Assembly: GCF_000244895.1 (NCBI RefSeq)
Contig: NZ_CM001441.1
Span: 4,616,198-4,680,197 of the forward strand
DNA length: 64,000 bases
From: Desulfosporosinus youngiae DSM 17734
GTDB lineage: Bacteria > Bacillota > Desulfitobacteriia > Desulfitobacteriales > Desulfitobacteriaceae
Direction of reading: 5' to 3'
The translations under genes were made by a program, and so were the position numbers. Position 1 is the first letter of the stretch. Each line of letters begins with the position of its first letter. Of this stretch, positions 1 through 64,000 are shown piece by piece. Below the pieces are notes generated by a model, which saw only the letters and a list, made by a program, of their open reading frames with translations, made no database searches and was not told the DNA's origin.

Positions 1-1033
1 CAGCTAACAATTCTTGTTCCGGAAGGCGGGCTACAATCTCACCTTTGCGAAATAACAGCCCCATACCTTTTCCGCCTGCGATCCCATAATCAGCTTCACG
101 AGCCTCTCCCGGTCCGTTAACTGCGCATCCCATAACCGCAACTTTTAAAGGCTTGTCCAGTGGCGGAAGTTGAGACAGCCGTTCCTCAACTTGCTCCGCT
201 AGTGCAGCCAGATCAACCTGTGTCCGACCACAGGTTGGGCAGCTAATTAACTCTACGCTGCGCTGTCTCAAGCCAAGGACCTGTAAAATCTCTAAAGCGA
301 CCGGAATTTCCCGCACAGGGTCTCCCGTTAGGGACACTCGAACCGTATCCCCAATTCCTTCCGCAAGCAGGGTTCCGATTCCTATCGCTGATTTCACGAC
401 ACCGGAGCGCACGGTCCCCGCTTCAGTTACCCCCAGATGCAGAGGATAGTCGACAACTTCATGAATCTTGCGATATGCCTCAAGCATCAAGGGAACCGAA
501 GAGGCTTTAAGGGAGACCTTAAGCTTATCATACCCTTCCTCTTCAAGTATCCGTATATGCCCTAAGGCACTTTCAACCATACCCGCAGCAGTAGGTCCTC
601 CGTACTTTTCAAGAAGTTCCTTTTCCAATGACCCAGCGTTCACCCCGATACGGATAGGGATCTGTCGTTCTCCAACAGCGCGCACAACCTCCTGAACTTT
701 CCAGCGCGCACCAATATTACCCGGATTTAATCTCAATCCATGGACCCCTTGTTCAACTGCCTGAAGGGCCAAGCGGTAATCGAAGTGAATATCTGCAATA
801 ACGGGGAGCGGACTGGCTGCAGATATTTCTTTGAGGGCTTTAGCCGCCTCTCCATCTAAAACGGCAAGACGCACGATTTCACACCCGGCATCAGCTAAGC
901 TTTGAATTTGAGCAAGAGTGCCGGGAATATCACGTGTATCCGTATTGGTCATGGATTGTATGACAATTGGGGCTCCGCCACCGACTTTCACAGACCCAAC
1001 CTGCACTGGCTTGGTCATCTTTCTCTGTATCAT
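1..1033 (-). CDS. ispG: 4-hydroxy-3-methylbut-2-enyl diphosphate synthase IspG (GcpE), 3' end outside window
   Basis: Penultimate enzyme of the non-mevalonate (MEP) isoprenoid pathway; a [4Fe-4S] enzyme that converts MEcPP to HMBPP in the cytoplasm. About 344 codons are visible; the protein runs off the left edge only a few residues short of the usual length. The start is the ATG at 1031-1033, behind a GGGGGA box, giving MIQRKMTKPVQVGSV. Cluster ligands are visible as CPTCGRTQ and, further on, GCAVNGPGEAREADYG. It lies 20 bp after rseP and completes a dxr-rseP-ispG run, so two MEP enzymes flank the site-2 protease. Absent from a simple ORF list only because no stop lies in the window. Confidence 0.95.
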   Translation of the reverse strand, partial: MIQRKMTKPVQVGSVKVGGGAPIVIQSMTNTDTRDIPGTLAQIQSLADAGCEIVRLAVLDGEAAKALKEISAASPLPVIADIHFDYRLALQAVEQGVHGLRLNPGNIGARWKVQEVVRAVGERQIPIRIGVNAGSLEKELLEKYGGPTAAGMVESALGHIRILEEEGYDKLKVSLKASSVPLMLEAYRKIHEVVDYPLHLGVTEAGTVRSGVVKSAIGIGTLLAEGIGDTVRVSLTGDPVREIPVALEILQVLGLRQRSVELISCPTCGRTQVDLAALAEQVEERLSQLPPLDKPLKVAVMGCAVNGPGEAREADYGIAGGKGMGLLFRKGEIVARLPEQELLA

Positions 1034-1053
1034 GACTCTTCCCCCTGTAAACA

Positions 1054-2124
1054 TTACCCGGCTTTCACAAACAAGCGCAGGACATCTTTGTAGGTTACGG
1101 CAAGCATTAAGCCCATAAGTAACACAAACCCTACTAAATGAATCATATTTTCCTTTTCCGGATTAAGCGGTTTCCCTCTCAAACCTTCAATCAGCAGGAA
1201 AACCAGCCGGCTTCCATCAAGGGCAGGGATAGGAAATAAGTTAATTAGACCCAATTGAATGCTTAAAACTCCCGTTAAGCCCAAAAGATTAGAGAATCCT
1301 TCCTTAGCCCCTTCTCCGATCACCTGGGCAATCATGACGGGACCTCCGACATCAGCCGGGATCTTTCCCGTGACCATTTGGGTCAAAGTCACAACAATTA
1401 ACTTTGTAAAATCTATAGAGCGTTGAATTCCTACACGAGTTGATTCAAAGATGGAGGCATGAACATACGTGACTTCCGGCGCAATCCCAATCATACCATT
1501 CCCTGATTGTGGGTCCTTTTCTGTCTTTATTGACACCGTTTGGCGTTGCTGTTCGCTTCCTCGTTCAATAGTTAAGCTTAAAACCTGGTCTGGTTTGGAA
1601 TGAATTAATTCTGTCAAACGAGCCCAATCTGCGGTTATTTCCTGATCGACCGCAATGATTCTATCTCCCGGTTGAATTCCGGCTGTCGCCGCTGGTTTAC
1701 CTTTAACTAAAGAACCAACCATATTGCTATTCCCTTGGGCTGGAATCCCCAGATAAGCAAAGACGCTTATAAACATGATAATCGCCAGAACGAAGTTCAT
1801 AATCGGTCCGGCCGCAATGACAGCCATGCGCTGCCACACCGGCTTATTCATAAAGCTTCTCGCATCATTATTTGAGACAATCATTGGCTGGCCATTTTTA
1901 TCGAGTTCTGCATCCATCCCATGAAGTTTAACGAACCCACCCAGAGGAATCAGACGCAGAGCATAAAGTGTTTCTCTCCCCTGGTAACCCACGATTTTCG
2001 GACCGAAACCAAAACTGAACTCAATAACCTTGACGCCAATCCATTTTGCGACAATATAGTGTCCGAATTCATGAATCATAACCATGCTTCCAAATACAAA
2101 AACAATGGCGAGTGTCGTTAACAC
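1054..2124 (-). CDS. rseP: Site-2 intramembrane zinc metalloprotease RseP/RasP
   Basis: Membrane protease that cleaves substrates within transmembrane segments (anti-sigma factors, leftover signal peptides in relatives). 356 aa. The zinc site HEFGH is at residues 18-22 within the first membrane segment; a PDZ domain lies around residues 120-200 (GIQPGDRIIAVD); the third metal ligand sits in PALDGSR near residue 300, followed by C-terminal membrane segments. The start codon is GTG (2122-2124) preceded by AAAAGGGGGG. It sits between dxr and ispG, the usual Firmicute order. A 194-bp gap separates it from dxr and carries 7-bp repeats, so it may have its own promoter; a weak TTGACG-17-TGAATT lies around 2255-2283. 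Confidence 0.95.
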   Translation of the reverse strand: MLTTLAIVFVFGSMVMIHEFGHYIVAKWIGVKVIEFSFGFGPKIVGYQGRETLYALRLIPLGGFVKLHGMDAELDKNGQPMIVSNNDARSFMNKPVWQRMAVIAAGPIMNFVLAIIMFISVFAYLGIPAQGNSNMVGSLVKGKPAATAGIQPGDRIIAVDQEITADWARLTELIHSKPDQVLSLTIERGSEQQRQTVSIKTEKDPQSGNGMIGIAPEVTYVHASIFESTRVGIQRSIDFTKLIVVTLTQMVTGKIPADVGGPVMIAQVIGEGAKEGFSNLLGLTGVLSIQLGLINLFPIPALDGSRLVFLLIEGLRGKPLNPEKENMIHLVGFVLLMGLMLAVTYKDVLRLFVKAG

Positions 2125-2141
2125 TTTAATCCCCCCTTTTC

Positions 2142-2162
2142 GATGTTCGTGGTTCGAACATC
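2142..2162. repeat. Inverted repeat and 7-bp array upstream of rseP
   Basis: GATGTTCG, 5-nt loop, CGAACATC. The same bases (2140-2167) read as 7-bp units beginning TCG/TCA, so the hairpin is part of the repeat family. Confidence 0.6.
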
Positions 2163-2318
2163 ATTTACGAATATCCAGTATTGCGTACTTTGTTCCATTC
2201 CGTGGTTCTTTTAATCATCTAAGGGCTACTCATCTGATCTCAAGCTGGTGTATCCAAATTCAGGCTGAGAGTACTATTTCGTCAAGTGTACCAGAGTTCA
2301 TGGCTTCAAGGTTCATGC

Positions 2319-3497
2319 TTAACAGTCCTTACGATTCGAACATCGCGCCTCGAGCCTCGCAATATGTTCTTCAGCCCGGCGCCGTGCCCAAGTATCCGCA
2401 TCGAGTATGCTTTCCAAATCCATATTATCTAAAACATGGTGCTCGGAACAAACGTTTCCGACGATGTCGTGGATCCCTAAATACGATACTTTCTTCTGCA
2501 GAAATGCCGATACTGCAACTTCATTAGCCGCATTCATAACCGCTGGCAGAGTTCCCCCTTGCCGGCCGGCCTGATAAGCCATTGCTAAAGCGGGAAAGGC
2601 TTCAAAATCGGGTTCGTGAAAGGTTAATGTTTTCCCCCGAAGGTTAAGGCGTTCAAAGGGATTTTTCCAACGTGTCGGATAACTTAAGGCATATTGGATT
2701 GGCAGCCGCATATCCGGCCTGCCTAATTGAGCAAGGACTGACCCATCACAATATTCCACCATAGAATGGACTACACTTTGGGGATGAATCAGCACCTCTA
2801 TTCCATCATATTCTATATTAAATAGATGATGCGCTTCAATGACTTCAAGCCCCTTGTTCATCATCGTTGACGAATCAATCGTGATCTTTGCACCCATTTC
2901 CCAGTTAGGATGGCGGAGAGCTTTCTCTAAGGTAACCGTCCCTAACTTCTCCTTGGTCCATCCAAAAAAAGGCCCTCCCGAAGCGGTTAGAATAATTTTT
3001 TCTATGGTTTTTGATTCTTCCTCTAAACATTGAAAAATTGCTGAGTGTTCACTATCAACCGGCAGGATTTTGCAGTTCTTTTTCTTTGCGGAGGACATAA
3101 CTAAATCCCCGCCGGCTACTAAAGTTTCTTTATTGGCCAGAGCAATCGTCTTTCCAGCTTCTATGGCAGCAAGGGTGGGCTCTAAGCCAATTCGACCTGA
3201 AAGAGCCGTAACGACTGTATCTATTTGAGGAGCGGTAACAGAGTTAATTATCCCCTCCATGCCCTGGTCGACTTTAATAGGTAAATCTCTTAGCCGGCCA
3301 CGCAGTTCACGAACCGCACCCTCGTCCATCATCACTACTACAGCCGGATTAAAGAGCCGAGCCTGTTCTTCCATGAGTTTCACATTTTTAGCGGCGGCCA
3401 AAGCATGTATCTTAAGTTCCCCTTCGGCATGACGAACAACATCTAGAGTTTGACGGCCGATTGACCCTGTCGATCCTAATAGAGTCAGCGTTTTCAA
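2319..3497 (-). CDS. dxr: 1-deoxy-D-xylulose 5-phosphate reductoisomerase
   Basis: First committed step of the MEP pathway: DXP to MEP with NADPH and a divalent metal. 392 aa. The nucleotide-binding GSTGSIGRQTLDVV is at the N-terminus; the metal and substrate site is seen in LPVDSEHSAIFQ, TASGGPFF and GLEVIEAHHLFN, and the flexible loop in HPQSVVHSMVEY. The start is TTG with a GGGAGAG box about 10 nt upstream. The last dozen or so codons (IARLEARCSNRKDC) are written by an intergenic 7-bp repeat array at 2336-2363, so the C-terminal tail is not conserved family sequence and the gene may have read into the repeat. Lies between the YtvI-like gene and rseP. Confidence 0.95.
   Translation of the reverse strand: MKTLTLLGSTGSIGRQTLDVVRHAEGELKIHALAAAKNVKLMEEQARLFNPAVVVMMDEGAVRELRGRLRDLPIKVDQGMEGIINSVTAPQIDTVVTALSGRIGLEPTLAAIEAGKTIALANKETLVAGGDLVMSSAKKKNCKILPVDSEHSAIFQCLEEESKTIEKIILTASGGPFFGWTKEKLGTVTLEKALRHPNWEMGAKITIDSSTMMNKGLEVIEAHHLFNIEYDGIEVLIHPQSVVHSMVEYCDGSVLAQLGRPDMRLPIQYALSYPTRWKNPFERLNLRGKTLTFHEPDFEAFPALAMAYQAGRQGGTLPAVMNAANEVAVSAFLQKKVSYLGIHDIVGNVCSEHHVLDNMDLESILDADTWARRRAEEHIARLEARCSNRKDC
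2336..2363. repeat. 7-bp periodic TCG array at the 3' end of dxr
   Basis: Four 7-bp units, each starting TCG, entirely within the last codons of dxr. Degenerate TTCAWGG units continue into the gap (about 2297-2325). Confidence 0.75.
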
Positions 3498-3551
3498 CGC
3501 AAATCATCTCTCCCTGCTCCATAAGCAATTTTTAATAAATTTCCAAAGATT

Positions 3552-4655
3552 TTACTCTTTAGGATGTCCAAAAGCGCTGACTCTTCGCACAGCTTCATAA
3601 CATATAACGATTGCGGGTCCCACAATAAGACCGAAACCTCCTAGCAATTGAAGCCCTACATACATGGAAATAAGCGTTGGCAGCGGATGTATACCAATTC
3701 CTTTAGACATAACCTTTGGCTCAAGAAACTGCCGTATTACCATAATCACGATCCACATTACCAAGAGTTTTAGTCCTTCTCCAAAGGATCCCATAATAAA
3801 GAGCCCGATGGCCCAAGGTACAAACAGCATCCCTGTCCCAACAATCGGGACTATATCCAATAATCCCGCAATAACACCCAGAGTAACAGCATATCTATTC
3901 CCCATGAGCACTAACCCGACAATAGTTGCTAGTGACGTCACGGAAACTAAAATAGCCTGAGACCGTACAAACCCAACAACGGCCGCCCCCAAATCTTCAC
4001 TGATCGCTTGAGCACTGACACGGAAACGGCGAGGAAATAAGTTTGAAATAAACAGTTTTACATCCGGGTAACTTGAACTTATTAGTATAGTCGCCACAAT
4101 GGACACTATAATCACAATAAATACACGAGGTAAAGCGGTCAGAAACGAAAGTAAAAATGCGCTCGCTGATTTAGCCCATGCTTGAAGCATAGTGGCCAAG
4201 GTTTGTGTCGCGGTAAACAATGTATCTTGGATTTGAGGGTTCACCTCAACAAACCTCTCCGCAGTATCGACTTGCTTTGCCACAAGATCAATAAGATACC
4301 CATAGTTTGGTAAACTTATGGCTAACTCAGATAATTCTGTATAAAGGCGGGCAACAATTATAAAAACAAACAGGCTTAATCCCGCAATCGCCAGAAGTAA
4401 GGAAACGACTGCAGCATATGGCCGGCGAATCCTCATGGCCCGCATCACTCCAACAAGGAGCGGCTCGAGTAAGAAGGCAATAATAATAGCAATAATAAAT
4501 GGCAAAAAAGCGCTGAACAGCTCGCTGATAACCTCACCAAAAACAGGCAGGAAATCTTGAAAAAAATATGTAAAAAGCTTCAATATGACAAGGAAACTTG
4601 TCACAATCGCTAATCGATTGATATTTGTCCAAATAGGGTGTTTTTGGATACTCAA
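3552..4655 (-). CDS. AI-2E family membrane protein, YtvI-like (sporulation integral membrane protein)
   Basis: Polytopic protein of the AI-2E/PerM exporter superfamily, here closest in look to the YtvI sporulation group; transported substrate unknown. About 367 aa, with paired N-terminal hydrophobic segments (residues 15-90), a soluble-looking middle and a C-terminal bundle ending in GLIVGPAIVICYEA, the family signature region. An open frame reaches a GTG at 4664, but no ribosome site precedes it; the TTG at 4653-4655 has GAGGTGA five bases upstream and is preferred. It overlaps or abuts the cdsA stop (4666), so it is translationally linked to cdsA. Assignment to YtvI rather than another AI-2E member is by length and context. 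Confidence 0.8.
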   Translation of the reverse strand: MSIQKHPIWTNINRLAIVTSFLVILKLFTYFFQDFLPVFGEVISELFSAFLPFIIAIIIAFLLEPLLVGVMRAMRIRRPYAAVVSLLLAIAGLSLFVFIIVARLYTELSELAISLPNYGYLIDLVAKQVDTAERFVEVNPQIQDTLFTATQTLATMLQAWAKSASAFLLSFLTALPRVFIVIIVSIVATILISSSYPDVKLFISNLFPRRFRVSAQAISEDLGAAVVGFVRSQAILVSVTSLATIVGLVLMGNRYAVTLGVIAGLLDIVPIVGTGMLFVPWAIGLFIMGSFGEGLKLLVMWIVIMVIRQFLEPKVMSKGIGIHPLPTLISMYVGLQLLGGFGLIVGPAIVICYEAVRRVSAFGHPKE

Positions 4656-4665
4656 TGGTTTCACC

Positions 4666-5448
4666 TCATGATAACAAGATTACTCCATAGTATACTAACG
4701 GCAGGGCAAAAATAAGACTATCAAAACGATCTAAAATCCCACCATGCCCTGGAATTATTGTTCCAGAATCTTTGACCCCTGCGCTGCGTTTCAAGGCTGA
4801 CTCAAATAAATCCCCTATTTGAGCGCTAATCCCAATAACCACTCCTAAAACAACATAAGTGAGCCAAGAAGCACCACCAATCAGCCGCCAACAAGCAATG
4901 GCTACTATGATACTGAATGCTAATCCCCCTAGCGAGCCTTCCACAGTTTTCTTCGGACTAACTTGAGGTGCCAGGAGATGACGGCCAAATTGTCTCCCTA
5001 TAAGATATGCACCAGTATCCGTTGCCCATACCAAAAAGATTGTCATAAAAGTCCACTCAAGTCCTCGCGGAAGCTGCCGGAGCAAATATAAATGGGATAG
5101 CAGGACAACAGCATAAAGGACAGCCAAGGAGTTAAAGTTTGCTTCTGCAAGGGGCGAATTCGGATAAGTCAGAGCAAGTCGTCCCAGACAAATTAAAAAC
5201 CAGAAGAGAAGAGCTGCTAATATCCATTCTTCCCCGCCAATGAACAAACTAGTCAGCCAAACAACCGTGGCCGCTGCAGTTTGTATATACCAAGCGCGCA
5301 CACCCATTTGCACGCCAATTTGCCAAAATTCCCGCAAGGCCAGCATTGTTAATACAGCGACTAAGAAAGCTGTATAAGGTCCCCCCAAATAAATTAAACC
5401 TAGTAAAATTGGGGCGCCAACCAAGGCACTCATTATTCTTTTAAACAT
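4666..5448 (-). CDS. cdsA: Phosphatidate cytidylyltransferase (CDP-diglyceride synthase)
   Basis: Makes CDP-diacylglycerol from phosphatidic acid and CTP at the membrane, the branch point for all phospholipids. 260 aa with seven or eight hydrophobic segments. The CTP-transferase signature is clear near the C-terminus: SALKRSAGVKDSG followed by PGHGGILDRFDS. ATG start with GAGGT five bases upstream. It starts 8 bp after uppS, the conserved uppS-cdsA pairing, linking cell-wall carrier lipid and phospholipid supply. Its product depends on acyl chains from the fab/plsX genes at the other end of this window. Confidence 0.96.
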   Translation of the reverse strand: MFKRIMSALVGAPILLGLIYLGGPYTAFLVAVLTMLALREFWQIGVQMGVRAWYIQTAAATVVWLTSLFIGGEEWILAALLFWFLICLGRLALTYPNSPLAEANFNSLAVLYAVVLLSHLYLLRQLPRGLEWTFMTIFLVWATDTGAYLIGRQFGRHLLAPQVSPKKTVEGSLGGLAFSIIVAIACWRLIGGASWLTYVVLGVVIGISAQIGDLFESALKRSAGVKDSGTIIPGHGGILDRFDSLIFALPLVYYGVILLS

Positions 5449-5456
5449 GTGCTACC

Positions 5457-6182
5457 TCAATCTGTATGTATTCCACCAAAGCGGCGATCCCGTTTCTGGT
5501 ATGTTTTAATCGCATCAAGTAACGTCTTTTCGCCAAAATCAGGCCAAAGATCTTCAATTACGACGATTTCTGTATAGGCTAGTTGCCAGAGCAAAAAGTT
5601 ACTTAGCCTCATTTCCCCTGAGGTTCGGATCATTAAATCGGGATCCGGCAACCCTTTGGTAAAGAGTACATCACTAAATTGCGCTTCACCAATCTCTTCA
5701 ATTTTTTGCTTCCCGCTCAAAACATCACTGCATAATGTCTTGACAGCACCAATGATCTCAGATCGCCCACCATAATTTAAAGCAAGGTTTAGAATGAGAC
5801 CCGTATTATTACGCGTGTGTTTCATAGAATTCTCTAATTCGCGCTGTGCCTCCCGAGGCAGGCCGGCAATGCCCCCTATAGCACGAATAACTACATTATT
5901 CTGATGAAGTTCTTGGAGTTCCTTTCTCAGATACTCTGTCAGCAGAGTCATGAGCACACCCACTTCATCTTTAGGCCTGCTCCAATTTTCAGTAGAAAAT
6001 GCATACACAGTTAAGACCTCAATACCTATTTTAGAACAGGCCTTAACAACCTTCCGCAGGGCCTCGACACCTGCCCGATGTCCCATCGAACGAGGAAGCG
6101 CACGCTTTTGAGCCCATCGCCCATTCCCATCCATGATAATGGCAATATGGCGAGGAAGGCGTTCCAGCGCAATTTGGTCCAT
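5457..6182 (-). CDS. uppS: Undecaprenyl diphosphate synthase (cis-prenyltransferase)
   Basis: Adds isopentenyl units to farnesyl diphosphate to make the C55 carrier lipid for peptidoglycan. 241 aa from the ATG at 6180-6182, which has AAGGTGG five bases upstream; an open frame continues to a GTG at 6233 (258 aa) but that start lacks a spaced ribosome site. The catalytic Asp is in IIMDGNGRWA (Asp18), and the substrate-binding RTSGEMRLSNFLLWQ and AYTEIVV blocks are present. Uses the isoprenoid units made by dxr and ispG downstream. Preceded by a small conserved-looking ORF and a hairpin at 6274-6304. Confidence 0.96.
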   Translation of the reverse strand: MDQIALERLPRHIAIIMDGNGRWAQKRALPRSMGHRAGVEALRKVVKACSKIGIEVLTVYAFSTENWSRPKDEVGVLMTLLTEYLRKELQELHQNNVVIRAIGGIAGLPREAQRELENSMKHTRNNTGLILNLALNYGGRSEIIGAVKTLCSDVLSGKQKIEEIGEAQFSDVLFTKGLPDPDLMIRTSGEMRLSNFLLWQLAYTEIVVIEDLWPDFGEKTLLDAIKTYQKRDRRFGGIHTD

Positions 6183-6240
6183 TGAATCCACCTTATTTTG
6201 TTTCCAAGCCTTTAGCCACATCATCGATTGCACCCCTAAC

Positions 6241-6273
6241 TCGATATTCGAACCACTAACCTCAAATTACGAG
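6241..6273. repeat. Degenerate 7-bp array between uppS and the small ORF
   Basis: Units of seven bases (TCGATAT, TCGAACC, ACTAACC, TCAAATT, ACGAG) upstream of uppS, running directly into the inverted repeat at 6274-6304. Confidence 0.5.
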
Positions 6274-6304
6274 ATTGACCCCCTTTGTATATCAGGGGGT
6301 CAAT
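6274..6304. repeat. Perfect 10-bp inverted repeat spanning a stop codon
   Basis: ATTGACCCCC and GGGGGTCAAT, 11-nt loop; the stop of the 70-aa ORF (6292-6294) is in the loop. No T-run on either strand, so not a classical terminator. Confidence 0.65.
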
Positions 6305-6504
6305 GTCTGTCTTGGTGAATAATTTTCGTGCGCTAATACAACCTCTACACGATCATCGAAGTCTCTGACTCGAACAACTCGGTAGTTTCCCCATGATTCT
6401 ATATTACCATGAGGATGAGTCATTTGGAAAGCGCAAGGTTTACCCAACCGTTCAATTTCGGGCTTAATCTTAGTCCAATCACGACCGAGCCAAGCCTGAA
6501 TCAT
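6292..6504 (-). CDS. Small hypothetical protein between frr and uppS
   Basis: 70 aa, not recognised. The ATG at 6502-6504 overlaps the frr stop as ATGA, a typical coupled start, and the frame stays open to a TGA at 6292. The sequence is soluble, with two Trp in the first ten residues, a HPHGN turn and a charged beta-like stretch ([20 protein letters not shown]). Base use and tight coupling argue for a real gene. The stop codon lies inside a 10-bp perfect inverted repeat (6274-6304). No function is proposed; the position in the pyrH-frr-uppS-cdsA run suggests constitutive expression with these genes. Confidence 0.7.
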
Positions 6505-7058
6505 ACTTCCATGATTTCGCTTTCTTTAGCTTCCATTACACGCTCAATCTCTTTAATTATTTTATCCGTCATTTTTTGTACTTCTTCTTGGGCACGTTTG
6601 ACTTCATCTTCAGAAGCCTCGTGATCTTTCTCTAATTTCTTTAACTGATCATTAACGTCCCGTCGCACATTCCGAACAGAAACTCGTGCTTCTTCGGCCT
6701 TCTTTTTCACCGCCTTCACCAACTCCACACGCCGTTCTGACGTGAGCTGAGGAATCATGAGACGAATTACAGATCCATCACTTGAGGGGTTAAGACCAAG
6801 ATCGGATTTCATGATGGCCTTTTCGATGGCAGGCAGAACGGATCTGTCCCAAGGTTGAATCATCAGCAATCTTGCTTCAGGAGCAGATATATTCGCAAGC
6901 TGATTAATGGGGGTAGGAGTTCCATAATACTCAACCAGCACTTTGTCCAAGACACTTGGATTAGCACGGCCGGCGCGGATCGAAGCATATTCCCTGCGTA
7001 AGGCATCAACCCCTTTATGCATACGTTCATCCGCGTCTTTAATTACCTCTGAAATCAT
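6501..7058 (-). CDS. frr: Ribosome recycling factor
   Basis: Releases ribosomes from mRNA after termination, together with EF-G. 185 aa, the standard length. Typical blocks are [30 protein letters not shown] near the start (given here as family landmarks around residues 28-60) and the long coiled helices carrying [18 protein letters not shown] and a Glu-rich C-terminus. The ATG overlaps the pyrH stop as TAATG, and its own stop overlaps the next ORF, so translation is coupled through pyrH-frr-small ORF. The GGGAGGG ribosome site lies inside the end of pyrH. Confidence 0.97.
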
Positions 7059-7780
7059 TAACTATCCCTCCCAACATATGTTCCAATTGATTCTCCCATG
7101 ACAACACGCCGAATATTGCCCTGTTTCGTAAGGTCAAATACGATAACCGGAATATTATTATCCATGCAAAGTGAGGTCGCAGTTGAATCCATAACCCCAA
7201 GTCCCCGACTAAGAACTTCCAAATAGCTTAAACGCTCAAATCTCTGAGCTTCGGAATTAATCATCGGATCTGAATCGTAAACTCCATCCACCCGTTTAGC
7301 CATCAAAATAACGTCCGCTTCAATCTCAGCGGCTCTTAAAGCTGCCGTAGTATCTGTAGAGAAGTAGGGATTGCCTGTCCCAGCTGCAAAAATCACAATC
7401 CGTCCTTTTTCCATATGACGAATGGCCCGGCGCCGAATATAGGGCTCAGCGACTTGTCTCATTTCAATAGCTGATAAGACCCGGGTATCTGATCCTGCTT
7501 TTTCCAAGGCATCCTGTAAAGCCAAGGCGTTCATCACGGTTGCTAACATACCCATATAATCGGCTTGAGCGCGGTCCATACCTTGGGCACTGCCCGTAAT
7601 ACCACGCCATAAGTTTCCTCCGCCAACTACCAGGCTGACTTCAACTCCCAAATCGCGAATTTCTGCCACCTGCTCTGCTACGGAAACCAGCATATCATGT
7701 TGAAGGCCAAATCCTTGAGTACCTGCAAGGGCTTCCCCACTTATCTTAAGGACAACTCGTTCATACTGCGGCTTTTCCAT
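7058..7780 (-). CDS. pyrH: Uridylate (UMP) kinase
   Basis: Phosphorylates UMP to UDP with ATP; hexameric amino-acid-kinase fold. 240 aa. Visible landmarks: [12 protein letters not shown] at the N-terminus (ATP phosphate binding), [21 protein letters not shown] (UMP site) and [20 protein letters not shown] with GGAGG seven bases upstream. A strong terminator after tsf (7834-7860) separates it from rpsB-tsf, so pyrH probably opens a new transcription unit running through frr, uppS and cdsA, although no convincing promoter was seen in the 50 bp between. Confidence 0.97.
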
Positions 7781-7833
7781 GGATTAACCTCCATCAATCT
7801 AATTCTTTTCCATTGAAAAAATAGTTCACATTC

Positions 7834-7860
7834 CAAAAAGAGAACACCAGGGTGTTCTCT
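7834..7860 (-). terminator. Intrinsic terminator of rpsB-tsf
   Basis: A perfect 10-bp stem, AGAGAACACC with GGTGTTCTCT, 2-nt centre, at 7839-7860, followed on the minus strand by a run of T. It lies 18 bp after the tsf stop and before pyrH. Confidence 0.85.
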
Positions 7861-7877
7861 AGATCGTTTATCAGAGA

Positions 7878-8531
7878 TTATTTATTTAGTTCTTTCATAA
7901 CTTCAGCAGCAAAGTCATCCTGTCTTTTTTCAATGCCTGCACCTAACTCATAACGTGTGAAGCGGCGAATTACGATGCGTTCACCAATTTTAGCTGTCTT
8001 ATCCAGAATAAGTTCACTAATGCTCTTATCTGGATCCTTGACAAAAGCTTGTTCCATTAAACATACTTCTTTGTAGAATTTTCCGATTCTGCCCTCAACC
8101 ATTTTTTCAACGACCTTTTCGGGCTTTCCTTCATTGAGAGCTTGGGCCTTCAAGATATCTCTTTCATGTTGAAGCACGTCAGCCGGAACTTCTTCTTTAG
8201 TTAAATATTGTGGATTCGCAGCTGCGATATGCAGACCAAGATCACGGACTAACGTCTTAAATTCGTCCCCTCGAGCGACAAAGTCTGTCTCGCAGTTTAC
8301 TTCCAGCAAAACGCCAATTCGTCCGCCGCCATGAATGTAGGACTCAATCAATCCTTCTGCCGCGATACGTGCACCTTTTTTAGCTGCCGCAGCCAATCCT
8401 TTTTCACGGAGAAAGTCACAAGCCTTTTCCATTTCTCCGCCGCATTCTGTAAGTGCCTTTTTGCAGTCCATCATGCCTGCACCGGTCCGTTCTCTAAGCT
8501 CTTTAACTAGAGCTGCAGTTACCTCTGCCAT
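7878..8531 (-). CDS. tsf: Translation elongation factor Ts
   Basis: Nucleotide exchange factor that reloads EF-Tu with GTP. 217 aa, the short form found in many Firmicutes. The N-terminal UBA-like domain has [17 protein letters not shown], and the core carries the ETDFVAR motif that contacts EF-Tu, ending in a single dimerisation subdomain. ATG preceded by GGAGGG. Follows rpsB as in nearly all bacteria, but the 212-bp gap between them is unusually full of repeats (two 7-bp arrays and a palindrome), and it is closed by its own terminator. Confidence 0.97.
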
Positions 8532-8549
8532 TATTTTACCCTCCTAATA

Positions 8550-8584
8550 TCGATGCACGAAGCTCGAGGAACGAGGCTCGATAT
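8550..8584. repeat. 7-bp periodic TCGA array, rpsB-tsf gap, copy 1
   Basis: Five consecutive 7-bp units, each with CGA at positions 2-4 (consensus WCGARGC), lie just upstream of the tsf ribosome site. Same family as arrays listed elsewhere in this window. Confidence 0.75.
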
Positions 8585-8656
8585 TAAATCTCTGCCCGAT
8601 GCTCGAAATCCAACGTGCACTATAATTATGTGTTGTCTGCATAAGAATAAAGTCAA

Positions 8657-8675
8657 CCTATAATATCATTATAGG
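8657..8675. repeat. Perfect palindrome in rpsB-tsf gap
   Basis: CCTATAAT and ATTATAGG separated by ATC. Reads TATAAT on both strands. On the minus strand an AGTCAA complement (TTGACT) lies directly beside it, but spacing to any -10 is poor. May be a weak operator, a short hairpin or nothing. Confidence 0.5.
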
Positions 8676-8704
8676 GTCGCGATAAGTAAGAAAATATGAA
8701 ATAT

Positions 8705-8739
8705 GCGAGGCTCGAGCTTCGAGCTTCGAACCTCGCACA
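8705..8739. repeat. 7-bp periodic TCGA array, rpsB-tsf gap, copy 2
   Basis: Five units of seven bases, two of them identical (TCGAGCT), ending four bases before the rpsB stop. The outer ends (GCGAGG / CCTCGC) are also inverted, so a transcript could fold. Confidence 0.75.
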
Positions 8740-8743
8740 TCAA

Positions 8744-9469
8744 TTACGCTTCGACCGCTTCTGCGGCTTCTTCAGCATCTTCCTCGCTGCCTTGTTGTCC
8801 TTCGATAATGGCATCAGCCATTTTTCCGGTCAGCAGCTTGACCGCACGAATAGCATCATCATTAGCCGGAATAACAACATCGATCTCATCCGGATCGCAG
8901 TTCGTATCCACTATTGCAACGATAGGAATATTAAGGCGGCGTGCTTCCGCAACGGCAATGCGTTCTTTACGCGGATCTACAATAAACAGAGCATCCGGGA
9001 GTTTCTTCATATTCTTAATTCCGCCCAGGAAACGCTCCAGTTTTTCCATCTCATGACGCAGTGCAGAAACTTCCTTTTTGGTAAGCACTTCAAAAACGCC
9101 TTCTGCTTCCATGTTTTCCAAAACACGCAACCGGTCGACACGCTTTTGAATTGTTTGGAAGTTGGTCAGCATTCCTCCAAGCCAACGCTCATTAACGAAG
9201 TACATACCACAACGTGCAGCCTCTTCTTTAACCGACTCTTGCGCTTGTTTCTTGGTACCTACAAACAGCATGGTACCTCCTTCAGTAGCAAGATTCCGAA
9301 CAAAGTTATAAGCCTCATCTACTTTTTTTACGGTTTTTTGCAAATCGATAATGTAGATTCCATTACGCTCGGTAAAAATGTACCGTGCCATTTTAGGATT
9401 CCACCGACGTGTTTGGTGTCCAAAGTGTACACCCGCTTCAAGTAATTGTTTCATTGAAATAACAGCCAT
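8744..9469 (-). CDS. rpsB: Small ribosomal subunit protein uS2
   Basis: Structural protein of the 30S subunit, needed for bS1 docking. 241 aa with the standard start [19 protein letters not shown] and the conserved [24 protein letters not shown] and [13 protein letters not shown] blocks; the tail is acidic and Ala-rich. ATG with GTAGGTTG upstream. A long 249-aa frame on the opposite strand over this gene is a shadow. Upstream 188 bp hold a probable promoter (9593-9621) and a long leader, which leaves room for autoregulation but no known S2 leader motif was recognised. Confidence 0.98.
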
Positions 9470-9592
9470 TTGTTCAACCTACTTTCTTTTTGTTTTTTCC
9501 GCCGCAGGTTCATCTCAAAGTGCCCCTTTTCTCATCGACAAGGAACTGACACCTTCATCCCACTGCGTGTGTCGTTAAATCACACTGTTACT

Positions 9593-9621
9593 AGATTAGC
9601 ATATTCTTAGCAGCTTTGCAA
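9593..9621 (-). promoter_or_regulatory. Candidate promoter for rpsB-tsf
   Basis: Minus strand TTGCAA, 17-bp spacer, TAATCT with an extended TGC just before the -10. Would give a leader of about 115 nt before rpsB. By-eye call; individual hexamers are mediocre. Confidence 0.4.
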
Positions 9622-9657
9622 CGAGCTTGCACTTCTGAGCCTCAAATTCCCTCTTGC

Positions 9658-10107
9658 TTAATTAGCATACCGATTAAGATTGGAACGTATATCATGCTGT
9701 TGAATAAAAATCTCTAAATCGCTCATAAGTTCGGGAAAAGGAAAATAGAATTCACTTACATAATATAAATCCTCACTCGTCCGAATCTGAGCAATTTCCT
9801 GCCCCTTGTCATCAAAATAAAAGGCGACCCGTCGAATATCCTTTGGCTCAAGGATATGTTCGCCCAGTAAGGAATGAAAGACAATTTGCTCACCGTTCGT
9901 AATAATGCGTTTGCTCTTGGCGACGACCCATAATGTTAGAATTCCAAGCCCTGAAATCACATAGATTCCTATGAGCACTCTTAATTCCAGGGTTGGCAGC
10001 GTGCTGAAACCATGGATTCCTCCAACAATCAGGGGGTATAGAATGAGAAACACAAGGCCTGGAATAATAAGGGGTCTCAGTTGGTAAACATAATCATGTT
10101 CTTCCAT
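9658..10107 (-). CDS. Membrane protein with two TM segments and a PH-like domain
   Basis: 149 aa, not assigned to a named family. Two hydrophobic segments (about residues 12-35 and 43-64) are followed by a soluble beta-rich region of the kind seen in bacterial PH-like membrane proteins: KSKRIITNGEQIVFHSLL, then DIRRVAFYFDDKGQEIAQIRT and a C-terminal helix. ATG with AGGAGG upstream. It lies 25 bp after codY and probably shares its transcript. No catalytic residues are evident; a role in envelope or protein-protein contact would be a guess. Confidence 0.7.
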   Translation of the reverse strand: MEEHDYVYQLRPLIIPGLVFLILYPLIVGGIHGFSTLPTLELRVLIGIYVISGLGILTLWVVAKSKRIITNGEQIVFHSLLGEHILEPKDIRRVAFYFDDKGQEIAQIRTSEDLYYVSEFYFPFPELMSDLEIFIQQHDIRSNLNRYAN

Positions 10108-10132
10108 CGAAATACCTCCTGCTATAAGCGGC

Positions 10133-10927
10133 CTACTTCATGTGTTTAGTGTGTTTATCAAGTTCATCCAGCAAATAATCATTAAGAACTCGGATATAAG
10201 TTCCTTTCATTCCCAGTGATTTTGACTCGATTACTCCGGCGGACTCAAATTTTCTCAGGGCATTGACAATTACAGAACGGGTAATCCCCACTCGATCCGC
10301 AATTTTGCTGGCTACCAATAGTCCTTCTCCGCCGCCCAATTCAGCAAAGATATGTTCAACTGCTTCAAGTTCGGAATAGGAGAGAGTTCCTACGGCAATT
10401 TGAACTGCTGCTTTTTTACGTGCTTCTTCTTCTGCCCGTTCAGCCTTAACTCGCAAAATTTCCATACCTACAACTGTGGCACCATATTCGGCGAGAACTA
10501 GATCGGCCTCATCAAATTCGACATCATATTTAGCGAGCACAAGCGTCCCGACGCGTTCTCCCCCACCTAAGATCGGTACGGTCGTTGTCAGTTTATTGTT
10601 AAAACCACACCGTTCATTATTATTAAAGATGCAGCCATTAGCGACTTGGGTAGTATTCGTCGTTGTTCCGGTAACTTTCATCAACCCTTCGTTGTAGCTT
10701 TCCGGGAACCGTTCGCTGTGAATAACAATATCCTCCATGATTCCGCATACGAAACCATCCATAAAACTATATCCCATAATTTTTCCGCGCCGTCCTACAA
10801 TATAACAGTTGGCATTCACCGCCTGCCGAAGTACTGTGGCCATTTCCTCAAAATCTACAGGATTACCTGCAGCGCGCTGAATTAACTTATTTATCGATCT
10901 TGTTTTTTCTAATAATGTGGTTACCAT
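10133..10927 (-). CDS. codY: GTP- and branched-chain-amino-acid-sensing global repressor CodY
   Basis: Global regulator that represses adaptive genes when GTP and Ile/Leu/Val are plentiful. 264 aa, standard length. An N-terminal GAF domain (residues 1-160) is followed by the winged helix with SKIADRVGITRSVIVNALRKFESAG, the near-invariant CodY recognition helix. ATG with AAGGAGG upstream. It follows hslV-hslU as in Bacillus (where the set is xerC-clpQ-clpY-codY). Its nearest strong promoter is the one upstream of hslV (12940-12968). Confidence 0.97.
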   Translation of the reverse strand: MVTTLLEKTRSINKLIQRAAGNPVDFEEMATVLRQAVNANCYIVGRRGKIMGYSFMDGFVCGIMEDIVIHSERFPESYNEGLMKVTGTTTNTTQVANGCIFNNNERCGFNNKLTTTVPILGGGERVGTLVLAKYDVEFDEADLVLAEYGATVVGMEILRVKAERAEEEARKKAAVQIAVGTLSYSELEAVEHIFAELGGGEGLLVASKIADRVGITRSVIVNALRKFESAGVIESKSLGMKGTYIRVLNDYLLDELDKHTKHMK

Positions 10928-10988
10928 AAGTTTTTATCCTCCTTAAAACATTCTTTTATTATTTAACTTGTTAAACTTATTCTATATT

Positions 10989-12374
10989 CTACAAAATATA
11001 GCGTGCCAAATCCTGGTTCCGAACAACATTTCCCAAGCGATGCTCAACATATTCCCGATTAATGGTCACCGTGTAGTCATCGGGCAGTTCTGAGGCTTCA
11101 AACGATAACTCTTCCAGGACTTTTTCGACAATGGTGTGAAGTCGGCGTGCACCTATATTTTCTGTCGTAGAATTAACTTTGTATGCAACTTCTGCTAATT
11201 CATCAATAGCATTCTCTGTAAATTCAACGTTTATCCCTTCAGTTCCCAATAAGGCGCTGTATTGTTTAATAAGCGAGGATTGAGGTTCGGTAAGAATTCG
11301 TTTGAAATCCGCAACGCTCAATGACTCAAGTTCCACTCTAATTGGAAATCTGCCCTGTAGTTCGGGGATAAGGTCCGATGGTTTACTGACATGGAAAGCT
11401 CCTGCTGCGATAAATAGGATGTGATCAGTTTTTACAGGCCCATACTTTGTTACTATCGTAGATCCTTCAACGATCGGAAGAATGTCGCGTTGGACACCTC
11501 CCCGGGAAACATCCGCACCGCTGGTATTCTCCCGCCCCGCAATTTTATCGATTTCATCTAAGAATACAATTCCCTCTTGCTCAGTTCTTCGTATTGCATC
11601 CTGAACCGCTTCATCGTGGTCGATTAAGTTTTGAGCTTCTTCCTGGATTAAGATCTTTCGCGCTTCACGTACAGTAACTTTCCTCTTTTTGTGCCGCTTT
11701 GGAAGCATCCCAGACATCATATCCTGAATGTTCAAACCCATCTCCATCATATTATTGTTACCCAGCATATCTGAAAGAGGCATACTTTCTTCTACCGAAA
11801 TATCAATAATTTTCTCTTCAAGCTCTCCAAGTCGTAAATGTTCGTTGACAATCTTACGTTCTTTTTCGATTTCCGGAGTTATTTCAGGTTCTTTCTCCTG
11901 ATTTGCCGACTGGCCAAATAACATTTGAAAAGGGTTACCAGAGGAACTCTCTTTGCGTTTTTCGGGAACGAGCAACTCCAGTAAGCGTTTTTCGGCGTTA
12001 ACCGCAGCCTGAGCCTGAACTTGTTCCATGCGCTCCGCCTTGACCATACGCAGCGATATTTCGATTAAATCCCGGATGATCGATTCCACATCCCGGCCTA
12101 CATAGCCAACTTCAGTAAATTTTGTTGCTTCGATCTTAATAAAGGGGGCTTTTACCAGCCTTGCCAGACGCCGTGCTATCTCCGTTTTACCCACACCTGT
12201 TGGCCCTATCATCAGAATGTTTTTCGGTATTACTTCTTCCTGCAACTGTTCCGGCAGGCAAGAACGCCGGTAACGATTACGCAAAGCAACTGCAACAGCC
12301 CTTTTGGCAGTATTCTGTCCAATTATATATTGATCCAATTCATGGACAATCTCACGTGGAGTCAAGCGATCCAT
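10989..12374 (-). CDS. hslU: ATP-dependent protease ATPase subunit HslU (ClpY)
   Basis: AAA+ unfoldase that feeds HslV. 461 aa from the ATG at 12372-12374; a GTG two codons earlier is too close to the GGGGG ribosome site. Walker A is [14 protein letters not shown] (about residues 58-71), followed by the GYVGRDV pore motif; the I-domain lies roughly between residues 110 and 240; Walker B is [11 protein letters not shown], and sensor and arginine-finger regions are present ([11 protein letters not shown]). The C-terminus ends in the LARYIL tail that docks into HslV. Starts 12 bp after hslV. Confidence 0.97.
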
Positions 12375-12385
12375 AGTCACACCCC

Positions 12386-12916
12386 CTATAACTCTTCGAC
12401 GATAATTTGCTCATTGGTGTACACACATATTGAAGCCGCTACGAGCATCGCTTCCCGCACAATTTCGGATGTTGGCAAGTCTGAATGTTTGGCCAGGGCC
12501 CGTGCCGCAGCTAAAGCATAATTCCCCCCGGATCCGATGGCCGCGATTCCATCATCCGGTTCGATCACTTCGCCTGAACCGGATACGATTAAGAGATTAT
12601 TCGTATCCGCAACCAGAAGTAAGGCCTCTAGATTCCTCAGCATTTTGTCTGTTCGCCATTCTTTCGCTAATTCTACGGCTGAACGCTGAAGATTTCCATG
12701 ATATTCTTCGAGTTTTTGCTCAAATTTATCAAAAAGAGTAAACGCATCCGCAACGGATCCGGCAAACCCTGCAATGACTTTTCCATGAAATAAGCGACGA
12801 ACCTTGCGGGCCGTATGTTTCATAATCGTTGCCTGTCCCATTGTTACCTGACCGTCACCCGCGATAGCTACGTGTTCCCCTTTTTTTACAGCGACAATCG
12901 TTGTTGCGTGAAACAT
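12386..12916 (-). CDS. hslV: ATP-dependent protease peptidase subunit HslV (ClpQ)
   Basis: Proteasome-like peptidase; the active nucleophile is the Thr exposed at the start of TTIVAVKKG. 176 aa. The ATG at 12914-12916 has a run of seven G three bases upstream. Upstream in-frame ATG/TTG codons at 12932-12940 fall inside or upstream of the promoter -10, so they cannot be the start if that promoter is used. Typical blocks: [35 protein letters not shown]. First gene of hslV-hslU-codY. Confidence 0.96.
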
Positions 12917-12939
12917 AATCCCCCCCCTTTTCATCATCA

Positions 12940-12968
12940 AGTTTACATGGGCTATTTCAGCATGTCAA
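12940..12968 (-). promoter_or_regulatory. SigA-type promoter for hslV-hslU-codY
   Basis: Minus strand TTGACA (12963-12968), 17-bp spacer, TAAACT (12940-12945). The -35 is a perfect match. It predicts a start of transcription near 12933, about 17 nt before the hslV ATG. Confidence 0.75.
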
Positions 12969-13005
12969 GCTGAATTGTAGATAATTAACATTTTTTTGTG
13001 AAAAT

Positions 13006-13920
13006 TTATGGAGACGTCTTCCTGTTGGATGATCTGGCTCTTGGATGGGCTTGCGTAAAGACTTCTTTGAGACGCTCGCGGGTTAGATGTGTATAGATTT
13101 GGGTGGACGAAAGCTTTTTATGTCCCAGCAGCTCTTGAACACTTCTTAAATCCGCTCCTCCATCTAACAAATGGGTAGCAAAGGAATGGCGCAGCATATG
13201 AGGGTTGATGTGTTGGTCCAAACTAATCTTAGCAACTAGTTTATCCAAAATTCGGCGCACAGACCTCTCGGATAAACGACTTCCTTGATAATTAAGCAGA
13301 AGTGCCTGATTGTGATCTGCCCGCATTCTTAGATAGGTTTTGATTGCTTGAATTGCATAACTTGTCACGGGAACTACTCGTTCCTTACTCCCTTTTCCGA
13401 GGACCCGAATCAGTCCGCTATCTAAATCGAGATTTTGTCGATTTAAACCTACTAATTCGCTAACCCTAAGGCCCGAACCATAGAGAAGCTCTAAAATTAC
13501 TTTATCCCGGCAACCTAATAAATCCTTCTCCTCAAGAGCTCCGAGAAGCTTCTCAATTTGGTCCAGATAAAGAAAATGCGGGAGTTTGCGTCCCAATTTA
13601 GGACTCGCTACCCGCTGCACAGGATTATTACGAATAATTTCCTTATGGCATAAGAACTTGAAAAACGAGCGCAGCGCAGCGAGCTTACGCGCCATGCTTT
13701 TTCTTGCCAATCCATGATCCGATAGGGTTCCCAAAAAACTACGAACAACATAAATGTCCACTCGATCCACTGTAAGGTTTTCGGGCTCTTGACCTAGTTC
13801 AGATGCGGCAAATCTAAAAAACTGATTCAGATCCGTTTGATAAGCAACAACCGTATACTCGGATCGATTTTGGGAATATTGATAGCCCACAAAGAGATTT
13901 AGCGCTTCATCGACAAGCAT
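13006..13920 (-). CDS. xerC: Tyrosine recombinase XerC (CodV-like)
   Basis: Site-specific recombinase that resolves chromosome dimers at dif. 304 aa from the ATG at 13918-13920, which has GGGGAG six bases upstream (a longer frame to 13950 lacks support). The N-terminal SAM-like DNA-binding domain covers residues 1-95; catalytic residues are visible as the Arg in GSGLRVSELV, HMLRHSFATH, the His/Lys in LLGHKKLS and the Tyr in TQIYTHLTRERL. Placed trmFO-xerC-hslV-hslU-codY as in Bacillus, where it is called codV. A housekeeping location, not a phage. Confidence 0.93.
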   Translation of the reverse strand: MLVDEALNLFVGYQYSQNRSEYTVVAYQTDLNQFFRFAASELGQEPENLTVDRVDIYVVRSFLGTLSDHGLARKSMARKLAALRSFFKFLCHKEIIRNNPVQRVASPKLGRKLPHFLYLDQIEKLLGALEEKDLLGCRDKVILELLYGSGLRVSELVGLNRQNLDLDSGLIRVLGKGSKERVVPVTSYAIQAIKTYLRMRADHNQALLLNYQGSRLSERSVRRILDKLVAKISLDQHINPHMLRHSFATHLLDGGADLRSVQELLGHKKLSSTQIYTHLTRERLKEVFTQAHPRARSSNRKTSP

Positions 13921-13922
13921 TT

Positions 13923-15242
13923 TTATCTCCCCATTTCCTCTCGTGCACAAAATTCATGCAATGCTGCTAAAGCCCGTTCTGAAATTCTAGTATTTTTTTC
14001 CCGCTTGTCCCTTATCCGCTCAGCTAATGGAGGCAATAAGCCAAAATTGATATTCATCGGCTGAAAACTTTGACTGGGGGAACCTTCTAAATGACGCGCT
14101 AACCCTCCTAACGCTGTTTCGGGTGGAAACACTATGGTTGTCATCTCACTTAGCCTCCGCCATGCATTAAGACCTGCTAGAAGCCCGCTGGCAGCGGATT
14201 CAACATATCCTTCTACCCCTGTCATTTGACCGGCAAAAAAAAGCTCCGGTTTATGGCGTAGACTAAAGTCCGCTTTGAGCACTTTTGGGGCATTAAGGAA
14301 GGTATTGCGGTGCATGACACCATAACGAGCAAACTCAGCTTTCTCCAGACCCGGAATTAAGGAAAACACTCGCTTTTGTTCTCCCCATTTTAAATGGGTT
14401 TGAAATCCTACCAGATTAAACAATGTTCCCGCTTGATTTTCTTTTCGCAGCTGTACAACTGCATAAGACCGGATGCCTGTTCTTGGGTCCACCAAACCCA
14501 CCGGCTTCAGGGGGCCGAATGTAAGGGTTTGGGGACCGCGCTTAGCCATGACCTCGACAGGCAAACACCCCTCAAAAACCTTACCCTGCTCAAATCCTTG
14601 AACTTCAGCCATCTCTGCCCCGATTAATGCTTTATAAAAGGTCTCGTATTCTTCTTTGCTCATAGGGCAATTCAAGTAATCTGCTTCACCTTTATCATAC
14701 CGGGAAGCCCAAAAAGCCTTATCTAAGTCAATCGATTCGAGCGTAACAATAGGAGCGGCGGCATCATAAAAGGATAAGGCCTGCTCGCCGGTCAGCCTTA
14801 GTATATCCTCTGCTAAATCATCTGATGTCAAGGGACCACTAGCTATTACAGTTATTCCGGCTTGAGGAACTTCACGCACTTCCTCTCGATGAATAGTGAT
14901 CTTGGAATGTTGTTCCAGCCGTTTTGTGATTTCACTTGAAAACAGTTCCCGGTCGACAGCTAAAGCGCCGCCAGCGGGAACCGCATTGTGATCTGCCGCA
15001 CTCATAATCAGAGACCCTAAACGGCGCATTTCCTCTTTTAATAGCCCTACAGCATTCTCTATAGCAGCTCCTCGAAGCGAATTGCTGCAGACGAGTTCTG
15101 CAAATTGATCTGTTTTATGGGCAGGAGTCGTTTTAGACGGCCGCATTTCAAAGAGATCTACCTTAACACCGCGTTCGGCCAATTGGTAAGCGGCCTCCGA
15201 GCCTGCAAGACCTGCCCCGATAACAGTTATTGACTGTTGCAT
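13923..15242 (-). CDS. trmFO: tRNA (uracil-5)-methyltransferase TrmFO (folate- and FAD-dependent)
   Basis: Makes ribothymidine at tRNA position 54 using methylenetetrahydrofolate and FADH2. 439 aa. The FAD dinucleotide fold is at the N-terminus ([19 protein letters not shown]), followed by FEMRP and the [19 protein letters not shown] block; further on are [11 protein letters not shown] and the C-terminal [23 protein letters not shown] second nucleotide contact. ATG with AGGAG upstream. Sits between topA and xerC, the common Firmicute order; its stop is two bases before the xerC ATG. Confidence 0.96.
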
Positions 15243-15272
15243 GTAATTATTCGCTCCTATACCTTCTTAAAA

Positions 15273-17363
15273 TTAGTCTTCTTCAAGCACGATTGTATGA
15301 CGGCATTCCGGATTTGTGCAGACATGCTTTTTCTGACGTTTTGTTGATTTAACCACCATCATTTGCTTACACTCCGGACAAGGATCAGGAGCCGGCATTT
15401 CCCAAGAAACAAAGTCACACTCCGGGTAGCCAAGACACCCATAAAACTTACGTCCTTTTTTCGAACGGCGAACCACCAGGGGTTTAGCGCAGGTAGGACA
15501 CTTTGCACCTGCTTCTTCAAAGAGCGGTTTTGTATTTCGACACTCCGGAAAGCCTGGACATGCTAAAAATTTGCCGTAGCGTCCCATTTTAATTACCATA
15601 TTCCGGCCACAGCTTTCACAAATTTCCTCTGAGACCTGGTCCTCAATCTTCACCTTCCCGATCTTCTCTTCGGCCTCAGCCAGGGTCACGGAAAAAGGCG
15701 TATAATAGTCCTCTACAACCGATTTCCAAGGAGCTTTTCCCTCTTCAATCAGATCGAGTTTCTCTTCTAAATTAGCTGTGAACTCCAAGTTCAAAATATC
15801 CGGAAAATGTTCCTTTAATAAGGTTATTACGATCTCTCCAAGTTCCGTAGGCAGGAGCTGTTTTTCCTCTTTAACAACATAGCCTCGGGTCTGAATGGTT
15901 TCGATCGTCGGCGCATAAGTACTTGGCCTTCCGATTCCTTCCTCTTCCATCTTGCGAACGAGAGAGGCCTCAGTGTAACGAGGTGGGGGTTCCGTAAAAT
16001 GCTGTTTTTCCTGGAGTTTAATCAGATTTAATTTTTCTCCCGAAGAAACAGAAAGTGTCAAGGAAGTTTGCTCATCCTCTGTTGTCTCAACATCATCTTT
16101 GCCTTCCTCATAGATAGCTAAAAATCCAGGGAAGCGAACGGTCGATGCATTGGCTCGAAATAAATATTCATCCACAAGGACTTCAACGGTTAAAGTATCC
16201 ATGACAGCCATACTCATCTGACTGGCCATAAAGCGCTCCCAAATCAGGCGGTATAAACGCAATTGATCCCGTGATAAGATTCCCTTCAATAAATCCGGGG
16301 TACGCAGAGGCACGGTGGGGCGGATTGCTTCGTGGGCTTCCTGAGCCCGTCCCTTACTGGTAAATTGACGCGGTTCCGGGGGATAATAATCATTCCCGTA
16401 GTTCGTCAGAATCCATTCCCTGGCCTCATCCTGAGCAACTTCAGCAATCTTAACTGAGTCTGTACGCATGTAGGTAATTAAACCAACAGTACCTTCTTTG
16501 CCCAGGTCAAGACCCTCATACAATTGCTGAGCCAGCATCATGGTACGCTTGGGTGAAAAGCCTAATTTACGGTGAGCTTCCTGCTGTAAACTGCTCGTTG
16601 TAAAGGGTGGTGCAGGCATCCTTTTCTTTTCCTTGGTACGAACATCAGAAACCTGAAATTCTTTTCCGGCTAAGTCGGCTAAGATAATATCTATTTCCGA
16701 TCTGCTGGAAATTGAGATTTTCTTACCTGCTTTCTTCATGAGTTTTGCTTGAAATTTTCCTCCGGCTGATTCAAGGTTTGCCATCAAACTCCAGTATTCT
16801 TCAGATACAAAGGCCCGTATTTCTTCTTCCCGGTCGTCAATTAGGCGGACCGCCACAGACTGAACTCGCCCTGCGCTTAACCCCTTTTTGATTTTTCTCC
16901 AGAGTAACGGACTTAATTGATAACCTACTAAACGATCCAATACCCGGCGGGCCTGCTGAGCATCTACTCGATCTTGATCTATCTGCCGGGAATGTTTAAT
17001 CGCAGATTGTATAGCCTGTTTAGTAATCTCATGAAACTCGATCCGGATTTTATCCTCTTTGTTCAGCCCCAACAGATGAGAAAGATGCCAGGCAATAGCT
17101 TCCCCCTCACGATCGGGGTCAGAAGCCAAGAAGACTTTATCCGCCCCTTTAGCTGCTGCACGTAGTTCTTTAATCAAATCCCCTCGTCCGCGTATAGCAA
17201 TATATTTCGGTTCAAAATTATTTTCTAAATCGACGCCTAATTGACTTTTTGGTAAATCACGCAAATGGCCCATTGAAGCTTTAACTGTATATCGATTGCC
17301 TAAAAATTTGCTGATTGATTTTGCTTTAGCTGGGGATTCAACTATTACAAGCGTTTTTGACAT
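15273..17363 (-). CDS. topA: DNA topoisomerase I
   Basis: Relaxes negative supercoils by single-strand passage. 696 aa. The TOPRIM domain opens the protein (VIVESPAKAKSISKFLG, then DPDREGEAIAWHL); the catalytic Tyr lies in GLITYMRTDS near residue 300. The C-terminus carries three four-cysteine zinc ribbons: CESCGRNM...CPGFPEC, CPTCAKPL...CLGYPEC and CPECKQMM...CTNPEC. ATG with GAGGTGA upstream. Part of the dprA-topA-trmFO-xerC run. Confidence 0.97.
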   Translation of the reverse strand: MSKTLVIVESPAKAKSISKFLGNRYTVKASMGHLRDLPKSQLGVDLENNFEPKYIAIRGRGDLIKELRAAAKGADKVFLASDPDREGEAIAWHLSHLLGLNKEDKIRIEFHEITKQAIQSAIKHSRQIDQDRVDAQQARRVLDRLVGYQLSPLLWRKIKKGLSAGRVQSVAVRLIDDREEEIRAFVSEEYWSLMANLESAGGKFQAKLMKKAGKKISISSRSEIDIILADLAGKEFQVSDVRTKEKKRMPAPPFTTSSLQQEAHRKLGFSPKRTMMLAQQLYEGLDLGKEGTVGLITYMRTDSVKIAEVAQDEAREWILTNYGNDYYPPEPRQFTSKGRAQEAHEAIRPTVPLRTPDLLKGILSRDQLRLYRLIWERFMASQMSMAVMDTLTVEVLVDEYLFRANASTVRFPGFLAIYEEGKDDVETTEDEQTSLTLSVSSGEKLNLIKLQEKQHFTEPPPRYTEASLVRKMEEEGIGRPSTYAPTIETIQTRGYVVKEEKQLLPTELGEIVITLLKEHFPDILNLEFTANLEEKLDLIEEGKAPWKSVVEDYYTPFSVTLAEAEEKIGKVKIEDQVSEEICESCGRNMVIKMGRYGKFLACPGFPECRNTKPLFEEAGAKCPTCAKPLVVRRSKKGRKFYGCLGYPECDFVSWEMPAPDPCPECKQMMVVKSTKRQKKHVCTNPECRHTIVLEED

Positions 17364-17546
17364 TATTTCACCTCAATAAACTTTTGAAAACTTGGTTAGT
17401 ACCCGCGAGACTGTCTTCGCACGTGTTAACTTGGCGGAGAAGACTCTTTCTTATACTACACTTATATCCAGATTAGATTAATCTCAGTACTTAGGTTAAG
17501 ATTTGGTAAAACTAAGCCCTATCTTAACGCCTTTTTCGTAGTATGT
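17364..17546. other. topA-dprA gap with a copy of the 20.9-kb element's flanks
   Basis: 183 bp without a gene. At 17401-17431, read on the minus strand, 22 bases match 20891-20912 with two mismatches and run straight into nine bases matching 21082-21090. Further inverted repeats occur (GTTAAGAT with ATCTTAAC around 17492-17525). No clear topA promoter was seen. Confidence 0.5.
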
Positions 17547-18677
17547 CTAGCGTTCTCGTGCTAATACATAGTATTGACCCGGCAATTGCGTGACTTTTCC
17601 GCCTAATTGAAGCTCTAATAAGGCCAGAGAGATGGTTGATACCGAAAGATTTGAATTCGACGTAATTTGGTCAATATGTAATGGAACATCACTTAACTGA
17701 CTTAAGATCAAGTCATATTCCCCAACGTCTTCTGTTCCGTCAGACCCTTCATCGTCTTGAGCTGAAGATGCCTTGGGCAGCAAAATACGCCCCACATAGT
17801 TGGACCATGGGGGTAACTCATTATAAATATCATCGATCCCTTCAACAATTTTTGCTCCTTGACGAAGTAAATGATGAGGCCCCCTACTCACCTCACTAAA
17901 AATTGGTCCCGGAACTGCAAATACTTCTCGTCCTTGTTCCAAGGCAAAATCAACTGTAATCAGAGCCCCGCTTCTTTCCGCTGCTTCCACGACTACAACA
18001 CCGCGGGAGCAGCCACTGATCAAGCGATTACGCGCTGGAAAATGCTGAGCATTCGGCGGAGAGCCGGGTGGAAATTCAGAAATTAGAGCGCCCTTTTCTA
18101 AAATAGCTTCAGCCAATCGCTGATTTTCCCGTGGATATACCTGGTCTAGCCCGCATCCAAGGAAAGCCCAGGTTATCCCTCCAGCGTCAAGTGTACCTTG
18201 ATGAGCGGCCGCATCAATTCCTCGCGCAAGGCCGCTGATTATGACAATTCCCTTGGCTGCAGCCTCCCGGGCAAGCATCTTGGCAACCGCTTTGCCATAA
18301 GCGGTTGCTTTTCGAGAGCCAACAATCGCAATCCCCTCCACTTTTCCTCTTAGGTGTCCGCGGTAATATAAAAGTGGTGGAGCGTCCGATAACTCTGCCA
18401 GCAGACAGGGATAATCTGTTTCATCCGGAGTTATTATCTGGATTCCTTGTTTTTTCAGTGTGTCTCCGACCCGTTGCGGATCAATTGATTGTCTCGCTTT
18501 CAATACTTCCTTAATCCATTCTTCCTGATGAGATATTTGAAGATATTTACTCGTGGAAGCCTTCCAAGCTTTAGCCGCGCTGCCGAAGTAGGCTATAAGC
18601 TGTCTCAATCGCTGACTTCCAACGCCTGTAATTGTACGGAATGTTGCCCTCACAACCTTTTCCTGTTCTCTATCCAT
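17547..18677 (-). CDS. dprA: DNA-processing protein DprA (Smf)
   Basis: Binds incoming single-stranded DNA and loads RecA during transformation; widely kept in species not known to be competent. 376 aa from the ATG at 18675-18677. An in-frame ATG at 18711-18713 also has a good ribosome site and would add 12 residues. An N-terminal helix-hairpin region (ITGVGSQRLRQLIAYFG) precedes the Rossmann-like core with IAIVGSRKATAYGK, GLARGIDAAAHQGTL, GCGLDQVYPREN and FPARNRLISGCS, and a C-terminal winged helix. Followed by topA as in many Firmicutes. Confidence 0.95.
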   Translation of the reverse strand: MDREQEKVVRATFRTITGVGSQRLRQLIAYFGSAAKAWKASTSKYLQISHQEEWIKEVLKARQSIDPQRVGDTLKKQGIQIITPDETDYPCLLAELSDAPPLLYYRGHLRGKVEGIAIVGSRKATAYGKAVAKMLAREAAAKGIVIISGLARGIDAAAHQGTLDAGGITWAFLGCGLDQVYPRENQRLAEAILEKGALISEFPPGSPPNAQHFPARNRLISGCSRGVVVVEAAERSGALITVDFALEQGREVFAVPGPIFSEVSRGPHHLLRQGAKIVEGIDDIYNELPPWSNYVGRILLPKASSAQDDEGSDGTEDVGEYDLILSQLSDVPLHIDQITSNSNLSVSTISLALLELQLGGKVTQLPGQYYVLARER

Positions 18678-18756
18678 AGCAGTGACCCTCCTTAGCCCTC
18701 CTTTTCGGGACATAAGGGTCCTTCTCCTGCGCAGAATCTTGTCGTATCTACTTATA

Positions 18757-18906
18757 TTATGCGAAATAGTGCAAGATTGATGAGAAATCCTCTTCCAGCC
18801 GTTTTCGAAAGGAGCGCACGTGAAAGTCATCTGGGTTAACCCCTTGAACAACTTCTTCCCATAAAAGAGGGGTAGAGACCACTTTACTTTGTCGTTCTCC
18901 GGCCAT
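18757..18906 (-). pseudogene. Remnant of a LigD polymerase domain directly after ku
   Basis: A 49-aa frame starting at an ATG two bases after the ku stop (TAG GT ATG). It reads MAGERQSKVVSTPLLWEEV, then VNPDDFHVRSFRKRLEED. The VSTPL-W-E-V...DF-R pattern is how the C-terminal end of LigD-type primase/polymerase domains looks, where the Pro-Leu-Trp/Asp-Glu block precedes a D-F-x-[IV]-R helix. The other roughly 240 residues of that domain are absent, as is any ligase or nuclease domain. Best read as a ku-ligD operon in which most of ligD was deleted; a short independent protein cannot be excluded. Assignment is by eye. Confidence 0.6.
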
Positions 18907-18908
18907 AC

Positions 18909-19898
18909 CTATGCTTCCTTAGCACGCCGAGTTGTCCGTTTTCGTGGAGTCAAGGTCGACTTTGGTTTCAGAATAGGCTTCTCTAATGTATCACTAGGCT
19001 GAGCAGGTGTTGACTCTTTGTCCTTTTCAGCTGTCTTAACAGATCCTGTTGCTGCTGCTTGCTCGGACTTATCAGCCTTAACCCGTTTAACTGGCTTACT
19101 TGTTACTTCCTCTGCCTTATTTATTAATTGACCTTTTTGATTTTCTGTCTGGGCAATACTGGCTCGGAGAGCTTCCATAAGATCGACCACTTTCCCACCT
19201 TGGACAGGAGGCTCCACCTGATAGGTTTCTCCCGCTACTTTGCTCTCTATCAGCCGAACCATTTGTTCATGCAGCTCATCCTTATATTTATCAGGTTCAA
19301 ATGAGTGAGCTAAATTTTCGATCAATTGCCTGGCCATGGTCAGTTCTGCCTCTGTCAAAACTACTTGATCCCAATCCACATCCATATGACGAATTTCCTT
19401 AGGGTAATACATGGTTTCCATAACCAACCCTTTTTCGAAGACACGCAGGCAGGCGAGATGCTGCTTGGAACGCATTGTAACCCGAGCCAAAGCAACTTTG
19501 CCGCTTTCCTCCATAGACTGGCATAGTAAGCGATAGGCTTTCATGGCAGTTTCTTCCGGAGAAAGATAATAGGATTTTTGGTAATAAATCGGATCAATTT
19601 CCTGAAGATTAACAAAATCTAAAATATCAATAGACCTGCTCATGGGTTGTTCCAAGGTTGCAAGATCATCCTTACTTAAAACAACATACCGATCCTTTTC
19701 ATATTCAAATCCCTTCACTAAATCATCTGCACCAACCTCTACATCACAAGCCGGGCATCTTTTAATAGAGCGAATCCGATTTTTACAATCTTCATGAAGA
19801 TAATTAAACTTAAATTCTTGTGATTCTGTTGCCGCATGCATTTTAACAGGAACATTAACTAAGCCGAAACTAATGGACCCTTTCCATAACGTATGCAT
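18909..19898 (-). CDS. ku: Ku homodimer, DNA end-binding protein of non-homologous end joining
   Basis: Threads onto double-strand breaks and recruits LigD. 329 aa. The Ku core begins MHTLWKGSISFGLVNVPVK, with FNYLHEDCKNRI and the CPACDVEV pair, through LIENLAHSFEPDKYKDE. From about residue 245 the tail is Lys/Thr/Pro-rich and low complexity (ending PRKRTTRRAKEA), longer than the minimal bacterial Ku and probably DNA-binding. ATG with GAGGAGG upstream. In Bacillus, ku-ligD is switched on in the forespore by SigG; a SigG-like promoter is suggested at 19919-19949. The expected ligD partner is only a remnant here. Confidence 0.94.
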   Translation of the reverse strand: MHTLWKGSISFGLVNVPVKMHAATESQEFKFNYLHEDCKNRIRSIKRCPACDVEVGADDLVKGFEYEKDRYVVLSKDDLATLEQPMSRSIDILDFVNLQEIDPIYYQKSYYLSPEETAMKAYRLLCQSMEESGKVALARVTMRSKQHLACLRVFEKGLVMETMYYPKEIRHMDVDWDQVVLTEAELTMARQLIENLAHSFEPDKYKDELHEQMVRLIESKVAGETYQVEPPVQGGKVVDLMEALRASIAQTENQKGQLINKAEEVTSKPVKRVKADKSEQAAATGSVKTAEKDKESTPAQPSDTLEKPILKPKSTLTPRKRTTRRAKEA

Positions 19899-19918
19899 AT
19901 AACATTCCTCCTCAAGTT

Positions 19919-19949
19919 TAGTGTGATCAACAAAGGATGTATTAATGCA
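19919..19949 (-). promoter_or_regulatory. Possible SigG-type promoter of ku
   Basis: Minus strand TGCATT, 18-bp spacer, CACACTA, resembling the forespore SigG consensus (-10 near CATACTA). Transcription would start close to the ribosome site, which is tight, so this is tentative. Confidence 0.35.
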
Positions 19950-19960
19950 ACCGAGTGTTG

Positions 19961-19995
19961 AAAAGGAGGCAAAACAAAAAACTTTGCCTTTTGTT
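19961..19995 (-). terminator. Weak terminator-like hairpin after the DUF3786 gene
   Basis: AGGCAAA (19967-19973) and TTTGCCT (19983-19989) with a 9-nt loop; on the minus strand the stem is followed by CCTTTT. Flanks are A/T-rich on both sides. Confidence 0.35.
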
Positions 19996-20164
19996 TATAG
20001 ACAAAGTTTAACCTAATATTATTTTTTCTTTAATAGTCCTAAAATCATTAGCTTCCATTTGAAGTTCAATTCGCTAAAATAAATCCATTTTCCTTCATTT
20101 GTAAGCATCTGTAATGTCATAACTAACATAGGTTTGAATAATTTCTTAGCTTCACTGCGCCTCC

Positions 20165-20770
20165 CTATAACATCGCTTTAATTCGTTTAAGTCCGAAAAC
20201 GACCATACTAGCCAAGACTGCAAAATCCTCAGTTGGTAGTATTAAAGGGGCCGAAGCATCGAACAGAATATTACCGGAAGCCGGGAATTCATCATCCGCT
20301 CTCCAAAGAATTAAGGCCACAGGAATGCGCGGAAATACTCTATATGTGACCCCGACATCTCCAAGCCCATTAGATTGTCCGCCTAAACGTGTTACCACTT
20401 CTAGAAGGCTATCCGGATCAGAACCAAAGACTCGAACCAGTGGATCAATAGCCCGGCCGGTAAACGGTTTGATATAAATGGCCCCCCCCGGTAATTCTTT
20501 GAAAGAAATGAACTTCCCCACTTCTAAAGGCTCGCTGAGGTTCGAAACGTAATGCAAAATTAATATTTGAGCAGCAATTGGCAGCTCTCCGTCAGAAGTA
20601 TTCATAGGCACAAACTTCCCGCCGGGATAATCGATCTTAAAATGTTGGCCCAGGAATTCAAGAACGAGGGCATTACCCTCAATAGAATAGCCAGAGCAAC
20701 GGGCCATATCCTCTAAGGAACACGCACGGAACTTTTCAAGAGCCACCTTATAGGCTGCAGTGTAATTCAT
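20165..20770 (-). CDS. DUF3786 domain protein of unknown function
   Basis: 201 aa, soluble, matching my recollection of the DUF3786 family, which is common in strict anaerobes and has no settled role. The start is the ATG at 20768-20770 with AGGAGG seven bases upstream; a GTG directly before it is less well spaced. Visible features: one Cys pair (ACSLEDMARCSG), FKIDYPGG, ILILHYVSN, and a C-terminal RIPVALILWRADDEFPASG followed by LFDASAPLILPTEDFAVLA, typical of this family. It stands alone between repeat-rich gaps. Confidence 0.7.
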   Translation of the reverse strand: MNYTAAYKVALEKFRACSLEDMARCSGYSIEGNALVLEFLGQHFKIDYPGGKFVPMNTSDGELPIAAQILILHYVSNLSEPLEVGKFISFKELPGGAIYIKPFTGRAIDPLVRVFGSDPDSLLEVVTRLGGQSNGLGDVGVTYRVFPRIPVALILWRADDEFPASGNILFDASAPLILPTEDFAVLASMVVFGLKRIKAML

Positions 20771-21171
20771 CACTTCTCCTCCTGACCTATCAACTTACTC
20801 TCTCTGCCGGAATCATTATTTAACCGTAACGTTTTGAAAATCATCAGGGGTTGCTCTGGTCGGGCAGCTTCGCCACATCCGTGCAAGATTAGTTAATTCG
20901 TGCGAAGACAGTGTCTTCGTACCGCAACATTCCGAGGCTCGTCCACTCCGCCGGTGCGGGACTCCGCCAAACCTCCGGGTAGTACCTGATGTGAACCCCT
21001 GGCTCCGTCTCCCCGCACCGGCTTGTGGGCTTTTACCGCCTCTCCATGCAATGGGTTCGCTTCTGTGGCGAAGCTGCCCTACTCGCGGGTCTGGGAATTC
21101 TTCTGCATGTCTTTAGGGTCTGCCGCGGCACCATCAAAGGATGAAAACGAGCGTCTTCTTTTTCTGAGTAG
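20771..21171. other. 400-bp gene-free gap holding a GC-rich repeat element
   Basis: The middle (20862-21079) is the nested inverted-repeat element listed separately. The rest, 21091-21171, shows only a weak hairpin near the end of the TIM-barrel gene. No ORF with a ribosome site was found on either strand. The base composition is clearly richer in GC than the flanking genes. Confidence 0.6.
20862..21079. repeat. GC-rich element with nested inverted repeats
   Basis: Ends in a perfect 15-bp inverted repeat (GGGCAGCTTCGCCAC at 20862-20876, its complement at 21065-21079). Inside are a perfect hairpin CGAAGACA-G-TGTCTTCG (20903-20919) and a perfect 11-bp pair GCCGGTGCGGG (20950-20960) with CCCGCACCGGC (21012-21022). 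No transposase and no clear target duplication were seen. Could be a non-autonomous mobile element, a decayed intron or insertion end, or a structured RNA. Confidence 0.7.
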
Positions 21172-22002
21172 TCAGCTTAGTGCATAGTAGGTCTGTTGTA
21201 AGAGCAAAGCATCATTTTCTAAGTTTGGGCTTTCGCAAATCGCCAATCCTTCCACTCCAAAACTATGACATGCTTTCATTAACTCTTCATAACGTAAGTC
21301 AGATTCCTTTATTACAAGATGACGCTTCTCGCCCTTCAATCCATATTCAATTCCTGATATATGAAAATGCACATTCTTTACCCAGCGATCCCCAAGTTCC
21401 TCAGCAGTTTTATCCAGGATCTCACAAAATTCATCATAGGAATTATACCTTCCATTTGTTCGGGCATGAAGATGGCCGAAATCGATACAGGGCAATACCC
21501 CCGGAACCTCTTTAGCAATCTGAATTGTTTCCGCCAGGTCTCCAAACTGAGTTCCTTTTCCGGTGGTTTCCGGACGAAGTATAACATCATTTCCCTCTGC
21601 ATCAAGGACTTCACGCACAAGAGTAAGTTCTCGGACCACTCGTTCTAATACTGCCTCTGACGGATCATTATGATAGAAGGCAGGATGGAAAATGACACTT
21701 CGTACACCGATAATTTGGGAAATTCTTGAGGTATGTATTATCCGATCCCGACTTGCCGTAATTTTCTCCGACTCACGGGAGTTCAGATTGATATAATAGG
21801 GAGCATGACAACTTAAGGCGATATTATCCTCTTTAGCGGCGGCACCAACTTTTCTGGCTTTCTCTTCACCCATTCGAACTCCTTGGACAAATTCTAATTC
21901 CAGGGCACCGAGATTCAATTCTCTGATACGGCGCACACCTCCCTCGCTGGATCGGTCCTTGGAGGAAAGCGGAACACCTGCGGTTCCAAATAATAATGGC
22001 AA
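21172..22002 (-). CDS. Endonuclease IV-like TIM-barrel protein (AP endonuclease family 2 fold)
   Basis: 276 aa. Shows the metal-site pattern of the xylose-isomerase/endonuclease IV fold: SCHAPYYINL, FHPAFYH, LRPETTGK, CIDFGHLHAR, NVHFHISG and a final CESPNLE. This order of His, His, Glu, Asp-x-x-His, His, Glu fits deoxyribonuclease IV-type AP endonucleases; exact substrate not proven. A frame reaches an ATG at 22032, but a perfect TATAAT with a TTGGCT -35 lies directly before it, so transcription would start inside; the TTG at 22000-22002 with GGAG upstream is preferred and gives MPLLFGTAGVP. Divergent from the spore protein gene, consistent with spore DNA repair. Confidence 0.8.
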   Translation of the reverse strand: MPLLFGTAGVPLSSKDRSSEGGVRRIRELNLGALELEFVQGVRMGEEKARKVGAAAKEDNIALSCHAPYYINLNSRESEKITASRDRIIHTSRISQIIGVRSVIFHPAFYHNDPSEAVLERVVRELTLVREVLDAEGNDVILRPETTGKGTQFGDLAETIQIAKEVPGVLPCIDFGHLHARTNGRYNSYDEFCEILDKTAEELGDRWVKNVHFHISGIEYGLKGEKRHLVIKESDLRYEELMKACHSFGVEGLAICESPNLENDALLLQQTYYALS

Positions 22003-22032
22003 AAGGTTCACTCCATTGCTATTTTTTCTCAT

Positions 22033-22061
22033 ATTATATCTTTTTTCCGTTAAAAAGCCAA
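22033..22061 (-). promoter_or_regulatory. SigA-type promoter of the TIM-barrel gene
   Basis: Minus strand TTGGCT (22056-22061), 17 bp, TATAAT (22033-22038). The perfect -10 sits one base ahead of the apparent first ATG, which decides for the internal TTG start. Confidence 0.6.
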
Positions 22062-22132
22062 TGAAAGCCCAAAGGAGAACAAAATTTCAAAGATATATTA
22101 GCCTGATTTACCAGTAAAACGCTAAGTTCTTC

Positions 22133-22163
22133 TACATATTGCATTCAAAATTTAGCTATACTA
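22133..22163 (+). promoter_or_regulatory. Possible SigG-type promoter of the spore protein gene
   Basis: TACATA (22133-22138), 18 bp, TATACTA (22157-22163), resembling forespore SigG promoters that drive ssp genes; spacing equals the ku candidate. Confidence 0.4.
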
Positions 22164-22224
22164 ATATTACTTTCATCATAGAGTGTTGAAAGAAACTGAC
22201 CCAATTTTGAAAGGAGGATTCCAT

Positions 22225-22416
22225 ATGTCAAGACGACGTAGCAGCATTATGTCTGACGCATTGAAAGAACAGATCGCTCAAGAGTTAGGTTTTGCGGGAA
22301 CCCTTCATCAAGAAGGATTTGGAGGAGTTTCTTCGCGTAACTGCGGCAATATGGTGAAAATGGCCATTGAACTTGCCGAAAGAAATCTGCCTAACAATAC
22401 TTCTAATTTCACCTAA
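22225..22416 (+). CDS. Small acid-soluble spore protein, alpha/beta type
   Basis: Coats and protects DNA in dormant spores and is degraded at germination. 63 aa, the only plus-strand gene here. The ATG at 22225 has AAAGGAGG upstream; the longer frame from 22183 has no support. The two family blocks are visible: ALKEQIAQELGF near residue 12 and, after SSRNCG, GNMVKMAIELAERNL. A Cys in the second block (SSRNCGNMV) is uncommon. The germination-protease site in the first block is not typical here and could not be confirmed. Divergent from the endonuclease IV-like gene and convergent with hsp20. Confidence 0.9.
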   Translation: MSRRRSSIMSDALKEQIAQELGFAGTLHQEGFGGVSSRNCGNMVKMAIELAERNLPNNTSNFT

Positions 22417-22422
22417 TAATTT

Positions 22423-22459
22423 AGAGCCGAGCAATTGATGCTCGGCTCTTCACTTTTTC
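22423..22459 (+). terminator. Intrinsic terminator of the spore protein gene
   Basis: Eleven-pair stem around GAGCCGAGC / GCTCGGCTC (22424-22448) with a 5-nt loop, followed by TCACTTTTTC. It also lies at the 3' end of the convergent hsp20 gene. Confidence 0.75.
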
Positions 22460-22489
22460 ATTCTTATTTCATCCTTAGCTTATTTTTCA

Positions 22490-22921
22490 TTAGTGAAAAT
22501 CAACCTCAATCCGTCGTGCTGCCGGATGATCATCTTTCAAAAAGCTCAGTTTTAATAGCCCATTCTTATAACTTGCGTGGGCTCCATCCGTCTTTACGAG
22601 CGCAGGAAGAGTCAATAACCGAGAAAACGTTCCATAATATCGTTCCGAGTGCCGAGCGATGCTTTCCGCTTCTTCTTCGTGGATAACACGCCGAATTTCG
22701 CCCTCAATCATTAAGCGATTTTCATCTAGAGTTATTCTGAGATCTTCAGGTTTTTCAATTCCTGGAATTTCTGCAGTTACAATAACCTTATTCTGAGTTT
22801 CTTCTACATCAATAGGATATAAAGCATCTGAAAAGTTTTCCTTTCCGCGTCTTATGAACCGGTTCATCTCATGCCAGAACGGGTCTAACATGCGGTACGG
22901 TTCATTTGGAATTAAGGACAT
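22490..22921 (-). CDS. Hsp20 / alpha-crystallin small heat shock protein
   Basis: ATP-independent holdase. 143 aa. The alpha-crystallin domain spans about residues 38-130, with DVEETQNKVIVTAEIPGI, the GTFSRLLTLPALV strand region and YKNGLLKLSFLK (the A-x-x-x-N-G-L-L motif is intact as ASYKNGLLKL). The C-terminal ARRIEV motif replaces the usual I-x-I. ATG with AGGTGA upstream, and a good SigA promoter at 22973-23001. No CIRCE or HrcA box was seen. Confidence 0.93.
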   Translation of the reverse strand: MSLIPNEPYRMLDPFWHEMNRFIRRGKENFSDALYPIDVEETQNKVIVTAEIPGIEKPEDLRITLDENRLMIEGEIRRVIHEEEAESIARHSERYYGTFSRLLTLPALVKTDGAHASYKNGLLKLSFLKDDHPAARRIEVDFH

Positions 22922-22972
22922 AATCTATCACCTCTATATCAGTTTCTCTTATGATGCGCTGGACAATGAAAG

Positions 22973-23001
22973 ATTATGTAGACTAATTCCTGTGCTATCA
23001 A
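22973..23001 (-). promoter_or_regulatory. SigA-type promoter of hsp20
   Basis: Minus strand TTGATA (22996-23001), 17 bp, CATAAT (22973-22978); both hexamers match five of six positions. The -35 lies three bases past the stop of the upstream gene. Confidence 0.7.
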
Positions 23002-23004
23002 AGT

Positions 23005-23940
23005 TTAATTTACATTATAGTATTTAAAGATTCGTAACGCCCTCAGAGTATTCCAGCGACTGGGTTCGCCGACTTCTTCCATTTCAAACAGAGCTTCTCC
23101 TGCATGTCGGATCTGCATAGGCCAGGTGCCATCCATGCTTTGCTGCGTTTTAAGAACATCAATGCCATCTTGCATTCTCGGATCATAGGGAACTTCTGCA
23201 TCACGAAAATAATCGAGTGCCCTAATCACATCATAACGCCATCTCAGAGGGTAGGAGAAGAGAAGCATTTTGGTATCAATAATTTCTCCTGTTTTATCCG
23301 ACTTGAAAAGTCTATGCTGTAATATAAACTCTCTTGACTGACGTTCTACTTCTTGTAACTCTGATAAACGATATGTATATCCATTCTTCGCATACTCTAA
23401 GATTCCCTCTATCACCGCTATCGTCGAATGCAATGAACTATGTGTTGCCCCTTTTCTATTAAGTCTGCAATTAAAGCCGCCGTCGTTCATATGTTGAAGC
23501 AAAATAAAATCAATAATAGAGTGTAAATAATATTCTTTTGCACCAAAATACGAAGCATAATTTAAAACCATTCCATTAATACAAACATCACTCTGTTTAA
23601 TAATATTCGATGGATTGATTCCGCCGTCCGGACCTTTTTCGTATCTGAAAATAGCACTTAGGGTATCCTTTATTTCCTTAATATCTGAAGATATACCCAT
23701 ATTTTTTAAATCTAGGAGAATATAATGTGTATTTACCCATTTAGGCTGGTAAAATCCTCGGCCCATATTAATCTTGATATGGCGACCATTAAAAAATTGT
23801 TTTCCCCAGCCTTCAAATTGAATGCGCTTTTTAAGCGCTTCCGTATGTCTTGGATCAGTCTCCAATATATCCCTGTGTGTTTGATACTGTATAACGGCAT
23901 CCCCTTGTAGAAGCCAGTCAACGACTTTATTTGCTGTCAT
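23005..23940 (-). CDS. Squalene-cyclase/prenyltransferase-like toroid protein, function unknown
   Basis: 311 aa, no signal peptide or membrane segment. Repeated helical motifs with Gly/Trp turns (DGGINPSNI, DGGFNCRLN, DGTWPMQIRH) are those of the alpha/alpha toroid found in terpene cyclases and prenyltransferase beta subunits. The DxDD acid motif of squalene cyclases is not seen, so it is unlikely to be a classical cyclase; relatives of this size are annotated only by fold. A Cys in KQSDVCINGMVLNY and the His in ATHSSLHSTIAV are notable. ATG with AGGAGT upstream. Stands alone after a 466-bp gap. Confidence 0.65.
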   Translation of the reverse strand: MTANKVVDWLLQGDAVIQYQTHRDILETDPRHTEALKKRIQFEGWGKQFFNGRHIKINMGRGFYQPKWVNTHYILLDLKNMGISSDIKEIKDTLSAIFRYEKGPDGGINPSNIIKQSDVCINGMVLNYASYFGAKEYYLHSIIDFILLQHMNDGGFNCRLNRKGATHSSLHSTIAVIEGILEYAKNGYTYRLSELQEVERQSREFILQHRLFKSDKTGEIIDTKMLLFSYPLRWRYDVIRALDYFRDAEVPYDPRMQDGIDVLKTQQSMDGTWPMQIRHAGEALFEMEEVGEPSRWNTLRALRIFKYYNVN

Positions 23941-24406
23941 CTTTTTACTCCTATCCTAATTTATTAGACATTTCTCTTGTCAAGCGTATGTGCTGCGGCT
24001 TTAGAATGAAAGAATTGTCCCGTCTTATCAAAAATCCCTGGTTCTTTAGTGTCTATGAAGTCTCTATTTTTCATTTGCGTTAATTAGCTCAGCAAATCAA
24101 CTTGGATACTTCGACATCTATTGGATTTCAATGGTAATCATTAATATTTTAATCTTTATTATCTGTAAATTCAAGGATCTTCATAAACATAAGTTATCGC
24201 TTTTCTCAAATTGAATAATTTAAAGAATATAATGTCTTTCGGCTTTTTCGGCCTAAAGCCAGTTTATAATACCTCCTCTGAACATAATATTCATTATATT
24301 CAGTTAATTATATTCAACACGTGTTCCGAATATCCTTTTAGAGCGGATAAGAATTTTCTACCTATTATTCACCTCATAATCAATGATATCTGGTTATTAA
24401 TCATAA
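23941..24406. other. 466-bp AT-rich gap between comM and the toroid-protein gene
   Basis: No convincing gene. Contents: an AACACGTGTT palindrome (24316-24325) beside two TTATATTCA direct repeats; a hairpin GGCTTT...AAAGCC (24241-24260); on the minus strand an orphan strong ribosome site AGAGGAGGT near 24270-24280 with no ATG, GTG or TTG at the right distance; and a possible promoter TTGAAT-17-TAAAAT (24146-24174). It may hold the remains of a small gene. Confidence 0.4.
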
Positions 24407-25963
24407 CTAAAAGAACCGTTTATCCAAAGCACGAAACTGTATTGCCTCAGCCAAGTGCTCTGGAAGAATATCTGCAGACCCACCCAGGTCCGCGATCGTA
24501 CATGCAACCCTTAAAATACGATCATGAGCGCGAGCACTAAGATGCTGGCTCTCAAAAATCCTTTGTAAGAGCGATTCTCCGCTCAGAGTCAGCTTACCAA
24601 ATTCTTTGGTTTCCTTCGCCGTCATCTCAGCATTCGTTTTTGCCGGTCCCAGACGGGCCCATTGTCTCTGACGAGCCGACATTACTCTCTCCCTGACAAC
24701 CCTAGACGATTCCAGGTTGGAATTGTCCTTCAACTCAGAATAATTCAGCCTGGGCACTTCAACATGCATATCAAAACGATCCAGGAGTGGTCCGGAGATT
24801 CTTCCCCGATAGTTTTGGATTTGCTGGGGTGTACAGTGGCAAACTCTTCCCTGATCACCAAAAAATCCGCAAGGACATGGATTCATGCTGGAGATGACAC
24901 TGACATGGGCGGGATAGGTTATACTCCCTGTTTGTCTGGTAATTGTCAATTCCCGGTCTTCAAGGGGCTGGCGTAAGCATTCTAATACTTCTCGTGAAAA
25001 CTCCGGAAGTTCATCAAGAAACAGCACCCCGTGATTGGCTAAACTTAACTCCCCCGGGCGCAGATTCCTTCCTCCTCCAATCATACCCACCTTAGTAACC
25101 GTATGGTGAGGACTCCTAAAAGGACGATGTTGTACCAAAGAGCCATTACAATTTAGCAAACCACAAACACTGTAGAGCTGAGTGACCTCAATGCTCTCCT
25201 TCTCGCTTAATTGAGGAAGTATCCCTGAATAAGCCTTAGCTAACAGGGTTTTCCCTGAGCCTGGAGGCCCCACTAAGACAACATTATGCCCACCGGCAGC
25301 TGCTATTTCTAAAGCTCGCTTTACATTTTGCTGTCCATGAATATCTGCCCAGTCTACATTTACCCCTTTATTTAATTCCGGTTCGGGAGAGCGGGATAGT
25401 AGGTCATCCTGAAAGCTGCCCTCGTTTTCTATCCCTTTTACAACTTGTGCCAGAGTGTCTGTACTATGGGTTATCAGCCCAGACACTAAACGAGCTTCGG
25501 CCAAATTATCCGGCGGTACAATCAAAATCAAGGTTTCTCCGGTCTGAGCCTCGTCTAAGCCAGATTCAGTATTTTCTTTATCTAAAGTTATCGCCATGGT
25601 CAGCACGCCTGGCACTGGTCGGAGACTTCCTTCTAAAGAAAGTTCCCCAGAGAAAACGTAGCGCTGTGATGAGGGCATGCATTGCCCCGTCGCAGCAAGT
25701 ATCCCGATCGCAATCGGCAGGTCGAGTCCAGACCCTTCTTTACGTAAATCCGCAGGAGCCAAATTGACCGTGACCCGCTGAAAGGGGAACTTATAGCCTG
25801 AATTTCGTATTGCTGAACGCACCCGATCCCGCGCCTCTCTAACAGCAGGGTTAGGAAGACCAACTATGTCAAAGCTTGGCAGCCCATTTGACACATCAAC
25901 TTCTACTCGTATTATATGAGCTTGTAAGCCAAGGACACTCATTCCATATACGGCGGCGAACAT
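24407..25963 (-). CDS. comM: YifB/ComM family Mg-chelatase-like AAA ATPase
   Basis: ComM relatives act as helicases for branch migration during natural transformation; in non-competent bacteria the role is unclear. 518 aa. N-terminal Lon-protease-like domain (VEVDVSNGLPSFDIVGLP, then NLAPADLRKEGSGLDLPIA), Mg-chelatase AAA core with Walker A GPPGSGKTLLAKAYSG (about residue 235) and Walker B VLFLDELPEF, and a C-terminal CPCGFFGD...CHCTP four-Cys zinc site with RISGPLLDRFD. ATG with GAGGTGA upstream. Together with dprA it is one of two transformation-linked genes in the window. Confidence 0.92.
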   Translation of the reverse strand: MFAAVYGMSVLGLQAHIIRVEVDVSNGLPSFDIVGLPNPAVREARDRVRSAIRNSGYKFPFQRVTVNLAPADLRKEGSGLDLPIAIGILAATGQCMPSSQRYVFSGELSLEGSLRPVPGVLTMAITLDKENTESGLDEAQTGETLILIVPPDNLAEARLVSGLITHSTDTLAQVVKGIENEGSFQDDLLSRSPEPELNKGVNVDWADIHGQQNVKRALEIAAAGGHNVVLVGPPGSGKTLLAKAYSGILPQLSEKESIEVTQLYSVCGLLNCNGSLVQHRPFRSPHHTVTKVGMIGGGRNLRPGELSLANHGVLFLDELPEFSREVLECLRQPLEDRELTITRQTGSITYPAHVSVISSMNPCPCGFFGDQGRVCHCTPQQIQNYRGRISGPLLDRFDMHVEVPRLNYSELKDNSNLESSRVVRERVMSARQRQWARLGPAKTNAEMTAKETKEFGKLTLSGESLLQRIFESQHLSARAHDRILRVACTIADLGGSADILPEHLAEAIQFRALDKRFF

Positions 25964-26053
25964 TCAATCACCTCTTCAAAGATAGAATGTTCGTGTTAAT
26001 TCTATAAATTCCTTCCAAATAGTTATAATTGGACGATATTTTTGTCATTCTCA

Positions 26054-27862
26054 CTAACGCGGAAAACAAATCCAAAAGGTTGTTCCTTTTCCCATATCAC
26101 TCTCAACACGTACATTGCCACCATGAGCCTCTACAATCTGACGCACAATAGCAAGACCCAGGCCCATACCTCCATCTTTTCGAGAGCGTGCTTTATTCAC
26201 CCTGAAAAAACGATCGAAGATGTAGGGTAAAGCTTCTTTAGGAATTCCTTCCCCTTCATCTTGAACGACCAAACGTACCTCATTCTGTTCTTCCACCATA
26301 AAAACTCTGACTGTCTTTCCTTGTGGAGTATGACTCAAGGCATTGTCCAGAAGGTTGATAAAGACTTGCAAGAGCTGATCAGGGTTGGCATACAATTCTC
26401 CTGACCCCTTGGCGACTTCCAGATTGACGCCTAATTCCTGTGCTCTGCCTTGAAAGCGTTGGTCTATATCTAACATAAAACCTTCTAAATCGATAGCCAT
26501 AGGCTGTAAAACCTGCCCCCGTTCCATCCAATTAATTTCCTGTAAATTTTGCACTAAACGGGCCAATCGTTTGGCTTCTTCCAAAACTAAGTCAATGTAT
26601 TCTTCCTGTTGATCTTTAGGGATAACTTCATCTTGAATAGCTTCCAAATACCCCTGGATAAGATGCAAAGGAGTCCGAAGCTCATGTGTAACACTAGCCA
26701 AAAACTCCCGTCGTGTCTTTTCCGCTCGCAAAGAGGCAGTGACATCACGCAGCACAGCTACATGGCCGCATATCCCTTCAATTTCCTCCATAGGGGCCAT
26801 AACAATCTGCAAAACTTGAATCCCTATGGCAACTGTTTCGTTTTTTTCGCTTTGCTCCTCCCGTAAGGCTATCGCTTGGAGAATATCCGCAATTTGGGTT
26901 TTTCGTTCCTTAACTTCTATTTCATCGTCTTGCCACAAGGCCTTGGCCGAATCATTAGTATATTGAATTGAACCATCACAGCTCAACATAACAACTGCAT
27001 CGCTGATGCTTTCCAGAATCCCTTGAAGTAAGTTTTTCTCTTGAGAAAGCCAAGCCATATGGTTTTTCAGGCTCTCACCCATGGAATTTAAAGCCTCTGC
27101 TAACTCACCGATTTCGTCTTCACTTGAGACTCCTTGAATAGGCATAAAATCCCCTTTGGCCATTCGTTTTGCTCCCCGCTGCATTAGCCCAAGGGGACGG
27201 GTGACATGCTGGGCAAAAAAGAGGCTGACTGCAGTTGCTAAGAAAACAGCAATGAGTGATGCGTATAGAATCAAGCGACGAAAGGTCGCAATACTCTCCT
27301 GAATAGGAATAGGAGAACTCCCCAATAACACTACCCCTTTGACTGGATCAGTACCCATTGGGGTAGCGGCAAGCAACATAGCTTGTGCCCCGCCATTAAT
27401 CGGCAATGCCTTAATTGAGATGGTTTGACCCGCCAGAACCTGTTTTAAATTCCCCTCGGTAAAGAAATCCGAAGGCCTTAAGTTTCGATGCAACCCGCTT
27501 ATTGGGCCTCCCACAAATCCTCCGGGATACCATTCTAAATTATTTTGTATGCTTTGATTGCTGGTCGAACCTGATATAACGATTACATTGCCTTGGGGAT
27601 CGAGTAAAACTAATTGAGTTCCAGAGGTTAACTTAAGGGATTCAAGTAGGTTTAACCTTGAGTTCCAATCGGAAACAGCGGCAAAACGGGCTGAAATCTC
27701 GATTGCTTCTGAGCGAAGGGAATTTAATTTTTGTTGAAGATAAAAATCCCCAAAAAGCCAAGTAAGCGTGAACCCTAATCCTCCTAAAACCGCTAAAATT
27801 AGTAGGGTCATCGCTAACCATAGTTTGATAGAAATCGACCAGGCGTGAATTTTTGTAGCCAT
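26054..27862 (-). CDS. Sensor histidine kinase (HAMP-PAS-HisKA-HATPase)
   Basis: 602 aa membrane kinase. TM1 is about residues 13-36, followed by a 155-residue extracytoplasmic domain, TM2 about 193-215, HAMP to about 268, a PAS domain (ILESISDAVVMLSCDGSIQYTN), the phosphoacceptor His in SVTHELRTPLH near residue 398, and the ATP site with NLLDNALSHT, DEGEGIP, FDRFFR and GGMGLGLAI. Its ATG overlaps the regulator's stop (TAATG). Resembles ResE/PhoR-type kinases in layout; signal unknown. Confidence 0.93.
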   Translation of the reverse strand: MATKIHAWSISIKLWLAMTLLILAVLGGLGFTLTWLFGDFYLQQKLNSLRSEAIEISARFAAVSDWNSRLNLLESLKLTSGTQLVLLDPQGNVIVISGSTSNQSIQNNLEWYPGGFVGGPISGLHRNLRPSDFFTEGNLKQVLAGQTISIKALPINGGAQAMLLAATPMGTDPVKGVVLLGSSPIPIQESIATFRRLILYASLIAVFLATAVSLFFAQHVTRPLGLMQRGAKRMAKGDFMPIQGVSSEDEIGELAEALNSMGESLKNHMAWLSQEKNLLQGILESISDAVVMLSCDGSIQYTNDSAKALWQDDEIEVKERKTQIADILQAIALREEQSEKNETVAIGIQVLQIVMAPMEEIEGICGHVAVLRDVTASLRAEKTRREFLASVTHELRTPLHLIQGYLEAIQDEVIPKDQQEEYIDLVLEEAKRLARLVQNLQEINWMERGQVLQPMAIDLEGFMLDIDQRFQGRAQELGVNLEVAKGSGELYANPDQLLQVFINLLDNALSHTPQGKTVRVFMVEEQNEVRLVVQDEGEGIPKEALPYIFDRFFRVNKARSRKDGGMGLGLAIVRQIVEAHGGNVRVESDMGKGTTFWICFPR

Positions 27863-28551
27863 TACTGTACCTGATCAGGATCGAATTTATAACCAACGCC
27901 CCATACGGTGACTAACATCTTTTTAACACTTGGATGGAACAGCTTTTCGCGAAGCTTTTTGACGTGTGTATCAACCGTTCTGGCATCTCCATAAAAATCA
28001 TATCCCCAAACTGTTTCCATAAGTTGTTCCCGCGAAAAAACCCGCCCTTGATTCTTAGCCAGGAAATACAGCAAGTCAAATTCCAGAGGAGTTAAGTTAA
28101 TCACGTCATCTCCAATGCTTACCCGGTGCCGTTCTTTGTCGATTCTGAGCAGCCCCGCAGTTATCTCCGATGATACCATCTGAAGTTGGCCTCTCGACCG
28201 TCGCAAAAGTGCTTTTACCCGTGCGACCAACTCTTTCGTACTGAACGGTTTGACCAGATAATCATCCGCACCCAGTTCGAGACCCAGGACACGGTCAAAC
28301 TCCTCTCCCCGAGCGGTTAGCATTATGATTGGGAGCGCAGAACTCTCTCGAACTTCGCGGCAGACACGCCATCCATCAATGTCAGGCATCATAAGATCGA
28401 CAATCAATAGAGAAAACTGCCCTGAACGAAACTTATTCAAGGCGACCCGACCGTCCTCCGCTTCTTCTACAACAAAACCTTCTCGTTCCAGATATAATCT
28501 TACTAGACTTCTGATTTTCTCTTCGTCATCAACAATTAAAATCGGATCCAA
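27862..28551 (-). CDS. OmpR/PhoB-family response regulator
   Basis: 229 aa. Receiver domain: acidic pair in VDDEEKIRSL, phosphoacceptor Asp in LLIVDLMMPDIDGW (near residue 51), Thr/Ser in IIMLTARG and Lys in DYLVKPFS. C-terminal winged helix: NLTPLEFDLLYFLAKNQGRVFSREQL (split landmark) and DARTVDTHVKKLREKL. The start is TTG with AAGGAGAG eight bases upstream. Two TTCTAAC copies spaced 11 bp (28587-28604) upstream look like a binding site for this class, suggesting autoregulation. Confidence 0.94.
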   Translation of the reverse strand: MDPILIVDDEEKIRSLVRLYLEREGFVVEEAEDGRVALNKFRSGQFSLLIVDLMMPDIDGWRVCREVRESSALPIIMLTARGEEFDRVLGLELGADDYLVKPFSTKELVARVKALLRRSRGQLQMVSSEITAGLLRIDKERHRVSIGDDVINLTPLEFDLLYFLAKNQGRVFSREQLMETVWGYDFYGDARTVDTHVKKLREKLFHPSVKKMLVTVWGVGYKFDPDQVQ

Positions 28552-28586
28552 TTTACAAACTCTCCTTTGGCTAACCGATTAATCCA

Positions 28587-28604
28587 TTCTAACAATTTTC
28601 TAAC
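28587..28604 (-). promoter_or_regulatory. Direct repeat likely bound by the response regulator
   Basis: GTTAGAA occurs twice on the minus strand with 11-bp start-to-start spacing, one helical turn, the usual layout for OmpR/PhoB-family tandem dimers. It lies 36 bp before the regulator's start codon. Confidence 0.4.
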
Positions 28605-28663
28605 ATTAAGTTTACCACTTATCCGTGAATATTGTGTGATTAAACTATGATGTATATAGAAAA

Positions 28664-29026
28664 CTAGTCTTGTAAAGCCGCTTTTATCCAATTCACCTCT
28701 GGCTGTTCCCCAATCCAACGGATTGCCATTACATCAAATCTTATACACGGCCAGCTGGAATATCCTTTTTGGAGTAAATAATACGACGCGATTGCCTTTA
28801 ATCTCCGGGCTTTTTGATGAGTAATACTTTCTTCACCCCATCCTCGATACGAAGAGCGTCTGGTTCGTACCTCCATGAATACTAGTACTTTTTCATCACG
28901 TACTATTATATCCATTTCTCCTTTTGGACAACGATAATTTCGATTAACTATTTTTAAGCCGGACTCTATTAATAAGCGTGCTGCAAATTCTTCACCGGAT
29001 TTCCCTAAAGATTGTTTATTCTCCAC
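28664..29026 (-). CDS. yraN: YraN family (UPF0102) nuclease-fold protein
   Basis: 120 aa, the family's usual size; restriction-endonuclease-like fold, function not settled. Landmarks: GKSGEEFAARLLIESGLKIVNRNYR (residues 8-32), the acidic site GEMDIIVRD and VFMEVRTRRS, matching the E...D...ExR pattern. GTG start; the AGGAG box is about 12 nt away, longer than usual. In many Firmicutes yraN sits with rnhB and rbgA; here it is 10 kb away, split off by the nuo operon, which suggests an insertion of nuo or a rearrangement. Confidence 0.88.
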   Translation of the reverse strand: MENKQSLGKSGEEFAARLLIESGLKIVNRNYRCPKGEMDIIVRDEKVLVFMEVRTRRSSYRGWGEESITHQKARRLKAIASYYLLQKGYSSWPCIRFDVMAIRWIGEQPEVNWIKAALQD

Positions 29027-29382
29027 AAAGCCAGACAGCTCCTTTTAATAAAACGTTCTTAATATCCAACACGACCTATACCAAGACTATCTATATTGTA
29101 CCTTTAAATGCCTCATTTACAAAATCAAAACTCAATAACAAAATGAAGCTCAAATCCATTTGCAGCAACACCCGTTTCAGTTATTGTGCAGGTAAAGAAA
29201 ACCCGGCTTCGCCGTACCTTAAACGCATACTCTTAAGTGAGGCGAAGTCGCTGGTTGCCCTTATGCACCCCCAGACTTATACTTTATGATATGTTTAGAA
29301 AAGAGATTCCCAGTAAATACTGAGAATCTCTTTTCGTCATAGTTAAAGAAACTATTCAAGAACAATGCTGACAAACACGCCC
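29027..29382. other. 356-bp gap between nuoN and yraN
   Basis: Holds the nuo terminator (29298-29335), an inverted repeat CGGCTTCGCC / GGCGAAGTCG (29204-29250) around an inner CTTAA/TTAAG pair, and a possible yraN promoter TTGTAA-16-TACAAT (29095-29122, minus). A 103-aa plus-strand frame here has no ribosome site and is not called. Confidence 0.5.
29298..29335 (-). terminator. Terminator of the nuo operon
   Basis: Twelve-bp perfect stem GAAAAGAGATTC / GAATCTCTTTTC plus an inner CAGT/ACTG stem, 48 bp after the nuoN stop. U-rich 3' arm on the minus strand. Confidence 0.7.
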
Positions 29383-30825
29383 TTAGAACAAGCTTTGCGC
29401 TGCGGCAATGGCCATCTTAGCCAGCGGGGTCGGATAAAGACCAATGGCAATGGTTATTAACATAGTAAATACCATCGTAAACTTCGCAGCCCCATGGACT
29501 GGAACCTCAGGCAAGCCCTCGCCATCAGCAAGGAACATCACCTTAACCACCGACAGATAATAATAGACGGAAATCATGCTCATGACGAACCCGATATAAG
29601 CAATAGCCACATATCCTTGATCCATAGCGGCTGAGAAGAGATAGAACTTCCCTACGAATCCGGCAAGCGGCGGAATTCCGGCTAAAGACAGCAGCGATGC
29701 CGTCATGACAACCGTTGACAAGGGAGATCGGTGCCACAATCCGGCCAGATCCCTGATTTCACTGCTGTCCTGCTTCTCTGCCACAAGCGTCGCTACGGCA
29801 AAGGCTCCCATATTGGCGAAGACATAGATCATCGCGTAGAAAAGAACCCCTTTGATACCCGCTGCCGATTCAGCAATGATACCTACCATTAAATAACCGG
29901 CTTGAGCAATACTGGAAAACGCCAACAGACGTTTGATGTTGGTTTGAGGAATAGCGGCCAAGTTTCCAACAATCATGGTGATCGCCGCCAAAACAAGGAG
30001 AAGGGTTTGTCCCGTCGCCGTAAAGGCTTGGCTATTCATGGTCAAGAGGTAAACCCGGATCAGCACGGCAAAGGCTGCTGCTTTGGAGGCGATCGCCAGG
30101 AAGGCTGTGACCGGTGTCGGTGCCCCTTCATAGATATCCGGTCCCCAAAGATGGAACGGAACCAGGGAAATCTTAAAGCCCAATCCGGCCAGCAGGAAAA
30201 CCGTCGCCAGGAAGCTTGCGGGGGTAAAGGTGCCGCCCAGCCTGCCGGCAATTTCTATAAGCTGAGTTGATCCGGTCAGTCCGTAAATCAGGCTGATGCC
30301 GTAGAGTAAGATGGCTGATGATGTAGCACCCAGTACCAGGTACTTAATTCCAGCTTCTGAAGAACGCGGATCATCGGCCAGATAGGCCACCAGAATATAG
30401 AAGGAAATCGTCATTAGCTCCAGGCCCACATACATGGTAATCAGTTCGCCCGACCCGGCCATGAGCATCATTCCCAAGGTTGCCGCTAAGAGCAGGGCAT
30501 AGAATTCCCCGCGATGTTTCGGCAATTTCTGCACATACCCGCCTGAAGAGAGCACCACGAGCAGGGCAGCCGACAGGAAGAGCACTTTGAAATAGACGGC
30601 AAACTGATCGTGCATATACAATCCGCCTAAAAAGGCTGCTTCCGGACCACAGAAAAAGTCATACAAGGTATAAGCAAGAACGCCTAATAAGGAGAAAACC
30701 GTGAGCGGCATCATGCCTTTCCGAGCGCCGGCTGGAATCAGTAGTCCAATGGCCAACAGAATCAAGGACAGCAGAGCTAAAGCTATTTCAGGTGCCAGCA
30801 CTGTAGTGATATTGAACTCTACCAT
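29383..30825 (-). CDS. nuoN: NADH-quinone oxidoreductase-type complex, subunit N
   Basis: Antiporter-like proton-pumping membrane subunit. 480 aa with about 14 hydrophobic segments. Key features of the MrpD-like fold: the Glu in YVGLELMTISFY and the Lys-bearing broken helix region FKISLVPFHLWGPDIYEGAPTP (residues around 220-240), plus KRLLAFSSIAQAGY. Start ATG overlaps the nuoM stop (TAATG) with GGGAGGG upstream. Last gene of the operon. Confidence 0.96.
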   Translation of the reverse strand: MVEFNITTVLAPEIALALLSLILLAIGLLIPAGARKGMMPLTVFSLLGVLAYTLYDFFCGPEAAFLGGLYMHDQFAVYFKVLFLSAALLVVLSSGGYVQKLPKHRGEFYALLLAATLGMMLMAGSGELITMYVGLELMTISFYILVAYLADDPRSSEAGIKYLVLGATSSAILLYGISLIYGLTGSTQLIEIAGRLGGTFTPASFLATVFLLAGLGFKISLVPFHLWGPDIYEGAPTPVTAFLAIASKAAAFAVLIRVYLLTMNSQAFTATGQTLLLVLAAITMIVGNLAAIPQTNIKRLLAFSSIAQAGYLMVGIIAESAAGIKGVLFYAMIYVFANMGAFAVATLVAEKQDSSEIRDLAGLWHRSPLSTVVMTASLLSLAGIPPLAGFVGKFYLFSAAMDQGYVAIAYIGFVMSMISVYYYLSVVKVMFLADGEGLPEVPVHGAAKFTMVFTMLITIAIGLYPTPLAKMAIAAAQSLF

Positions 30826-32372
30826 TAGAACAACCCTCCCATCTTCGCCTGACTCACCGTCTCAAGGACCTTGGCAAGGCCTGAGGAGGTAACTCCGGTA
30901 TCAATCATACCCAGTAAAAGGTTCGGGAATATTCCTGCAGCAAAGATCACGACAGTGAATAATACCAGCGGAACTAGTTCAGGTCCGCGAATATCCGTCA
31001 GATGATCCCATTCGGAACGGCGCGGCCCGAAGAGAACGTTGGCGATCGTCCGTAAAATATAGACGGCTGTAAAGATTATCCCGGCAATTCCCAGCACGGT
31101 GTGGACCGGCAATACCTTAATGGCTCCCATAAAAATCGTGAATTCCGCAATGAAGTTGACGGTTCCCGGCAAGCCCAGGGAAGCCATACCTGCAATCACG
31201 AATCCGATGGCCAAGCGCGGCACCTGATGGGCCAGTCCGCCGAGATCGGCGATATTGCGGGTATGAGTCTTCTCGTAGATAAAACCGATCATGGAGAAGA
31301 ACAGCGCTGCCATGACACCGTGGGCAAACATCATGGCCACGGCACCGGTTGCTGCGGTGGGCGTCAAGGCTGCGACGGCGATGATTACATACCCCATATG
31401 GCTGACGGAGGAATATCCCACGACATATTTGAGGTCTTTCTGAGCCAGGGCGATGAACGCGGCATAAAGCACACTGACAACGGCCAGAGTCGCAATGTAC
31501 GGAGCCCAGAATTTTGCTCCGATGGGCAGGACATAGATTCCTAAACGGATTAAGCCATAGCCCCCGATTTTCTTCAGGACACCCGCGTGAATCATACTGA
31601 CCGCCGTAGGCGCGCCGGCATATCCGTCCGGTGACCAGGAGTGGAAGGGGAACATGGAAATCAGAGATCCGAATCCGATGATCATTAAGGCAAAGGCGAC
31701 CTTTTGGAAAGCGGGGCTGTAGAGGTCTTGCCTTGCTGCCAGCTGATCAAACATAAAGGTCGGGTTGCCATTGGCACCGGCTGCCAGGTAGAGAGCCACC
31801 ATTCCGACCAGCAGGAAGGCTGATCCGATCAGCAGGTAAATGGTCAGCTTCATGGCTGCGTATTCTTTGGTAACCCGTTTGGTGCTGCCCCAGATGATTA
31901 CCATGATATAGATGGGAATGACCACGATTTCATAGAAGAGGAAGAAGATAAACAGATCCCGGGCAATAAAGGTTCCCATAACCCCGGCAATCAGAATCAG
32001 CAGTAAAATGAAGAATTCTTTAACCCGCTTATCTATATTCCAGGAAGCATAGATCGAAGCGAAACCGATGAGGTTGGTCAGCAGAAGCATGGGTAAGCTT
32101 AAGCCGTCAACACCCAGGGCTAAGTTGACGCCAAGATCGGGAACCCAGGGAATGGTCAGGGTATACTGCATTCCGCCCAGTGCCCATTGATAGTTAAAGA
32201 AGGCGTAAAGGGAGAAGGCTAAGGAGACAAACATCCCCATGGCTGCCACTAGTTTTATGGTTTTGGTCTCTTCTTTGGGCAAGAAGACGATCAGCAGCAT
32301 GGCCGCTAAGGGTGCCAGTATGGTGAAGGGCAGCAGCATGGACAGTGAACCCACTGTTGGTAGTGCAGACAT
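30825..32372 (-). CDS. nuoM: NADH-quinone oxidoreductase-type complex, subunit M
   Basis: Second antiporter-like subunit, 515 aa, about 14 hydrophobic segments. FFLFYEIVVIPIYIMV carries the conserved Glu; FPFHSWSPDGYAGAPTAVSMIHAGVLKKIG (around residues 235-265) carries the Lys and broken helix; KDLKYVVGYSSVSHMGYV follows. ATG overlaps the nuoL stop (TAATG), GGGAGGTG upstream. Part of nuoABCDHIJKLMN. Confidence 0.96.
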   Translation of the reverse strand: MSALPTVGSLSMLLPFTILAPLAAMLLIVFLPKEETKTIKLVAAMGMFVSLAFSLYAFFNYQWALGGMQYTLTIPWVPDLGVNLALGVDGLSLPMLLLTNLIGFASIYASWNIDKRVKEFFILLLILIAGVMGTFIARDLFIFFLFYEIVVIPIYIMVIIWGSTKRVTKEYAAMKLTIYLLIGSAFLLVGMVALYLAAGANGNPTFMFDQLAARQDLYSPAFQKVAFALMIIGFGSLISMFPFHSWSPDGYAGAPTAVSMIHAGVLKKIGGYGLIRLGIYVLPIGAKFWAPYIATLAVVSVLYAAFIALAQKDLKYVVGYSSVSHMGYVIIAVAALTPTAATGAVAMMFAHGVMAALFFSMIGFIYEKTHTRNIADLGGLAHQVPRLAIGFVIAGMASLGLPGTVNFIAEFTIFMGAIKVLPVHTVLGIAGIIFTAVYILRTIANVLFGPRRSEWDHLTDIRGPELVPLVLFTVVIFAAGIFPNLLLGMIDTGVTSSGLAKVLETVSQAKMGGLF

Positions 32373-34318
32373 TATTTCACACCTCCCAGCGTCGCTAAGG
32401 GGTTAAGCGCTGTCAGCTGACCTTCCCCGAAGGCGAAGACCATGAATATAGCGACGACCGCGATAAAGAAGACCATAGCATAGGTTTGTAGTTGTCCTGT
32501 ATTGGTCCGGCGAAGAACTTTACCGCTGCCCCGTGTCATTAAAGCAAGCCCGTTAACCACGCCGTCAACGATATAGATGTCAAACCAGTAGAGAACTTTT
32601 GCCATTCCATCCATGATGTGATGGATCAGCCAGAGATAGATCTCGTCGATATAATATTTGTTTTTGAGCAGCTTATACACGCCTGAGAAGCGTGCCGCTA
32701 CATGATCCGCCGAGATAAGGTGCTTGACGTAGGTGACATAAGCCAAACCGATACCGATCAGTCCCGCGAGAACGGAAATTCCGGCCAGGAACCAGTCGAT
32801 TGCTTCATGATGATGGACTCCATAGTGAACATAGTAAGCAAAGTTATGCTCCGGTAAGGCTACAAATCCGCCAAATACACTAAAGAAGGCCAGAATCATC
32901 AGGGGAATGGTCATGCTCCAGGGCGACTCATGGGGATGGTTTTCCGGCTTTTCCGGCCCCATAAAGACGACAAAGAACAATCTTGACATATAGAAGGCTG
33001 TTAAGAAGGCCGTAAACAGACCTACTGCATAAATAATGGGATGACCGTTATGCAAGGCGTTGGCCAGAATTTCGTCTTTCGACCAGAAGCCTGCAAAGGG
33101 CGGCATTCCGGAGATGGCTAATACGCCGATGAAAAAGGTCCAGCCTGTGATCGGCATCTTTTTCCAAAGCCCGCCCATATCCCAAATGTCTTGCTTATGA
33201 TGCATGGCATAGATGACAGAACCGGCACCTAAGAACATTAACGCTTTGAAAAAGGCATGGGTCATTAAATGGAACATGGATCCCGAGTAGGAACCGACAC
33301 CGAGGGCAAACATCATATAGCCCAGCTGGCTTAAGGTAGAGTAGGCCAAAATCCGCTTGATGTCGTCTTGAGCGATGGCAATGGATGCCGCAAAGATGGC
33401 CGTAAACGCTCCTAAACCTGCAATAAACTGTAAGGCCATCGGGGAGGCGTGATCAAAGAGAAAATACATTCGCGCCACTAAATACACACCGGCAACAACC
33501 ATGGTTGCAGCATGGATCAAGGCACTAACCGGTGTAGGGCCTTCCATAGCGTCCGGGAGCCAGACGTGAAGGGGAAACTGTCCGGATTTCCCGATGGGGC
33601 CCATAAAGACAAGGAACGCCATGATGGTCACATAGCCTGCCGTGCCGATGATTGCGACGTCTTGGATGTTGGTATTCAAGACCGCAGAGAGTGCCGCAAA
33701 GTCGAGGGTTCCAAATTTCGTATAGAGGAACAGCATCCCCAGCAGTAAGCCAAAGTCTCCGACACGAGTGGTAATGAAGGCTTTCTTGGCGGCTTCCCGG
33801 GCAGATACTTTAAAGAACCAGAATCCAATTAAGAGATAGGAACATAAGCCGACCAATTCCCAGAAAATAAAGAGTTGCAATAGATTGGTTGCCAGAACCA
33901 TACCCAGCATCGAGGATGCAAACAAGGATTGGTATGCATAGTAACGGGAAAATCCTTCATCTCCATGCATATATCCTAAGGAGTAGATTTGCACCATTGA
34001 GGCCACCAGGGTAACAACAAACAACATCATGGCACTTAAGGGATCGACAATGGTTCCAAAATCGATCTGCAGTCCCACAATATTCAGCCAATTCACATTG
34101 ACGATCGCTGGATGTTCCACAATTTTTTCACCCGCTTGAATAACGCCTAAGCCTATAGCAATGGCCAGGCCGAGCGCGGTAAGAATAGCGAGAATCGACA
34201 CTGTGGAAGACAGTCGTTTGGATCGTTTCGTGATAAAGGCGATGATTAGAAACGACAAGAAGGGCAAAGCGGGAATTAACCATGCCCACTGAAAGAGATC
34301 ATGCATTTCCTTGAACAC
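32372..34318 (-). CDS. nuoL: NADH-quinone oxidoreductase-type complex, subunit L
   Basis: Distal antiporter-like subunit, 648 aa, with about 16 hydrophobic segments and the long C-terminal lateral helix region (IDEIYLWLIHHIMDGMAKVLYWFDIYIVDGVV). Core motifs: FIFWELVGLCSYLLIGFW and GKSGQFPLHVWLPDAMEGPTPVSALIHAATMV (around residues 235-265). The GTG at 34316-34318 or the ATG four codons later (34306) may be the start; GGTAGG lies upstream of both. Confidence 0.96.
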   Translation of the reverse strand: MFKEMHDLFQWAWLIPALPFLSFLIIAFITKRSKRLSSTVSILAILTALGLAIAIGLGVIQAGEKIVEHPAIVNVNWLNIVGLQIDFGTIVDPLSAMMLFVVTLVASMVQIYSLGYMHGDEGFSRYYAYQSLFASSMLGMVLATNLLQLFIFWELVGLCSYLLIGFWFFKVSAREAAKKAFITTRVGDFGLLLGMLFLYTKFGTLDFAALSAVLNTNIQDVAIIGTAGYVTIMAFLVFMGPIGKSGQFPLHVWLPDAMEGPTPVSALIHAATMVVAGVYLVARMYFLFDHASPMALQFIAGLGAFTAIFAASIAIAQDDIKRILAYSTLSQLGYMMFALGVGSYSGSMFHLMTHAFFKALMFLGAGSVIYAMHHKQDIWDMGGLWKKMPITGWTFFIGVLAISGMPPFAGFWSKDEILANALHNGHPIIYAVGLFTAFLTAFYMSRLFFVVFMGPEKPENHPHESPWSMTIPLMILAFFSVFGGFVALPEHNFAYYVHYGVHHHEAIDWFLAGISVLAGLIGIGLAYVTYVKHLISADHVAARFSGVYKLLKNKYYIDEIYLWLIHHIMDGMAKVLYWFDIYIVDGVVNGLALMTRGSGKVLRRTNTGQLQTYAMVFFIAVVAIFMVFAFGEGQLTALNPLATLGGVK

Positions 34319-34339
34319 CTACCTTCTCCATAGTCTCTC

Positions 34340-34687
34340 TTACCACTTTAACCAATTTAATTCGTCCACGTTGGTTGACCGGCGATTACGATAAATGGTA
34401 ATAATCAAAGCCAGTCCAACGGCTACTTCAGCAGCTGCGATGACAATTACGAATATGGCTGCCACATGCCCGGTCAGCAAGTAGTGCACATCAATCTTCT
34501 GGTTCCAAAGGAAGCGATTGAAGGCCACAAAGTTGATATTGACGGCATTAAGCATCAGCTCAATGGACATGAGCAAGGCAATAATATTTCTCTTGGCAAA
34601 GACTCCGTACAGCCCCAAACAAAAGAGCATGGCGCCAACTAAGAGATAGGTAGAAAGCCCAACACTTAAATTACTCAAATTCATCAT
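34340..34687 (-). CDS. nuoK: NADH-quinone oxidoreductase-type complex, subunit K
   Basis: 115 aa, three membrane segments. Carries the two conserved acidic membrane residues in [16 protein letters not shown] and [15 protein letters not shown], both needed for proton coupling in homologues. Slightly longer at the N-terminus than the usual 100-105 aa. The ATG overlaps the nuoJ stop as ATGATGA. Confidence 0.95.
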
Positions 34688-35187
34688 TTGCTTTCTTTCA
34701 CTCCCTTCGCCAGGATTACGGCTCCAATTAAGGCAACGGTAAGCAAAACAGCTGAAGCTTCAAAGGGAATCATAAATTGGGAGAGTAAGAGTAATGACAT
34801 GTCTTCAGCCGACCCTCCGCCTGTCCACGGTGTCGGTAACACCCGCCAGTCCGCATTGGTGAGAACGACCAGCGCAATCATGGCAAACACGGACACAGCT
34901 ACCAGCGCACCTACCATCCAACGACGGTTTTCCGGACTGCTTTCCCGAACATCACCCCGCAGGGTTAACATGACTGCAAAGACAACCATGACGGCCACCG
35001 CGCCTGTATAAATCAGCAGTTGTACAGCCGCCAAAAAATCTGCATTCATCAGAATGTAAAGGACCGCAACCCCTGCAAAGGAAAGTGCCAGATAGAAAGC
35101 GCTATGCACGATGTTCTTTGATGTAACAACACCCCATGCAGCAGCAATCGCCAATATGGCAAATACAAAGAAAACGATAGTGCTCAC
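34684..35187 (-). CDS. nuoJ: NADH-quinone oxidoreductase-type complex, subunit J
   Basis: 167 aa, five membrane segments. Conserved block [19 protein letters not shown] includes the Tyr and the pi-bulge helix typical of NuoJ. GTG start with AGGTGAA upstream; begins two bases after the nuoI stop. Confidence 0.94.
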
Positions 35188-35189
35188 GC

Positions 35190-35591
35190 TTACTTCACCT
35201 GCCCTTTCCGCTCAGCCCGTTGCATCATATCCCAAATTAAATCGTCAGGTTCAAAGATAGAGTTCTCGAATTCCTGCGTGACTGTCAAAGCTTTGGTCGG
35301 GCATACTTCTGTGCACATACCACAGAACAAGCAACGCCCAACATTCATATGATAGCTTTTAAGAACCTTTTTGTTGCTTTCATTCTTTTCACTGGTTAGT
35401 TTAATAACCGAGTTTGGACAGGCCATCGCACACATGTTACAAGAGATGCATTTGTCCGGCTGCAGCCCCATGGAACTACGCACCTTGGTCGGAAGGGTTG
35501 GTTTTACCTCGGGGTAAAACTCAGTGATATTGGGACCGACCATGCGTTTGAGCGTGATGCCTAAACCTTGTAGTAGACCTTTACCAAACAC
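35190..35591 (-). CDS. nuoI: NADH-quinone oxidoreductase-type complex, 2x[4Fe-4S] subunit I
   Basis: Ferredoxin-like subunit carrying clusters N6a and N6b next to NuoB. 133 aa. Two complete motifs: CISCNMCAMACP and CLFCGMCTEVCP. GTG start with AGGAGGG upstream; four bases separate the nuoH stop. Because NuoE, F and G are missing, NuoI and NuoB are the only iron-sulphur subunits encoded here, so electrons probably enter from another donor such as ferredoxin. Confidence 0.95.
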   Translation of the reverse strand: MFGKGLLQGLGITLKRMVGPNITEFYPEVKPTLPTKVRSSMGLQPDKCISCNMCAMACPNSVIKLTSEKNESNKKVLKSYHMNVGRCLFCGMCTEVCPTKALTVTQEFENSIFEPDDLIWDMMQRAERKGQVK

Positions 35592-35595
35592 TATG

Positions 35596-36663
35596 TCACC
35601 CTCCTATCACGAATCCGTAAATGTAGATCCCCAGACCCGTTAACAAAATGTTTAAAATCGCAAGCGGCAACAAGACTTTCCAGGCTAAGTGCATTAGATG
35701 GTCAATACGAATTCTTGGGAAAGTCCAGCGAGCCCACATCATAAAGAAGATGAAAACTCCGACTTTCATAAAGAACCAAACGTACCCCGGCAAGAATGCC
35801 GGTCCCTGCCATCCACCTAGAAACACGGTAGCACCGAGTGCCGACAAAGCAGTCATGTTTCCGTATTCACCAAGGAAGAACAAGCCCCAACGAAGTCCCG
35901 TATACTCTGTAAATGGTCCGGCGACAACTTCCTGATCCGCTTCAACCAGGTCAAAGGGAGCACGATTCAGTTCTGCCATACCTGCAATAACAAAGATTAC
36001 AAAGGCAAGAGGCTGAAGGATGATAAAAGGAATCGTTGCTTGCGCATCAACAATGACGCCAAGATTAAAGGATTGAGTGATCATAACTACACCAAGCAAA
36101 GAAAAGAGCAAGGGAATTTCGTAACTGACCATTTGGGCAACCGCCCGCATGCCTCCAAGTAAGGAGTACTTGTTGTTAGATCCCCATCCTGCCATCAAAA
36201 AAGCGACTGTCGAAATAGAAGACATGGCTACAAAGTAAAAAATACCCAAATCCAGATTAGCAGGCGCCATGCCTCTTCCAAACGGTATAACAGCTAAGGT
36301 CATCATCGGAATACAGAAGATCATCATTGGCGCAATCTTAAAAATCCACTTGTCTGCGCCGGCGGGAGTAACATCTTCTTTTCCAATCAGTTTTAAAGCA
36401 TCGGCAATTGTCTGAAACCATCCGCGGGGACCGAGACGATTAGGCCCTGGTCTTTGCGAGGTCCATCCTGCTATTTTACGTTCAAGTAAGATCAAAATTA
36501 AAGCAGCCAGGACGATTATCACAACCACGATGATAAAACCAATAACATCCATGGTTAAATTAGCCCAAACTGATTGGGGATCCGCAAACAATCCACGGAT
36601 GAAAGCCGCAATAATCAAAAATAGATTATTTAGGGTCTCAAACAGATTATAGAGAGTCTCCAT
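35596..36663 (-). CDS. nuoH: NADH-quinone oxidoreductase-type complex, subunit H
   Basis: Membrane subunit forming the quinone-access chamber with NuoB and NuoD. 355 aa, eight or nine hydrophobic segments. Conserved loops: [20 protein letters not shown] (residues around 60-80), the acidic [17 protein letters not shown] and the EY-rich [18 protein letters not shown] with GAGGGGAG upstream. The putative quinone is probably menaquinone, inferred from lineage. Confidence 0.96.
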
Positions 36664-36688
36664 CTTATTCTCCCCTCATTGCAATTTA

Positions 36689-37792
36689 CTACTTATCGAC
36701 TTCACCCAATACAGCATCTAATGTCGCAAAGATCGCCACAATATCTTGAATTTTCAATCCTTTAGCTACAATTGGGAGCATTTGAATGTTGATAAATGTA
36801 GCTGGCCGGATACGAACCCGTGTTGGTTTAGTCGTTCCATCACTCTTAATATAGAAACCCAATTCTCCCTTGGGGTTCTCAACACGGTGATAGACTTCAC
36901 CAACCGGAGGTTTGATAACTTTAGGCACTTTGGCCATAATCGGGCCTCCCGGAATATCACGAACGGCTTGCTTAATAATCTTAATACTTTCAACGATTTC
37001 GTCCATCCGGATAATGGTACGGTCATAGCTGTCGCACCCTGTCAGTACCGGGACTTTAAAGTCAAATCGATCGTAGATGCTGTAGGGTTCTGCTTTACGA
37101 ACGTCATAATCTACACCCGACGCCCTTAATACCGGACCAGTAATGGAGAGATTTTCGGCAAGTTCCTTGGTTAAGATACCAACGCTCTTCAGCCGTCCTT
37201 GGGCAATCTCATTTCCGAAAAACATGCCATAATACTCTTCGAGCATCTCCGGTGTATCATCGAGGAAGGATTTTAAGGCAGTCCAAAATTCTTCCGGAGG
37301 CTCTGCAACCATTCCGCCGATTCTCATAATATTGACTGTCATTCGATTACCGGCGGTCATCTCGTACATGTCTAAAATACGTTCCCGATCACGGAATGCA
37401 TAAGACCATAGCGTCCATCCCGCTAAATCAAGTGCCGTACTGGCGATAAAAACCTGATGGCTGGCAATTCGAGCAAGTTCCCCAAAAATAACCCGCAGAT
37501 ATTCCGCACGTTCGGGAACCTCAACCCCCATCAGTTTCTCTACAGTTTGTACATAAGCCCAGTTATTATGCGGAGAAGCAAGATAATCTAAACGATCTGT
37601 GTAAGGAATAAACTGCGAATAAGTTCGGCTTTCAGCAAGCTTTTCCATTCCTCGATGGAGATAACCCATTTTAGGTATAATTTTAGTGATCGTTTCACCC
37701 TCTACATGGACCACCATCCGAAACAAACCGTGCATACTCGGGTGTTGGGGGCCCATGTTCATGATAAGTTCTTCCGTTTTTTCAACTGTCAT
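36689..37792 (-). CDS. nuoD: NADH-quinone oxidoreductase-type complex, 49-kDa subunit D
   Basis: [NiFe]-hydrogenase-large-subunit relative that forms the quinone site. 367 aa, separate from NuoC. Quinone-site motif NMGPQHPSMHGLFRM with HRG in GYLHRGMEKLAE; DRLDYLASPHNNWAYV; GYYMxGE is replaced by family variation. The N- and C-terminal CxxC pairs of true hydrogenases are absent, so this is a respiratory-type subunit and not a hydrogenase. ATG start 11 bp after nuoC. Confidence 0.95.
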   Translation of the reverse strand: MTVEKTEELIMNMGPQHPSMHGLFRMVVHVEGETITKIIPKMGYLHRGMEKLAESRTYSQFIPYTDRLDYLASPHNNWAYVQTVEKLMGVEVPERAEYLRVIFGELARIASHQVFIASTALDLAGWTLWSYAFRDRERILDMYEMTAGNRMTVNIMRIGGMVAEPPEEFWTALKSFLDDTPEMLEEYYGMFFGNEIAQGRLKSVGILTKELAENLSITGPVLRASGVDYDVRKAEPYSIYDRFDFKVPVLTGCDSYDRTIIRMDEIVESIKIIKQAVRDIPGGPIMAKVPKVIKPPVGEVYHRVENPKGELGFYIKSDGTTKPTRVRIRPATFINIQMLPIVAKGLKIQDIVAIFATLDAVLGEVDK

Positions 37793-37803
37793 GGCTTTCC
37801 CCC

Positions 37804-38292
37804 CTATTCCCCTTCTATTCGTTTGCGCACGACATTACGAACCTCTATGGGCTCGGTCACGTAGTCCTTGCGCATTGGATAACCTTCAAAATCATCCCAT
37901 AGGTAAATACGCTTGAGATTTGGATGCCCCTTAAACTTAATTCCGAACATATCATAGGCCTCACGCTCTAAAAAGTTCGCACCTTCCCAGATAGGAGTCA
38001 CAGAATCAATGACAGGATTTTCACGGTCCACGATCGCCTTAACACGCAAACGCTGTGGTCCGTGCAGGCTTGATAATTGATAAACGACTTCAAAATATTC
38101 TGACGTATCCACTCCGCATAAATCGTGCAGAAAATCACATGGCGCATCAGGAAAGCTTTTCGCCTCCCTTAGCGTTTCAGTTACAACAGCGGCTTTAACT
38201 TTCAGAATCAGAACTCCAAAACTCTCTTCGACTTCCCCGTTAACCCGAGTTGCAAGTTCTTCGACATATCGGTTCAATGCATTATTTTCCAT
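37804..38292 (-). CDS. nuoC: NADH-quinone oxidoreductase-type complex, 30-kDa subunit C
   Basis: 162 aa peripheral-arm subunit. Family block near residues 110-145: [20 protein letters not shown] followed by [17 protein letters not shown] start overlaps the nuoB stop by 11 bases. The short length lacks the NuoCD fusion of enterobacteria. Confidence 0.95.
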
Positions 38293-38803
38293 GTCTCATT
38301 AACCTCACCTTAGCGGGATTTGAAACTTTAAATTGAAGTTGCAAAAGCCCATAAATTAAGGATTCTGGCCTCGGAGGGCAGCCTGGGACATAAACGTCGA
38401 CCGGCACAATCTTATCTACGCCTGACATCATGGCATAAGAATCGACAAAAGGACCCCCTGCACTTGCACAGCTTCCCATAGCGATAACCCATTTCGGCTC
38501 AGGCATTTGATCATAGATACGACGCAGCAGCGGAGCCATTTTTCGAGTACAGGTTCCGGCTACAATCATGACATCAGCTTGTCGAGGAGAAGCACGGAAA
38601 ACCTCCCAGCCAAAGCGAGATAAATCATAACGTGGTCCGCCTGCGGCCATCATTTCAATCGCACAACAGGCCAAGCCAAATGTCACTGGCCAAAAGGAAT
38701 GCCCTCGAGCCCAGTTCAAAGCTTTATCAATTGTAGTTACGAATACATTTTTTTCCGCTAATGCTTCTTCTTCGCGAAGCATTTTTTCGGATGCTACATC
38801 CAC
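38282..38803 (-). CDS. nuoB: NADH-quinone oxidoreductase-type complex, N2-cluster subunit B
   Basis: Carries the terminal [4Fe-4S] cluster N2. 173 aa from the GTG at 38801-38803, which has GGAAGGTG upstream and overlaps the nuoA stop by 10 bases; the frame opens as far as 38914 but that part lies inside nuoA. Cluster ligands: the adjacent pair in [17 protein letters not shown] region, GSCASAGG and VPGCPPRPE. Start choice is mine; an ATG at 38782 is the alternative. Confidence 0.95.
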
Positions 38804-39153
38804 TCTAGTGCACCTTCCTTCCAAGCATACCAGAAACCGACTAAGAGAATGACAATAAAGATGAACATTTCCACGAAAGCAAATGTCCCCAGTTTTTGGA
38901 ATGTCAGAGCCCAAGGAAATAAGAACACTGATTCAACGGTGAAGACAGTAAAAACTAAAGCATACAAAAAATAATTGCTCTTAAATCCAAGCCATGTTCG
39001 CCCGATTGTCTCGTTGCCGCACTCATACGTTGTCAGCTTTTCTTTATGCGGCTTATTGGGTGCGAAAATCTTAGGCATAATCATCATAATGATAGCTACC
39101 GCCATGGCACCCACTAGGAATACTCCTATATCGGCAAAATTATTATCAGGCAT
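38794..39153 (-). CDS. nuoA: NADH-quinone oxidoreductase-type complex, subunit A
   Basis: 119 aa, three membrane segments. Conserved loop [14 protein letters not shown] (Cys included) and the acidic [19 protein letters not shown] with AGGGAGG upstream. First gene of the nuoABCDHIJKLMN operon and preceded by a good promoter (39219-39247). Confidence 0.96.
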
Positions 39154-39218
39154 CGCTTAACCTCCCTTCATAGAAAAATTAAATACCACAATAAAATAAC
39201 TAAGCCCTCACTAAGCCC

Positions 39219-39247
39219 ATTGTGCCACAATCCAGACTAACGGTCAA
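39219..39247 (-). promoter_or_regulatory. SigA-type promoter of the nuo operon
   Basis: Minus strand TTGACC (39242-39247), 17 bp, CACAAT (39219-39224). Leader of about 60 nt before nuoA. The gap (39154-39277) shows no obvious operator. Confidence 0.65.
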
Positions 39248-39277
39248 ATGATTTAGTTTTCAGTTATCTCCTCCTTC

Positions 39278-40060
39278 CTAACCCATTGATGCCCTTTGAT
39301 TCACTGGCGCAAAACTTTTGCGATGAATCGGACATGGTCCGATTCGTTTTAAAGTTCGCATATGTTCACCAGTGCCATACCCTTTGTTTTTAGAAAACGA
39401 ATATTCTGGATATAGAGTATGAAGCTGAACCATCAAGCGGTCACGTGTTACTTTTGCCAGGATCGAAGCAGCTGCAATCGAGGCACTTAAACGGTCCCCC
39501 CCTACTAAGGGAAGCTGTGGAAGATGAACATTCGGGAGATTTAAGGCATCAATTAATAGGTAATGTGGACGAACCGTCAACCCTTCTATCGCGCGCTTCA
39601 TGGCTAACTTAGTTGCTTGCAAAATGTTTAAGGCATCAATTTCTGCTGGTTCTGCACTTCCGATGGCATAATCAATGGCCTGATTACAGATTTGCGTATA
39701 TAGTTTTTCTCGTTTACTCTCAGTCAGCATTTTGGAATCATTAAGGCCGGGCAAATCAAACTTCGCCGGCAGAATACAGGCTCCGGCGACAACCGGCCCA
39801 GCTAGCGGCCCCCGGCCTGCTTCATCGACTCCTGCCAACAACAAAAACCCTTGTCTCCATAGCTTGTTCTCTTCAGTGAGCAGTTGCTGAATACGAGCTT
39901 GTTCCAGTGCTTGTGCTTCTTGGTACTTAACTAATTGATCGGCTAGTTTCCGAACTCCTTGACGCGGGTCGCTCTGACATGCACATATCATACGAGGGGA
40001 AGGGTCTTTATATAGTGCTTCTTGAACTTCCCGGATACTCATTTGGGATAACGGTTCCAC
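39278..40060 (-). CDS. rnhB: Ribonuclease HII
   Basis: Removes ribonucleotides from DNA and RNA primers. 260 aa, with the ~70-residue N-terminal extension typical of Firmicute RnhB. The acidic site is GVDEAGRGPLAGPV (Asp79, Glu80), LLIDALNLP and KVTRDRLM; the GRG substrate loop is intact. GTG start with GAGGAG seven bases upstream. Follows rbgA by 110 bp, a conserved pairing. Confidence 0.95.
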   Translation of the reverse strand: MEPLSQMSIREVQEALYKDPSPRMICACQSDPRQGVRKLADQLVKYQEAQALEQARIQQLLTEENKLWRQGFLLLAGVDEAGRGPLAGPVVAGACILPAKFDLPGLNDSKMLTESKREKLYTQICNQAIDYAIGSAEPAEIDALNILQATKLAMKRAIEGLTVRPHYLLIDALNLPNVHLPQLPLVGGDRLSASIAAASILAKVTRDRLMVQLHTLYPEYSFSKNKGYGTGEHMRTLKRIGPCPIHRKSFAPVNQRASMG

Positions 40061-40171
40061 ACTTTTTCTCCTCTTCTCTCCCTAAAATTTCAGTTCGACA
40101 CCTAAAGACAATTCCCTTTATTTAGGTATCAATCTTAGATATACACAAAATCATCTGAATTTTTGGAAAGA

Positions 40172-41002
40172 TCATTCTTCTAAGTAGTCCATAGTGATCG
40201 GTCCAAGTTGTCCCATCCTCAGTTCCCTGAGAAAAATCTGAGCAGCTTTTAGGGTATCAATACGCCCGCCGTGAATTAAGCATCCGCGTTTGCGGCCCAG
40301 GCCCTCAAGTGTAACTTCAGTATCCTCATTTTGATAGCGGGCCAGAGAAGACGGGGAATGTAAATTCAGCCAATCTATGATCCAAATTGATAATTCCTCA
40401 ATATCAAAAACATCATCTTTGATAGCTCCAAGGGCTGCAAGTTTTCGCCCTACATCAAGATCATCAAATTTAGGCCATAACATTCCAGGGGTATCTAAGA
40501 GTTCCACCCGTTCGTGAATCCGTACCCATTGATTTCCCCGGGTCACGCCTGGTTTATTACCCACTTTCGCCTGAGCTCCACCTGTTAATTGATTAATCAG
40601 AGATGACTTTCCAATATTGGGAATACCAACAATCATTACCCTTATCATCTGTGGGCGTATGCCTTTTTGAGCTTGTTTTGCCTGCTTAGCGAGAACCATT
40701 CGTTCAAGTTCCGGTACGATCTGTTTAATGCCAACTCCCGTGGTAGCACTAACGGCATATACAGGACTTGATTCTTTCAAGTACTTAAGCCATTTTGACG
40801 TCCAATTAGAATCCGCCAAATCAGCTTTATTGAGAAGCAATAACCTTGCTTTATTGCCCAGCAACTTATGTAGCATTGGATTACGACTACTGGCAGGTAT
40901 CCTGGCGTCAGCAAGTTCTAAAACAACGTCAACCCATTTTAGCTGTTCTAATAAGAGACGTCTCGTTTTGGACATATGTCCCGGAAACCATTGAATACTC
41001 AT
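40172..41002 (-). CDS. rbgA: Ribosome biogenesis GTPase RbgA (YlqF)
   Basis: Circularly permuted GTPase needed for late assembly of the 50S subunit (addition of uL16 and others). 276 aa. The permuted order is visible: G4 NKAD at residues 58-61, G5 SATTGVG, then G1 GIPNIGKSS at about 126-134 and G3 DTPGML near 174; the C-terminal domain is RNA-binding. ATG with GAGAGGT upstream. In the rplS-lepB-rbgA-rnhB cluster. Confidence 0.96.
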   Translation of the reverse strand: MSIQWFPGHMSKTRRLLLEQLKWVDVVLELADARIPASSRNPMLHKLLGNKARLLLLNKADLADSNWTSKWLKYLKESSPVYAVSATTGVGIKQIVPELERMVLAKQAKQAQKGIRPQMIRVMIVGIPNIGKSSLINQLTGGAQAKVGNKPGVTRGNQWVRIHERVELLDTPGMLWPKFDDLDVGRKLAALGAIKDDVFDIEELSIWIIDWLNLHSPSSLARYQNEDTEVTLEGLGRKRGCLIHGGRIDTLKAAQIFLRELRMGQLGPITMDYLEE

Positions 41003-41049
41003 GAATACCTCTCTTCATTCCTCTAAAAACTCGTCATCCTTTAGCTGAC

Positions 41050-41565
41050 TCAGGGAATCAGCCTAAACCGCGAAAAAGGGTAGTATACCAACCATGCTTT
41101 TCCCAAAAGGTACTCTTTCGGAAGAAGACCCCATTCCCTCGAATCTTCACTCTCGCGACGGTTATCCCCCAAGACAAATACTTTGCCTTCCGGCACAACT
41201 TCCGGGCCATAGGGAGGGTAATCCCCCGCTTTGACATAAGGCTCATCAATAGGATCTCCATTTACGAAAACTTTATTATCACGAAGTTCTACTGTTTCCC
41301 CTTCTACCGCAATGACTCGTTTTACAAACGTTCGCTTTAAATCCTTTGGAAAAGCAAATACAACGACATCCCTTCGTGTAGGGGCCCAAAGGCGGTAAGC
41401 AAGACGATTGACGAGAATGTGATCACCTGGAGCCATACCAGGTTCCATCGAAGGAGATGGAATAAGATAGGGCTGCAAAACTCCCCAACGCAATACTCCG
41501 CCAATCAATAAAACCAGGACAATAATACCTAAAAGCCATTTTGTTTTTGATCTCTTATTTTCCAT
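41050..41565 (-). CDS. lepB: Type I signal peptidase
   Basis: Removes signal peptides from secreted proteins at the outer face of the membrane. 171 aa with a single N-terminal anchor (residues 10-30). Catalytic Ser39 is in PSPSMEPGM and general-base Lys82 in RTFVKRVIAVEGE; the LGDNRRESEDSREWG box follows. ATG with GAGGGGAG upstream. A terminator after rplS (41686-41714) implies its own promoter, not clearly seen. Confidence 0.95.
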   Translation of the reverse strand: MENKRSKTKWLLGIIVLVLLIGGVLRWGVLQPYLIPSPSMEPGMAPGDHILVNRLAYRLWAPTRRDVVVFAFPKDLKRTFVKRVIAVEGETVELRDNKVFVNGDPIDEPYVKAGDYPPYGPEVVPEGKVFVLGDNRRESEDSREWGLLPKEYLLGKAWLVYYPFSRFRLIP

Positions 41566-41685
41566 CGTTTCGCTCCCCTCTTGTACTACTCATTAGTATG
41601 AACAAGATTCTTCTGAGCATACACGAAAATCAATGGAAATTGGTCATGAATTATTCTAAACCTGCAGCCCAGAATGGGGAGAAGT

Positions 41686-41714
41686 AAAAAAAAAGAGCCA
41701 GATTACTCCAGCTC
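41686..41714 (-). terminator. Intrinsic terminator of the rplS unit
   Basis: Eight-pair stem with two G-U pairs (41695-41714, arms GAGCTGGA / TCTGGCTC on the minus strand), followed by nine T. Sits 16 bp after the rplS stop. Confidence 0.85.
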
Positions 41715-41729
41715 ATTTTTTTCCTTTTC

Positions 41730-42077
41730 CTAGCCGATACGACGGTCGCGAATCCGTGCCGCCTTACCAGAAAGTCCACGTAAATAGTAAAGCTTAGCCC
41801 GGCGAACAATACCCCGACGAGCCACCTCGATTTTTTCCAAGCGAGGTGAATGTAAAGGGAATGTTCGTTCTACCCCGACTCCAGCGAAGACACGCCGAAC
41901 AGTAAAGGTCTCGCGAATGCCGCCACCTTTCATTGCGATGACAAGCCCTTCAAAAACCTGGATACGTTCACGGGTTCCCTCAACAATGCGCACATGTACA
42001 CGTACTGTATCACCCGGCCGGAAGTTAGGAAGATCCTTTTTCATTTGCTCTTCTTCAATCATGCGAATATAATCCAT
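41730..42077 (-). CDS. rplS: Large ribosomal subunit protein bL19
   Basis: 50S protein at the subunit interface. 115 aa. Typical blocks: [57 protein letters not shown] and [13 protein letters not shown] with AAGGGGGG upstream. It has a leader with a hairpin (42100-42139) and a probable promoter. Confidence 0.98.
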
Positions 42078-42099
42078 TAAAAATCCCCCCTTCCTTGCC

Positions 42100-42139
42100 T
42101 AGATGTTCATACACTGATTCTCAGCGAGCGGACCATCTA
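42100..42139 (-). promoter_or_regulatory. Structured rplS leader, possible L19 autoregulatory RNA
   Basis: TAGATG and CATCTA form an outer stem closing a 28-nt loop that contains an inner CTGA/TCAG hairpin. It lies in the transcribed leader between the promoter and the rplS ribosome site. L19 leaders of this kind are known in Firmicutes; I could not check the consensus. Confidence 0.4.
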
Positions 42140-42154
42140 TCATCAGACTTAGTT

Positions 42155-42183
42155 ATATTATCACAGTTCAATTAGTTATGCAA
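42155..42183 (-). promoter_or_regulatory. Candidate promoter of rplS
   Basis: Minus strand TTGCAT, 17 bp, TAATAT with an extended TGA before the -10. Confidence 0.45.
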
Positions 42184-42208
42184 CAGATTTCGAAGCTATT
42201 GTTGTTGA

Positions 42209-42769
42209 TCAGTGCCCGCGAAGGCGATCTAGAATGATCGACACTGCCGAACGTACGGATAAGTGATTGTACTCTGTCGGCCCATAGATTGGCTCAAGAA
42301 TCCGGTCCATCGACTCAACGTCTTCTTTGAGCAATCCCCATCCTGTACCAAATAATAAAATGATCGGTGTTTCTATAGTTTCTATATCTTCACGGAGTTG
42401 TGCATAAGTGACTGTATTGGCATACTTGCGGGCATCCGTCGCCACTTTAATAGGAGCTAATCCATGTTCCGCCTCAATCTCAGCATAGACTTCTGCTAAA
42501 TCATTGGCAATTTTCACCCGCCCGAAAGCTTCTTGGCGATCAGGATTGTACTCCGCCCCATAACCCTCCTGCCAAAAGCCCATGATGCGCTTAGCCAGCT
42601 GACGCTGCGCTTCAGCCGGATGAACGACATAATAGCGTTTTACACCATAAGTAGTCGAGCATCTGGCAATATCATGCAGGTCTAAGTTGGTGATCGAAGT
42701 CGCGACTGTTTCCATATTTTTATTATACACTGGGGAATGGACCAGAGCTAAGTAGATATCTGCTGCCAT
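42209..42769 (-). CDS. SPOUT-class RNA methyltransferase (TrmD-adjacent family)
   Basis: 186 aa. The C-terminal trefoil-knot region reads ILLFGTGWGL...EYNHLSVRSAVSIILDRL, with the deep-knot Gly loop and an Asn/Ser/Val-rich SAM-binding end; the middle has YVVHPAEAQRQLAKRIM. Fits the SPOUT group annotated as RNA methyltransferase type 4, often next to trmD; the substrate is unknown. ATG with GGAGG upstream. Confidence 0.8.
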   Translation of the reverse strand: MAADIYLALVHSPVYNKNMETVATSITNLDLHDIARCSTTYGVKRYYVVHPAEAQRQLAKRIMGFWQEGYGAEYNPDRQEAFGRVKIANDLAEVYAEIEAEHGLAPIKVATDARKYANTVTYAQLREDIETIETPIILLFGTGWGLLKEDVESMDRILEPIYGPTEYNHLSVRSAVSIILDRLRGH

Positions 42770-42851
42770 GAGATTCCTCCAACACTTACTGAAATCAGAG
42801 ATCCTCTCTGATTATTATTGATTCGTGTATTATTTATTCGCGGCAAACTGC

Positions 42852-42878
42852 CTTGCTGATGGTGGGGACAATGAATTG
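42852..42878. repeat. Decayed copy of the GTAGGGGCAATTC palindrome
   Basis: Directly after the trmD stop, the minus strand reads AAGTAAGGCAATTCATTG and then TCCCCACC, an imperfect version of the perfect palindrome at 46866-46899. Confidence 0.45.
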
Positions 42879-42880
42879 CC

Positions 42881-43696
42881 TTACTTATGTATGCTCTTAG
42901 AAGAACGCCGCCGTCGCTTAGGGGGTGGGCAAAGATGTTCCCATTTTCCTCGCCAGCGGGCGATTTCTTCGTGCTCAAGGATAAGTTCCTCTAAAAGAGG
43001 ATAATCATCCGTTCTAAAAATAACCCCATTGATCAGATCCGGCCGTCTTAAAAAGGTACGCCTTAGAGACTCTTTTCTCCGCCAACGTTTAATCTGAGCA
43101 TGATGTCCGGATAACAAAACATCCGGTACCTTCTGCCCCTCAAAATCGGCCGGGCGGGTATATTGGGGATACTCTAAGAGTCCGATGCTATGTGAATCTT
43201 CCTCTGCAGAAGCTTCTTCTCCAAGAACTCCGGGAATGAGCCTTACCACTGCATCAATCATAACCATTGCAGCAAGTTCCCCTCCTGTCAAGACATAGTC
43301 TCCCAAAGAAACTTCTTCATCAGCCAACTCTCGAATCCGCTCGTCGAATCCCTCATAGTGCCCACATATAAAGACAAGCTCCTCCTGCTCAGACCATTGC
43401 TTAGCCTTCTCCTGATGAAAGACCTGGCCCTGGGGAGACATGAGAATCAGCCTCCGTCCGGCAGAGGTCTGAGGCAAATCCCTTATTGCAGCAAAAATAG
43501 GTTCGGGCTTTAAAAGCATACCTGCTCCGCCACCGTAAGGAACATCATCAACATTTTTATGTTTACTGGCTGCATAATCCCGAAAATTTATCAGTCGAAT
43601 CTCTATAAGTCCCGCTTCTTGGGCGCGTTTTATAATGCTCTCTTGCAAAGGTACAAACATCTCCGGGAATAAGGTTACAACCGTAATTTGCATCAT
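42881..43696 (-). CDS. trmD: tRNA (guanine-37-N1)-methyltransferase TrmD
   Basis: Methylates G37 next to the anticodon to prevent frameshifting. 271 aa, about 25 residues longer than usual at the C-terminus, where a basic tail ([15 protein letters not shown]) runs into repeat-derived sequence. SPOUT knot: [26 protein letters not shown]; the interdomain [13 protein letters not shown] and [17 protein letters not shown] follow. Two adjacent ATG codons at 43691-43696. Confidence 0.96.
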
Positions 43697-43720
43697 GCCT
43701 AGTTTAACCCTCCAGCCTAA

Positions 43721-43748
43721 TCGTGGTTCGAACTATCAATCTCGAAGC
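43721..43748. repeat. 7-bp periodic TCGA array at the 3' end of rimM
   Basis: Four units of seven bases (units 1, 2 and 4 start TCG). The rimM stop at 43736-43738 and its last three codons fall inside. Confidence 0.6.
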
Positions 43749-44239
43749 CCAGGTGGAAGTATAACATCCATGCGACGGCCTGGGACATCTACATTCCGAA
43801 CAACGCTTCTCAGTGCCGGCACGCATAGTTCTCCTTTAGGCCCTTTAACTACATAAACATCATTCGCTCCGGTTTCCAAGACTTGGGATAGAGTACCTAA
43901 TAAGAGATCCCCCTCATAAACTTGCATCCCTTCCAGCTCAAAATAATACCATCCTTCTTTAAGGGGAGGGACCTCCGAGCGATCAATCCGAACTTCACAC
44001 CCCCGAAGTTTTTCGGCTTGATCAACAGTATCTATCCCCTCAACTTTGAGCAGTACATTTTCCATCTGTACGCGGGCTTTGATAATTTTAAAGCGTTGAT
44101 CGGTCTTTCCGCAGCGCAAAATAACTTCCTGCAGTTTTAAAAAGCGTTTAGGACTGTTGGTCACAGGATAAACTCTCATTTCTCCATCAATTCCATGCGG
44201 GCGCAACACTTCTCCAATCAGCACTTCATCCATAATCAT
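43736..44239 (-). CDS. rimM: Ribosome maturation factor RimM
   Basis: 16S processing and 30S head assembly factor that binds uS19. 167 aa: N-terminal barrel (IGEVLRPHGIDGEMRVYP) and C-terminal PRC barrel (YYFELEGMQVYEGDLLLGTL, then ANDVYVVKGPKGELCVPAL). ATG with AAAGGGA upstream; a second ATG two codons on is possible. The final GLRD residues come from a repeat array. A strong hairpin separates it from khpA. Confidence 0.95.
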   Translation of the reverse strand: MIMDEVLIGEVLRPHGIDGEMRVYPVTNSPKRFLKLQEVILRCGKTDQRFKIIKARVQMENVLLKVEGIDTVDQAEKLRGCEVRIDRSEVPPLKEGWYYFELEGMQVYEGDLLLGTLSQVLETGANDVYVVKGPKGELCVPALRSVVRNVDVPGRRMDVILPPGLRD

Positions 44240-44265
44240 TGTCCCTTTCCCAATAGATAGTTTTA

Positions 44266-44299
44266 AACGTTGAGAAGGGCCTTAGCCCTTCTCAACGTT
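44266..44299 (-). other. Perfect 15-bp hairpin between khpA and rimM
   Basis: AACGTTGAGAAGGGC and its complement, 4-nt loop, begins inside the khpA stop codon region. No T-run follows on either strand (TAAAAC on minus), so it is not a standard terminator; may limit readthrough or protect the upstream mRNA. Confidence 0.65.
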
Positions 44300-44528
44300 A
44301 TTGATCAATGTCCATATGAACCCGGCGGCCATCCTTGACAGCAGCCGCTTTAACCAGCGTACGAATAGCGTTTGCGATTTTTCCTTGTTTTCCAATAACT
44401 TTTCCCATGTCTTCAGGTGCGACAGTCAGCTGCAAATGAACGCTCTTTTCTGTCTCAGTCTGGATAACGAGAACTTGGTCCGAATGATCTACTAACGCTT
44501 TCGCGAGGATCTCTACAAGTCCCTTCAC
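44298..44528 (-). CDS. khpA: KH-domain RNA-binding protein KhpA (YlqC)
   Basis: Small RNA-binding protein that pairs with KhpB/Jag in Firmicutes and affects cell size and translation. 76 aa from the GTG at 44526-44528, giving MKGLVEILAKALVDH, the usual family start; an earlier GTG at 44537 abuts the run of G that serves as ribosome site. The KH motif GKVIGKQGKIANAIRTLV is intact. Lies between rpsP and rimM, its standard place. Confidence 0.94.
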   Translation of the reverse strand: MKGLVEILAKALVDHSDQVLVIQTETEKSVHLQLTVAPEDMGKVIGKQGKIANAIRTLVKAAAVKDGRRVHMDIDQ

Positions 44529-44554
44529 AGGAACCACCCCCCCAAACTCTGCAC

Positions 44555-44821
44555 TTAGTTCTTGGACTCGTGGAATTTGGTCATAATGCCAGCCTGACTT
44601 AACAAAGACTTAGCAGTATTTGAAGGCTGAGCACCAGTTGAAAGCCATTTCAGAGCCTTTTCCTCGTCAATGTTCAGAACTACAGGGCTTTTAGTCGGAT
44701 CATAATATCCAAGTTGTTCAATGAACCGCCCATCACGCGGGGCTCTGGAATCAGCAACTACCATACGGTAGAAAGGATTCTTTTTTGCGCCCATACGGCA
44801 CAAACGAATTTTCGCAGCCAT
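44555..44821 (-). CDS. rpsP: Small ribosomal subunit protein bS16
   Basis: 30S assembly protein. 88 aa: [20 protein letters not shown] (start), [19 protein letters not shown] and [22 protein letters not shown] with GAGGAGGTG upstream. A 7-bp repeat array lies in its leader. Confidence 0.98.
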
Positions 44822-44839
44822 GTTTTCACCTCCTCAATA

Positions 44840-44874
44840 TCGAGGTTCGAAGTTCGAAGTTCGAGGTTCGAATG
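44840..44874. repeat. 7-bp periodic TCGA array in the ffh-rpsP gap (clearest copy)
   Basis: Five tandem units, nearly identical: TCGARGT four times and TCGAATG. Weaker 7-bp periodicity continues to about 44902. The ribosome site of rpsP is five bases away. Confidence 0.85.
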
Positions 44875-44977
44875 TCTACATTCAATATCTCGCTTCGTAC
44901 ATTTTGCCCCTTGATTAGTTCAACTAAACTTTAAAACAGAGTATAAACTCAAATAAAGTAAGTCTTTTATATAAACA

Positions 44978-44994
44978 ACGCTATATTATAGCGT
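44978..44994. repeat. Perfect palindrome in the ffh-rpsP gap
   Basis: ACGCTATA and TATAGCGT around a central T, 24 bp from the ffh stop. Similar in style to the palindrome at 8657-8675, also beside a 7-bp array. Might be a weak hairpin after ffh. Confidence 0.4.
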
Positions 44995-45017
44995 GTGTCC
45001 ATCGTATGCGATGTCCC

Positions 45018-46379
45018 CTACATGGTTGGAAAAGGAAACTTGGGCTTTTTGCCCTTTTTGCCTTTTTTTCCGCCTCCAAGCATTCCCATGCCGCCGGGGG
45101 CAGAAAACTGCTTCATCATTTTTTGCATTTGTTCAAACTGTTTTAATAAACGCCCAACATCTTGAACCGAGGTACCGCTCCCTTTAGCGATTCTCTTTTT
45201 GCGGGAATCTTTTATGATGACCGGTTTACGACGCTCTTCTGTCGTCATGGACCGAATAATCGCCTCAACATGAGCCGTGTCTTTTTCATCAATCTTTATA
45301 TCTTTTGCCTGTTTCCCTACCCCTGGAATCATTTCTAAGATTGAGGAAAGAGGCCCCATTTTTTTCATTTGCTCCATCTGATCTAAAAAATCATCAAGAG
45401 TGAACTCCTGTTTGCGGAGCTTTTGTTCCATTTCTTTGGCCTTTTTCTCATCAAAAGACTCTTGTGCTTTTTCAATAAGAGTGAGGACATCGCCCATTCC
45501 TAAAATCCGCGAAGCCATTCGGTCCGGATGGAAAGGTTCAAGGGCATCCATTTTTTCCCCGATTCCTACAAACTTTATGGTGCACCCGGTCACTGCTTTA
45601 ATAGAAAGCGCGCCACCGCCGCGTGTATCTCCATCGAGTTTTGTGAGAATGACACCATCAAGCCCCAGTTCGTTATGAAACGACTCTGCAACATTAACCG
45701 CATCCTGGCCAGTCATAGCGTCCACAACTAACAAGATTTCATGAGGTTTCACGGCGCTTTTAATATCTCGGAGTTCACCCATTAACTCTTCGTTAATATG
45801 CAAACGGCCGGCGGTATCGATAATGACAACGTCTTGTCCGTTCTGATTAGCATGCGCAATACTCGCTTTAGCAATATCCCGGGGAGCCTCCTGCCCCATA
45901 GAAAATACAGGAACGTTCAGCTGACCGCCTAAAACCTGTAATTGCTTGATTGCGGCCGGACGGTAAATATCACAAGCCACCAGCAAAGGATGCTTGCCTT
46001 GTTTCTTTAACATATTGGCTAATTTAGCTGCATGAGTTGTTTTTCCTGCTCCTTGAAGGCCTATCAACAGTATGATAGTAGGTGGTTTTGAGGAGATAAG
46101 TATTTTACCGGTTGCACCACCCATGAGCTCAATCATCTCTTCATGCACGATCTTAATTACATGCTGGGCCGGTGACAGAGATTCGAGAACTTCCTGTCCG
46201 ATCGAACGCTCCTTAACTTTGGCTACAAAGTCCTTGACTACTTTAAAGTTGACATCTGCCTCTAACAAAGCAACACGAACTTCACGCATAGCCTCATTGA
46301 CATCAGATTCCTTTAACTTACCCTTTCCTTTAAGCCGCTTAAATGTTTCTTGGAGTTTTTCGCTTAGTCCTTGAAACAT
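45018..46379 (-). CDS. ffh: Signal recognition particle protein Ffh (SRP54)
   Basis: GTPase that binds signal sequences and delivers ribosomes to FtsY. 453 aa: N domain helices, G domain with P-loop GLQGAGKTTHAAKLA (about residue 107), DTAGRLHINEELM and TKLDGDTRGGGAL, and the C-terminal Met-rich M domain ending MLGGGKKGKKGKK. ATG with GAGGACA upstream. Works with FtsY encoded at 50.1-51.0 kb. Follows ylxM. Confidence 0.97.
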   Translation of the reverse strand: MFQGLSEKLQETFKRLKGKGKLKESDVNEAMREVRVALLEADVNFKVVKDFVAKVKERSIGQEVLESLSPAQHVIKIVHEEMIELMGGATGKILISSKPPTIILLIGLQGAGKTTHAAKLANMLKKQGKHPLLVACDIYRPAAIKQLQVLGGQLNVPVFSMGQEAPRDIAKASIAHANQNGQDVVIIDTAGRLHINEELMGELRDIKSAVKPHEILLVVDAMTGQDAVNVAESFHNELGLDGVILTKLDGDTRGGGALSIKAVTGCTIKFVGIGEKMDALEPFHPDRMASRILGMGDVLTLIEKAQESFDEKKAKEMEQKLRKQEFTLDDFLDQMEQMKKMGPLSSILEMIPGVGKQAKDIKIDEKDTAHVEAIIRSMTTEERRKPVIIKDSRKKRIAKGSGTSVQDVGRLLKQFEQMQKMMKQFSAPGGMGMLGGGKKGKKGKKPKFPFPTM

Positions 46380-46432
46380 GGCTGTCCTCGCTTTCCATTT
46401 GATCCACTTGGAAGAATATATTTAGAGTTTAT

Positions 46433-46801
46433 TCAGGAAGCCGCGATATTGGTAAAAACATCTTCGATCATAGTATGGATCTTCTGATGACAATCATAGG
46501 CTGCCTGACTGCAAAAATCCGTTCTGGTTAATCCTTTTAATAAAGTCTGTACTTCCATCAATTTCTCACGTTCTAGCCAAAACCTCTGAACGAGCCCCAA
46601 TTTATCCTCGTATTCCGTGAGAATCCTTTCGGTGCGTTTGAGCAAATCATGAATTGCCTGACGGCTGATATGTTCTACTTCAGCAATCTCAGTCAAGGAC
46701 AAATCTTGTTGATAATGAAGATCCCAAACGTTTCGTTGCTTTTCCGTGAGAAGCGGGCCATAAAAATCGACTAAGAGAGCCCTTTTGGCTAGTTTCTCCA
46801 T
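46433..46801 (-). CDS. ylxM: YlxM family (UPF0122) helix-turn-helix protein, Ffh partner
   Basis: Sigma-70 region-4-like HTH protein that in streptococci stimulates the SRP GTPase. 122 aa from the ATG at 46799-46801 with AGGGGG six bases upstream (a TTG two codons earlier is too close). HTH: LTEIAEVEHISRQAIHDLLKRTE after the LTEKQRNVWDLHY motif. First gene of the ylxM-ffh-rpsP unit, with a strong promoter. Confidence 0.94.
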   Translation of the reverse strand: MEKLAKRALLVDFYGPLLTEKQRNVWDLHYQQDLSLTEIAEVEHISRQAIHDLLKRTERILTEYEDKLGLVQRFWLEREKLMEVQTLLKGLTRTDFCSQAAYDCHQKIHTMIEDVFTNIAAS

Positions 46802-46839
46802 GTGCAACCCCCTGTAAAGCGATTTTACTTTACATCGGA

Positions 46840-46868
46840 ATATTAGACTAAATCTCCCGGTTTGTCAA
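46840..46868 (-). promoter_or_regulatory. SigA-type promoter of ylxM-ffh
   Basis: Minus strand TTGACA (46863-46868), 17 bp, TAATAT (46840-46845). The first TTG of the -35 is shared with the end of the palindrome at 46866-46899. An inverted pair GTAAAG/CTTTAC (46814-46833) lies in the early leader. Confidence 0.7.
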
Positions 46869-46899
46869 GTAGGGGCAATTCATGAATTGCCCCTACTTG
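46866..46899. repeat. 34-bp perfect palindrome
   Basis: Two 17-bp arms without a loop (CAAGTAGGGGCAATTCA and its complement), three bases from the mtaD stop and overlapping the ylxM promoter. GTAGGGGC-type palindromes are a known style of dispersed repeat in bacterial genomes. On the minus strand it could also act as a terminator of the mtaD unit, but no T-run follows. Confidence 0.85.
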
Positions 46900-46902
46900 C
46901 AC

Positions 46903-48204
46903 CTAACCATTTAATTCCTTAAAAATTCGTTTAGCCCGAATCTCTGCTTCATGGCAAACCTTACCGACATCCATCGTCAATAGCTTTCGTTCCTCCATGA
47001 GAAGTTTGCCATCGACCATCACCGTGCGGACATCTCCTGCATGAGCTGCATAGACCAAATGGGCCGGAATAGAAAAACGAGGATAGAAATGTGGTTGATC
47101 CATATCAATCGTAATCAAATCTGCTTTAAAGCCTGGCGCCAACATTCCGACATCTTCCAAACCGAGGGTTTGTGCCCCGCCGATGGTTGCCATCTCCAAT
47201 ACGTCATATGCCGGAAGCGCCGTCGTATTGACCCGCAGTTTTTGTTGATAGGAAGCTGAACGCATCTCCCCAAAGAGATCCAGATTGTTATTACTTGAGG
47301 CACCGTCAGTTCCAAGGCTTACAACAACCCCTTTAGAGCGCAGCTCAGTAATAGGGGCAGTTCCGCTGCTCAGCTTCATGTTGCTTTCCGGATTATGAGC
47401 AACACAAACATGCTGCCGGGCAAAGATTTCCATGTCCTGTGGTGTTATGTGTACACAGTGTGCTGCTACAACATGTCCGCCAAAAAGCCCAAGCTCATCC
47501 AGCCACTGAACAGGGGTTTTGCCTTGCTGTTCTTTAATAATATTGATCTCATCCTGAGTCTCCGCCACATGGATATGAATTCCTACCTTCAGGCGGTCTG
47601 CTTCAGTTTTAACCTTCTGAAGATACTCTGCTGAGCAAGTATAAGGGGCATGGGGACCAAACATGATGCTCACCCGTCCGTTACCTGCTCCATGATAGCG
47701 GTGTACTAAGTCTATGTTTTCCTGTAAAGCCCGATTCCCATTAGGTCCATTCCCGATTAATCCACGTGAAAGTACAGCACGGGTTCCGGCTAGCAGTACC
47801 GCTTCCGCAACTTGATCCATCGACGCGTACATGTCGAGCATCGTGGTTGTTCCGGAGCGGATCATCTCGCAAAGCGCTAAGGAAGTACCCCAATAAATAT
47901 CCTCATCTGTTAATTTATCTTCGAAAGGCCATACTTTCTCCTGTAGCCAAGGCATGAGCGGCAGATCATCCGCGTAACTCCTAAGCAAGGTCATGGCCGC
48001 ATGGGTATGAGTATTAATTAAACCAGGCATAACCACATCATTGGGCAATTCCAGAATGCGATCCGGTATAAATCCAGCTGGTGCAGAACCTGTCTCGCCG
48101 ACTGAAACTATTCTTTGATCCTCGATGCAAATTTCCCCTTCAGGGAAAAACGCATCCGGTCCAGTCATGGGCAAAACCATTGCACGAATTATTGTTTTGG
48201 ACAT
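46903..48204 (-). CDS. mtaD: 5-methylthioadenosine/S-adenosylhomocysteine deaminase
   Basis: Amidohydrolase that deaminates MTA to methylthioinosine and SAH to S-inosylhomocysteine. 433 aa from the ATG at 48202-48204 (TAGGAGA upstream); an open frame to 48222 starts GTG without support. Metal site: NTHTHAAMTLLRS, HIHVAETQDE, VAAHCVH and LGTDGASSNNNLDL. It is followed by nothing related, but preceded by mtnA and the phosphorylase, so the three form a salvage set in which the purine leaves as a 6-oxopurine. Confidence 0.92.
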   Translation of the reverse strand: MSKTIIRAMVLPMTGPDAFFPEGEICIEDQRIVSVGETGSAPAGFIPDRILELPNDVVMPGLINTHTHAAMTLLRSYADDLPLMPWLQEKVWPFEDKLTDEDIYWGTSLALCEMIRSGTTTMLDMYASMDQVAEAVLLAGTRAVLSRGLIGNGPNGNRALQENIDLVHRYHGAGNGRVSIMFGPHAPYTCSAEYLQKVKTEADRLKVGIHIHVAETQDEINIIKEQQGKTPVQWLDELGLFGGHVVAAHCVHITPQDMEIFARQHVCVAHNPESNMKLSSGTAPITELRSKGVVVSLGTDGASSNNNLDLFGEMRSASYQQKLRVNTTALPAYDVLEMATIGGAQTLGLEDVGMLAPGFKADLITIDMDQPHFYPRFSIPAHLVYAAHAGDVRTVMVDGKLLMEERKLLTMDVGKVCHEAEIRAKRIFKELNG

Positions 48205-48243
48205 TATAAAATCTCCTATCACCTAAGGATTGCGTTCTAAATA

Positions 48244-49281
48244 TTAAGATCGAACCATTAATTTAAGAAGATTAACGGAATAAGGCGCTGCCACTATCCC
48301 TTTTTCTGTAATTATTCCAGTGATATATTTGGCCGGGGTAACATCAAAGGCCGGATTAAAAATTTTCACTTCGTCAGGTGCGACTGACACCCCGAAACAC
48401 TCTTTGATTTCCTTAGCGGGCCGTTCTTCAATGGGAATTTCTTGACCGCTGGCAACTTTTAAATCAATCGTGGAAGTAGGTGCAGCAACATAAAAAGGAA
48501 TACCGTGAGCATGGGCTAAGACTGCTACGGAGTAAGTTCCGATTTTGTTAGCGGTATCCCCATTGGCCGCTATTCGGTCTGCTCCTACAATCACAAGGTC
48601 AACCTTCCCTATTTGCATCAAGTACCCTGCCATATTATCTGCAATCAGTGTCACAGGAATCTTGTCTTGGAGAAGCTCTAAAGCCGTTAGCCGGGCCCCT
48701 TGTAATAAAGGACGGGTTTCATCCGCATAAACATGAATCATTTTACCGGCCTGATGAGCGGATCGAATAACCCCCAGGGCAGTTCCATACTCCACAGTGG
48801 CTAAGGCACCTGCGTTACAATGAGTTAAAATATTAGCTTTCTCCGGTACAACCTCATTCCCATGTTCCCCAATAAGCCGATTCATACGGCGATCATCTTC
48901 GGCGATACGACCCGCTTCTTCAATCAAAACCCGGCGTACGTCTTCTATGTCATCCATATCCCAACACTCGCGCAGGCGATCCTCCATACGGCGTAAAGCC
49001 CAAAATAAATTAACTGCCGTGGGACGAGTCTCTGCAAGTCTGGCTTGCACCCGTTCCATGAAGGCCGGCAAGCCGTCTCTTTCCCCTTGATACTCCAAAG
49101 CTCCTAACACAAAACCATAAGCAACAGCTGCTCCGATAGCCGGTGCGCCGCGAACTTCCATGTTTTCAATAGCTTCCGCTACACTCTTATAGGACACCGC
49201 ATCCCGGTAGACAATTTCCGTTGGAAGCTTACTCTGATCTAATATTCGCAAGGTATTCCCTAACCATTCGATCGATTTCAA
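48244..49281 (-). CDS. mtnA: S-methyl-5-thioribose-1-phosphate isomerase
   Basis: Aldose-ketose isomerase of methionine salvage: MTR-1-P to methylthioribulose-1-P. 345 aa, eIF2B-alpha-like fold. Catalytic Cys in ILTHCNAGALATVEYGT and Asp in VIVGADRIAANGDTANKIGT are present, and the N-terminal MEVRGAPAIGAAVAYG is typical. TTG start with GAGAGGTGG upstream. The rest of the methionine salvage genes (mtnB-X) are not nearby, so the branch may end in other products. Confidence 0.94.
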   Translation of the reverse strand: MKSIEWLGNTLRILDQSKLPTEIVYRDAVSYKSVAEAIENMEVRGAPAIGAAVAYGFVLGALEYQGERDGLPAFMERVQARLAETRPTAVNLFWALRRMEDRLRECWDMDDIEDVRRVLIEEAGRIAEDDRRMNRLIGEHGNEVVPEKANILTHCNAGALATVEYGTALGVIRSAHQAGKMIHVYADETRPLLQGARLTALELLQDKIPVTLIADNMAGYLMQIGKVDLVIVGADRIAANGDTANKIGTYSVAVLAHAHGIPFYVAAPTSTIDLKVASGQEIPIEERPAKEIKECFGVSVAPDEVKIFNPAFDVTPAKYITGIITEKGIVAAPYSVNLLKLMVRS

Positions 49282-49296
49282 CGCCCCACCACCTCT

Positions 49297-50082
49297 CTAA
49301 AATTTACCGACTTCGGCATTTGCCGATGCACATAGGCATTTCTGACCGGGAGTCAATAACTCAAAGGTTGTTTGAATGAGCTGGGCGACGTTCATCTCCA
49401 GCTCTTTAAGGTTCTGCATAACTTCTGCATGGTTTAACGGATGGTCAGCGATTCCAGCTGCTTCATTGGTAACCATTCCTATGGAGGCATAACACATTCC
49501 AAGTTCCCGAGCCAAAACCGCTTCGGGAACGCTTGTCATTCCGACAAGGTCAGCCCCCAGAAGCTGAAACATCCGAATCTCTGCAGGGGTTTCAAAACGA
49601 GGGCCTTCTGTACAAACATAACATGCCCCGTTCTTAACCACAAGTCCCAGATGCTTCGCCGCCTCTATAATTACTTGCCGCACAGATGAACAATAGGGCT
49701 CAGTCATGTCCACATGGAGCACACCTTGTTGTCCTCCTTCGTAGAACGTCAGTGGACGGCTCTTCGTAAAATCGAGAAACTGATCTAAGAGCACCAGCTC
49801 GCCTAAGTGATGATTGGGGGACAGGGAGCCGACCGCCGCCGTGGCAACGATCTTTCGTACCCCAAGTTCCCGTAGGGCCCAAATATTACCTCTATAATTT
49901 ACAAGATGAGGAGGAGTCGCATGGTCCCGTCCATGGCGACTCATAAAAACCAGGTCATGCTTAGCAAGTTTGCCAATCATAGGCTCAACTGTTCCATAAG
50001 GAGTTTCCACGGAGATAACACGCTGATCGGTCAGCTCGAAATGTTCAATCCCGGTTCCTCCGATAAGTGCATAGTCTATCAG
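49297..50082 (-). CDS. MTA/purine nucleoside phosphorylase, probably 6-oxopurine type (methylthioinosine phosphorylase)
   Basis: Trimeric PNP/MTAP family. The conventional frame starts at a GTG at 50010, but that removes the phosphate loop. The same frame is open to 50094 and encodes DYALIGGTGIEHF, with no ATG, GTG or TTG in it. A CTG at 50080-50082 overlaps the ftsY stop as CTGA and has GGAGGAGAG upstream, so CTG (or the ATT before it) is likely the start; 261 aa, the family's length. MSRHGRDHATPPH and SVPEAVLARELGM are typical. At the base-recognition site VTNEAAGI has Asn where true MTA phosphorylases have Asp, which favours hypoxanthine/guanine bases and fits the neighbouring deaminase. 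Confidence 0.85.
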   Translation of the reverse strand: MIDYALIGGTGIEHFELTDQRVISVETPYGTVEPMIGKLAKHDLVFMSRHGRDHATPPHLVNYRGNIWALRELGVRKIVATAAVGSLSPNHHLGELVLLDQFLDFTKSRPLTFYEGGQQGVLHVDMTEPYCSSVRQVIIEAAKHLGLVVKNGACYVCTEGPRFETPAEIRMFQLLGADLVGMTSVPEAVLARELGMCYASIGMVTNEAAGIADHPLNHAEVMQNLKELEMNVAQLIQTTFELLTPGQKCLCASANAEVGKF

Positions 50083-51011
50083 AATCTCTCCTCCTCATCA
50101 ACTTCTCCAAAAAGTGCTGCCGCAAAATCTTTAGGAACGAAAGGACGCAGGTCTTCCATTCCTTCACCGATCCCAATCCACTTCACCGGAATTCGGGTTT
50201 CTCCTTGAATTCCTAACACCACCCCCCCTTTCGCTGTACCATCCAGCTTCGTTAAGACAATTCCAGTAACACCAGCCACTTCCTGAAAAAGCTTTGCTTG
50301 CTGCAAAGCATTCTGTCCCGTAGTAGCATCCAGTACCAGCAGCACCTCATGAGGTGCCCCCGGGATTTCCCGTTCCATAACCCGCTTAACCTTCCGTAAT
50401 TCTTCCATAAGATTGACTTTGTTATGCAGACGGCCAGCGGTGTCCACAATCACAACATCCACATTGCGCGACTTGGCAGCTTGTACCGCATCGTAAGCGA
50501 CTGCGGCCGGGTCCGCTCCTTCCCGCTGCTTGATCACTTCAACCCCGGATCTCTCTCCCCAAACTTCCAGTTGATCTATGGCCGCCGCTCGAAAGGTATC
50601 TCCAGCAGCCATCATAACTCGTTTTCCATCTCTCTTTAACCAATTAGCCAGCTTCCCAATGGTCGTGGTTTTACCAACCCCGTTGACCCCAACTACAAGA
50701 ATAACACTGGGACCTTTCTCGGCAAACATAAGGCTTGCTTCTTCTCCCAGCAACTCTGCAATCAATTCCTGAAGGACCTCAGTAAGCTGATTGGGATCTG
50801 ATAATTTGCGCTGTTTAACTTCTTTACGCAACCGTTCAACCAATTCGAAGGATGTGTTAACACCCACATCCGAGCGGATTAAGACCTCTTCCAGTTCTTC
50901 ATACAGCTCTTCATCAATTTTCTTGCGGCCTGTAAAGACTTCTTCTACTTTATCTACAAAGTTCTGCCTGGTTTTGGTAAGCCCTTCTTTCAGCTTGGCA
51001 AAAAAGCCCAT
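50079..51011 (-). CDS. ftsY: Signal recognition particle receptor FtsY
   Basis: Membrane-associated GTPase that docks Ffh-ribosome complexes at SecYEG. 310 aa from the ATG at 51009-51011 (ACAGGAGG upstream). Short N-terminal region MGFFAKLKEGLTKTR (amphipathic, lipid-binding), NG domain with P-loop GVNGVGKTTTIGKLA, DTAGRLHNKVNLM and TKLDGTAKGGVVLGI. No acidic A domain, as usual in Firmicutes. Follows smc; its stop overlaps the phosphorylase start. Confidence 0.96.
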   Translation of the reverse strand: MGFFAKLKEGLTKTRQNFVDKVEEVFTGRKKIDEELYEELEEVLIRSDVGVNTSFELVERLRKEVKQRKLSDPNQLTEVLQELIAELLGEEASLMFAEKGPSVILVVGVNGVGKTTTIGKLANWLKRDGKRVMMAAGDTFRAAAIDQLEVWGERSGVEVIKQREGADPAAVAYDAVQAAKSRNVDVVIVDTAGRLHNKVNLMEELRKVKRVMEREIPGAPHEVLLVLDATTGQNALQQAKLFQEVAGVTGIVLTKLDGTAKGGVVLGIQGETRIPVKWIGIGEGMEDLRPFVPKDFAAALFGEVDEEERF

Positions 51012-51075
51012 GGTTAAATCCTCCTGTAATATCAATTATACTCTCTAAAGCCACTGACTCCAAACACACGAAGTT

Positions 51076-54000
51076 CTAAAGGGCAACCGGTGTCTTCTGC
51101 CGTCCGTCCAGCTTAACTGAAAGCAGCTTCGAAACTCCGCATTCCTCCATAGTTATTCCATATAATACATCGGCGGATTCCATGGTCCCTTTACGGTGTG
51201 AGACTACAATAAACTGAGTGGAATCTGATAAGCGGTGAATGTATTGGGCAAATCTCTGAACGTTGGCATCGTCCAGTGAAGCCTCAATCTCGTCCAGAAT
51301 ACAAAAAGGACTTGGTTTTACTCTTAAGAGAGCAAACAAAATAGCAATTGCCGTTAAGGCCCGTTCTCCCCCAGACAAAAGAGATAAGAGCTGAGGCCTT
51401 TTACCCGGCGGCTGAGCTATAATCTCAACGCCTGTTTCCAGGATACGTTCTGGTTCGACTAATTGAAGTTCAGCATGTCCGCCATCAAAAAGCTCTTTGA
51501 ATACCTCTTGAAAAGCCTGATTCACCGCTGTAAAGCTTTCAATAAATCGTTCACTCATAGTCTTATCCAATTCGGAAATCAATTGGCGCAACGTCTGGTT
51601 CGCTTCGACTAAATCCTTCTGTTGAGTCAACATGAATTCCCGACGCTTAAGGATCTTTGGATATTCTTCAATAGCCGCTTGATTGATAGGACCTAATTCT
51701 TCTATTTCCCGTTTAATTACTTGAACTCTTTTCCACAAGACGGCTTTATTTTCTTCGGTCCGATAAAGCATTCCCTCTTCCCAGGTCAGAGAGAATTCCT
51801 CAGCTAAACGGGCTAACCCTGCCTGACACTCCGTTTCCCAGCGGACATTCCGGAGTTCATTAGCATGCAGGCGCTGTTCAAGTGTATGCGCCCCTTGGCG
51901 CATAGTATGAATCTCTTGCTCTAATTCAAGGACGCTGCTCGATAACCCTTCCCGGGCTCGTCTGCATTCCATTAGGGCATATTGCTGTGTTTCCTGGACT
52001 CCTGATTGCTGCGCCAGCTGCTGGCTCAGCGAATCGAGTTCCTCTTCAAGGTTTCGACGGGCTTCTTGGATGCTAACCTTCTTCTGCTTCTTCTCAGAAA
52101 GGTTCAACTCGTTTTCCCGGATTTCTTTGCGCTCTTGGGCAAATTGATCTAAGCATTGAGTTAATTCTTGCTCCCACTTGGCAAGCTGGATTTTCTCCTG
52201 AGTCAGGGTTTCTACATAAGTTTCAATTTCTTCTGCCACAGCTTTGGCTTCGGCCTCTCTGAGATTAAACTCCTCACGTAAATGAACTGAGGTTTTTTCC
52301 GCAATTTCCATTCGTTCCGTTAAACTCGCCAGGCGAATAAGGAGTTCATTCTTTTCTGCTGTTGTCTCCTCATGACGCAGGCCTAACCCCAGCAAATCCC
52401 CTGCTAACCGCCGGATTTGGCTCAATACATTCTCGTGCTGCGCCTTAAGCTTGACCTGAAGTTCTTGCTCATTCCGAAGTTGGAGGGCTAACCTCTCAAT
52501 GCTTTCCTGAATTTCCGTTTGATGTTGATCTTGTGCTAAGCATTCCCGTTCTTTTGCCGCTAAATCCTTTTCTAATTGCGCCAAGGCTTCACGCAGTGCC
52601 TCTATTTCACGTGACCTGGCGAGTAAATTCCCGCCTTTACGTTGAATACTCCCTCCACTAAGAGAGCCTCCCGGGTAAACTTGGTCCCCTTCTAAAGTCA
52701 CAATACGCAATTTATATCCTGATGCCCGCGCAATCCGAGTCGCCGCTTCCATATCCGTAACAACAACAATACGGCCGAGCAAGAACTCTATTGCAGGCCG
52801 GTATACTTTATCATAAGTGACTAAGTCAGCTGCGATCCCTATATAACCACTATCCTTCGCTACCGCTGGGCTCACGGACATCCTGTACCCTTGAATCACA
52901 TCAAGGGGAAGGAAGGTTACCCGGCCTAATTGATGGGCCTTCAAATAGGCGATGGCTCGTTTGGCCGCCTGCTCATTTTCCGCAACAACATTTTGCATTC
53001 CGGCTCCCAAAGCAATTTCCACAGCTAACTCATAGTTTTCCTCAACCGCAATCAGGTCAACCACTGTCCCACAGAGTCCCTGACAATCATTGATCCCCTT
53101 TTTCTTAGCCAGCATCACCTCGCGAACTCCGCGCTGATAACCTTCTAAAGAATCTTCTAAGGATTGCAAAGCATGCAGCCGTGCTCTGGCTTGATCCGTT
53201 CGGGATTTGTGCTTCTGGAGCCCGAGGGCTTTTTCCTGACGAAGAGGTTTCAGTTTATCTAACTCTGCCCGTAACGCTGATTCTTCGTTTTCCGCAGCTT
53301 GAGATTGCGCTGCCAGCTTGATCAGTTCATTTTTCTGATGATCACCGGTCTCCACCAAAGACTGACGTTCCGTTTCTTTGGTTTGCTGCTCTTGCTCAAT
53401 ATGAAAAATTCGCTGTTCAAGCGAAGCAAGGGTATGACGGGTGCCAGTCAGTTCATTAGAACAATTGGCTTGCTCTGTCAGCGCTTGGAATAGGTCGGCT
53501 TTAATGCGCTCAATATCTTTGGCTAAGGTATTCTCTCTTGCTTCAGCTAATTTCTGTTCTTGCGCACTGACTTTATGGAGCGACTCTTCAACGGTTCGTT
53601 TTAAAATTGTCTGTTTGGCAGCCAGGGTTTTAATCCGTTCCCGTAAAACATTGATTTTATGTTCATCCGCAAGAATCTCTTGGCTCAATCGTTCAATTTG
53701 CTCATCGAAGTAATTAAAACGCTCTTGGCGAAGATTCTGGTCATGTTTTAAGGAGTTTAACGTTTGTTCTGCAAGAAAAACCTCTTCTTGCTTCCGCTGT
53801 ATCTTATCCTCTAACTGTTGAAGTTCATCTTTCAGTTTCAGACTCTGAGTTTCCTTGATTCCTAAAGCTGTCTGAGCCTCCACCGCGCTCCCTTGAAGGA
53901 TTTCTAAATCCTGCGCAGCTTGGGTCAGCTTTTGTTTAACCTCAGAAATGTCGAGCACGACGGCCTGAATTTCCAGGCTCTTTTGCTCTTTGGAAAGCGC

Positions 54001-54672
54001 GAGGCTCTGTTCGGCCACTTGGGCTTGGGCAGCCAGAGGAGTCAGTTGTCCCTCAATTTCCTGCACAATATCTTCGATGCGTTGGAGATTCAAAGTCGTT
54101 GCATCCAAACGCTTTAGTGCCTCGCGTTTCCTGGATCGGAACTTAGTAATCCCCGCCGCCTCTTCAATTAGTGATCGGCGTTCTTCTGATTTCAAGGTTA
54201 AGATTTCCTCAACCCGCCCCTGCCCAATGATCGAAAACCCTTCTTTTCCGGCTCCCGTATCCATAAATAGTTCTTGAATATCTTTGAGCCGGCAAGCTGC
54301 CTTATTAATAAGATATTGACCTTCACCATCACGATAAACTCTGCGTGTAATCGTGACTTCCCGGAAATCCAATGGAAAAATCCCAGTGGTATTATCAAAA
54401 ATCAGGGAAACTTCAGCCATTCCAACCGGGCGGCGCTGGGTGCTGCCTGAAAAAATAACATCTTCCATCTTTGATCCCCGAAGGCTTTTGGCACTTTGCT
54501 CTCCTAAAACCCAGCGAACCGCATCGGCGATATTACTCTTTCCGCTCCCATTTGGACCAACAACCACGCTTAATCCCTGACCCAACTCTAATTTAACAGA
54601 ATCAGCGAACGACTTGAATCCCTGAATATGAATTCCCTTTAAAAAAACCGGGAAATTCTCAGGTCTAGTCAT
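51076..54672 (-). CDS. smc: Chromosome partition protein Smc
   Basis: Condensin ATPase that organises and segregates the chromosome. 1198 aa from the ATG at 54670-54672 (GGAGGGA upstream), overlapping the rnc stop by eight bases. N-terminal Walker A VVGPNGSGKSNIADAVRW, a coiled coil to about residue 500, the hinge (GTVVDLIAVEENYELAVEIALG, around 520-680), returning coil, then the C-motif LLSGGERALTAIAILFALLR and Walker B FCILDEIEASLDDAN. scpA and scpB are not in this window. The rnc-smc-ftsY order is standard. Confidence 0.97.
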   Translation of the reverse strand: MTRPENFPVFLKGIHIQGFKSFADSVKLELGQGLSVVVGPNGSGKSNIADAVRWVLGEQSAKSLRGSKMEDVIFSGSTQRRPVGMAEVSLIFDNTTGIFPLDFREVTITRRVYRDGEGQYLINKAACRLKDIQELFMDTGAGKEGFSIIGQGRVEEILTLKSEERRSLIEEAAGITKFRSRKREALKRLDATTLNLQRIEDIVQEIEGQLTPLAAQAQVAEQSLALSKEQKSLEIQAVVLDISEVKQKLTQAAQDLEILQGSAVEAQTALGIKETQSLKLKDELQQLEDKIQRKQEEVFLAEQTLNSLKHDQNLRQERFNYFDEQIERLSQEILADEHKINVLRERIKTLAAKQTILKRTVEESLHKVSAQEQKLAEARENTLAKDIERIKADLFQALTEQANCSNELTGTRHTLASLEQRIFHIEQEQQTKETERQSLVETGDHQKNELIKLAAQSQAAENEESALRAELDKLKPLRQEKALGLQKHKSRTDQARARLHALQSLEDSLEGYQRGVREVMLAKKKGINDCQGLCGTVVDLIAVEENYELAVEIALGAGMQNVVAENEQAAKRAIAYLKAHQLGRVTFLPLDVIQGYRMSVSPAVAKDSGYIGIAADLVTYDKVYRPAIEFLLGRIVVVTDMEAATRIARASGYKLRIVTLEGDQVYPGGSLSGGSIQRKGGNLLARSREIEALREALAQLEKDLAAKERECLAQDQHQTEIQESIERLALQLRNEQELQVKLKAQHENVLSQIRRLAGDLLGLGLRHEETTAEKNELLIRLASLTERMEIAEKTSVHLREEFNLREAEAKAVAEEIETYVETLTQEKIQLAKWEQELTQCLDQFAQERKEIRENELNLSEKKQKKVSIQEARRNLEEELDSLSQQLAQQSGVQETQQYALMECRRAREGLSSSVLELEQEIHTMRQGAHTLEQRLHANELRNVRWETECQAGLARLAEEFSLTWEEGMLYRTEENKAVLWKRVQVIKREIEELGPINQAAIEEYPKILKRREFMLTQQKDLVEANQTLRQLISELDKTMSERFIESFTAVNQAFQEVFKELFDGGHAELQLVEPERILETGVEIIAQPPGKRPQLLSLLSGGERALTAIAILFALLRVKPSPFCILDEIEASLDDANVQRFAQYIHRLSDSTQFIVVSHRKGTMESADVLYGITMEECGVSKLLSVKLDGRQKTPVAL

Positions 54673-55450
54673 CGCTCTCCCTCCTCCAATGATCCAGAAC
54701 TTGCTGAGCAGCATGTTGTTCGGCTTCTTTTTTGGTTCGTCCGGTACCCTTCCCCATAAGATCCCCTGCTACAAAGACTCCGGCTGTAAAGCATTTGTTG
54801 TGATCAGGACCTTCTTCCAAGAGGATCTGATAGCTGACTTCTTTTTCTTCCCGCTGTGCTTTTTCTTGAAGCACGGTTTTATAATCCCCGTAATTCCCTT
54901 TTGCCACTTCTTCGATGGCAGGTTTAAGTAATTCTAAAATAACTCTGCGGGCTTCTTGAAACCCATATTGTAAGTAAATCGCTCCGATAACCGCTTCCCA
55001 GGCATCCGCTAAAATAGAAGGCCGTTCACGGCCACCCGACACCAGTTCTCCCTTGCCCAATAATAATTCCTGCCCTAACTCTATTTCATGCGCCTTACGA
55101 GCCAGGGTCGTTTCGTTGACCACAGCCGCCCGCATCTTCGTAAGCTCCCCTTCAGGTCTTTCCGGGTAACTCAAATACAAATATTCGGCAACGACAAAAT
55201 CTAAGATTGCATCCCCCAAAAACTCTAAGCGTTGGTTATTTTCCTTGCCAAATTGAGGATTTTCAAACACATATGAAGGATGGGTCAAGGCCGTGGTAAA
55301 CAGCCGATTGGGCGGAATTCCCAACTCCAATCGTTTAGCTAACTTTACCCCTGGCTCAAGTTTTGGGGAAGTCAGGGCGTATTTTTTCCGCCCCGGCCTT
55401 CCTCCCGTTTTCTTCGGTTTCTCAGATACACTGGATTTTTTTTCGACCAT
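54665..55450 (-). CDS. rnc: Ribonuclease III
   Basis: Double-strand RNA endonuclease that processes rRNA. 261 aa. Catalytic signature NQRLEFLGDAILDFVVAEYL with the second acidic pair in DAWEAVIGAIYL; C-terminal dsRBD with DYKTVLQEKAQ and GRTKKEAEQHAAQQVLDHW. The first ~30 residues are a Lys/Ser/Pro-rich extension (VEKKSSVSEKPKKTGGRPGR) not found in the minimal enzyme. ATG with AAGGAGA upstream. Confidence 0.96.
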   Translation of the reverse strand: MVEKKSSVSEKPKKTGGRPGRKKYALTSPKLEPGVKLAKRLELGIPPNRLFTTALTHPSYVFENPQFGKENNQRLEFLGDAILDFVVAEYLYLSYPERPEGELTKMRAAVVNETTLARKAHEIELGQELLLGKGELVSGGRERPSILADAWEAVIGAIYLQYGFQEARRVILELLKPAIEEVAKGNYGDYKTVLQEKAQREEKEVSYQILLEEGPDHNKCFTAGVFVAGDLMGKGTGRTKKEAEQHAAQQVLDHWRRESDD

Positions 55451-55453
55451 AGT

Positions 55454-56704
55454 TTAGATCTCCTTATCTTTAGGCGATTTCTTCAGAACAATAGTGGCAT
55501 TATGCCCACCAAAACCTAATGAATTGGACATCGCGACATCTACGTCCTGCTTTCGTGCGCTGTTTGGGACATAGTCAAGATCGCATTCCAGGTCGGGCTC
55601 TCCATAATTCGTCGTAGGCGGGATGGCTCCCCGCTCAATAGCCAGCGCACAAATAACCGCCTCAATGGCTCCGGCAGCTCCCATTAAATGACCGGTCATA
55701 GATTTCGTCGAACTAATGGCCAGCTTCGGCGCATGATCGTTAAAAAGACGTTTTATGGCCTCTGTTTCCGTAACATCGTTAGGTCCGGTGCCCGTTCCGT
55801 GCGCATTAATATAATTAACCTCTTCCGGACTTACCCCTGCATCCTTTAAAGCAAGGCTCATGGCACGAATCGCACCTGCACCGCCTGGAACCGGAGTCGT
55901 AATATGATAAGCATCCGAGGTGCTTCCATAGCCGGCCAATTCAGCGTAAACGTGTGCACCACGTGCCTTGGCATGTTCCGCGGATTCAAGAACCAATACT
56001 CCCGCTCCTTCTCCCATGACAAAACCGCTCCGACGTTTATCAAAGGGTCGGCAGGCTTGTTCAAAAAGTTCCTTCTCGGTTGACATTGCCTTCATCGCGC
56101 AAAAACCGGCGAAAGCCAACTTAGTAATCGGAGCCTCTGTCCCGCCACAAAGCACAACGTCAGCTTCTCCGCGTTGAATCAATCTCAGAGCTTCACCGAT
56201 TGCGTTGGTTGCGGAAGCACAGGCCGTAACAATCGTGGTACTGGAACCCTGTAAGCCAAACTCAATGGATATGTGCCCTGCCGCCATATTGCTAATCAAC
56301 ATTGGCACAAAGAACGGGCTGATTCGGCTGCTCCCTTTGCTCATCAGTATTTCTTTTTGGTCCTCAAAGGAGATCACGCCGCCAATTCCACACCCCATGA
56401 CTGTTCCGATTCGTTCCTTATCTTCGTTCTCCAAATCCAGTTTTGCGTCTTGCACCGCCATCTTCGCGGCTGCAATAGCAAATTGAGCAAAGCGGTCCAT
56501 ATGACGGCTTTCCTTTTTGCTAACCCAATCTGTCGGTTCGAAGTCTTTGACCTCAGCCGCAACCTTCGTGGGTAAATCTGACGTATCAAAACGTGTCAAG
56601 AGCCCAATTCCGGATTTTCCTTCCATTAAATTATTCCAGAATTTTTCCAGGTCATTTCCCAAAGGAGAGATCACGCCCATCCCCGTTATAACTGCTTGAT
56701 GCAC
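55454..56704 (-). CDS. fabF: 3-oxoacyl-ACP synthase II (KAS II)
   Basis: Elongating condensing enzyme of type II fatty acid synthesis. 416 aa. Catalytic triad: Cys162 in VTACASATNAIG, His in NAHGTGTGPND and His in KSMTGHLMGAAG. GTG start with AGGAGG upstream. It follows the FabK-like gene by three bases; rnc is next. Confidence 0.96.
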   Translation of the reverse strand: MHQAVITGMGVISPLGNDLEKFWNNLMEGKSGIGLLTRFDTSDLPTKVAAEVKDFEPTDWVSKKESRHMDRFAQFAIAAAKMAVQDAKLDLENEDKERIGTVMGCGIGGVISFEDQKEILMSKGSSRISPFFVPMLISNMAAGHISIEFGLQGSSTTIVTACASATNAIGEALRLIQRGEADVVLCGGTEAPITKLAFAGFCAMKAMSTEKELFEQACRPFDKRRSGFVMGEGAGVLVLESAEHAKARGAHVYAELAGYGSTSDAYHITTPVPGGAGAIRAMSLALKDAGVSPEEVNYINAHGTGTGPNDVTETEAIKRLFNDHAPKLAISSTKSMTGHLMGAAGAIEAVICALAIERGAIPPTTNYGEPDLECDLDYVPNSARKQDVDVAMSNSLGFGGHNATIVLKKSPKDKEI

Positions 56705-56707
56705 ACT

Positions 56708-57661
56708 TTATTCCTCCTTAGCGCTGAGTATTCCTTCTTTAATATCTTCAAAAATCTTATGCACAGACAAAACATCTTTAATTTTATGGACTTTTGCGCC
56801 GGAAAAGATAAGTCCCTCCTGAACATTCCCTTGCTGAGCCATAATTAACCGGCTCATAATGCAAAAGTTCCCCTCACAGTGTTTGAGACAACCCTCACAG
56901 GAGGTAGGGGTGACGTCCGCCTTTTCATCAAGGGCCCGTGTGAAGGGGTTGCGGATTCCCCGGCCCGGCAACCCTACCGGACTATGCACAAACACGATGT
57001 CCTCTTCGGTAGCCTTTAACATTTCCGCTTTCCAGGCGGGAGCTGCACTGCTCTCTTCACTGAGTGCAAACCGGGTTCCCATTTGTACCCCTGCCGCACC
57101 TTTCTTCAACATTTCTGCTACACCTTGTCCATCCACAACTCCTCCGGCGCCAATGACAGGGATATTGACCGCTGCCACGACTTCCGGAAGAATATCGTGT
57201 ATAGAACGGTCTGTCCCTAAATGTCCTCCAGCCTCTACCCCTTCCACGATCACAGCGGCAGCACCTAGCTTTTGGGATAGTTTTGCCAGTTTTGCTGATG
57301 ACACAATGGGCACGACCGGAATGCCCTTTTCTTTACCCCAGGTAAACATATCCCTGGAAAAGCCGGCTCCCGAAACTAAAAGATCAATTTTCTCTTCAAA
57401 GGCGGCGTGAACCAATTGGGCAAATTCACGGACAGCAAACATGATGTTTACCCCAATGATCCCTTTGGTACGTCGTCTTGCCTCACGAATTTCAGCTTTC
57501 AGCTCCTCTGCCGACAGACCGCTGCCGGCAATTATGCCAATCCCCCCCTCTTCAGCTACCGCTGCAGCGAGAGGAGCCATGGATATCCTTACGGCCATTC
57601 CTCCTTGAATAATTGGAATCTTAGCCACTAAATTTGCAATACGAAGGTCGGGTATTTTCAC
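56708..57661 (-). CDS. FabK/nitronate monooxygenase-family FMN enzyme with a C-terminal Cys motif
   Basis: 317 aa FMN TIM-barrel. FMN-binding motifs: IIQGGMAVRISMAPLAAAV, AGGHLGTD, GAGGVVDGQGVAEML and GVQMGTRF. Unlike the enoyl reductase at 59.9 kb it carries CEGCLKHCEGNFC near the C-terminus, a four-Cys motif that suggests metal or cluster binding. It could be a second enoyl-ACP reductase, or a nitronate monooxygenase-like enzyme doing another job in the fab cluster. GTG with AGGAGGAAA upstream. Confidence 0.75.
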   Translation of the reverse strand: MKIPDLRIANLVAKIPIIQGGMAVRISMAPLAAAVAEEGGIGIIAGSGLSAEELKAEIREARRRTKGIIGVNIMFAVREFAQLVHAAFEEKIDLLVSGAGFSRDMFTWGKEKGIPVVPIVSSAKLAKLSQKLGAAAVIVEGVEAGGHLGTDRSIHDILPEVVAAVNIPVIGAGGVVDGQGVAEMLKKGAAGVQMGTRFALSEESSAAPAWKAEMLKATEEDIVFVHSPVGLPGRGIRNPFTRALDEKADVTPTSCEGCLKHCEGNFCIMSRLIMAQQGNVQEGLIFSGAKVHKIKDVLSVHKIFEDIKEGILSAKEE

Positions 57662-57731
57662 GATCTTTCCTCCTGTTCGACTTCTACCCTTGTCAGTTCT
57701 GATATCTATTTAAACTTCCCCAACACGATAT

Positions 57732-57759
57732 TCTTGGTTCGATATTCATCCTTCGAAAT
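57732..57759. repeat. 7-bp periodic array upstream of the FabK-like gene
   Basis: Four degenerate units of seven bases (two with TCGA, two with TCTT/TCAT). Lies in the 271-bp gap after acpP. Confidence 0.5.
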
Positions 57760-57891
57760 ACTAATATTACACCAGAATATCTGTATCCAACTTAATCTTT
57801 AAAACTAACCTAAGATCAGACGACTAATTCAACATAGTTAAAAATCTTATCTCAAGGTTATCTTTTTTGGATAAAGGAGAAAGAAACACTC

Positions 57892-57922
57892 TTAAAAGAA
57901 AGTCCCGCATTGAATACGGGAC
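57892..57922 (-). terminator. Intrinsic terminator after acpP
   Basis: GTCCCG/CGGGAC stem (57902-57922) with a 9-nt loop, followed on the minus strand by TTTCTTTT. It separates fapR...acpP from the FabK-like gene and fabF. Confidence 0.75.
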
Positions 57923-57932
57923 CTTTTTGTGT

Positions 57933-58160
57933 TTATTTGTTTTCCGTGATGTAGTTTACTGCGTCTCCGACCGTTCGAATCTTTTCGGCTTCCTCATCCG
58001 GAATATCCAAGTCGAATGCCTCTTCCAGGGCCATAATCAATTCTACGATATCCAAAGAATCTGCATTTAGCTCTTCAAAGGAGGTTTCCGGGGTAATAGT
58101 GGCTTCATCTACCCCTAATTGTTCGACGACGATAGCTTTCACTTTTTCAAAAACTCCCAT
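57933..58160 (-). CDS. acpP: Acyl carrier protein
   Basis: Carries growing acyl chains on phosphopantetheine attached to Ser35 in [16 protein letters not shown]. 75 aa, highly acidic, standard length. ATG; ribosome site GAGGTGAAG ten bases away. Last gene before the terminator. Confidence 0.97.
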
Positions 58161-58204
58161 GCTGTTTCTTCACCTCCTCTCAAAAATACAAGATTTAATC
58201 ATCA

Positions 58205-58948
58205 TTACATTTCCATACCCCCATCAACACTTAGGGTTTGTCCTGTTATATAAGATGCTTCCGGGGAAACAAGGAACCGCACAACCTTGGCAACATCTTC
58301 AGGATTCCCTATACGGCCGAGAGGAATAGCCCGCAAAATTTCAGTTTGTGTCCCTTCTGCTAATGCCTCCGTCATATCTGTAGAAATATACCCCGGCGCA
58401 ACCGCATTGACCCGAATTCCACGGGAGGCGAATTCTTTGGCAACCGACTTCGTAAATCCAATAATTCCGGCTTTAGCTGCGGCATAATTGGCTTGCCCTG
58501 CATTTCCGGAAAGGCCCACAACTGAAGAAATATTAACAATCGCGCCTGAGCGCTGTTTAAGCATCCCTTTGCTCACAGCCTTGGTACAAAGGAAAACCCC
58601 TTTGAGATTGGTTGCCATGACCGCATCCCAATCAGCTTCCTTCATGCGAAGGAGCAGGGTATCGCGAGTAATCCCGGCATTGTTGACAAGAATATCAATC
58701 CTGCCAAAATGCTCCAGAGTTGTTCGTACCAAGCGATCGACATCAGCCTGTTGGCTGACATCGGCCTGCACAACCAAGCCTTCTCCGCCAGCTCCTCGGA
58801 TCATCTCAAGAGTTTCCTCGGCTTTATCAGGGCGGCCGGCATAATTGACAACCACCTTTGCACCCGAGGCTGCTAATTCTAAAGCTATGGCTCGGCCTAT
58901 TCCCCGTCCACTCCCTGTAACAATGGCCACTCTATCTTTCAGCATCAT
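58205..58948 (-). CDS. fabG: 3-oxoacyl-ACP reductase
   Basis: NADPH-dependent reductase, short-chain dehydrogenase fold. 247 aa. TGSGRGIGRAIA (cofactor), NNAGI, NISSVVGLSG and the catalytic YAAAKAG (Tyr near 154, Lys near 158). Starts at either of two adjacent ATG codons (58943-58948), GGAGAG upstream; the first overlaps nothing but follows fabD's stop by one base. Confidence 0.96.
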   Translation of the reverse strand: MMLKDRVAIVTGSGRGIGRAIALELAASGAKVVVNYAGRPDKAEETLEMIRGAGGEGLVVQADVSQQADVDRLVRTTLEHFGRIDILVNNAGITRDTLLLRMKEADWDAVMATNLKGVFLCTKAVSKGMLKQRSGAIVNISSVVGLSGNAGQANYAAAKAGIIGFTKSVAKEFASRGIRVNAVAPGYISTDMTEALAEGTQTEILRAIPLGRIGNPEDVAKVVRFLVSPEASYITGQTLSVDGGMEM

Positions 58949-58949
58949 T

Positions 58950-59888
58950 TTAACGACTCTCCTTCAAATATGCAAGTGACTTTTCCAAAGACGCCTTATC
59001 TTCTACGCGGAGGAGGCTGGCATGGGGAGCTATTTTCTTAACTAAACCGGTTAAGACCTTCCCGGGTCCGCACTCAACGAAGGTATCCACACCTAGTTCG
59101 AGAAGATGACGAACAGACTGTTCCCAGAGAACTGCATTACTGACTTGATCGACCAAAGCTTGAACCGTTCGTTCTGAGGAGCTGACCTCTTTTCCGTCAA
59201 CGTTGGCAATCACAGGACAACGCGGAGTTTGCCACAAGACTCTCTCTAAAACCTGGCGCAGCTCTTCTCCCATTTTCTCCATCAGACTGGAGTGAAAGGG
59301 CCCGCTCACCATAAGAGGAACTGCACGTTTTGCCCCTAATTTTTTGGCTTCTTCTATCGCACGATCTACAGCACGTTTTTCACCGGAAATAACCACTTGT
59401 CCCGGACAATTATAATTTGCCGGGGCTACGATACCTTGCCCGGATGCTTGACGACAAGCTTCTTCCACCAGATCCATTGAGAGTCCAAGGATCGCAGCCA
59501 TCCCGCCCTCACCGTTGGGAACTGCTCCTTCCATAAGCTCTCCCCGGGATCTTACCACGCGTAAAGCCTCTGCGAAATCAAGACTGCCTGCGGCTACATG
59601 GGCAGAATATTCCCCCAGGCTATGCCCGGCAACATAATCCGCTTCAATCCCAGCATCCCTGAGCTGCTGCCAAGCCACTACACTGACCAGCAAGATGGCC
59701 GGCTGGGTATTTACTGTCTTTTGAAGTTCTTCTGCCGGCCCCTCTTCGATCAACGAGATAAATTCGCTTCCCAGGATCTCACGTGCTGTCTCCCGAGTTC
59801 TTTCTCCACTGGGAGTCTGAAAAAGTTCTTTTCCCATTCCCACATACTGAGATCCCTGACCTGGAAAAACAAAAGCAAGTTTAGCCAA
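58950..59888 (-). CDS. fabD: Malonyl-CoA:ACP transacylase
   Basis: Loads malonate onto ACP. 312 aa. FVFPGQGSQYVGMGKEL, nucleophile Ser90 in VAGHSLGEYSA, and catalytic His in VSGPFHSSLM. TTG start with AGGAGGG seven bases upstream; begins two bases after the fabK stop. Confidence 0.96.
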   Translation of the reverse strand: MAKLAFVFPGQGSQYVGMGKELFQTPSGERTRETAREILGSEFISLIEEGPAEELQKTVNTQPAILLVSVVAWQQLRDAGIEADYVAGHSLGEYSAHVAAGSLDFAEALRVVRSRGELMEGAVPNGEGGMAAILGLSMDLVEEACRQASGQGIVAPANYNCPGQVVISGEKRAVDRAIEEAKKLGAKRAVPLMVSGPFHSSLMEKMGEELRQVLERVLWQTPRCPVIANVDGKEVSSSERTVQALVDQVSNAVLWEQSVRHLLELGVDTFVECGPGKVLTGLVKKIAPHASLLRVEDKASLEKSLAYLKESR

Positions 59889-59890
59889 GC

Positions 59891-60847
59891 TTAGGCCCTC
59901 CTATCCCTAAACCGTGCAGAGAGACGCTCATATTCCCGTTCTGCGGATTGCATAATGTCCTTTATTATCCGGGCTGCAGGTTCAATACAATTAACTGCTC
60001 CAGCCACTTGACCCGCCATAATCGAACCATTTTCAGTATCCCCTTCTACCATGGCTAAGCGCAATTTTCCAACACCCATTTTCTCAAGTTCCTCAGCCGC
60101 CATCCCTTCCCGCTCATATTGATCCATTTCACGGGTAAAGCGATTATCTAAACAGCGAACGGGATGACCCGTTGAACGTCCTGTGATGACAGTTGAGCGG
60201 TCTTTAGCTTTAAGAATTCTATCTTTAATGAGCGGAGAAATTGTACATTCTTCCGCACACATAAAACGTGTACCTATTTGTACTCCTTCAGCTCCCAGGG
60301 CTAACGCTGCCACCAGCCCCCGGCCATCCACGATTCCTCCGGCTGCAATCACCGGGATGTTCACTGCATCAACTACTTGAGGAACGAGGGGTAAGGTTCC
60401 GATTTCACCGATATGCCCGCCCGACTCCATTCCTTCCGCAATGAGCGCATCAACCCCGGCCTTTTCCAGGCGTTTGGCCAGAGCAACCGAGGCCACCACC
60501 GGTATCACCTTAGTTCCGATTTCTTTAAGCTTCGGCACATATTTCCCGGGATTTCCGGCCCCAGTTGTGATTACAGGCACACGTTCCTCAAGAATCACCT
60601 GCATGACTTCCTCAACAAACGGGGACATGAGCATGACATTAACTCCAAATGGCTTTTTTGTGATCGCTTTGACCTTGTGGATTTCTTGACGCAGCCAATC
60701 TGCCGGAGCTTGTCCTGAACCGATAATTCCTAATCCTCCGCTATCCGAGACCGCCGCCACCAATTCCCCCGTTGAAACCCAAGCCATACCACCTTGGAAA
60801 ATAGGGTATTCAATTCCTATCAAGTCACATATTCTCGTTTTAATCAT
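59891..60847 (-). CDS. fabK: Enoyl-ACP reductase II (FabK)
   Basis: FMN- and NADH-dependent enoyl-ACP reductase typical of Clostridia and streptococci; it replaces FabI and makes the pathway resistant to triclosan. 318 aa: YPIFQGGMAWVSTGELVAAV, ESGGHIGEIGTLPLVPQV, IAAGGIVDGRGLVAALALGAEGVQIGTRF (around residues 172-200). ATG overlaps the fabH stop by eight bases. Confidence 0.92.
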   Translation of the reverse strand: MIKTRICDLIGIEYPIFQGGMAWVSTGELVAAVSDSGGLGIIGSGQAPADWLRQEIHKVKAITKKPFGVNVMLMSPFVEEVMQVILEERVPVITTGAGNPGKYVPKLKEIGTKVIPVVASVALAKRLEKAGVDALIAEGMESGGHIGEIGTLPLVPQVVDAVNIPVIAAGGIVDGRGLVAALALGAEGVQIGTRFMCAEECTISPLIKDRILKAKDRSTVITGRSTGHPVRCLDNRFTREMDQYEREGMAAEELEKMGVGKLRLAMVEGDTENGSIMAGQVAGAVNCIEPAARIIKDIMQSAEREYERLSARFRDRRA

Positions 60848-61853
60848 CCATTTTTCCCACTTTCGTCCATTTCAAAACACATGCTCCCCAAGTTAATCCC
60901 GTACCAAATCCAACCATCACGATAATATCCCCCTCATTTATACGTCCGGCTTTGAACGTCTCATCTAAAGCGACTGGAATAGACGCGGCGGACATATTGC
61001 CATACTTGTCTAAGTTTACAATCACTTTATCCGGAGAAATACGAAGTCTCTTAACAGCTGCATCAACGATTCGAATATTGGCCTGATGTGGGATTAGAAG
61101 ATCCACATCGTCTTTTGACAAACCGGCCTTCTCCAGAACTTTGACTGAAACATCTCCCATAACCCGGACCGCGAATTTATACACTTCCTTCCCTTCCATC
61201 TGAAGGGTATGCAGGTTTTTCTCAACCGTCTCCAAACTTGCCGGATATTTTGACCCCCCGGCCGGCTGACTGAGCAAAGAACCACCGGAACCATCGGAGC
61301 CTAATTCGAAACTTAAAAACCCGAAACCATCTTTCACCGGCTGCAAAACTGCCGCCCCGGCCCCATCCCCAAACAGGATACAAGTTGAGCGGTCTTGCCA
61401 ATTAAGGACCTTGCTTAAGGTTTCTCCGCCGATAACGAGCACGGTTTTGTACAAACCTGTCGCAACAAACTGACTGCCGGTCACCACTCCATAAATAAAA
61501 CCGGTGCACCCCGCTTCTAAATCAAAAGCCCCTGCATTTCTGGCCCCTAAGCGGTCAGCCACGAGACAAGCAGTTGCCGGGAAGGCGTAATCCGGTGTTA
61601 TGGTGGCAACAATAACCAGATCGACCTCTTCAGGAGAGATCTGAGCATCTTCTAAGGCCTTTAATCCTGCTTGGTAACATAATTCCGAGACAGGCATGTC
61701 CTTAGGGACAATATGACGCTGCCTGATTCCGGTACGCGAAATTATCCATTCATCATTGGTGTCCAAAAATTGTTCCATATCCTTATTGGTCATAATGTTT
61801 TCCGGAACGTATGACCCTATTCCCACAATACCCACACTACGCACACTAGGCAT
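60840..61853 (-). CDS. fabH: 3-oxoacyl-ACP synthase III (KAS III)
   Basis: Starts chain synthesis from acyl-CoA and malonyl-ACP; primer choice (branched or straight) sets the membrane lipid type. 337 aa. Catalytic Cys116 in DLEAGCTGFIYG, His in LIPHQANIRI, Asn in NLDKYGNMSAASIP. ATG with GAGGACTG upstream. Between plsX and fabK. Confidence 0.96.
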   Translation of the reverse strand: MPSVRSVGIVGIGSYVPENIMTNKDMEQFLDTNDEWIISRTGIRQRHIVPKDMPVSELCYQAGLKALEDAQISPEEVDLVIVATITPDYAFPATACLVADRLGARNAGAFDLEAGCTGFIYGVVTGSQFVATGLYKTVLVIGGETLSKVLNWQDRSTCILFGDGAGAAVLQPVKDGFGFLSFELGSDGSGGSLLSQPAGGSKYPASLETVEKNLHTLQMEGKEVYKFAVRVMGDVSVKVLEKAGLSKDDVDLLIPHQANIRIVDAAVKRLRISPDKVIVNLDKYGNMSAASIPVALDETFKAGRINEGDIIVMVGFGTGLTWGACVLKWTKVGKMDD

Positions 61854-61890
61854 TTGTCGCAGTCCTCTTTTCTAACTAAGTTAACAAACT

Positions 61891-62874
61891 TTACTTAAGC
61901 AGATCCTGTCGAATCTGATCGATCAAACGCACTTGCACACATTCCCGGGCTACCCGGATCGCATTCAAAATCGCCTTGGATTTTGAACTTCCATGACAAA
62001 TGATGCTGATTCCATTAACTCCAAGCAATGGCGCTCCACCATATTCTGCATAGTCCATCATTCGGGCAATCTCTTTTAAACCCGGTTTGATAGCCAGGGC
62101 ACCCAGCTTACGAACCATGTTTGAAGTAATCTTTTCCTTAATCTGGTCAAACAATACTCCAGCCAGTCCTTCGGCGGTTTTCAGAAGAATATTTCCCGCA
62201 AAACCGTCGCAAACAACCACATCGGCACGTCCATAGGGAACATCACGGCCCTCCACGTTGCCGATAAAATTAATCGGAGCTTCCTTCAGCAAAGGATAAG
62301 CCTTTTGGGTCAGTTCATTTCCTTTACCTTCTTCACTTCCTACGTTCAGCAGGCCTACGCGAGGATTGGAAATCCCTAAGATCTTGGTTGCATAGATACT
62401 GCCCATTAGCGCATACTGACAAAGCTGTGCGGGCGTGGCATCCATGTTTGCTCCTACATCAAGAATAAGTTTTCCGCCTTCTGAGGTTGGCAGGATGGTA
62501 ACAATCGCCGGACGTTCAATTCCCTTGATCCGCCCTAATCCTAAAAGTGCTGCCGCCATTTGGGCTCCGGTACTTCCGGCACTTACAACAGCATCAGCCT
62601 CTCCTTGCTTTACTAATCTGGTTGCCACGACTATGGAGGAATCCTTCTTTTTACGCACCGCATTGGCTGGATGTTCGTCCATCTCTATAACCTCAGACGC
62701 TTCAAAGATTGACACGTTTTTAGGCAGCGATCCGGCTAAAAAGGGTTCAATCCGTTCTTTACGCCCTACCAGTATGAGCTGAACATCCGGACTCGTTTCC
62801 GCAGACATCAGCGTCCCTTTGATGATCTCCTCCGGAGCAAAATCCCCGCCCATTGCATCCACTGCAATTCTCAT
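61891..62874 (-). CDS. plsX: Phosphate acyltransferase PlsX
   Basis: Makes acyl-phosphate from acyl-ACP for the PlsY step of phosphatidic acid synthesis. 327 aa: RIAVDAMGGDFAPEEIIKG, SAGSTGAQMAAALLGLGRI, DVGANMDATP and YGGAPLLGVNGISIICHG. The ATG follows the fapR TAG with no gap. The product flows to cdsA at the other end of this window. Confidence 0.96.
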   Translation of the reverse strand: MRIAVDAMGGDFAPEEIIKGTLMSAETSPDVQLILVGRKERIEPFLAGSLPKNVSIFEASEVIEMDEHPANAVRKKKDSSIVVATRLVKQGEADAVVSAGSTGAQMAAALLGLGRIKGIERPAIVTILPTSEGGKLILDVGANMDATPAQLCQYALMGSIYATKILGISNPRVGLLNVGSEEGKGNELTQKAYPLLKEAPINFIGNVEGRDVPYGRADVVVCDGFAGNILLKTAEGLAGVLFDQIKEKITSNMVRKLGALAIKPGLKEIARMMDYAEYGGAPLLGVNGISIICHGSSKSKAILNAIRVARECVQVRLIDQIRQDLLK

Positions 62875-63465
62875 CTACTCCTCCATCTCCCTTTCCCTTA
62901 TAGCTGTAACGTCCTCCATCGCAAAAAGAATCCAATCTCCCCGAAGCACTTCCTCCGCGCCGACACTCACTGATATCTGAACCCAATATTTGTTTTGTTT
63001 TCGCTTAAGAACGGTTCCTTTAGCGATCACAACTTCACCTAATTGAACAGGTCTTTTGAATTTCAACCCAACACTTCCCGTTAAGGCTATGGGAGCATCT
63101 ACTAAGGAAATAGCAAGAGAATTAGCCTGAGCAAACAGATAATGACCACGAGCCACTCTGGCTTTTGCCAAAACCATACTCTCATCAATCACCAGCCTTG
63201 AGCAAGCTCTCTCACCAATAACAAGTTCGAGCAACTCTCCGATAAGTTCCTGATCATCTAAGGCCTTCAGCGTCGAATAGGCTTCTTGAGCAACTGCACG
63301 GGTTCGTTCCCGAAGTTCAGGAATTCCAAGTTCTCCCCGATCCAAACGAATGGTTGATACACTAACTTTAAACTGTTCGGAAAGCTCCTCGTCAGTAAAA
63401 AACGGATTCTCGGAAAGTGCTTCTCCTAATCGTTTGCGGCGTTCTTCTTTACTATATCGAGTCAT
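62875..63465 (-). CDS. fapR: Transcription factor FapR (malonyl-CoA-responsive repressor of lipid synthesis)
   Basis: 196 aa. N-terminal DeoR-like HTH (FTDEELSEQFKVSVSTIRLDRGELGIPE) and a C-terminal hotdog domain that binds malonyl-CoA (ARGHYLFAQANSLAISL, SVGLKFKRPVQLGEVVIAKG). In Bacillus it represses the fab and pls genes and is relieved by malonyl-CoA, which matches the genes downstream here. ATG with GGTGATA upstream. It leads the operon and may control itself. Confidence 0.94.
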   Translation of the reverse strand: MTRYSKEERRKRLGEALSENPFFTDEELSEQFKVSVSTIRLDRGELGIPELRERTRAVAQEAYSTLKALDDQELIGELLELVIGERACSRLVIDESMVLAKARVARGHYLFAQANSLAISLVDAPIALTGSVGLKFKRPVQLGEVVIAKGTVLKRKQNKYWVQISVSVGAEEVLRGDWILFAMEDVTAIREREMEE

Positions 63466-63562
63466 CTATATCACCATTTCTCACCTTGCATTTTCTAAGT
63501 TCTAAGCGCCTTGTACTAACCTTCTAATATTTGATCACTAAAGTGAGTTACAAGCCCCAGGT

Positions 63563-63597
63563 TCGAACTTCGTGCATCGCACTTCGCGCCTCGCTTT
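63563..63597. repeat. 7-bp periodic TCG array in the fapR leader
   Basis: Five units of seven bases, each beginning TCG. Starts about 10 bp downstream of the predicted start of fapR transcription. Confidence 0.7.
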
Positions 63598-63611
63598 ATG
63601 ACCTGGTCACA

Positions 63612-63640
63612 ATTATAAACTATCTCAGGACGCTTATCAA
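63612..63640 (-). promoter_or_regulatory. SigA-type promoter of the fapR-plsX-fab operon
   Basis: Minus strand TTGATA (63635-63640), 17 bp, TATAAT (63612-63617), the second best promoter in the window after hslV. Confidence 0.7.
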
Positions 63641-63700
63641 GAAATAACCATGTCGAATGCCAATGAAATAAGACTATTTGCCAGCTAAAGCAATTAAGAC

Positions 63701-63748
63701 AATAAGAAAAAGACAAAGAACTCTAAAGTCCTTTGTCTTTTTCTTATT
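63701..63748 (-). terminator. Intrinsic terminator of rpmF
   Basis: Perfect 18-bp stem (63701-63718 with 63731-63748) with a 12-nt loop and a U-rich 3' arm, eight bases after the rpmF stop. Confidence 0.8.
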
Positions 63749-63755
63749 GCAAAGC

Positions 63756-63935
63756 TTATGATTCAATAGCAATAACTGCCTTAGAATTATAAAACCCACA
63801 ACTAGGGCAAATATAATGCGGCATCTTTGGTTTATGGCATTGAGGGCATTCGATGTGGTTTGGTGCAGTTAGTTTCCACATAGCCCGACGTTTACGAACC
63901 CTTGATTTTGATTGTCGATGTTGCGGAACACCCAT
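63756..63935 (-). CDS. rpmF: Large ribosomal subunit protein bL32
   Basis: 59-aa 50S protein. MGVPQHRQSKSRVRKRRAMW at the start, then two CxxC pairs (ECPQCHK and ICPSCGFY) that form a zinc ribbon, so this is the zinc-containing C+ form. ATG with AAAGGGGGTG upstream. Too short for a long-ORF filter. The order DUF177-rpmF-fapR/plsX-fab is standard in Firmicutes. Confidence 0.96.
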   Translation of the reverse strand: MGVPQHRQSKSRVRKRRAMWKLTAPNHIECPQCHKPKMPHYICPSCGFYNSKAVIAIES

Positions 63936-63967
63936 AATTACACCCCCTTTATGTTTTCTGAACTTAA

Positions 63968-64000
63968 TCAGTCATTGGATTGCCACTTGGCCAGTGCTGC
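63968..64000 (-). CDS. C-terminal end of a DUF177/YceD-family protein (partial)
   Basis: Only ten codons and a TGA are visible, reading AALAKWQSND. YceD/DUF177 proteins usually precede rpmF and end in a similar ...LAALxxx tail; the call rests on position more than sequence. YceD takes part in rRNA processing in plants and E. coli. The rest lies beyond the right edge. Confidence 0.5.
   Translation of the reverse strand, partial: AALAKWQSND

Follow-up and report, generated by a model that had tools for sequence, protein, structure and literature searches.

Why should five copies of a heptanucleotide stand in a row just upstream of rpsP in Desulfosporosinus youngiae DSM 17734, and what brought them there? 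The question comes from an inspection of 64,000 nucleotides of the genome of this organism (the window, that is, the whole stretch of DNA that was analysed), which had recognized this array, listed companions with the same period and hesitated between a family born of slippage, sites for a binding protein and a replicating mini-element. We have followed these arrays through the genome, the genus and more distant Bacillota. The picture that emerges is more ordered than expected: the arrays are oriented with respect to the genes that they adjoin.

The arrays, their unit and their spread

The array at rpsP is as it had been described. Its five tandem heptamers are TCGAGGT, TCGAAGT, TCGAAGT, TCGAGGT and TCGAATG, and TRF gives it a period of 7 with 4.7 copies. 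The companions (Table 1) are likewise period-7 arrays of three to five units each, with a single exception: at 9620–9655, where a very decayed array had been suspected, no heptamer signal was seen. Over the window the distance between TCGA tetranucleotides is 7 in seven cases, 14 in twelve and 21 in three, while no other distance up to 60 occurs more than four times. Searched with Rfam 15, the window and the array loci gave only rRNA and tRNA above the gathering score, and no family for the arrays. Arrays lie in gaps or at gene edges, as had been described, but the one at 2336–2363 falls within the dxr reading frame, at its 3′ end; a search of the whole genome for four units found it again, at place 4618533. 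The C-terminal tail of the organism's own Dxr is therefore array-encoded. Most congeners end earlier, some have comparable tails, and because these tails (window 2319–2363) vary by species, the heptamer repeat both adds to protein ends and alters them. Ribosomal, isoprenoid and lipid genes do adjoin arrays, as had been remarked, but this link reflects the operons that are present in the window.

Table 1. Heptamer arrays of the window, with the strand on which GARGYNN is read and the neighbouring genes
Array	Position	Strand	Place
Five units	44840–44874	+	before Shine-Dalgarno of rpsP (44555–44821, minus strand)
Closed hairpin	8705–8739		directly 3′ of the stop codon of rpsB (8744–9469, minus strand)
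Five units	8550–8584	+	before Shine-Dalgarno of tsf (7878–8531, minus strand); R form in tsf sense
Three to four units	2140–2167	+	before Shine-Dalgarno of rseP (1054–2124, minus strand); R form in gene sense
L form	2336–2363	-	3′ end of the gene upstream of rseP (2319–3497, taken as dxr)
Degenerate, mixed form	6241–6273		before uppS (5457–6233, minus strand)
Degenerate	43721–43748	+	over the rimM stop, before Shine-Dalgarno of trmD (42881–43696, minus strand)
Degenerate	57732–57759	+	upstream of a fabK-like gene (56708–57661, minus strand)
Five units	63563–63597	-	middle of the gap upstream of fapR (62875–63465, minus strand)

The heptamer arrays are genuine; they occur throughout the genome and keep to its gaps. 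We examined 264 kb (the window and another 200 kb of this genome, with our own gene calls) for triplets of CG spaced by exactly 7. Gaps contain 53 of them and genes 19. Other spacings yield 1–10 in gaps (19 at spacing 14, a harmonic) and 16–46 in genes, where spacing 7 is therefore without excess. Self-similarity at lags of 7, 14 and 21 in the gaps of congener loci produced 91, 63 and 41 clusters, against 0–16 at other lags, multiples of 7 excepted; 224 kb of genes produced two clusters at lag 7, which is not prominent there. Pattern searches of the whole genome returned 63 matches to TCGANNTTCGANNTTCGA with at most one mismatch (3 for the reversed control), and 70 matches to a four-unit pattern (1 for its reversed counterpart). 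Two of the checks that had been proposed, autocorrelation in gaps against genes and a genome-wide scan, thus gave a clear answer: the periodic signal is strong in gaps and does not rise beyond background in genes, and arrays recur elsewhere in the genome well above reversed controls. Their density is high in the core-gene region; no enrichment was observed in a 200-kb stretch at 2.0–2.2 Mb.

What is repeated is the unit GARGYNN, in this genome mostly GARGTTC. An orientation-blind matrix established at lag 7 reads G 1.0, A 0.96, R 0.78, G 0.82, Y 0.96, T 0.75, C 0.82 for this genome (the phase having been set on GA, the values at positions 1 and 2 follow in part from that choice), and those of congeners are similar. 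Across the genus and in other families GARGY is kept while the last two bases vary (GARGTCA, GARGTTA, GARGCAC, GARGTGC and others). The palindromic core TTCGAA, once thought central, is thus one flavour of the unit and not its essence: congeners and other families display GARGYCA, GARGYTA and further forms that are not palindromic. Generic arrays of four GARGYNN units were present in 95 of 398 genomes sampled across the phylum, the richest having 60–70 matches each where the reversed control had few or none; some relatives (such as G032) had none. One array, of about 41 units, belongs to another genus of the same family (G031). There, about 41 GAAGTCR heptamers fill one gap (L262; G031:C1, around 1010080–1010400), likely a fast-changing tandem repeat locus.

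Orientation with respect to gene ends

A feature missed by the original prediction, and new here, is polarity. Let us call L form the unit GARGYNN read in gene sense, and R form its reverse complement. In gaps between co-directional genes the L form is found directly after stop codons, the R form directly before the Shine-Dalgarno sequence. The genome of interest has 7 L and no R arrays after stops, 8 R and no L before starts; orthologous gaps of congeners, which are not independent of one another, have 30 L and no R after stops, 44 R and 2 L before starts, ties being left out. The array that opened this inquiry follows the rule: GARGYNN is read there on the plus strand, so that the rpsP leader bears the complement, the R form. 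The array upstream of fapR, with GARGYNN in gene sense, is an exception to what is found before starts.

When orientation was derived from the content in G versus C alone, the rule was kept 19:1 after stops and 29:4 before starts. In congeners the GARG strand has the gene on its 5′ side 29:1; the ratio is 6:2 in the genome of interest and 10:3 in G031. With no use of gene calls, neighbouring arrays within 300 nt of each other succeed one another in left–right order 20 times, and once right–left. A loose scan for GARGYNN near starts was noisy because Shine-Dalgarno sequences resemble the unit, and it was set aside for stricter and orientation-blind scans; G295 and G385, with gene calls too poor for the purpose, were omitted from the polarity test. 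The 16S–23S rRNA spacer of the organism (L125, around 9990–10470) also carries arrays, in the GARG form after 16S and after tRNA-Ala and in the complementary form just before tRNA-Ile.

Slippage, selection and competing explanations

Among sister species, 16 of the 33 indels of at least 3 nt located inside arrays are multiples of 7. Outside arrays, in the same set of gaps, the count is 23 of 164, close to the one in seven that chance alone would give (sister triples were counted pairwise). Comparison of the same gaps in relatives, another of the checks that had been suggested, therefore reveals copy number changing by whole heptamers; together with the array of some 41 units in another genus, this supports the idea that the family was born of slippage. 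As judged from the sister sequences, whole-unit slippage is established. The rimM–trmD gap is 3–10 bp long in some species and 39–78 bp, with arrays, in others; the array of the window in that gap is missing from sister species, or differs by 21 bp. Likewise, the gap between trmD and the next gene measures 16 bp in L218 and 95 bp in L221. Another palindromic repeat, GGGGCAATTCATGAATTGCCCC, was met in the gap orthologous to window 46802–46902 (L203, L219, L220), inserted upstream of one and the same gene in some congeners only.

The explanation that we favour, tentatively and with slightly less than an even chance of being right, is that of intergenic heptamers grown by slippage, filtered in orientation by what mRNAs tolerate, and co-opted at a few loci. 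Arrays would grow and shrink by replication slippage in steps of 7 nt and would persist in gaps only, with the purine (GARG) strand retained when it points outward from the nearest gene end. The mRNA leader would then have, beside the Shine-Dalgarno sequence, a CYTC-rich complement that presumably neither competes with the ribosome-binding site nor traps it; L units resemble the Shine-Dalgarno sequence (GAGG), so that L arrays beside a start would be decoys. Behind stop codons stands the GARG form; the positions and orientations themselves are observed. Since the rule applies at both ends of a gap, two arrays in one gap form an inverted pair, and arrays of the TCGA flavour could close into hairpins. 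A few loci may have been taken over, with a putative role for the hairpin 3′ of rpsB and a conserved leader segment at rpsP. We infer that this filter is the cause of polarity; it accounts better for the start side, where GARG mimics the Shine-Dalgarno sequence, than for the stop side. Two observations count against this explanation: the array upstream of fapR breaks the pattern, and arrays return in the same gaps of different species, a recurrence that slippage by itself would not lead one to expect.

Some gaps are indeed recurrent. Arrays are found between rpsB and tsf in 19 of 20 species, between ffh and rpsP in 15 of 18, between dxr and rseP in 14 of 19, and between frr and uppS in 13 of 20, while most other orthologous gaps have none or have them in one to five species. 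Downstream of rpsB (the array reads GCGAGGTTCGAAGCTCGAAGCTCGAGCCTCGC in rpsB sense) the stem is kept though its sequence changes, with a median z of -5.2 for 21 sequences. This value comes from folds made species by species, because from one species to the next the arms of the repeat are displaced by one unit, and the alignment was therefore not used for counting pairs. In one species (L196) an unrelated stem with six T takes its place, and this suggests for the rpsB hairpin a terminator-like role, or that of a 3′-protecting stabilizer. In the 15 congeners that have an array before rpsP, it is of R form and in the same place. Mean column identity reaches 0.96 over the rpsP array in 17 species – conservation given presence, as only species keeping the array were aligned – against 0.81–0.84 just upstream and 0.32 from the array to the Shine-Dalgarno sequence. 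A few arrays, those of rpsB and rpsP, thus look as if they were under selection. Sequestration of the Shine-Dalgarno sequence by CCTC units was considered and rejected: the Shine-Dalgarno region is unpaired at 0.51 with R arrays versus 0.41 with shuffled arrays, and higher in 40 of 54 cases, so that R arrays leave it on average less paired.

Could the arrays rather be the two arms of small mobile hairpin elements, inserted between stop and Shine-Dalgarno sequence and later blurred by slippage? Polarity would then follow from the left and right arms being inverted repeats. We regard this as rather unlikely, yet several observations speak for it. It covers both sides, start and stop, and fits what is seen in other families; it agrees with the 20:1 excess of left–right neighbours, with the fact that both arms are of the same flavour in 13 of 14 classifiable pairs, and with array-bearing insertions where sister species have short gaps. 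Furthermore, in G295 and G415, of another family, arrays flank an inner hairpin, GGAACTGGCnnnGCCAGTTCC, of which three genomes have 79, 10 and 4 exact copies, one copy being located between two tRNA genes of an rRNA spacer. Against it, arrays are the only sequence shared by the gaps of the organism's own genome, which have no common interior, and many arrays are single. More specific versions found no support: a co-evolved stem between the left and the right array of a gap, since complementarity within a gap is no better than across gaps (p about 0.24–0.26); a MITE with conserved interior in this genome, similarity being limited to the arrays; and mobilization by RAYT, REP-type (Y1) transposases being missing from two array-bearing genomes, G295 and G003. 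Of the replicating mini-element first imagined there remain the insertions between stop and Shine-Dalgarno sequence and the hairpin arms of another family, but neither an interior shared by the copies of this genome nor a transposase in every genome with arrays.

That the arrays are sites for a protein reading RNA or DNA in steps of 7 nt (Rho acting on YC-rich leader RNA, say, or a regulator of translation) seems improbable. Such a protein would explain the fixed position beside the Shine-Dalgarno sequence, the persistence of arrays in the same gaps over the genus and a conservation of the rpsP array that exceeds that of its flanks, and binding by a translational regulator has been put forward for TAACTGA repeats, as presented in PMC4679880. 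However, units drift freely except at a few loci, and most orthologous gaps have no array. Much less credible still is the formation of G-quadruplexes, with polarity marking where they are tolerated. It is true that period, intergenic location and strand rule match those of GGGNATC heptamers (PMC4692102), but GGG, the tract by which that type could form quadruplexes, is present on the G-rich strand of a single one of the 80 arrays detected without regard to orientation, and even GG is missing from many units. Lacking GGG, the arrays do not have quadruplexes as their general cause, and the polarity rule does not need them.

In G295 we also came across a dispersed, leader-like element of about 150 nt that comprises the inner hairpin GAAACTGGCnnnGCCAGTTTC, then a heptamer array, then the Shine-Dalgarno sequence TTTCGGAGGAG (L324, L327, L336 and L338 near 1500; L310 at 9600–9700 and 11720–11800). 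The 79 exact inner hairpins are spread over a genome of 3.3 Mb, and the copies inspected stand directly upstream of genes. This element, which has no match in Rfam, may be mobile or may represent a family of leader RNAs.

A variety of known heptamer repeats

In many bacteria heptanucleotides are reported to outnumber all other long simple repeats, and a polymerase footprint of 7 nt has been suggested to explain this (Mrazek et al. 2007, cited in both PMC4679880 and PMC4692102). The view that no family with this period had been described must be amended, since heptamer families have been published (PMC4679880, PMC4692102); among the open-licence papers, to which the search extended, we met none that describes a GARGYNN family. 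As in intergenic heptamer simple-sequence repeats, the tandem period of 7 nt is above chance and over-represented in non-coding DNA, and relatives differ by whole units.

Similar to MITE, REP and foldback elements are the inverted arms, the hairpins, the short intergenic gaps and the dispersed hairpin of G295 and G415, with its inner palindrome. This genome differs from them in having neither a conserved interior – a shared body appears only in distant G295 – nor a linked transposase; single arms are common and, despite the left–right order, complementarity of the arms is not specific to the gap. The STRR heptamers of cyanobacteria (Calothrix, Nostoc) are also tandem 7-nt intergenic units present many times per genome, with other units and in another phylum. 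Among heptamers, we know of an earlier polarity rule only for the GGGNATC type.

The TAACTGA heptamers of Beggiatoaceae stand in tandem just upstream of start codons, in ribosomal protein operons among others; they have one fixed unit, and a stop-side rule is not among the features reported, so far as the account in PMC4679880 goes (MacGregor 2015). The present unit, with GARGYTC as its matrix, is not TAACTGA: it drifts, uses both gene ends and stands upstream of a normal Shine-Dalgarno sequence. Closer are the GGGNATC or GGGGA(C/T)T heptamers of Xanthomonas and Nostoc (Rehm et al. 2015, PMC4692102). They too are tandem 7-nt units in gaps, mostly between co-directional genes, with copy numbers that vary among relatives, and they obey a strand rule: the nearest ORF is on the 5′ side, the repeat being on the non-coding strand before starts and on the coding strand after stops. 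Their authors stressed G-quadruplexes and left function open (PMC4692102). In both families the G-rich strand points away from the nearest gene; GARGYNN is degenerate, has a flavour able to form hairpins, belongs to Bacillota and, without G-tracts, would form no canonical quadruplex, unlike GGGNATC.

GARGYNN is thus a further variety of the known intergenic heptamer repeats, more ordered than had been perceived. It also offers a case where slippage debris seems to turn into a conserved leader or hairpin. The polarity that it has in common with the unrelated GGGNATC is the part worth following. It is doubtful, though conceivable, that one shared process with a 7-nt step creates or orients unrelated heptamer families in distant phyla, be it polymerase slippage linked to transcription that runs out of genes or a binding factor stepping by 7 nt; as GARGYNN arrays lack G-tracts, such a process would not be the G-quadruplex. 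A heptamer devoid of G-tracts, in Bacillota and under the same strand rule as GGGNATC, makes the cause of that rule testable.
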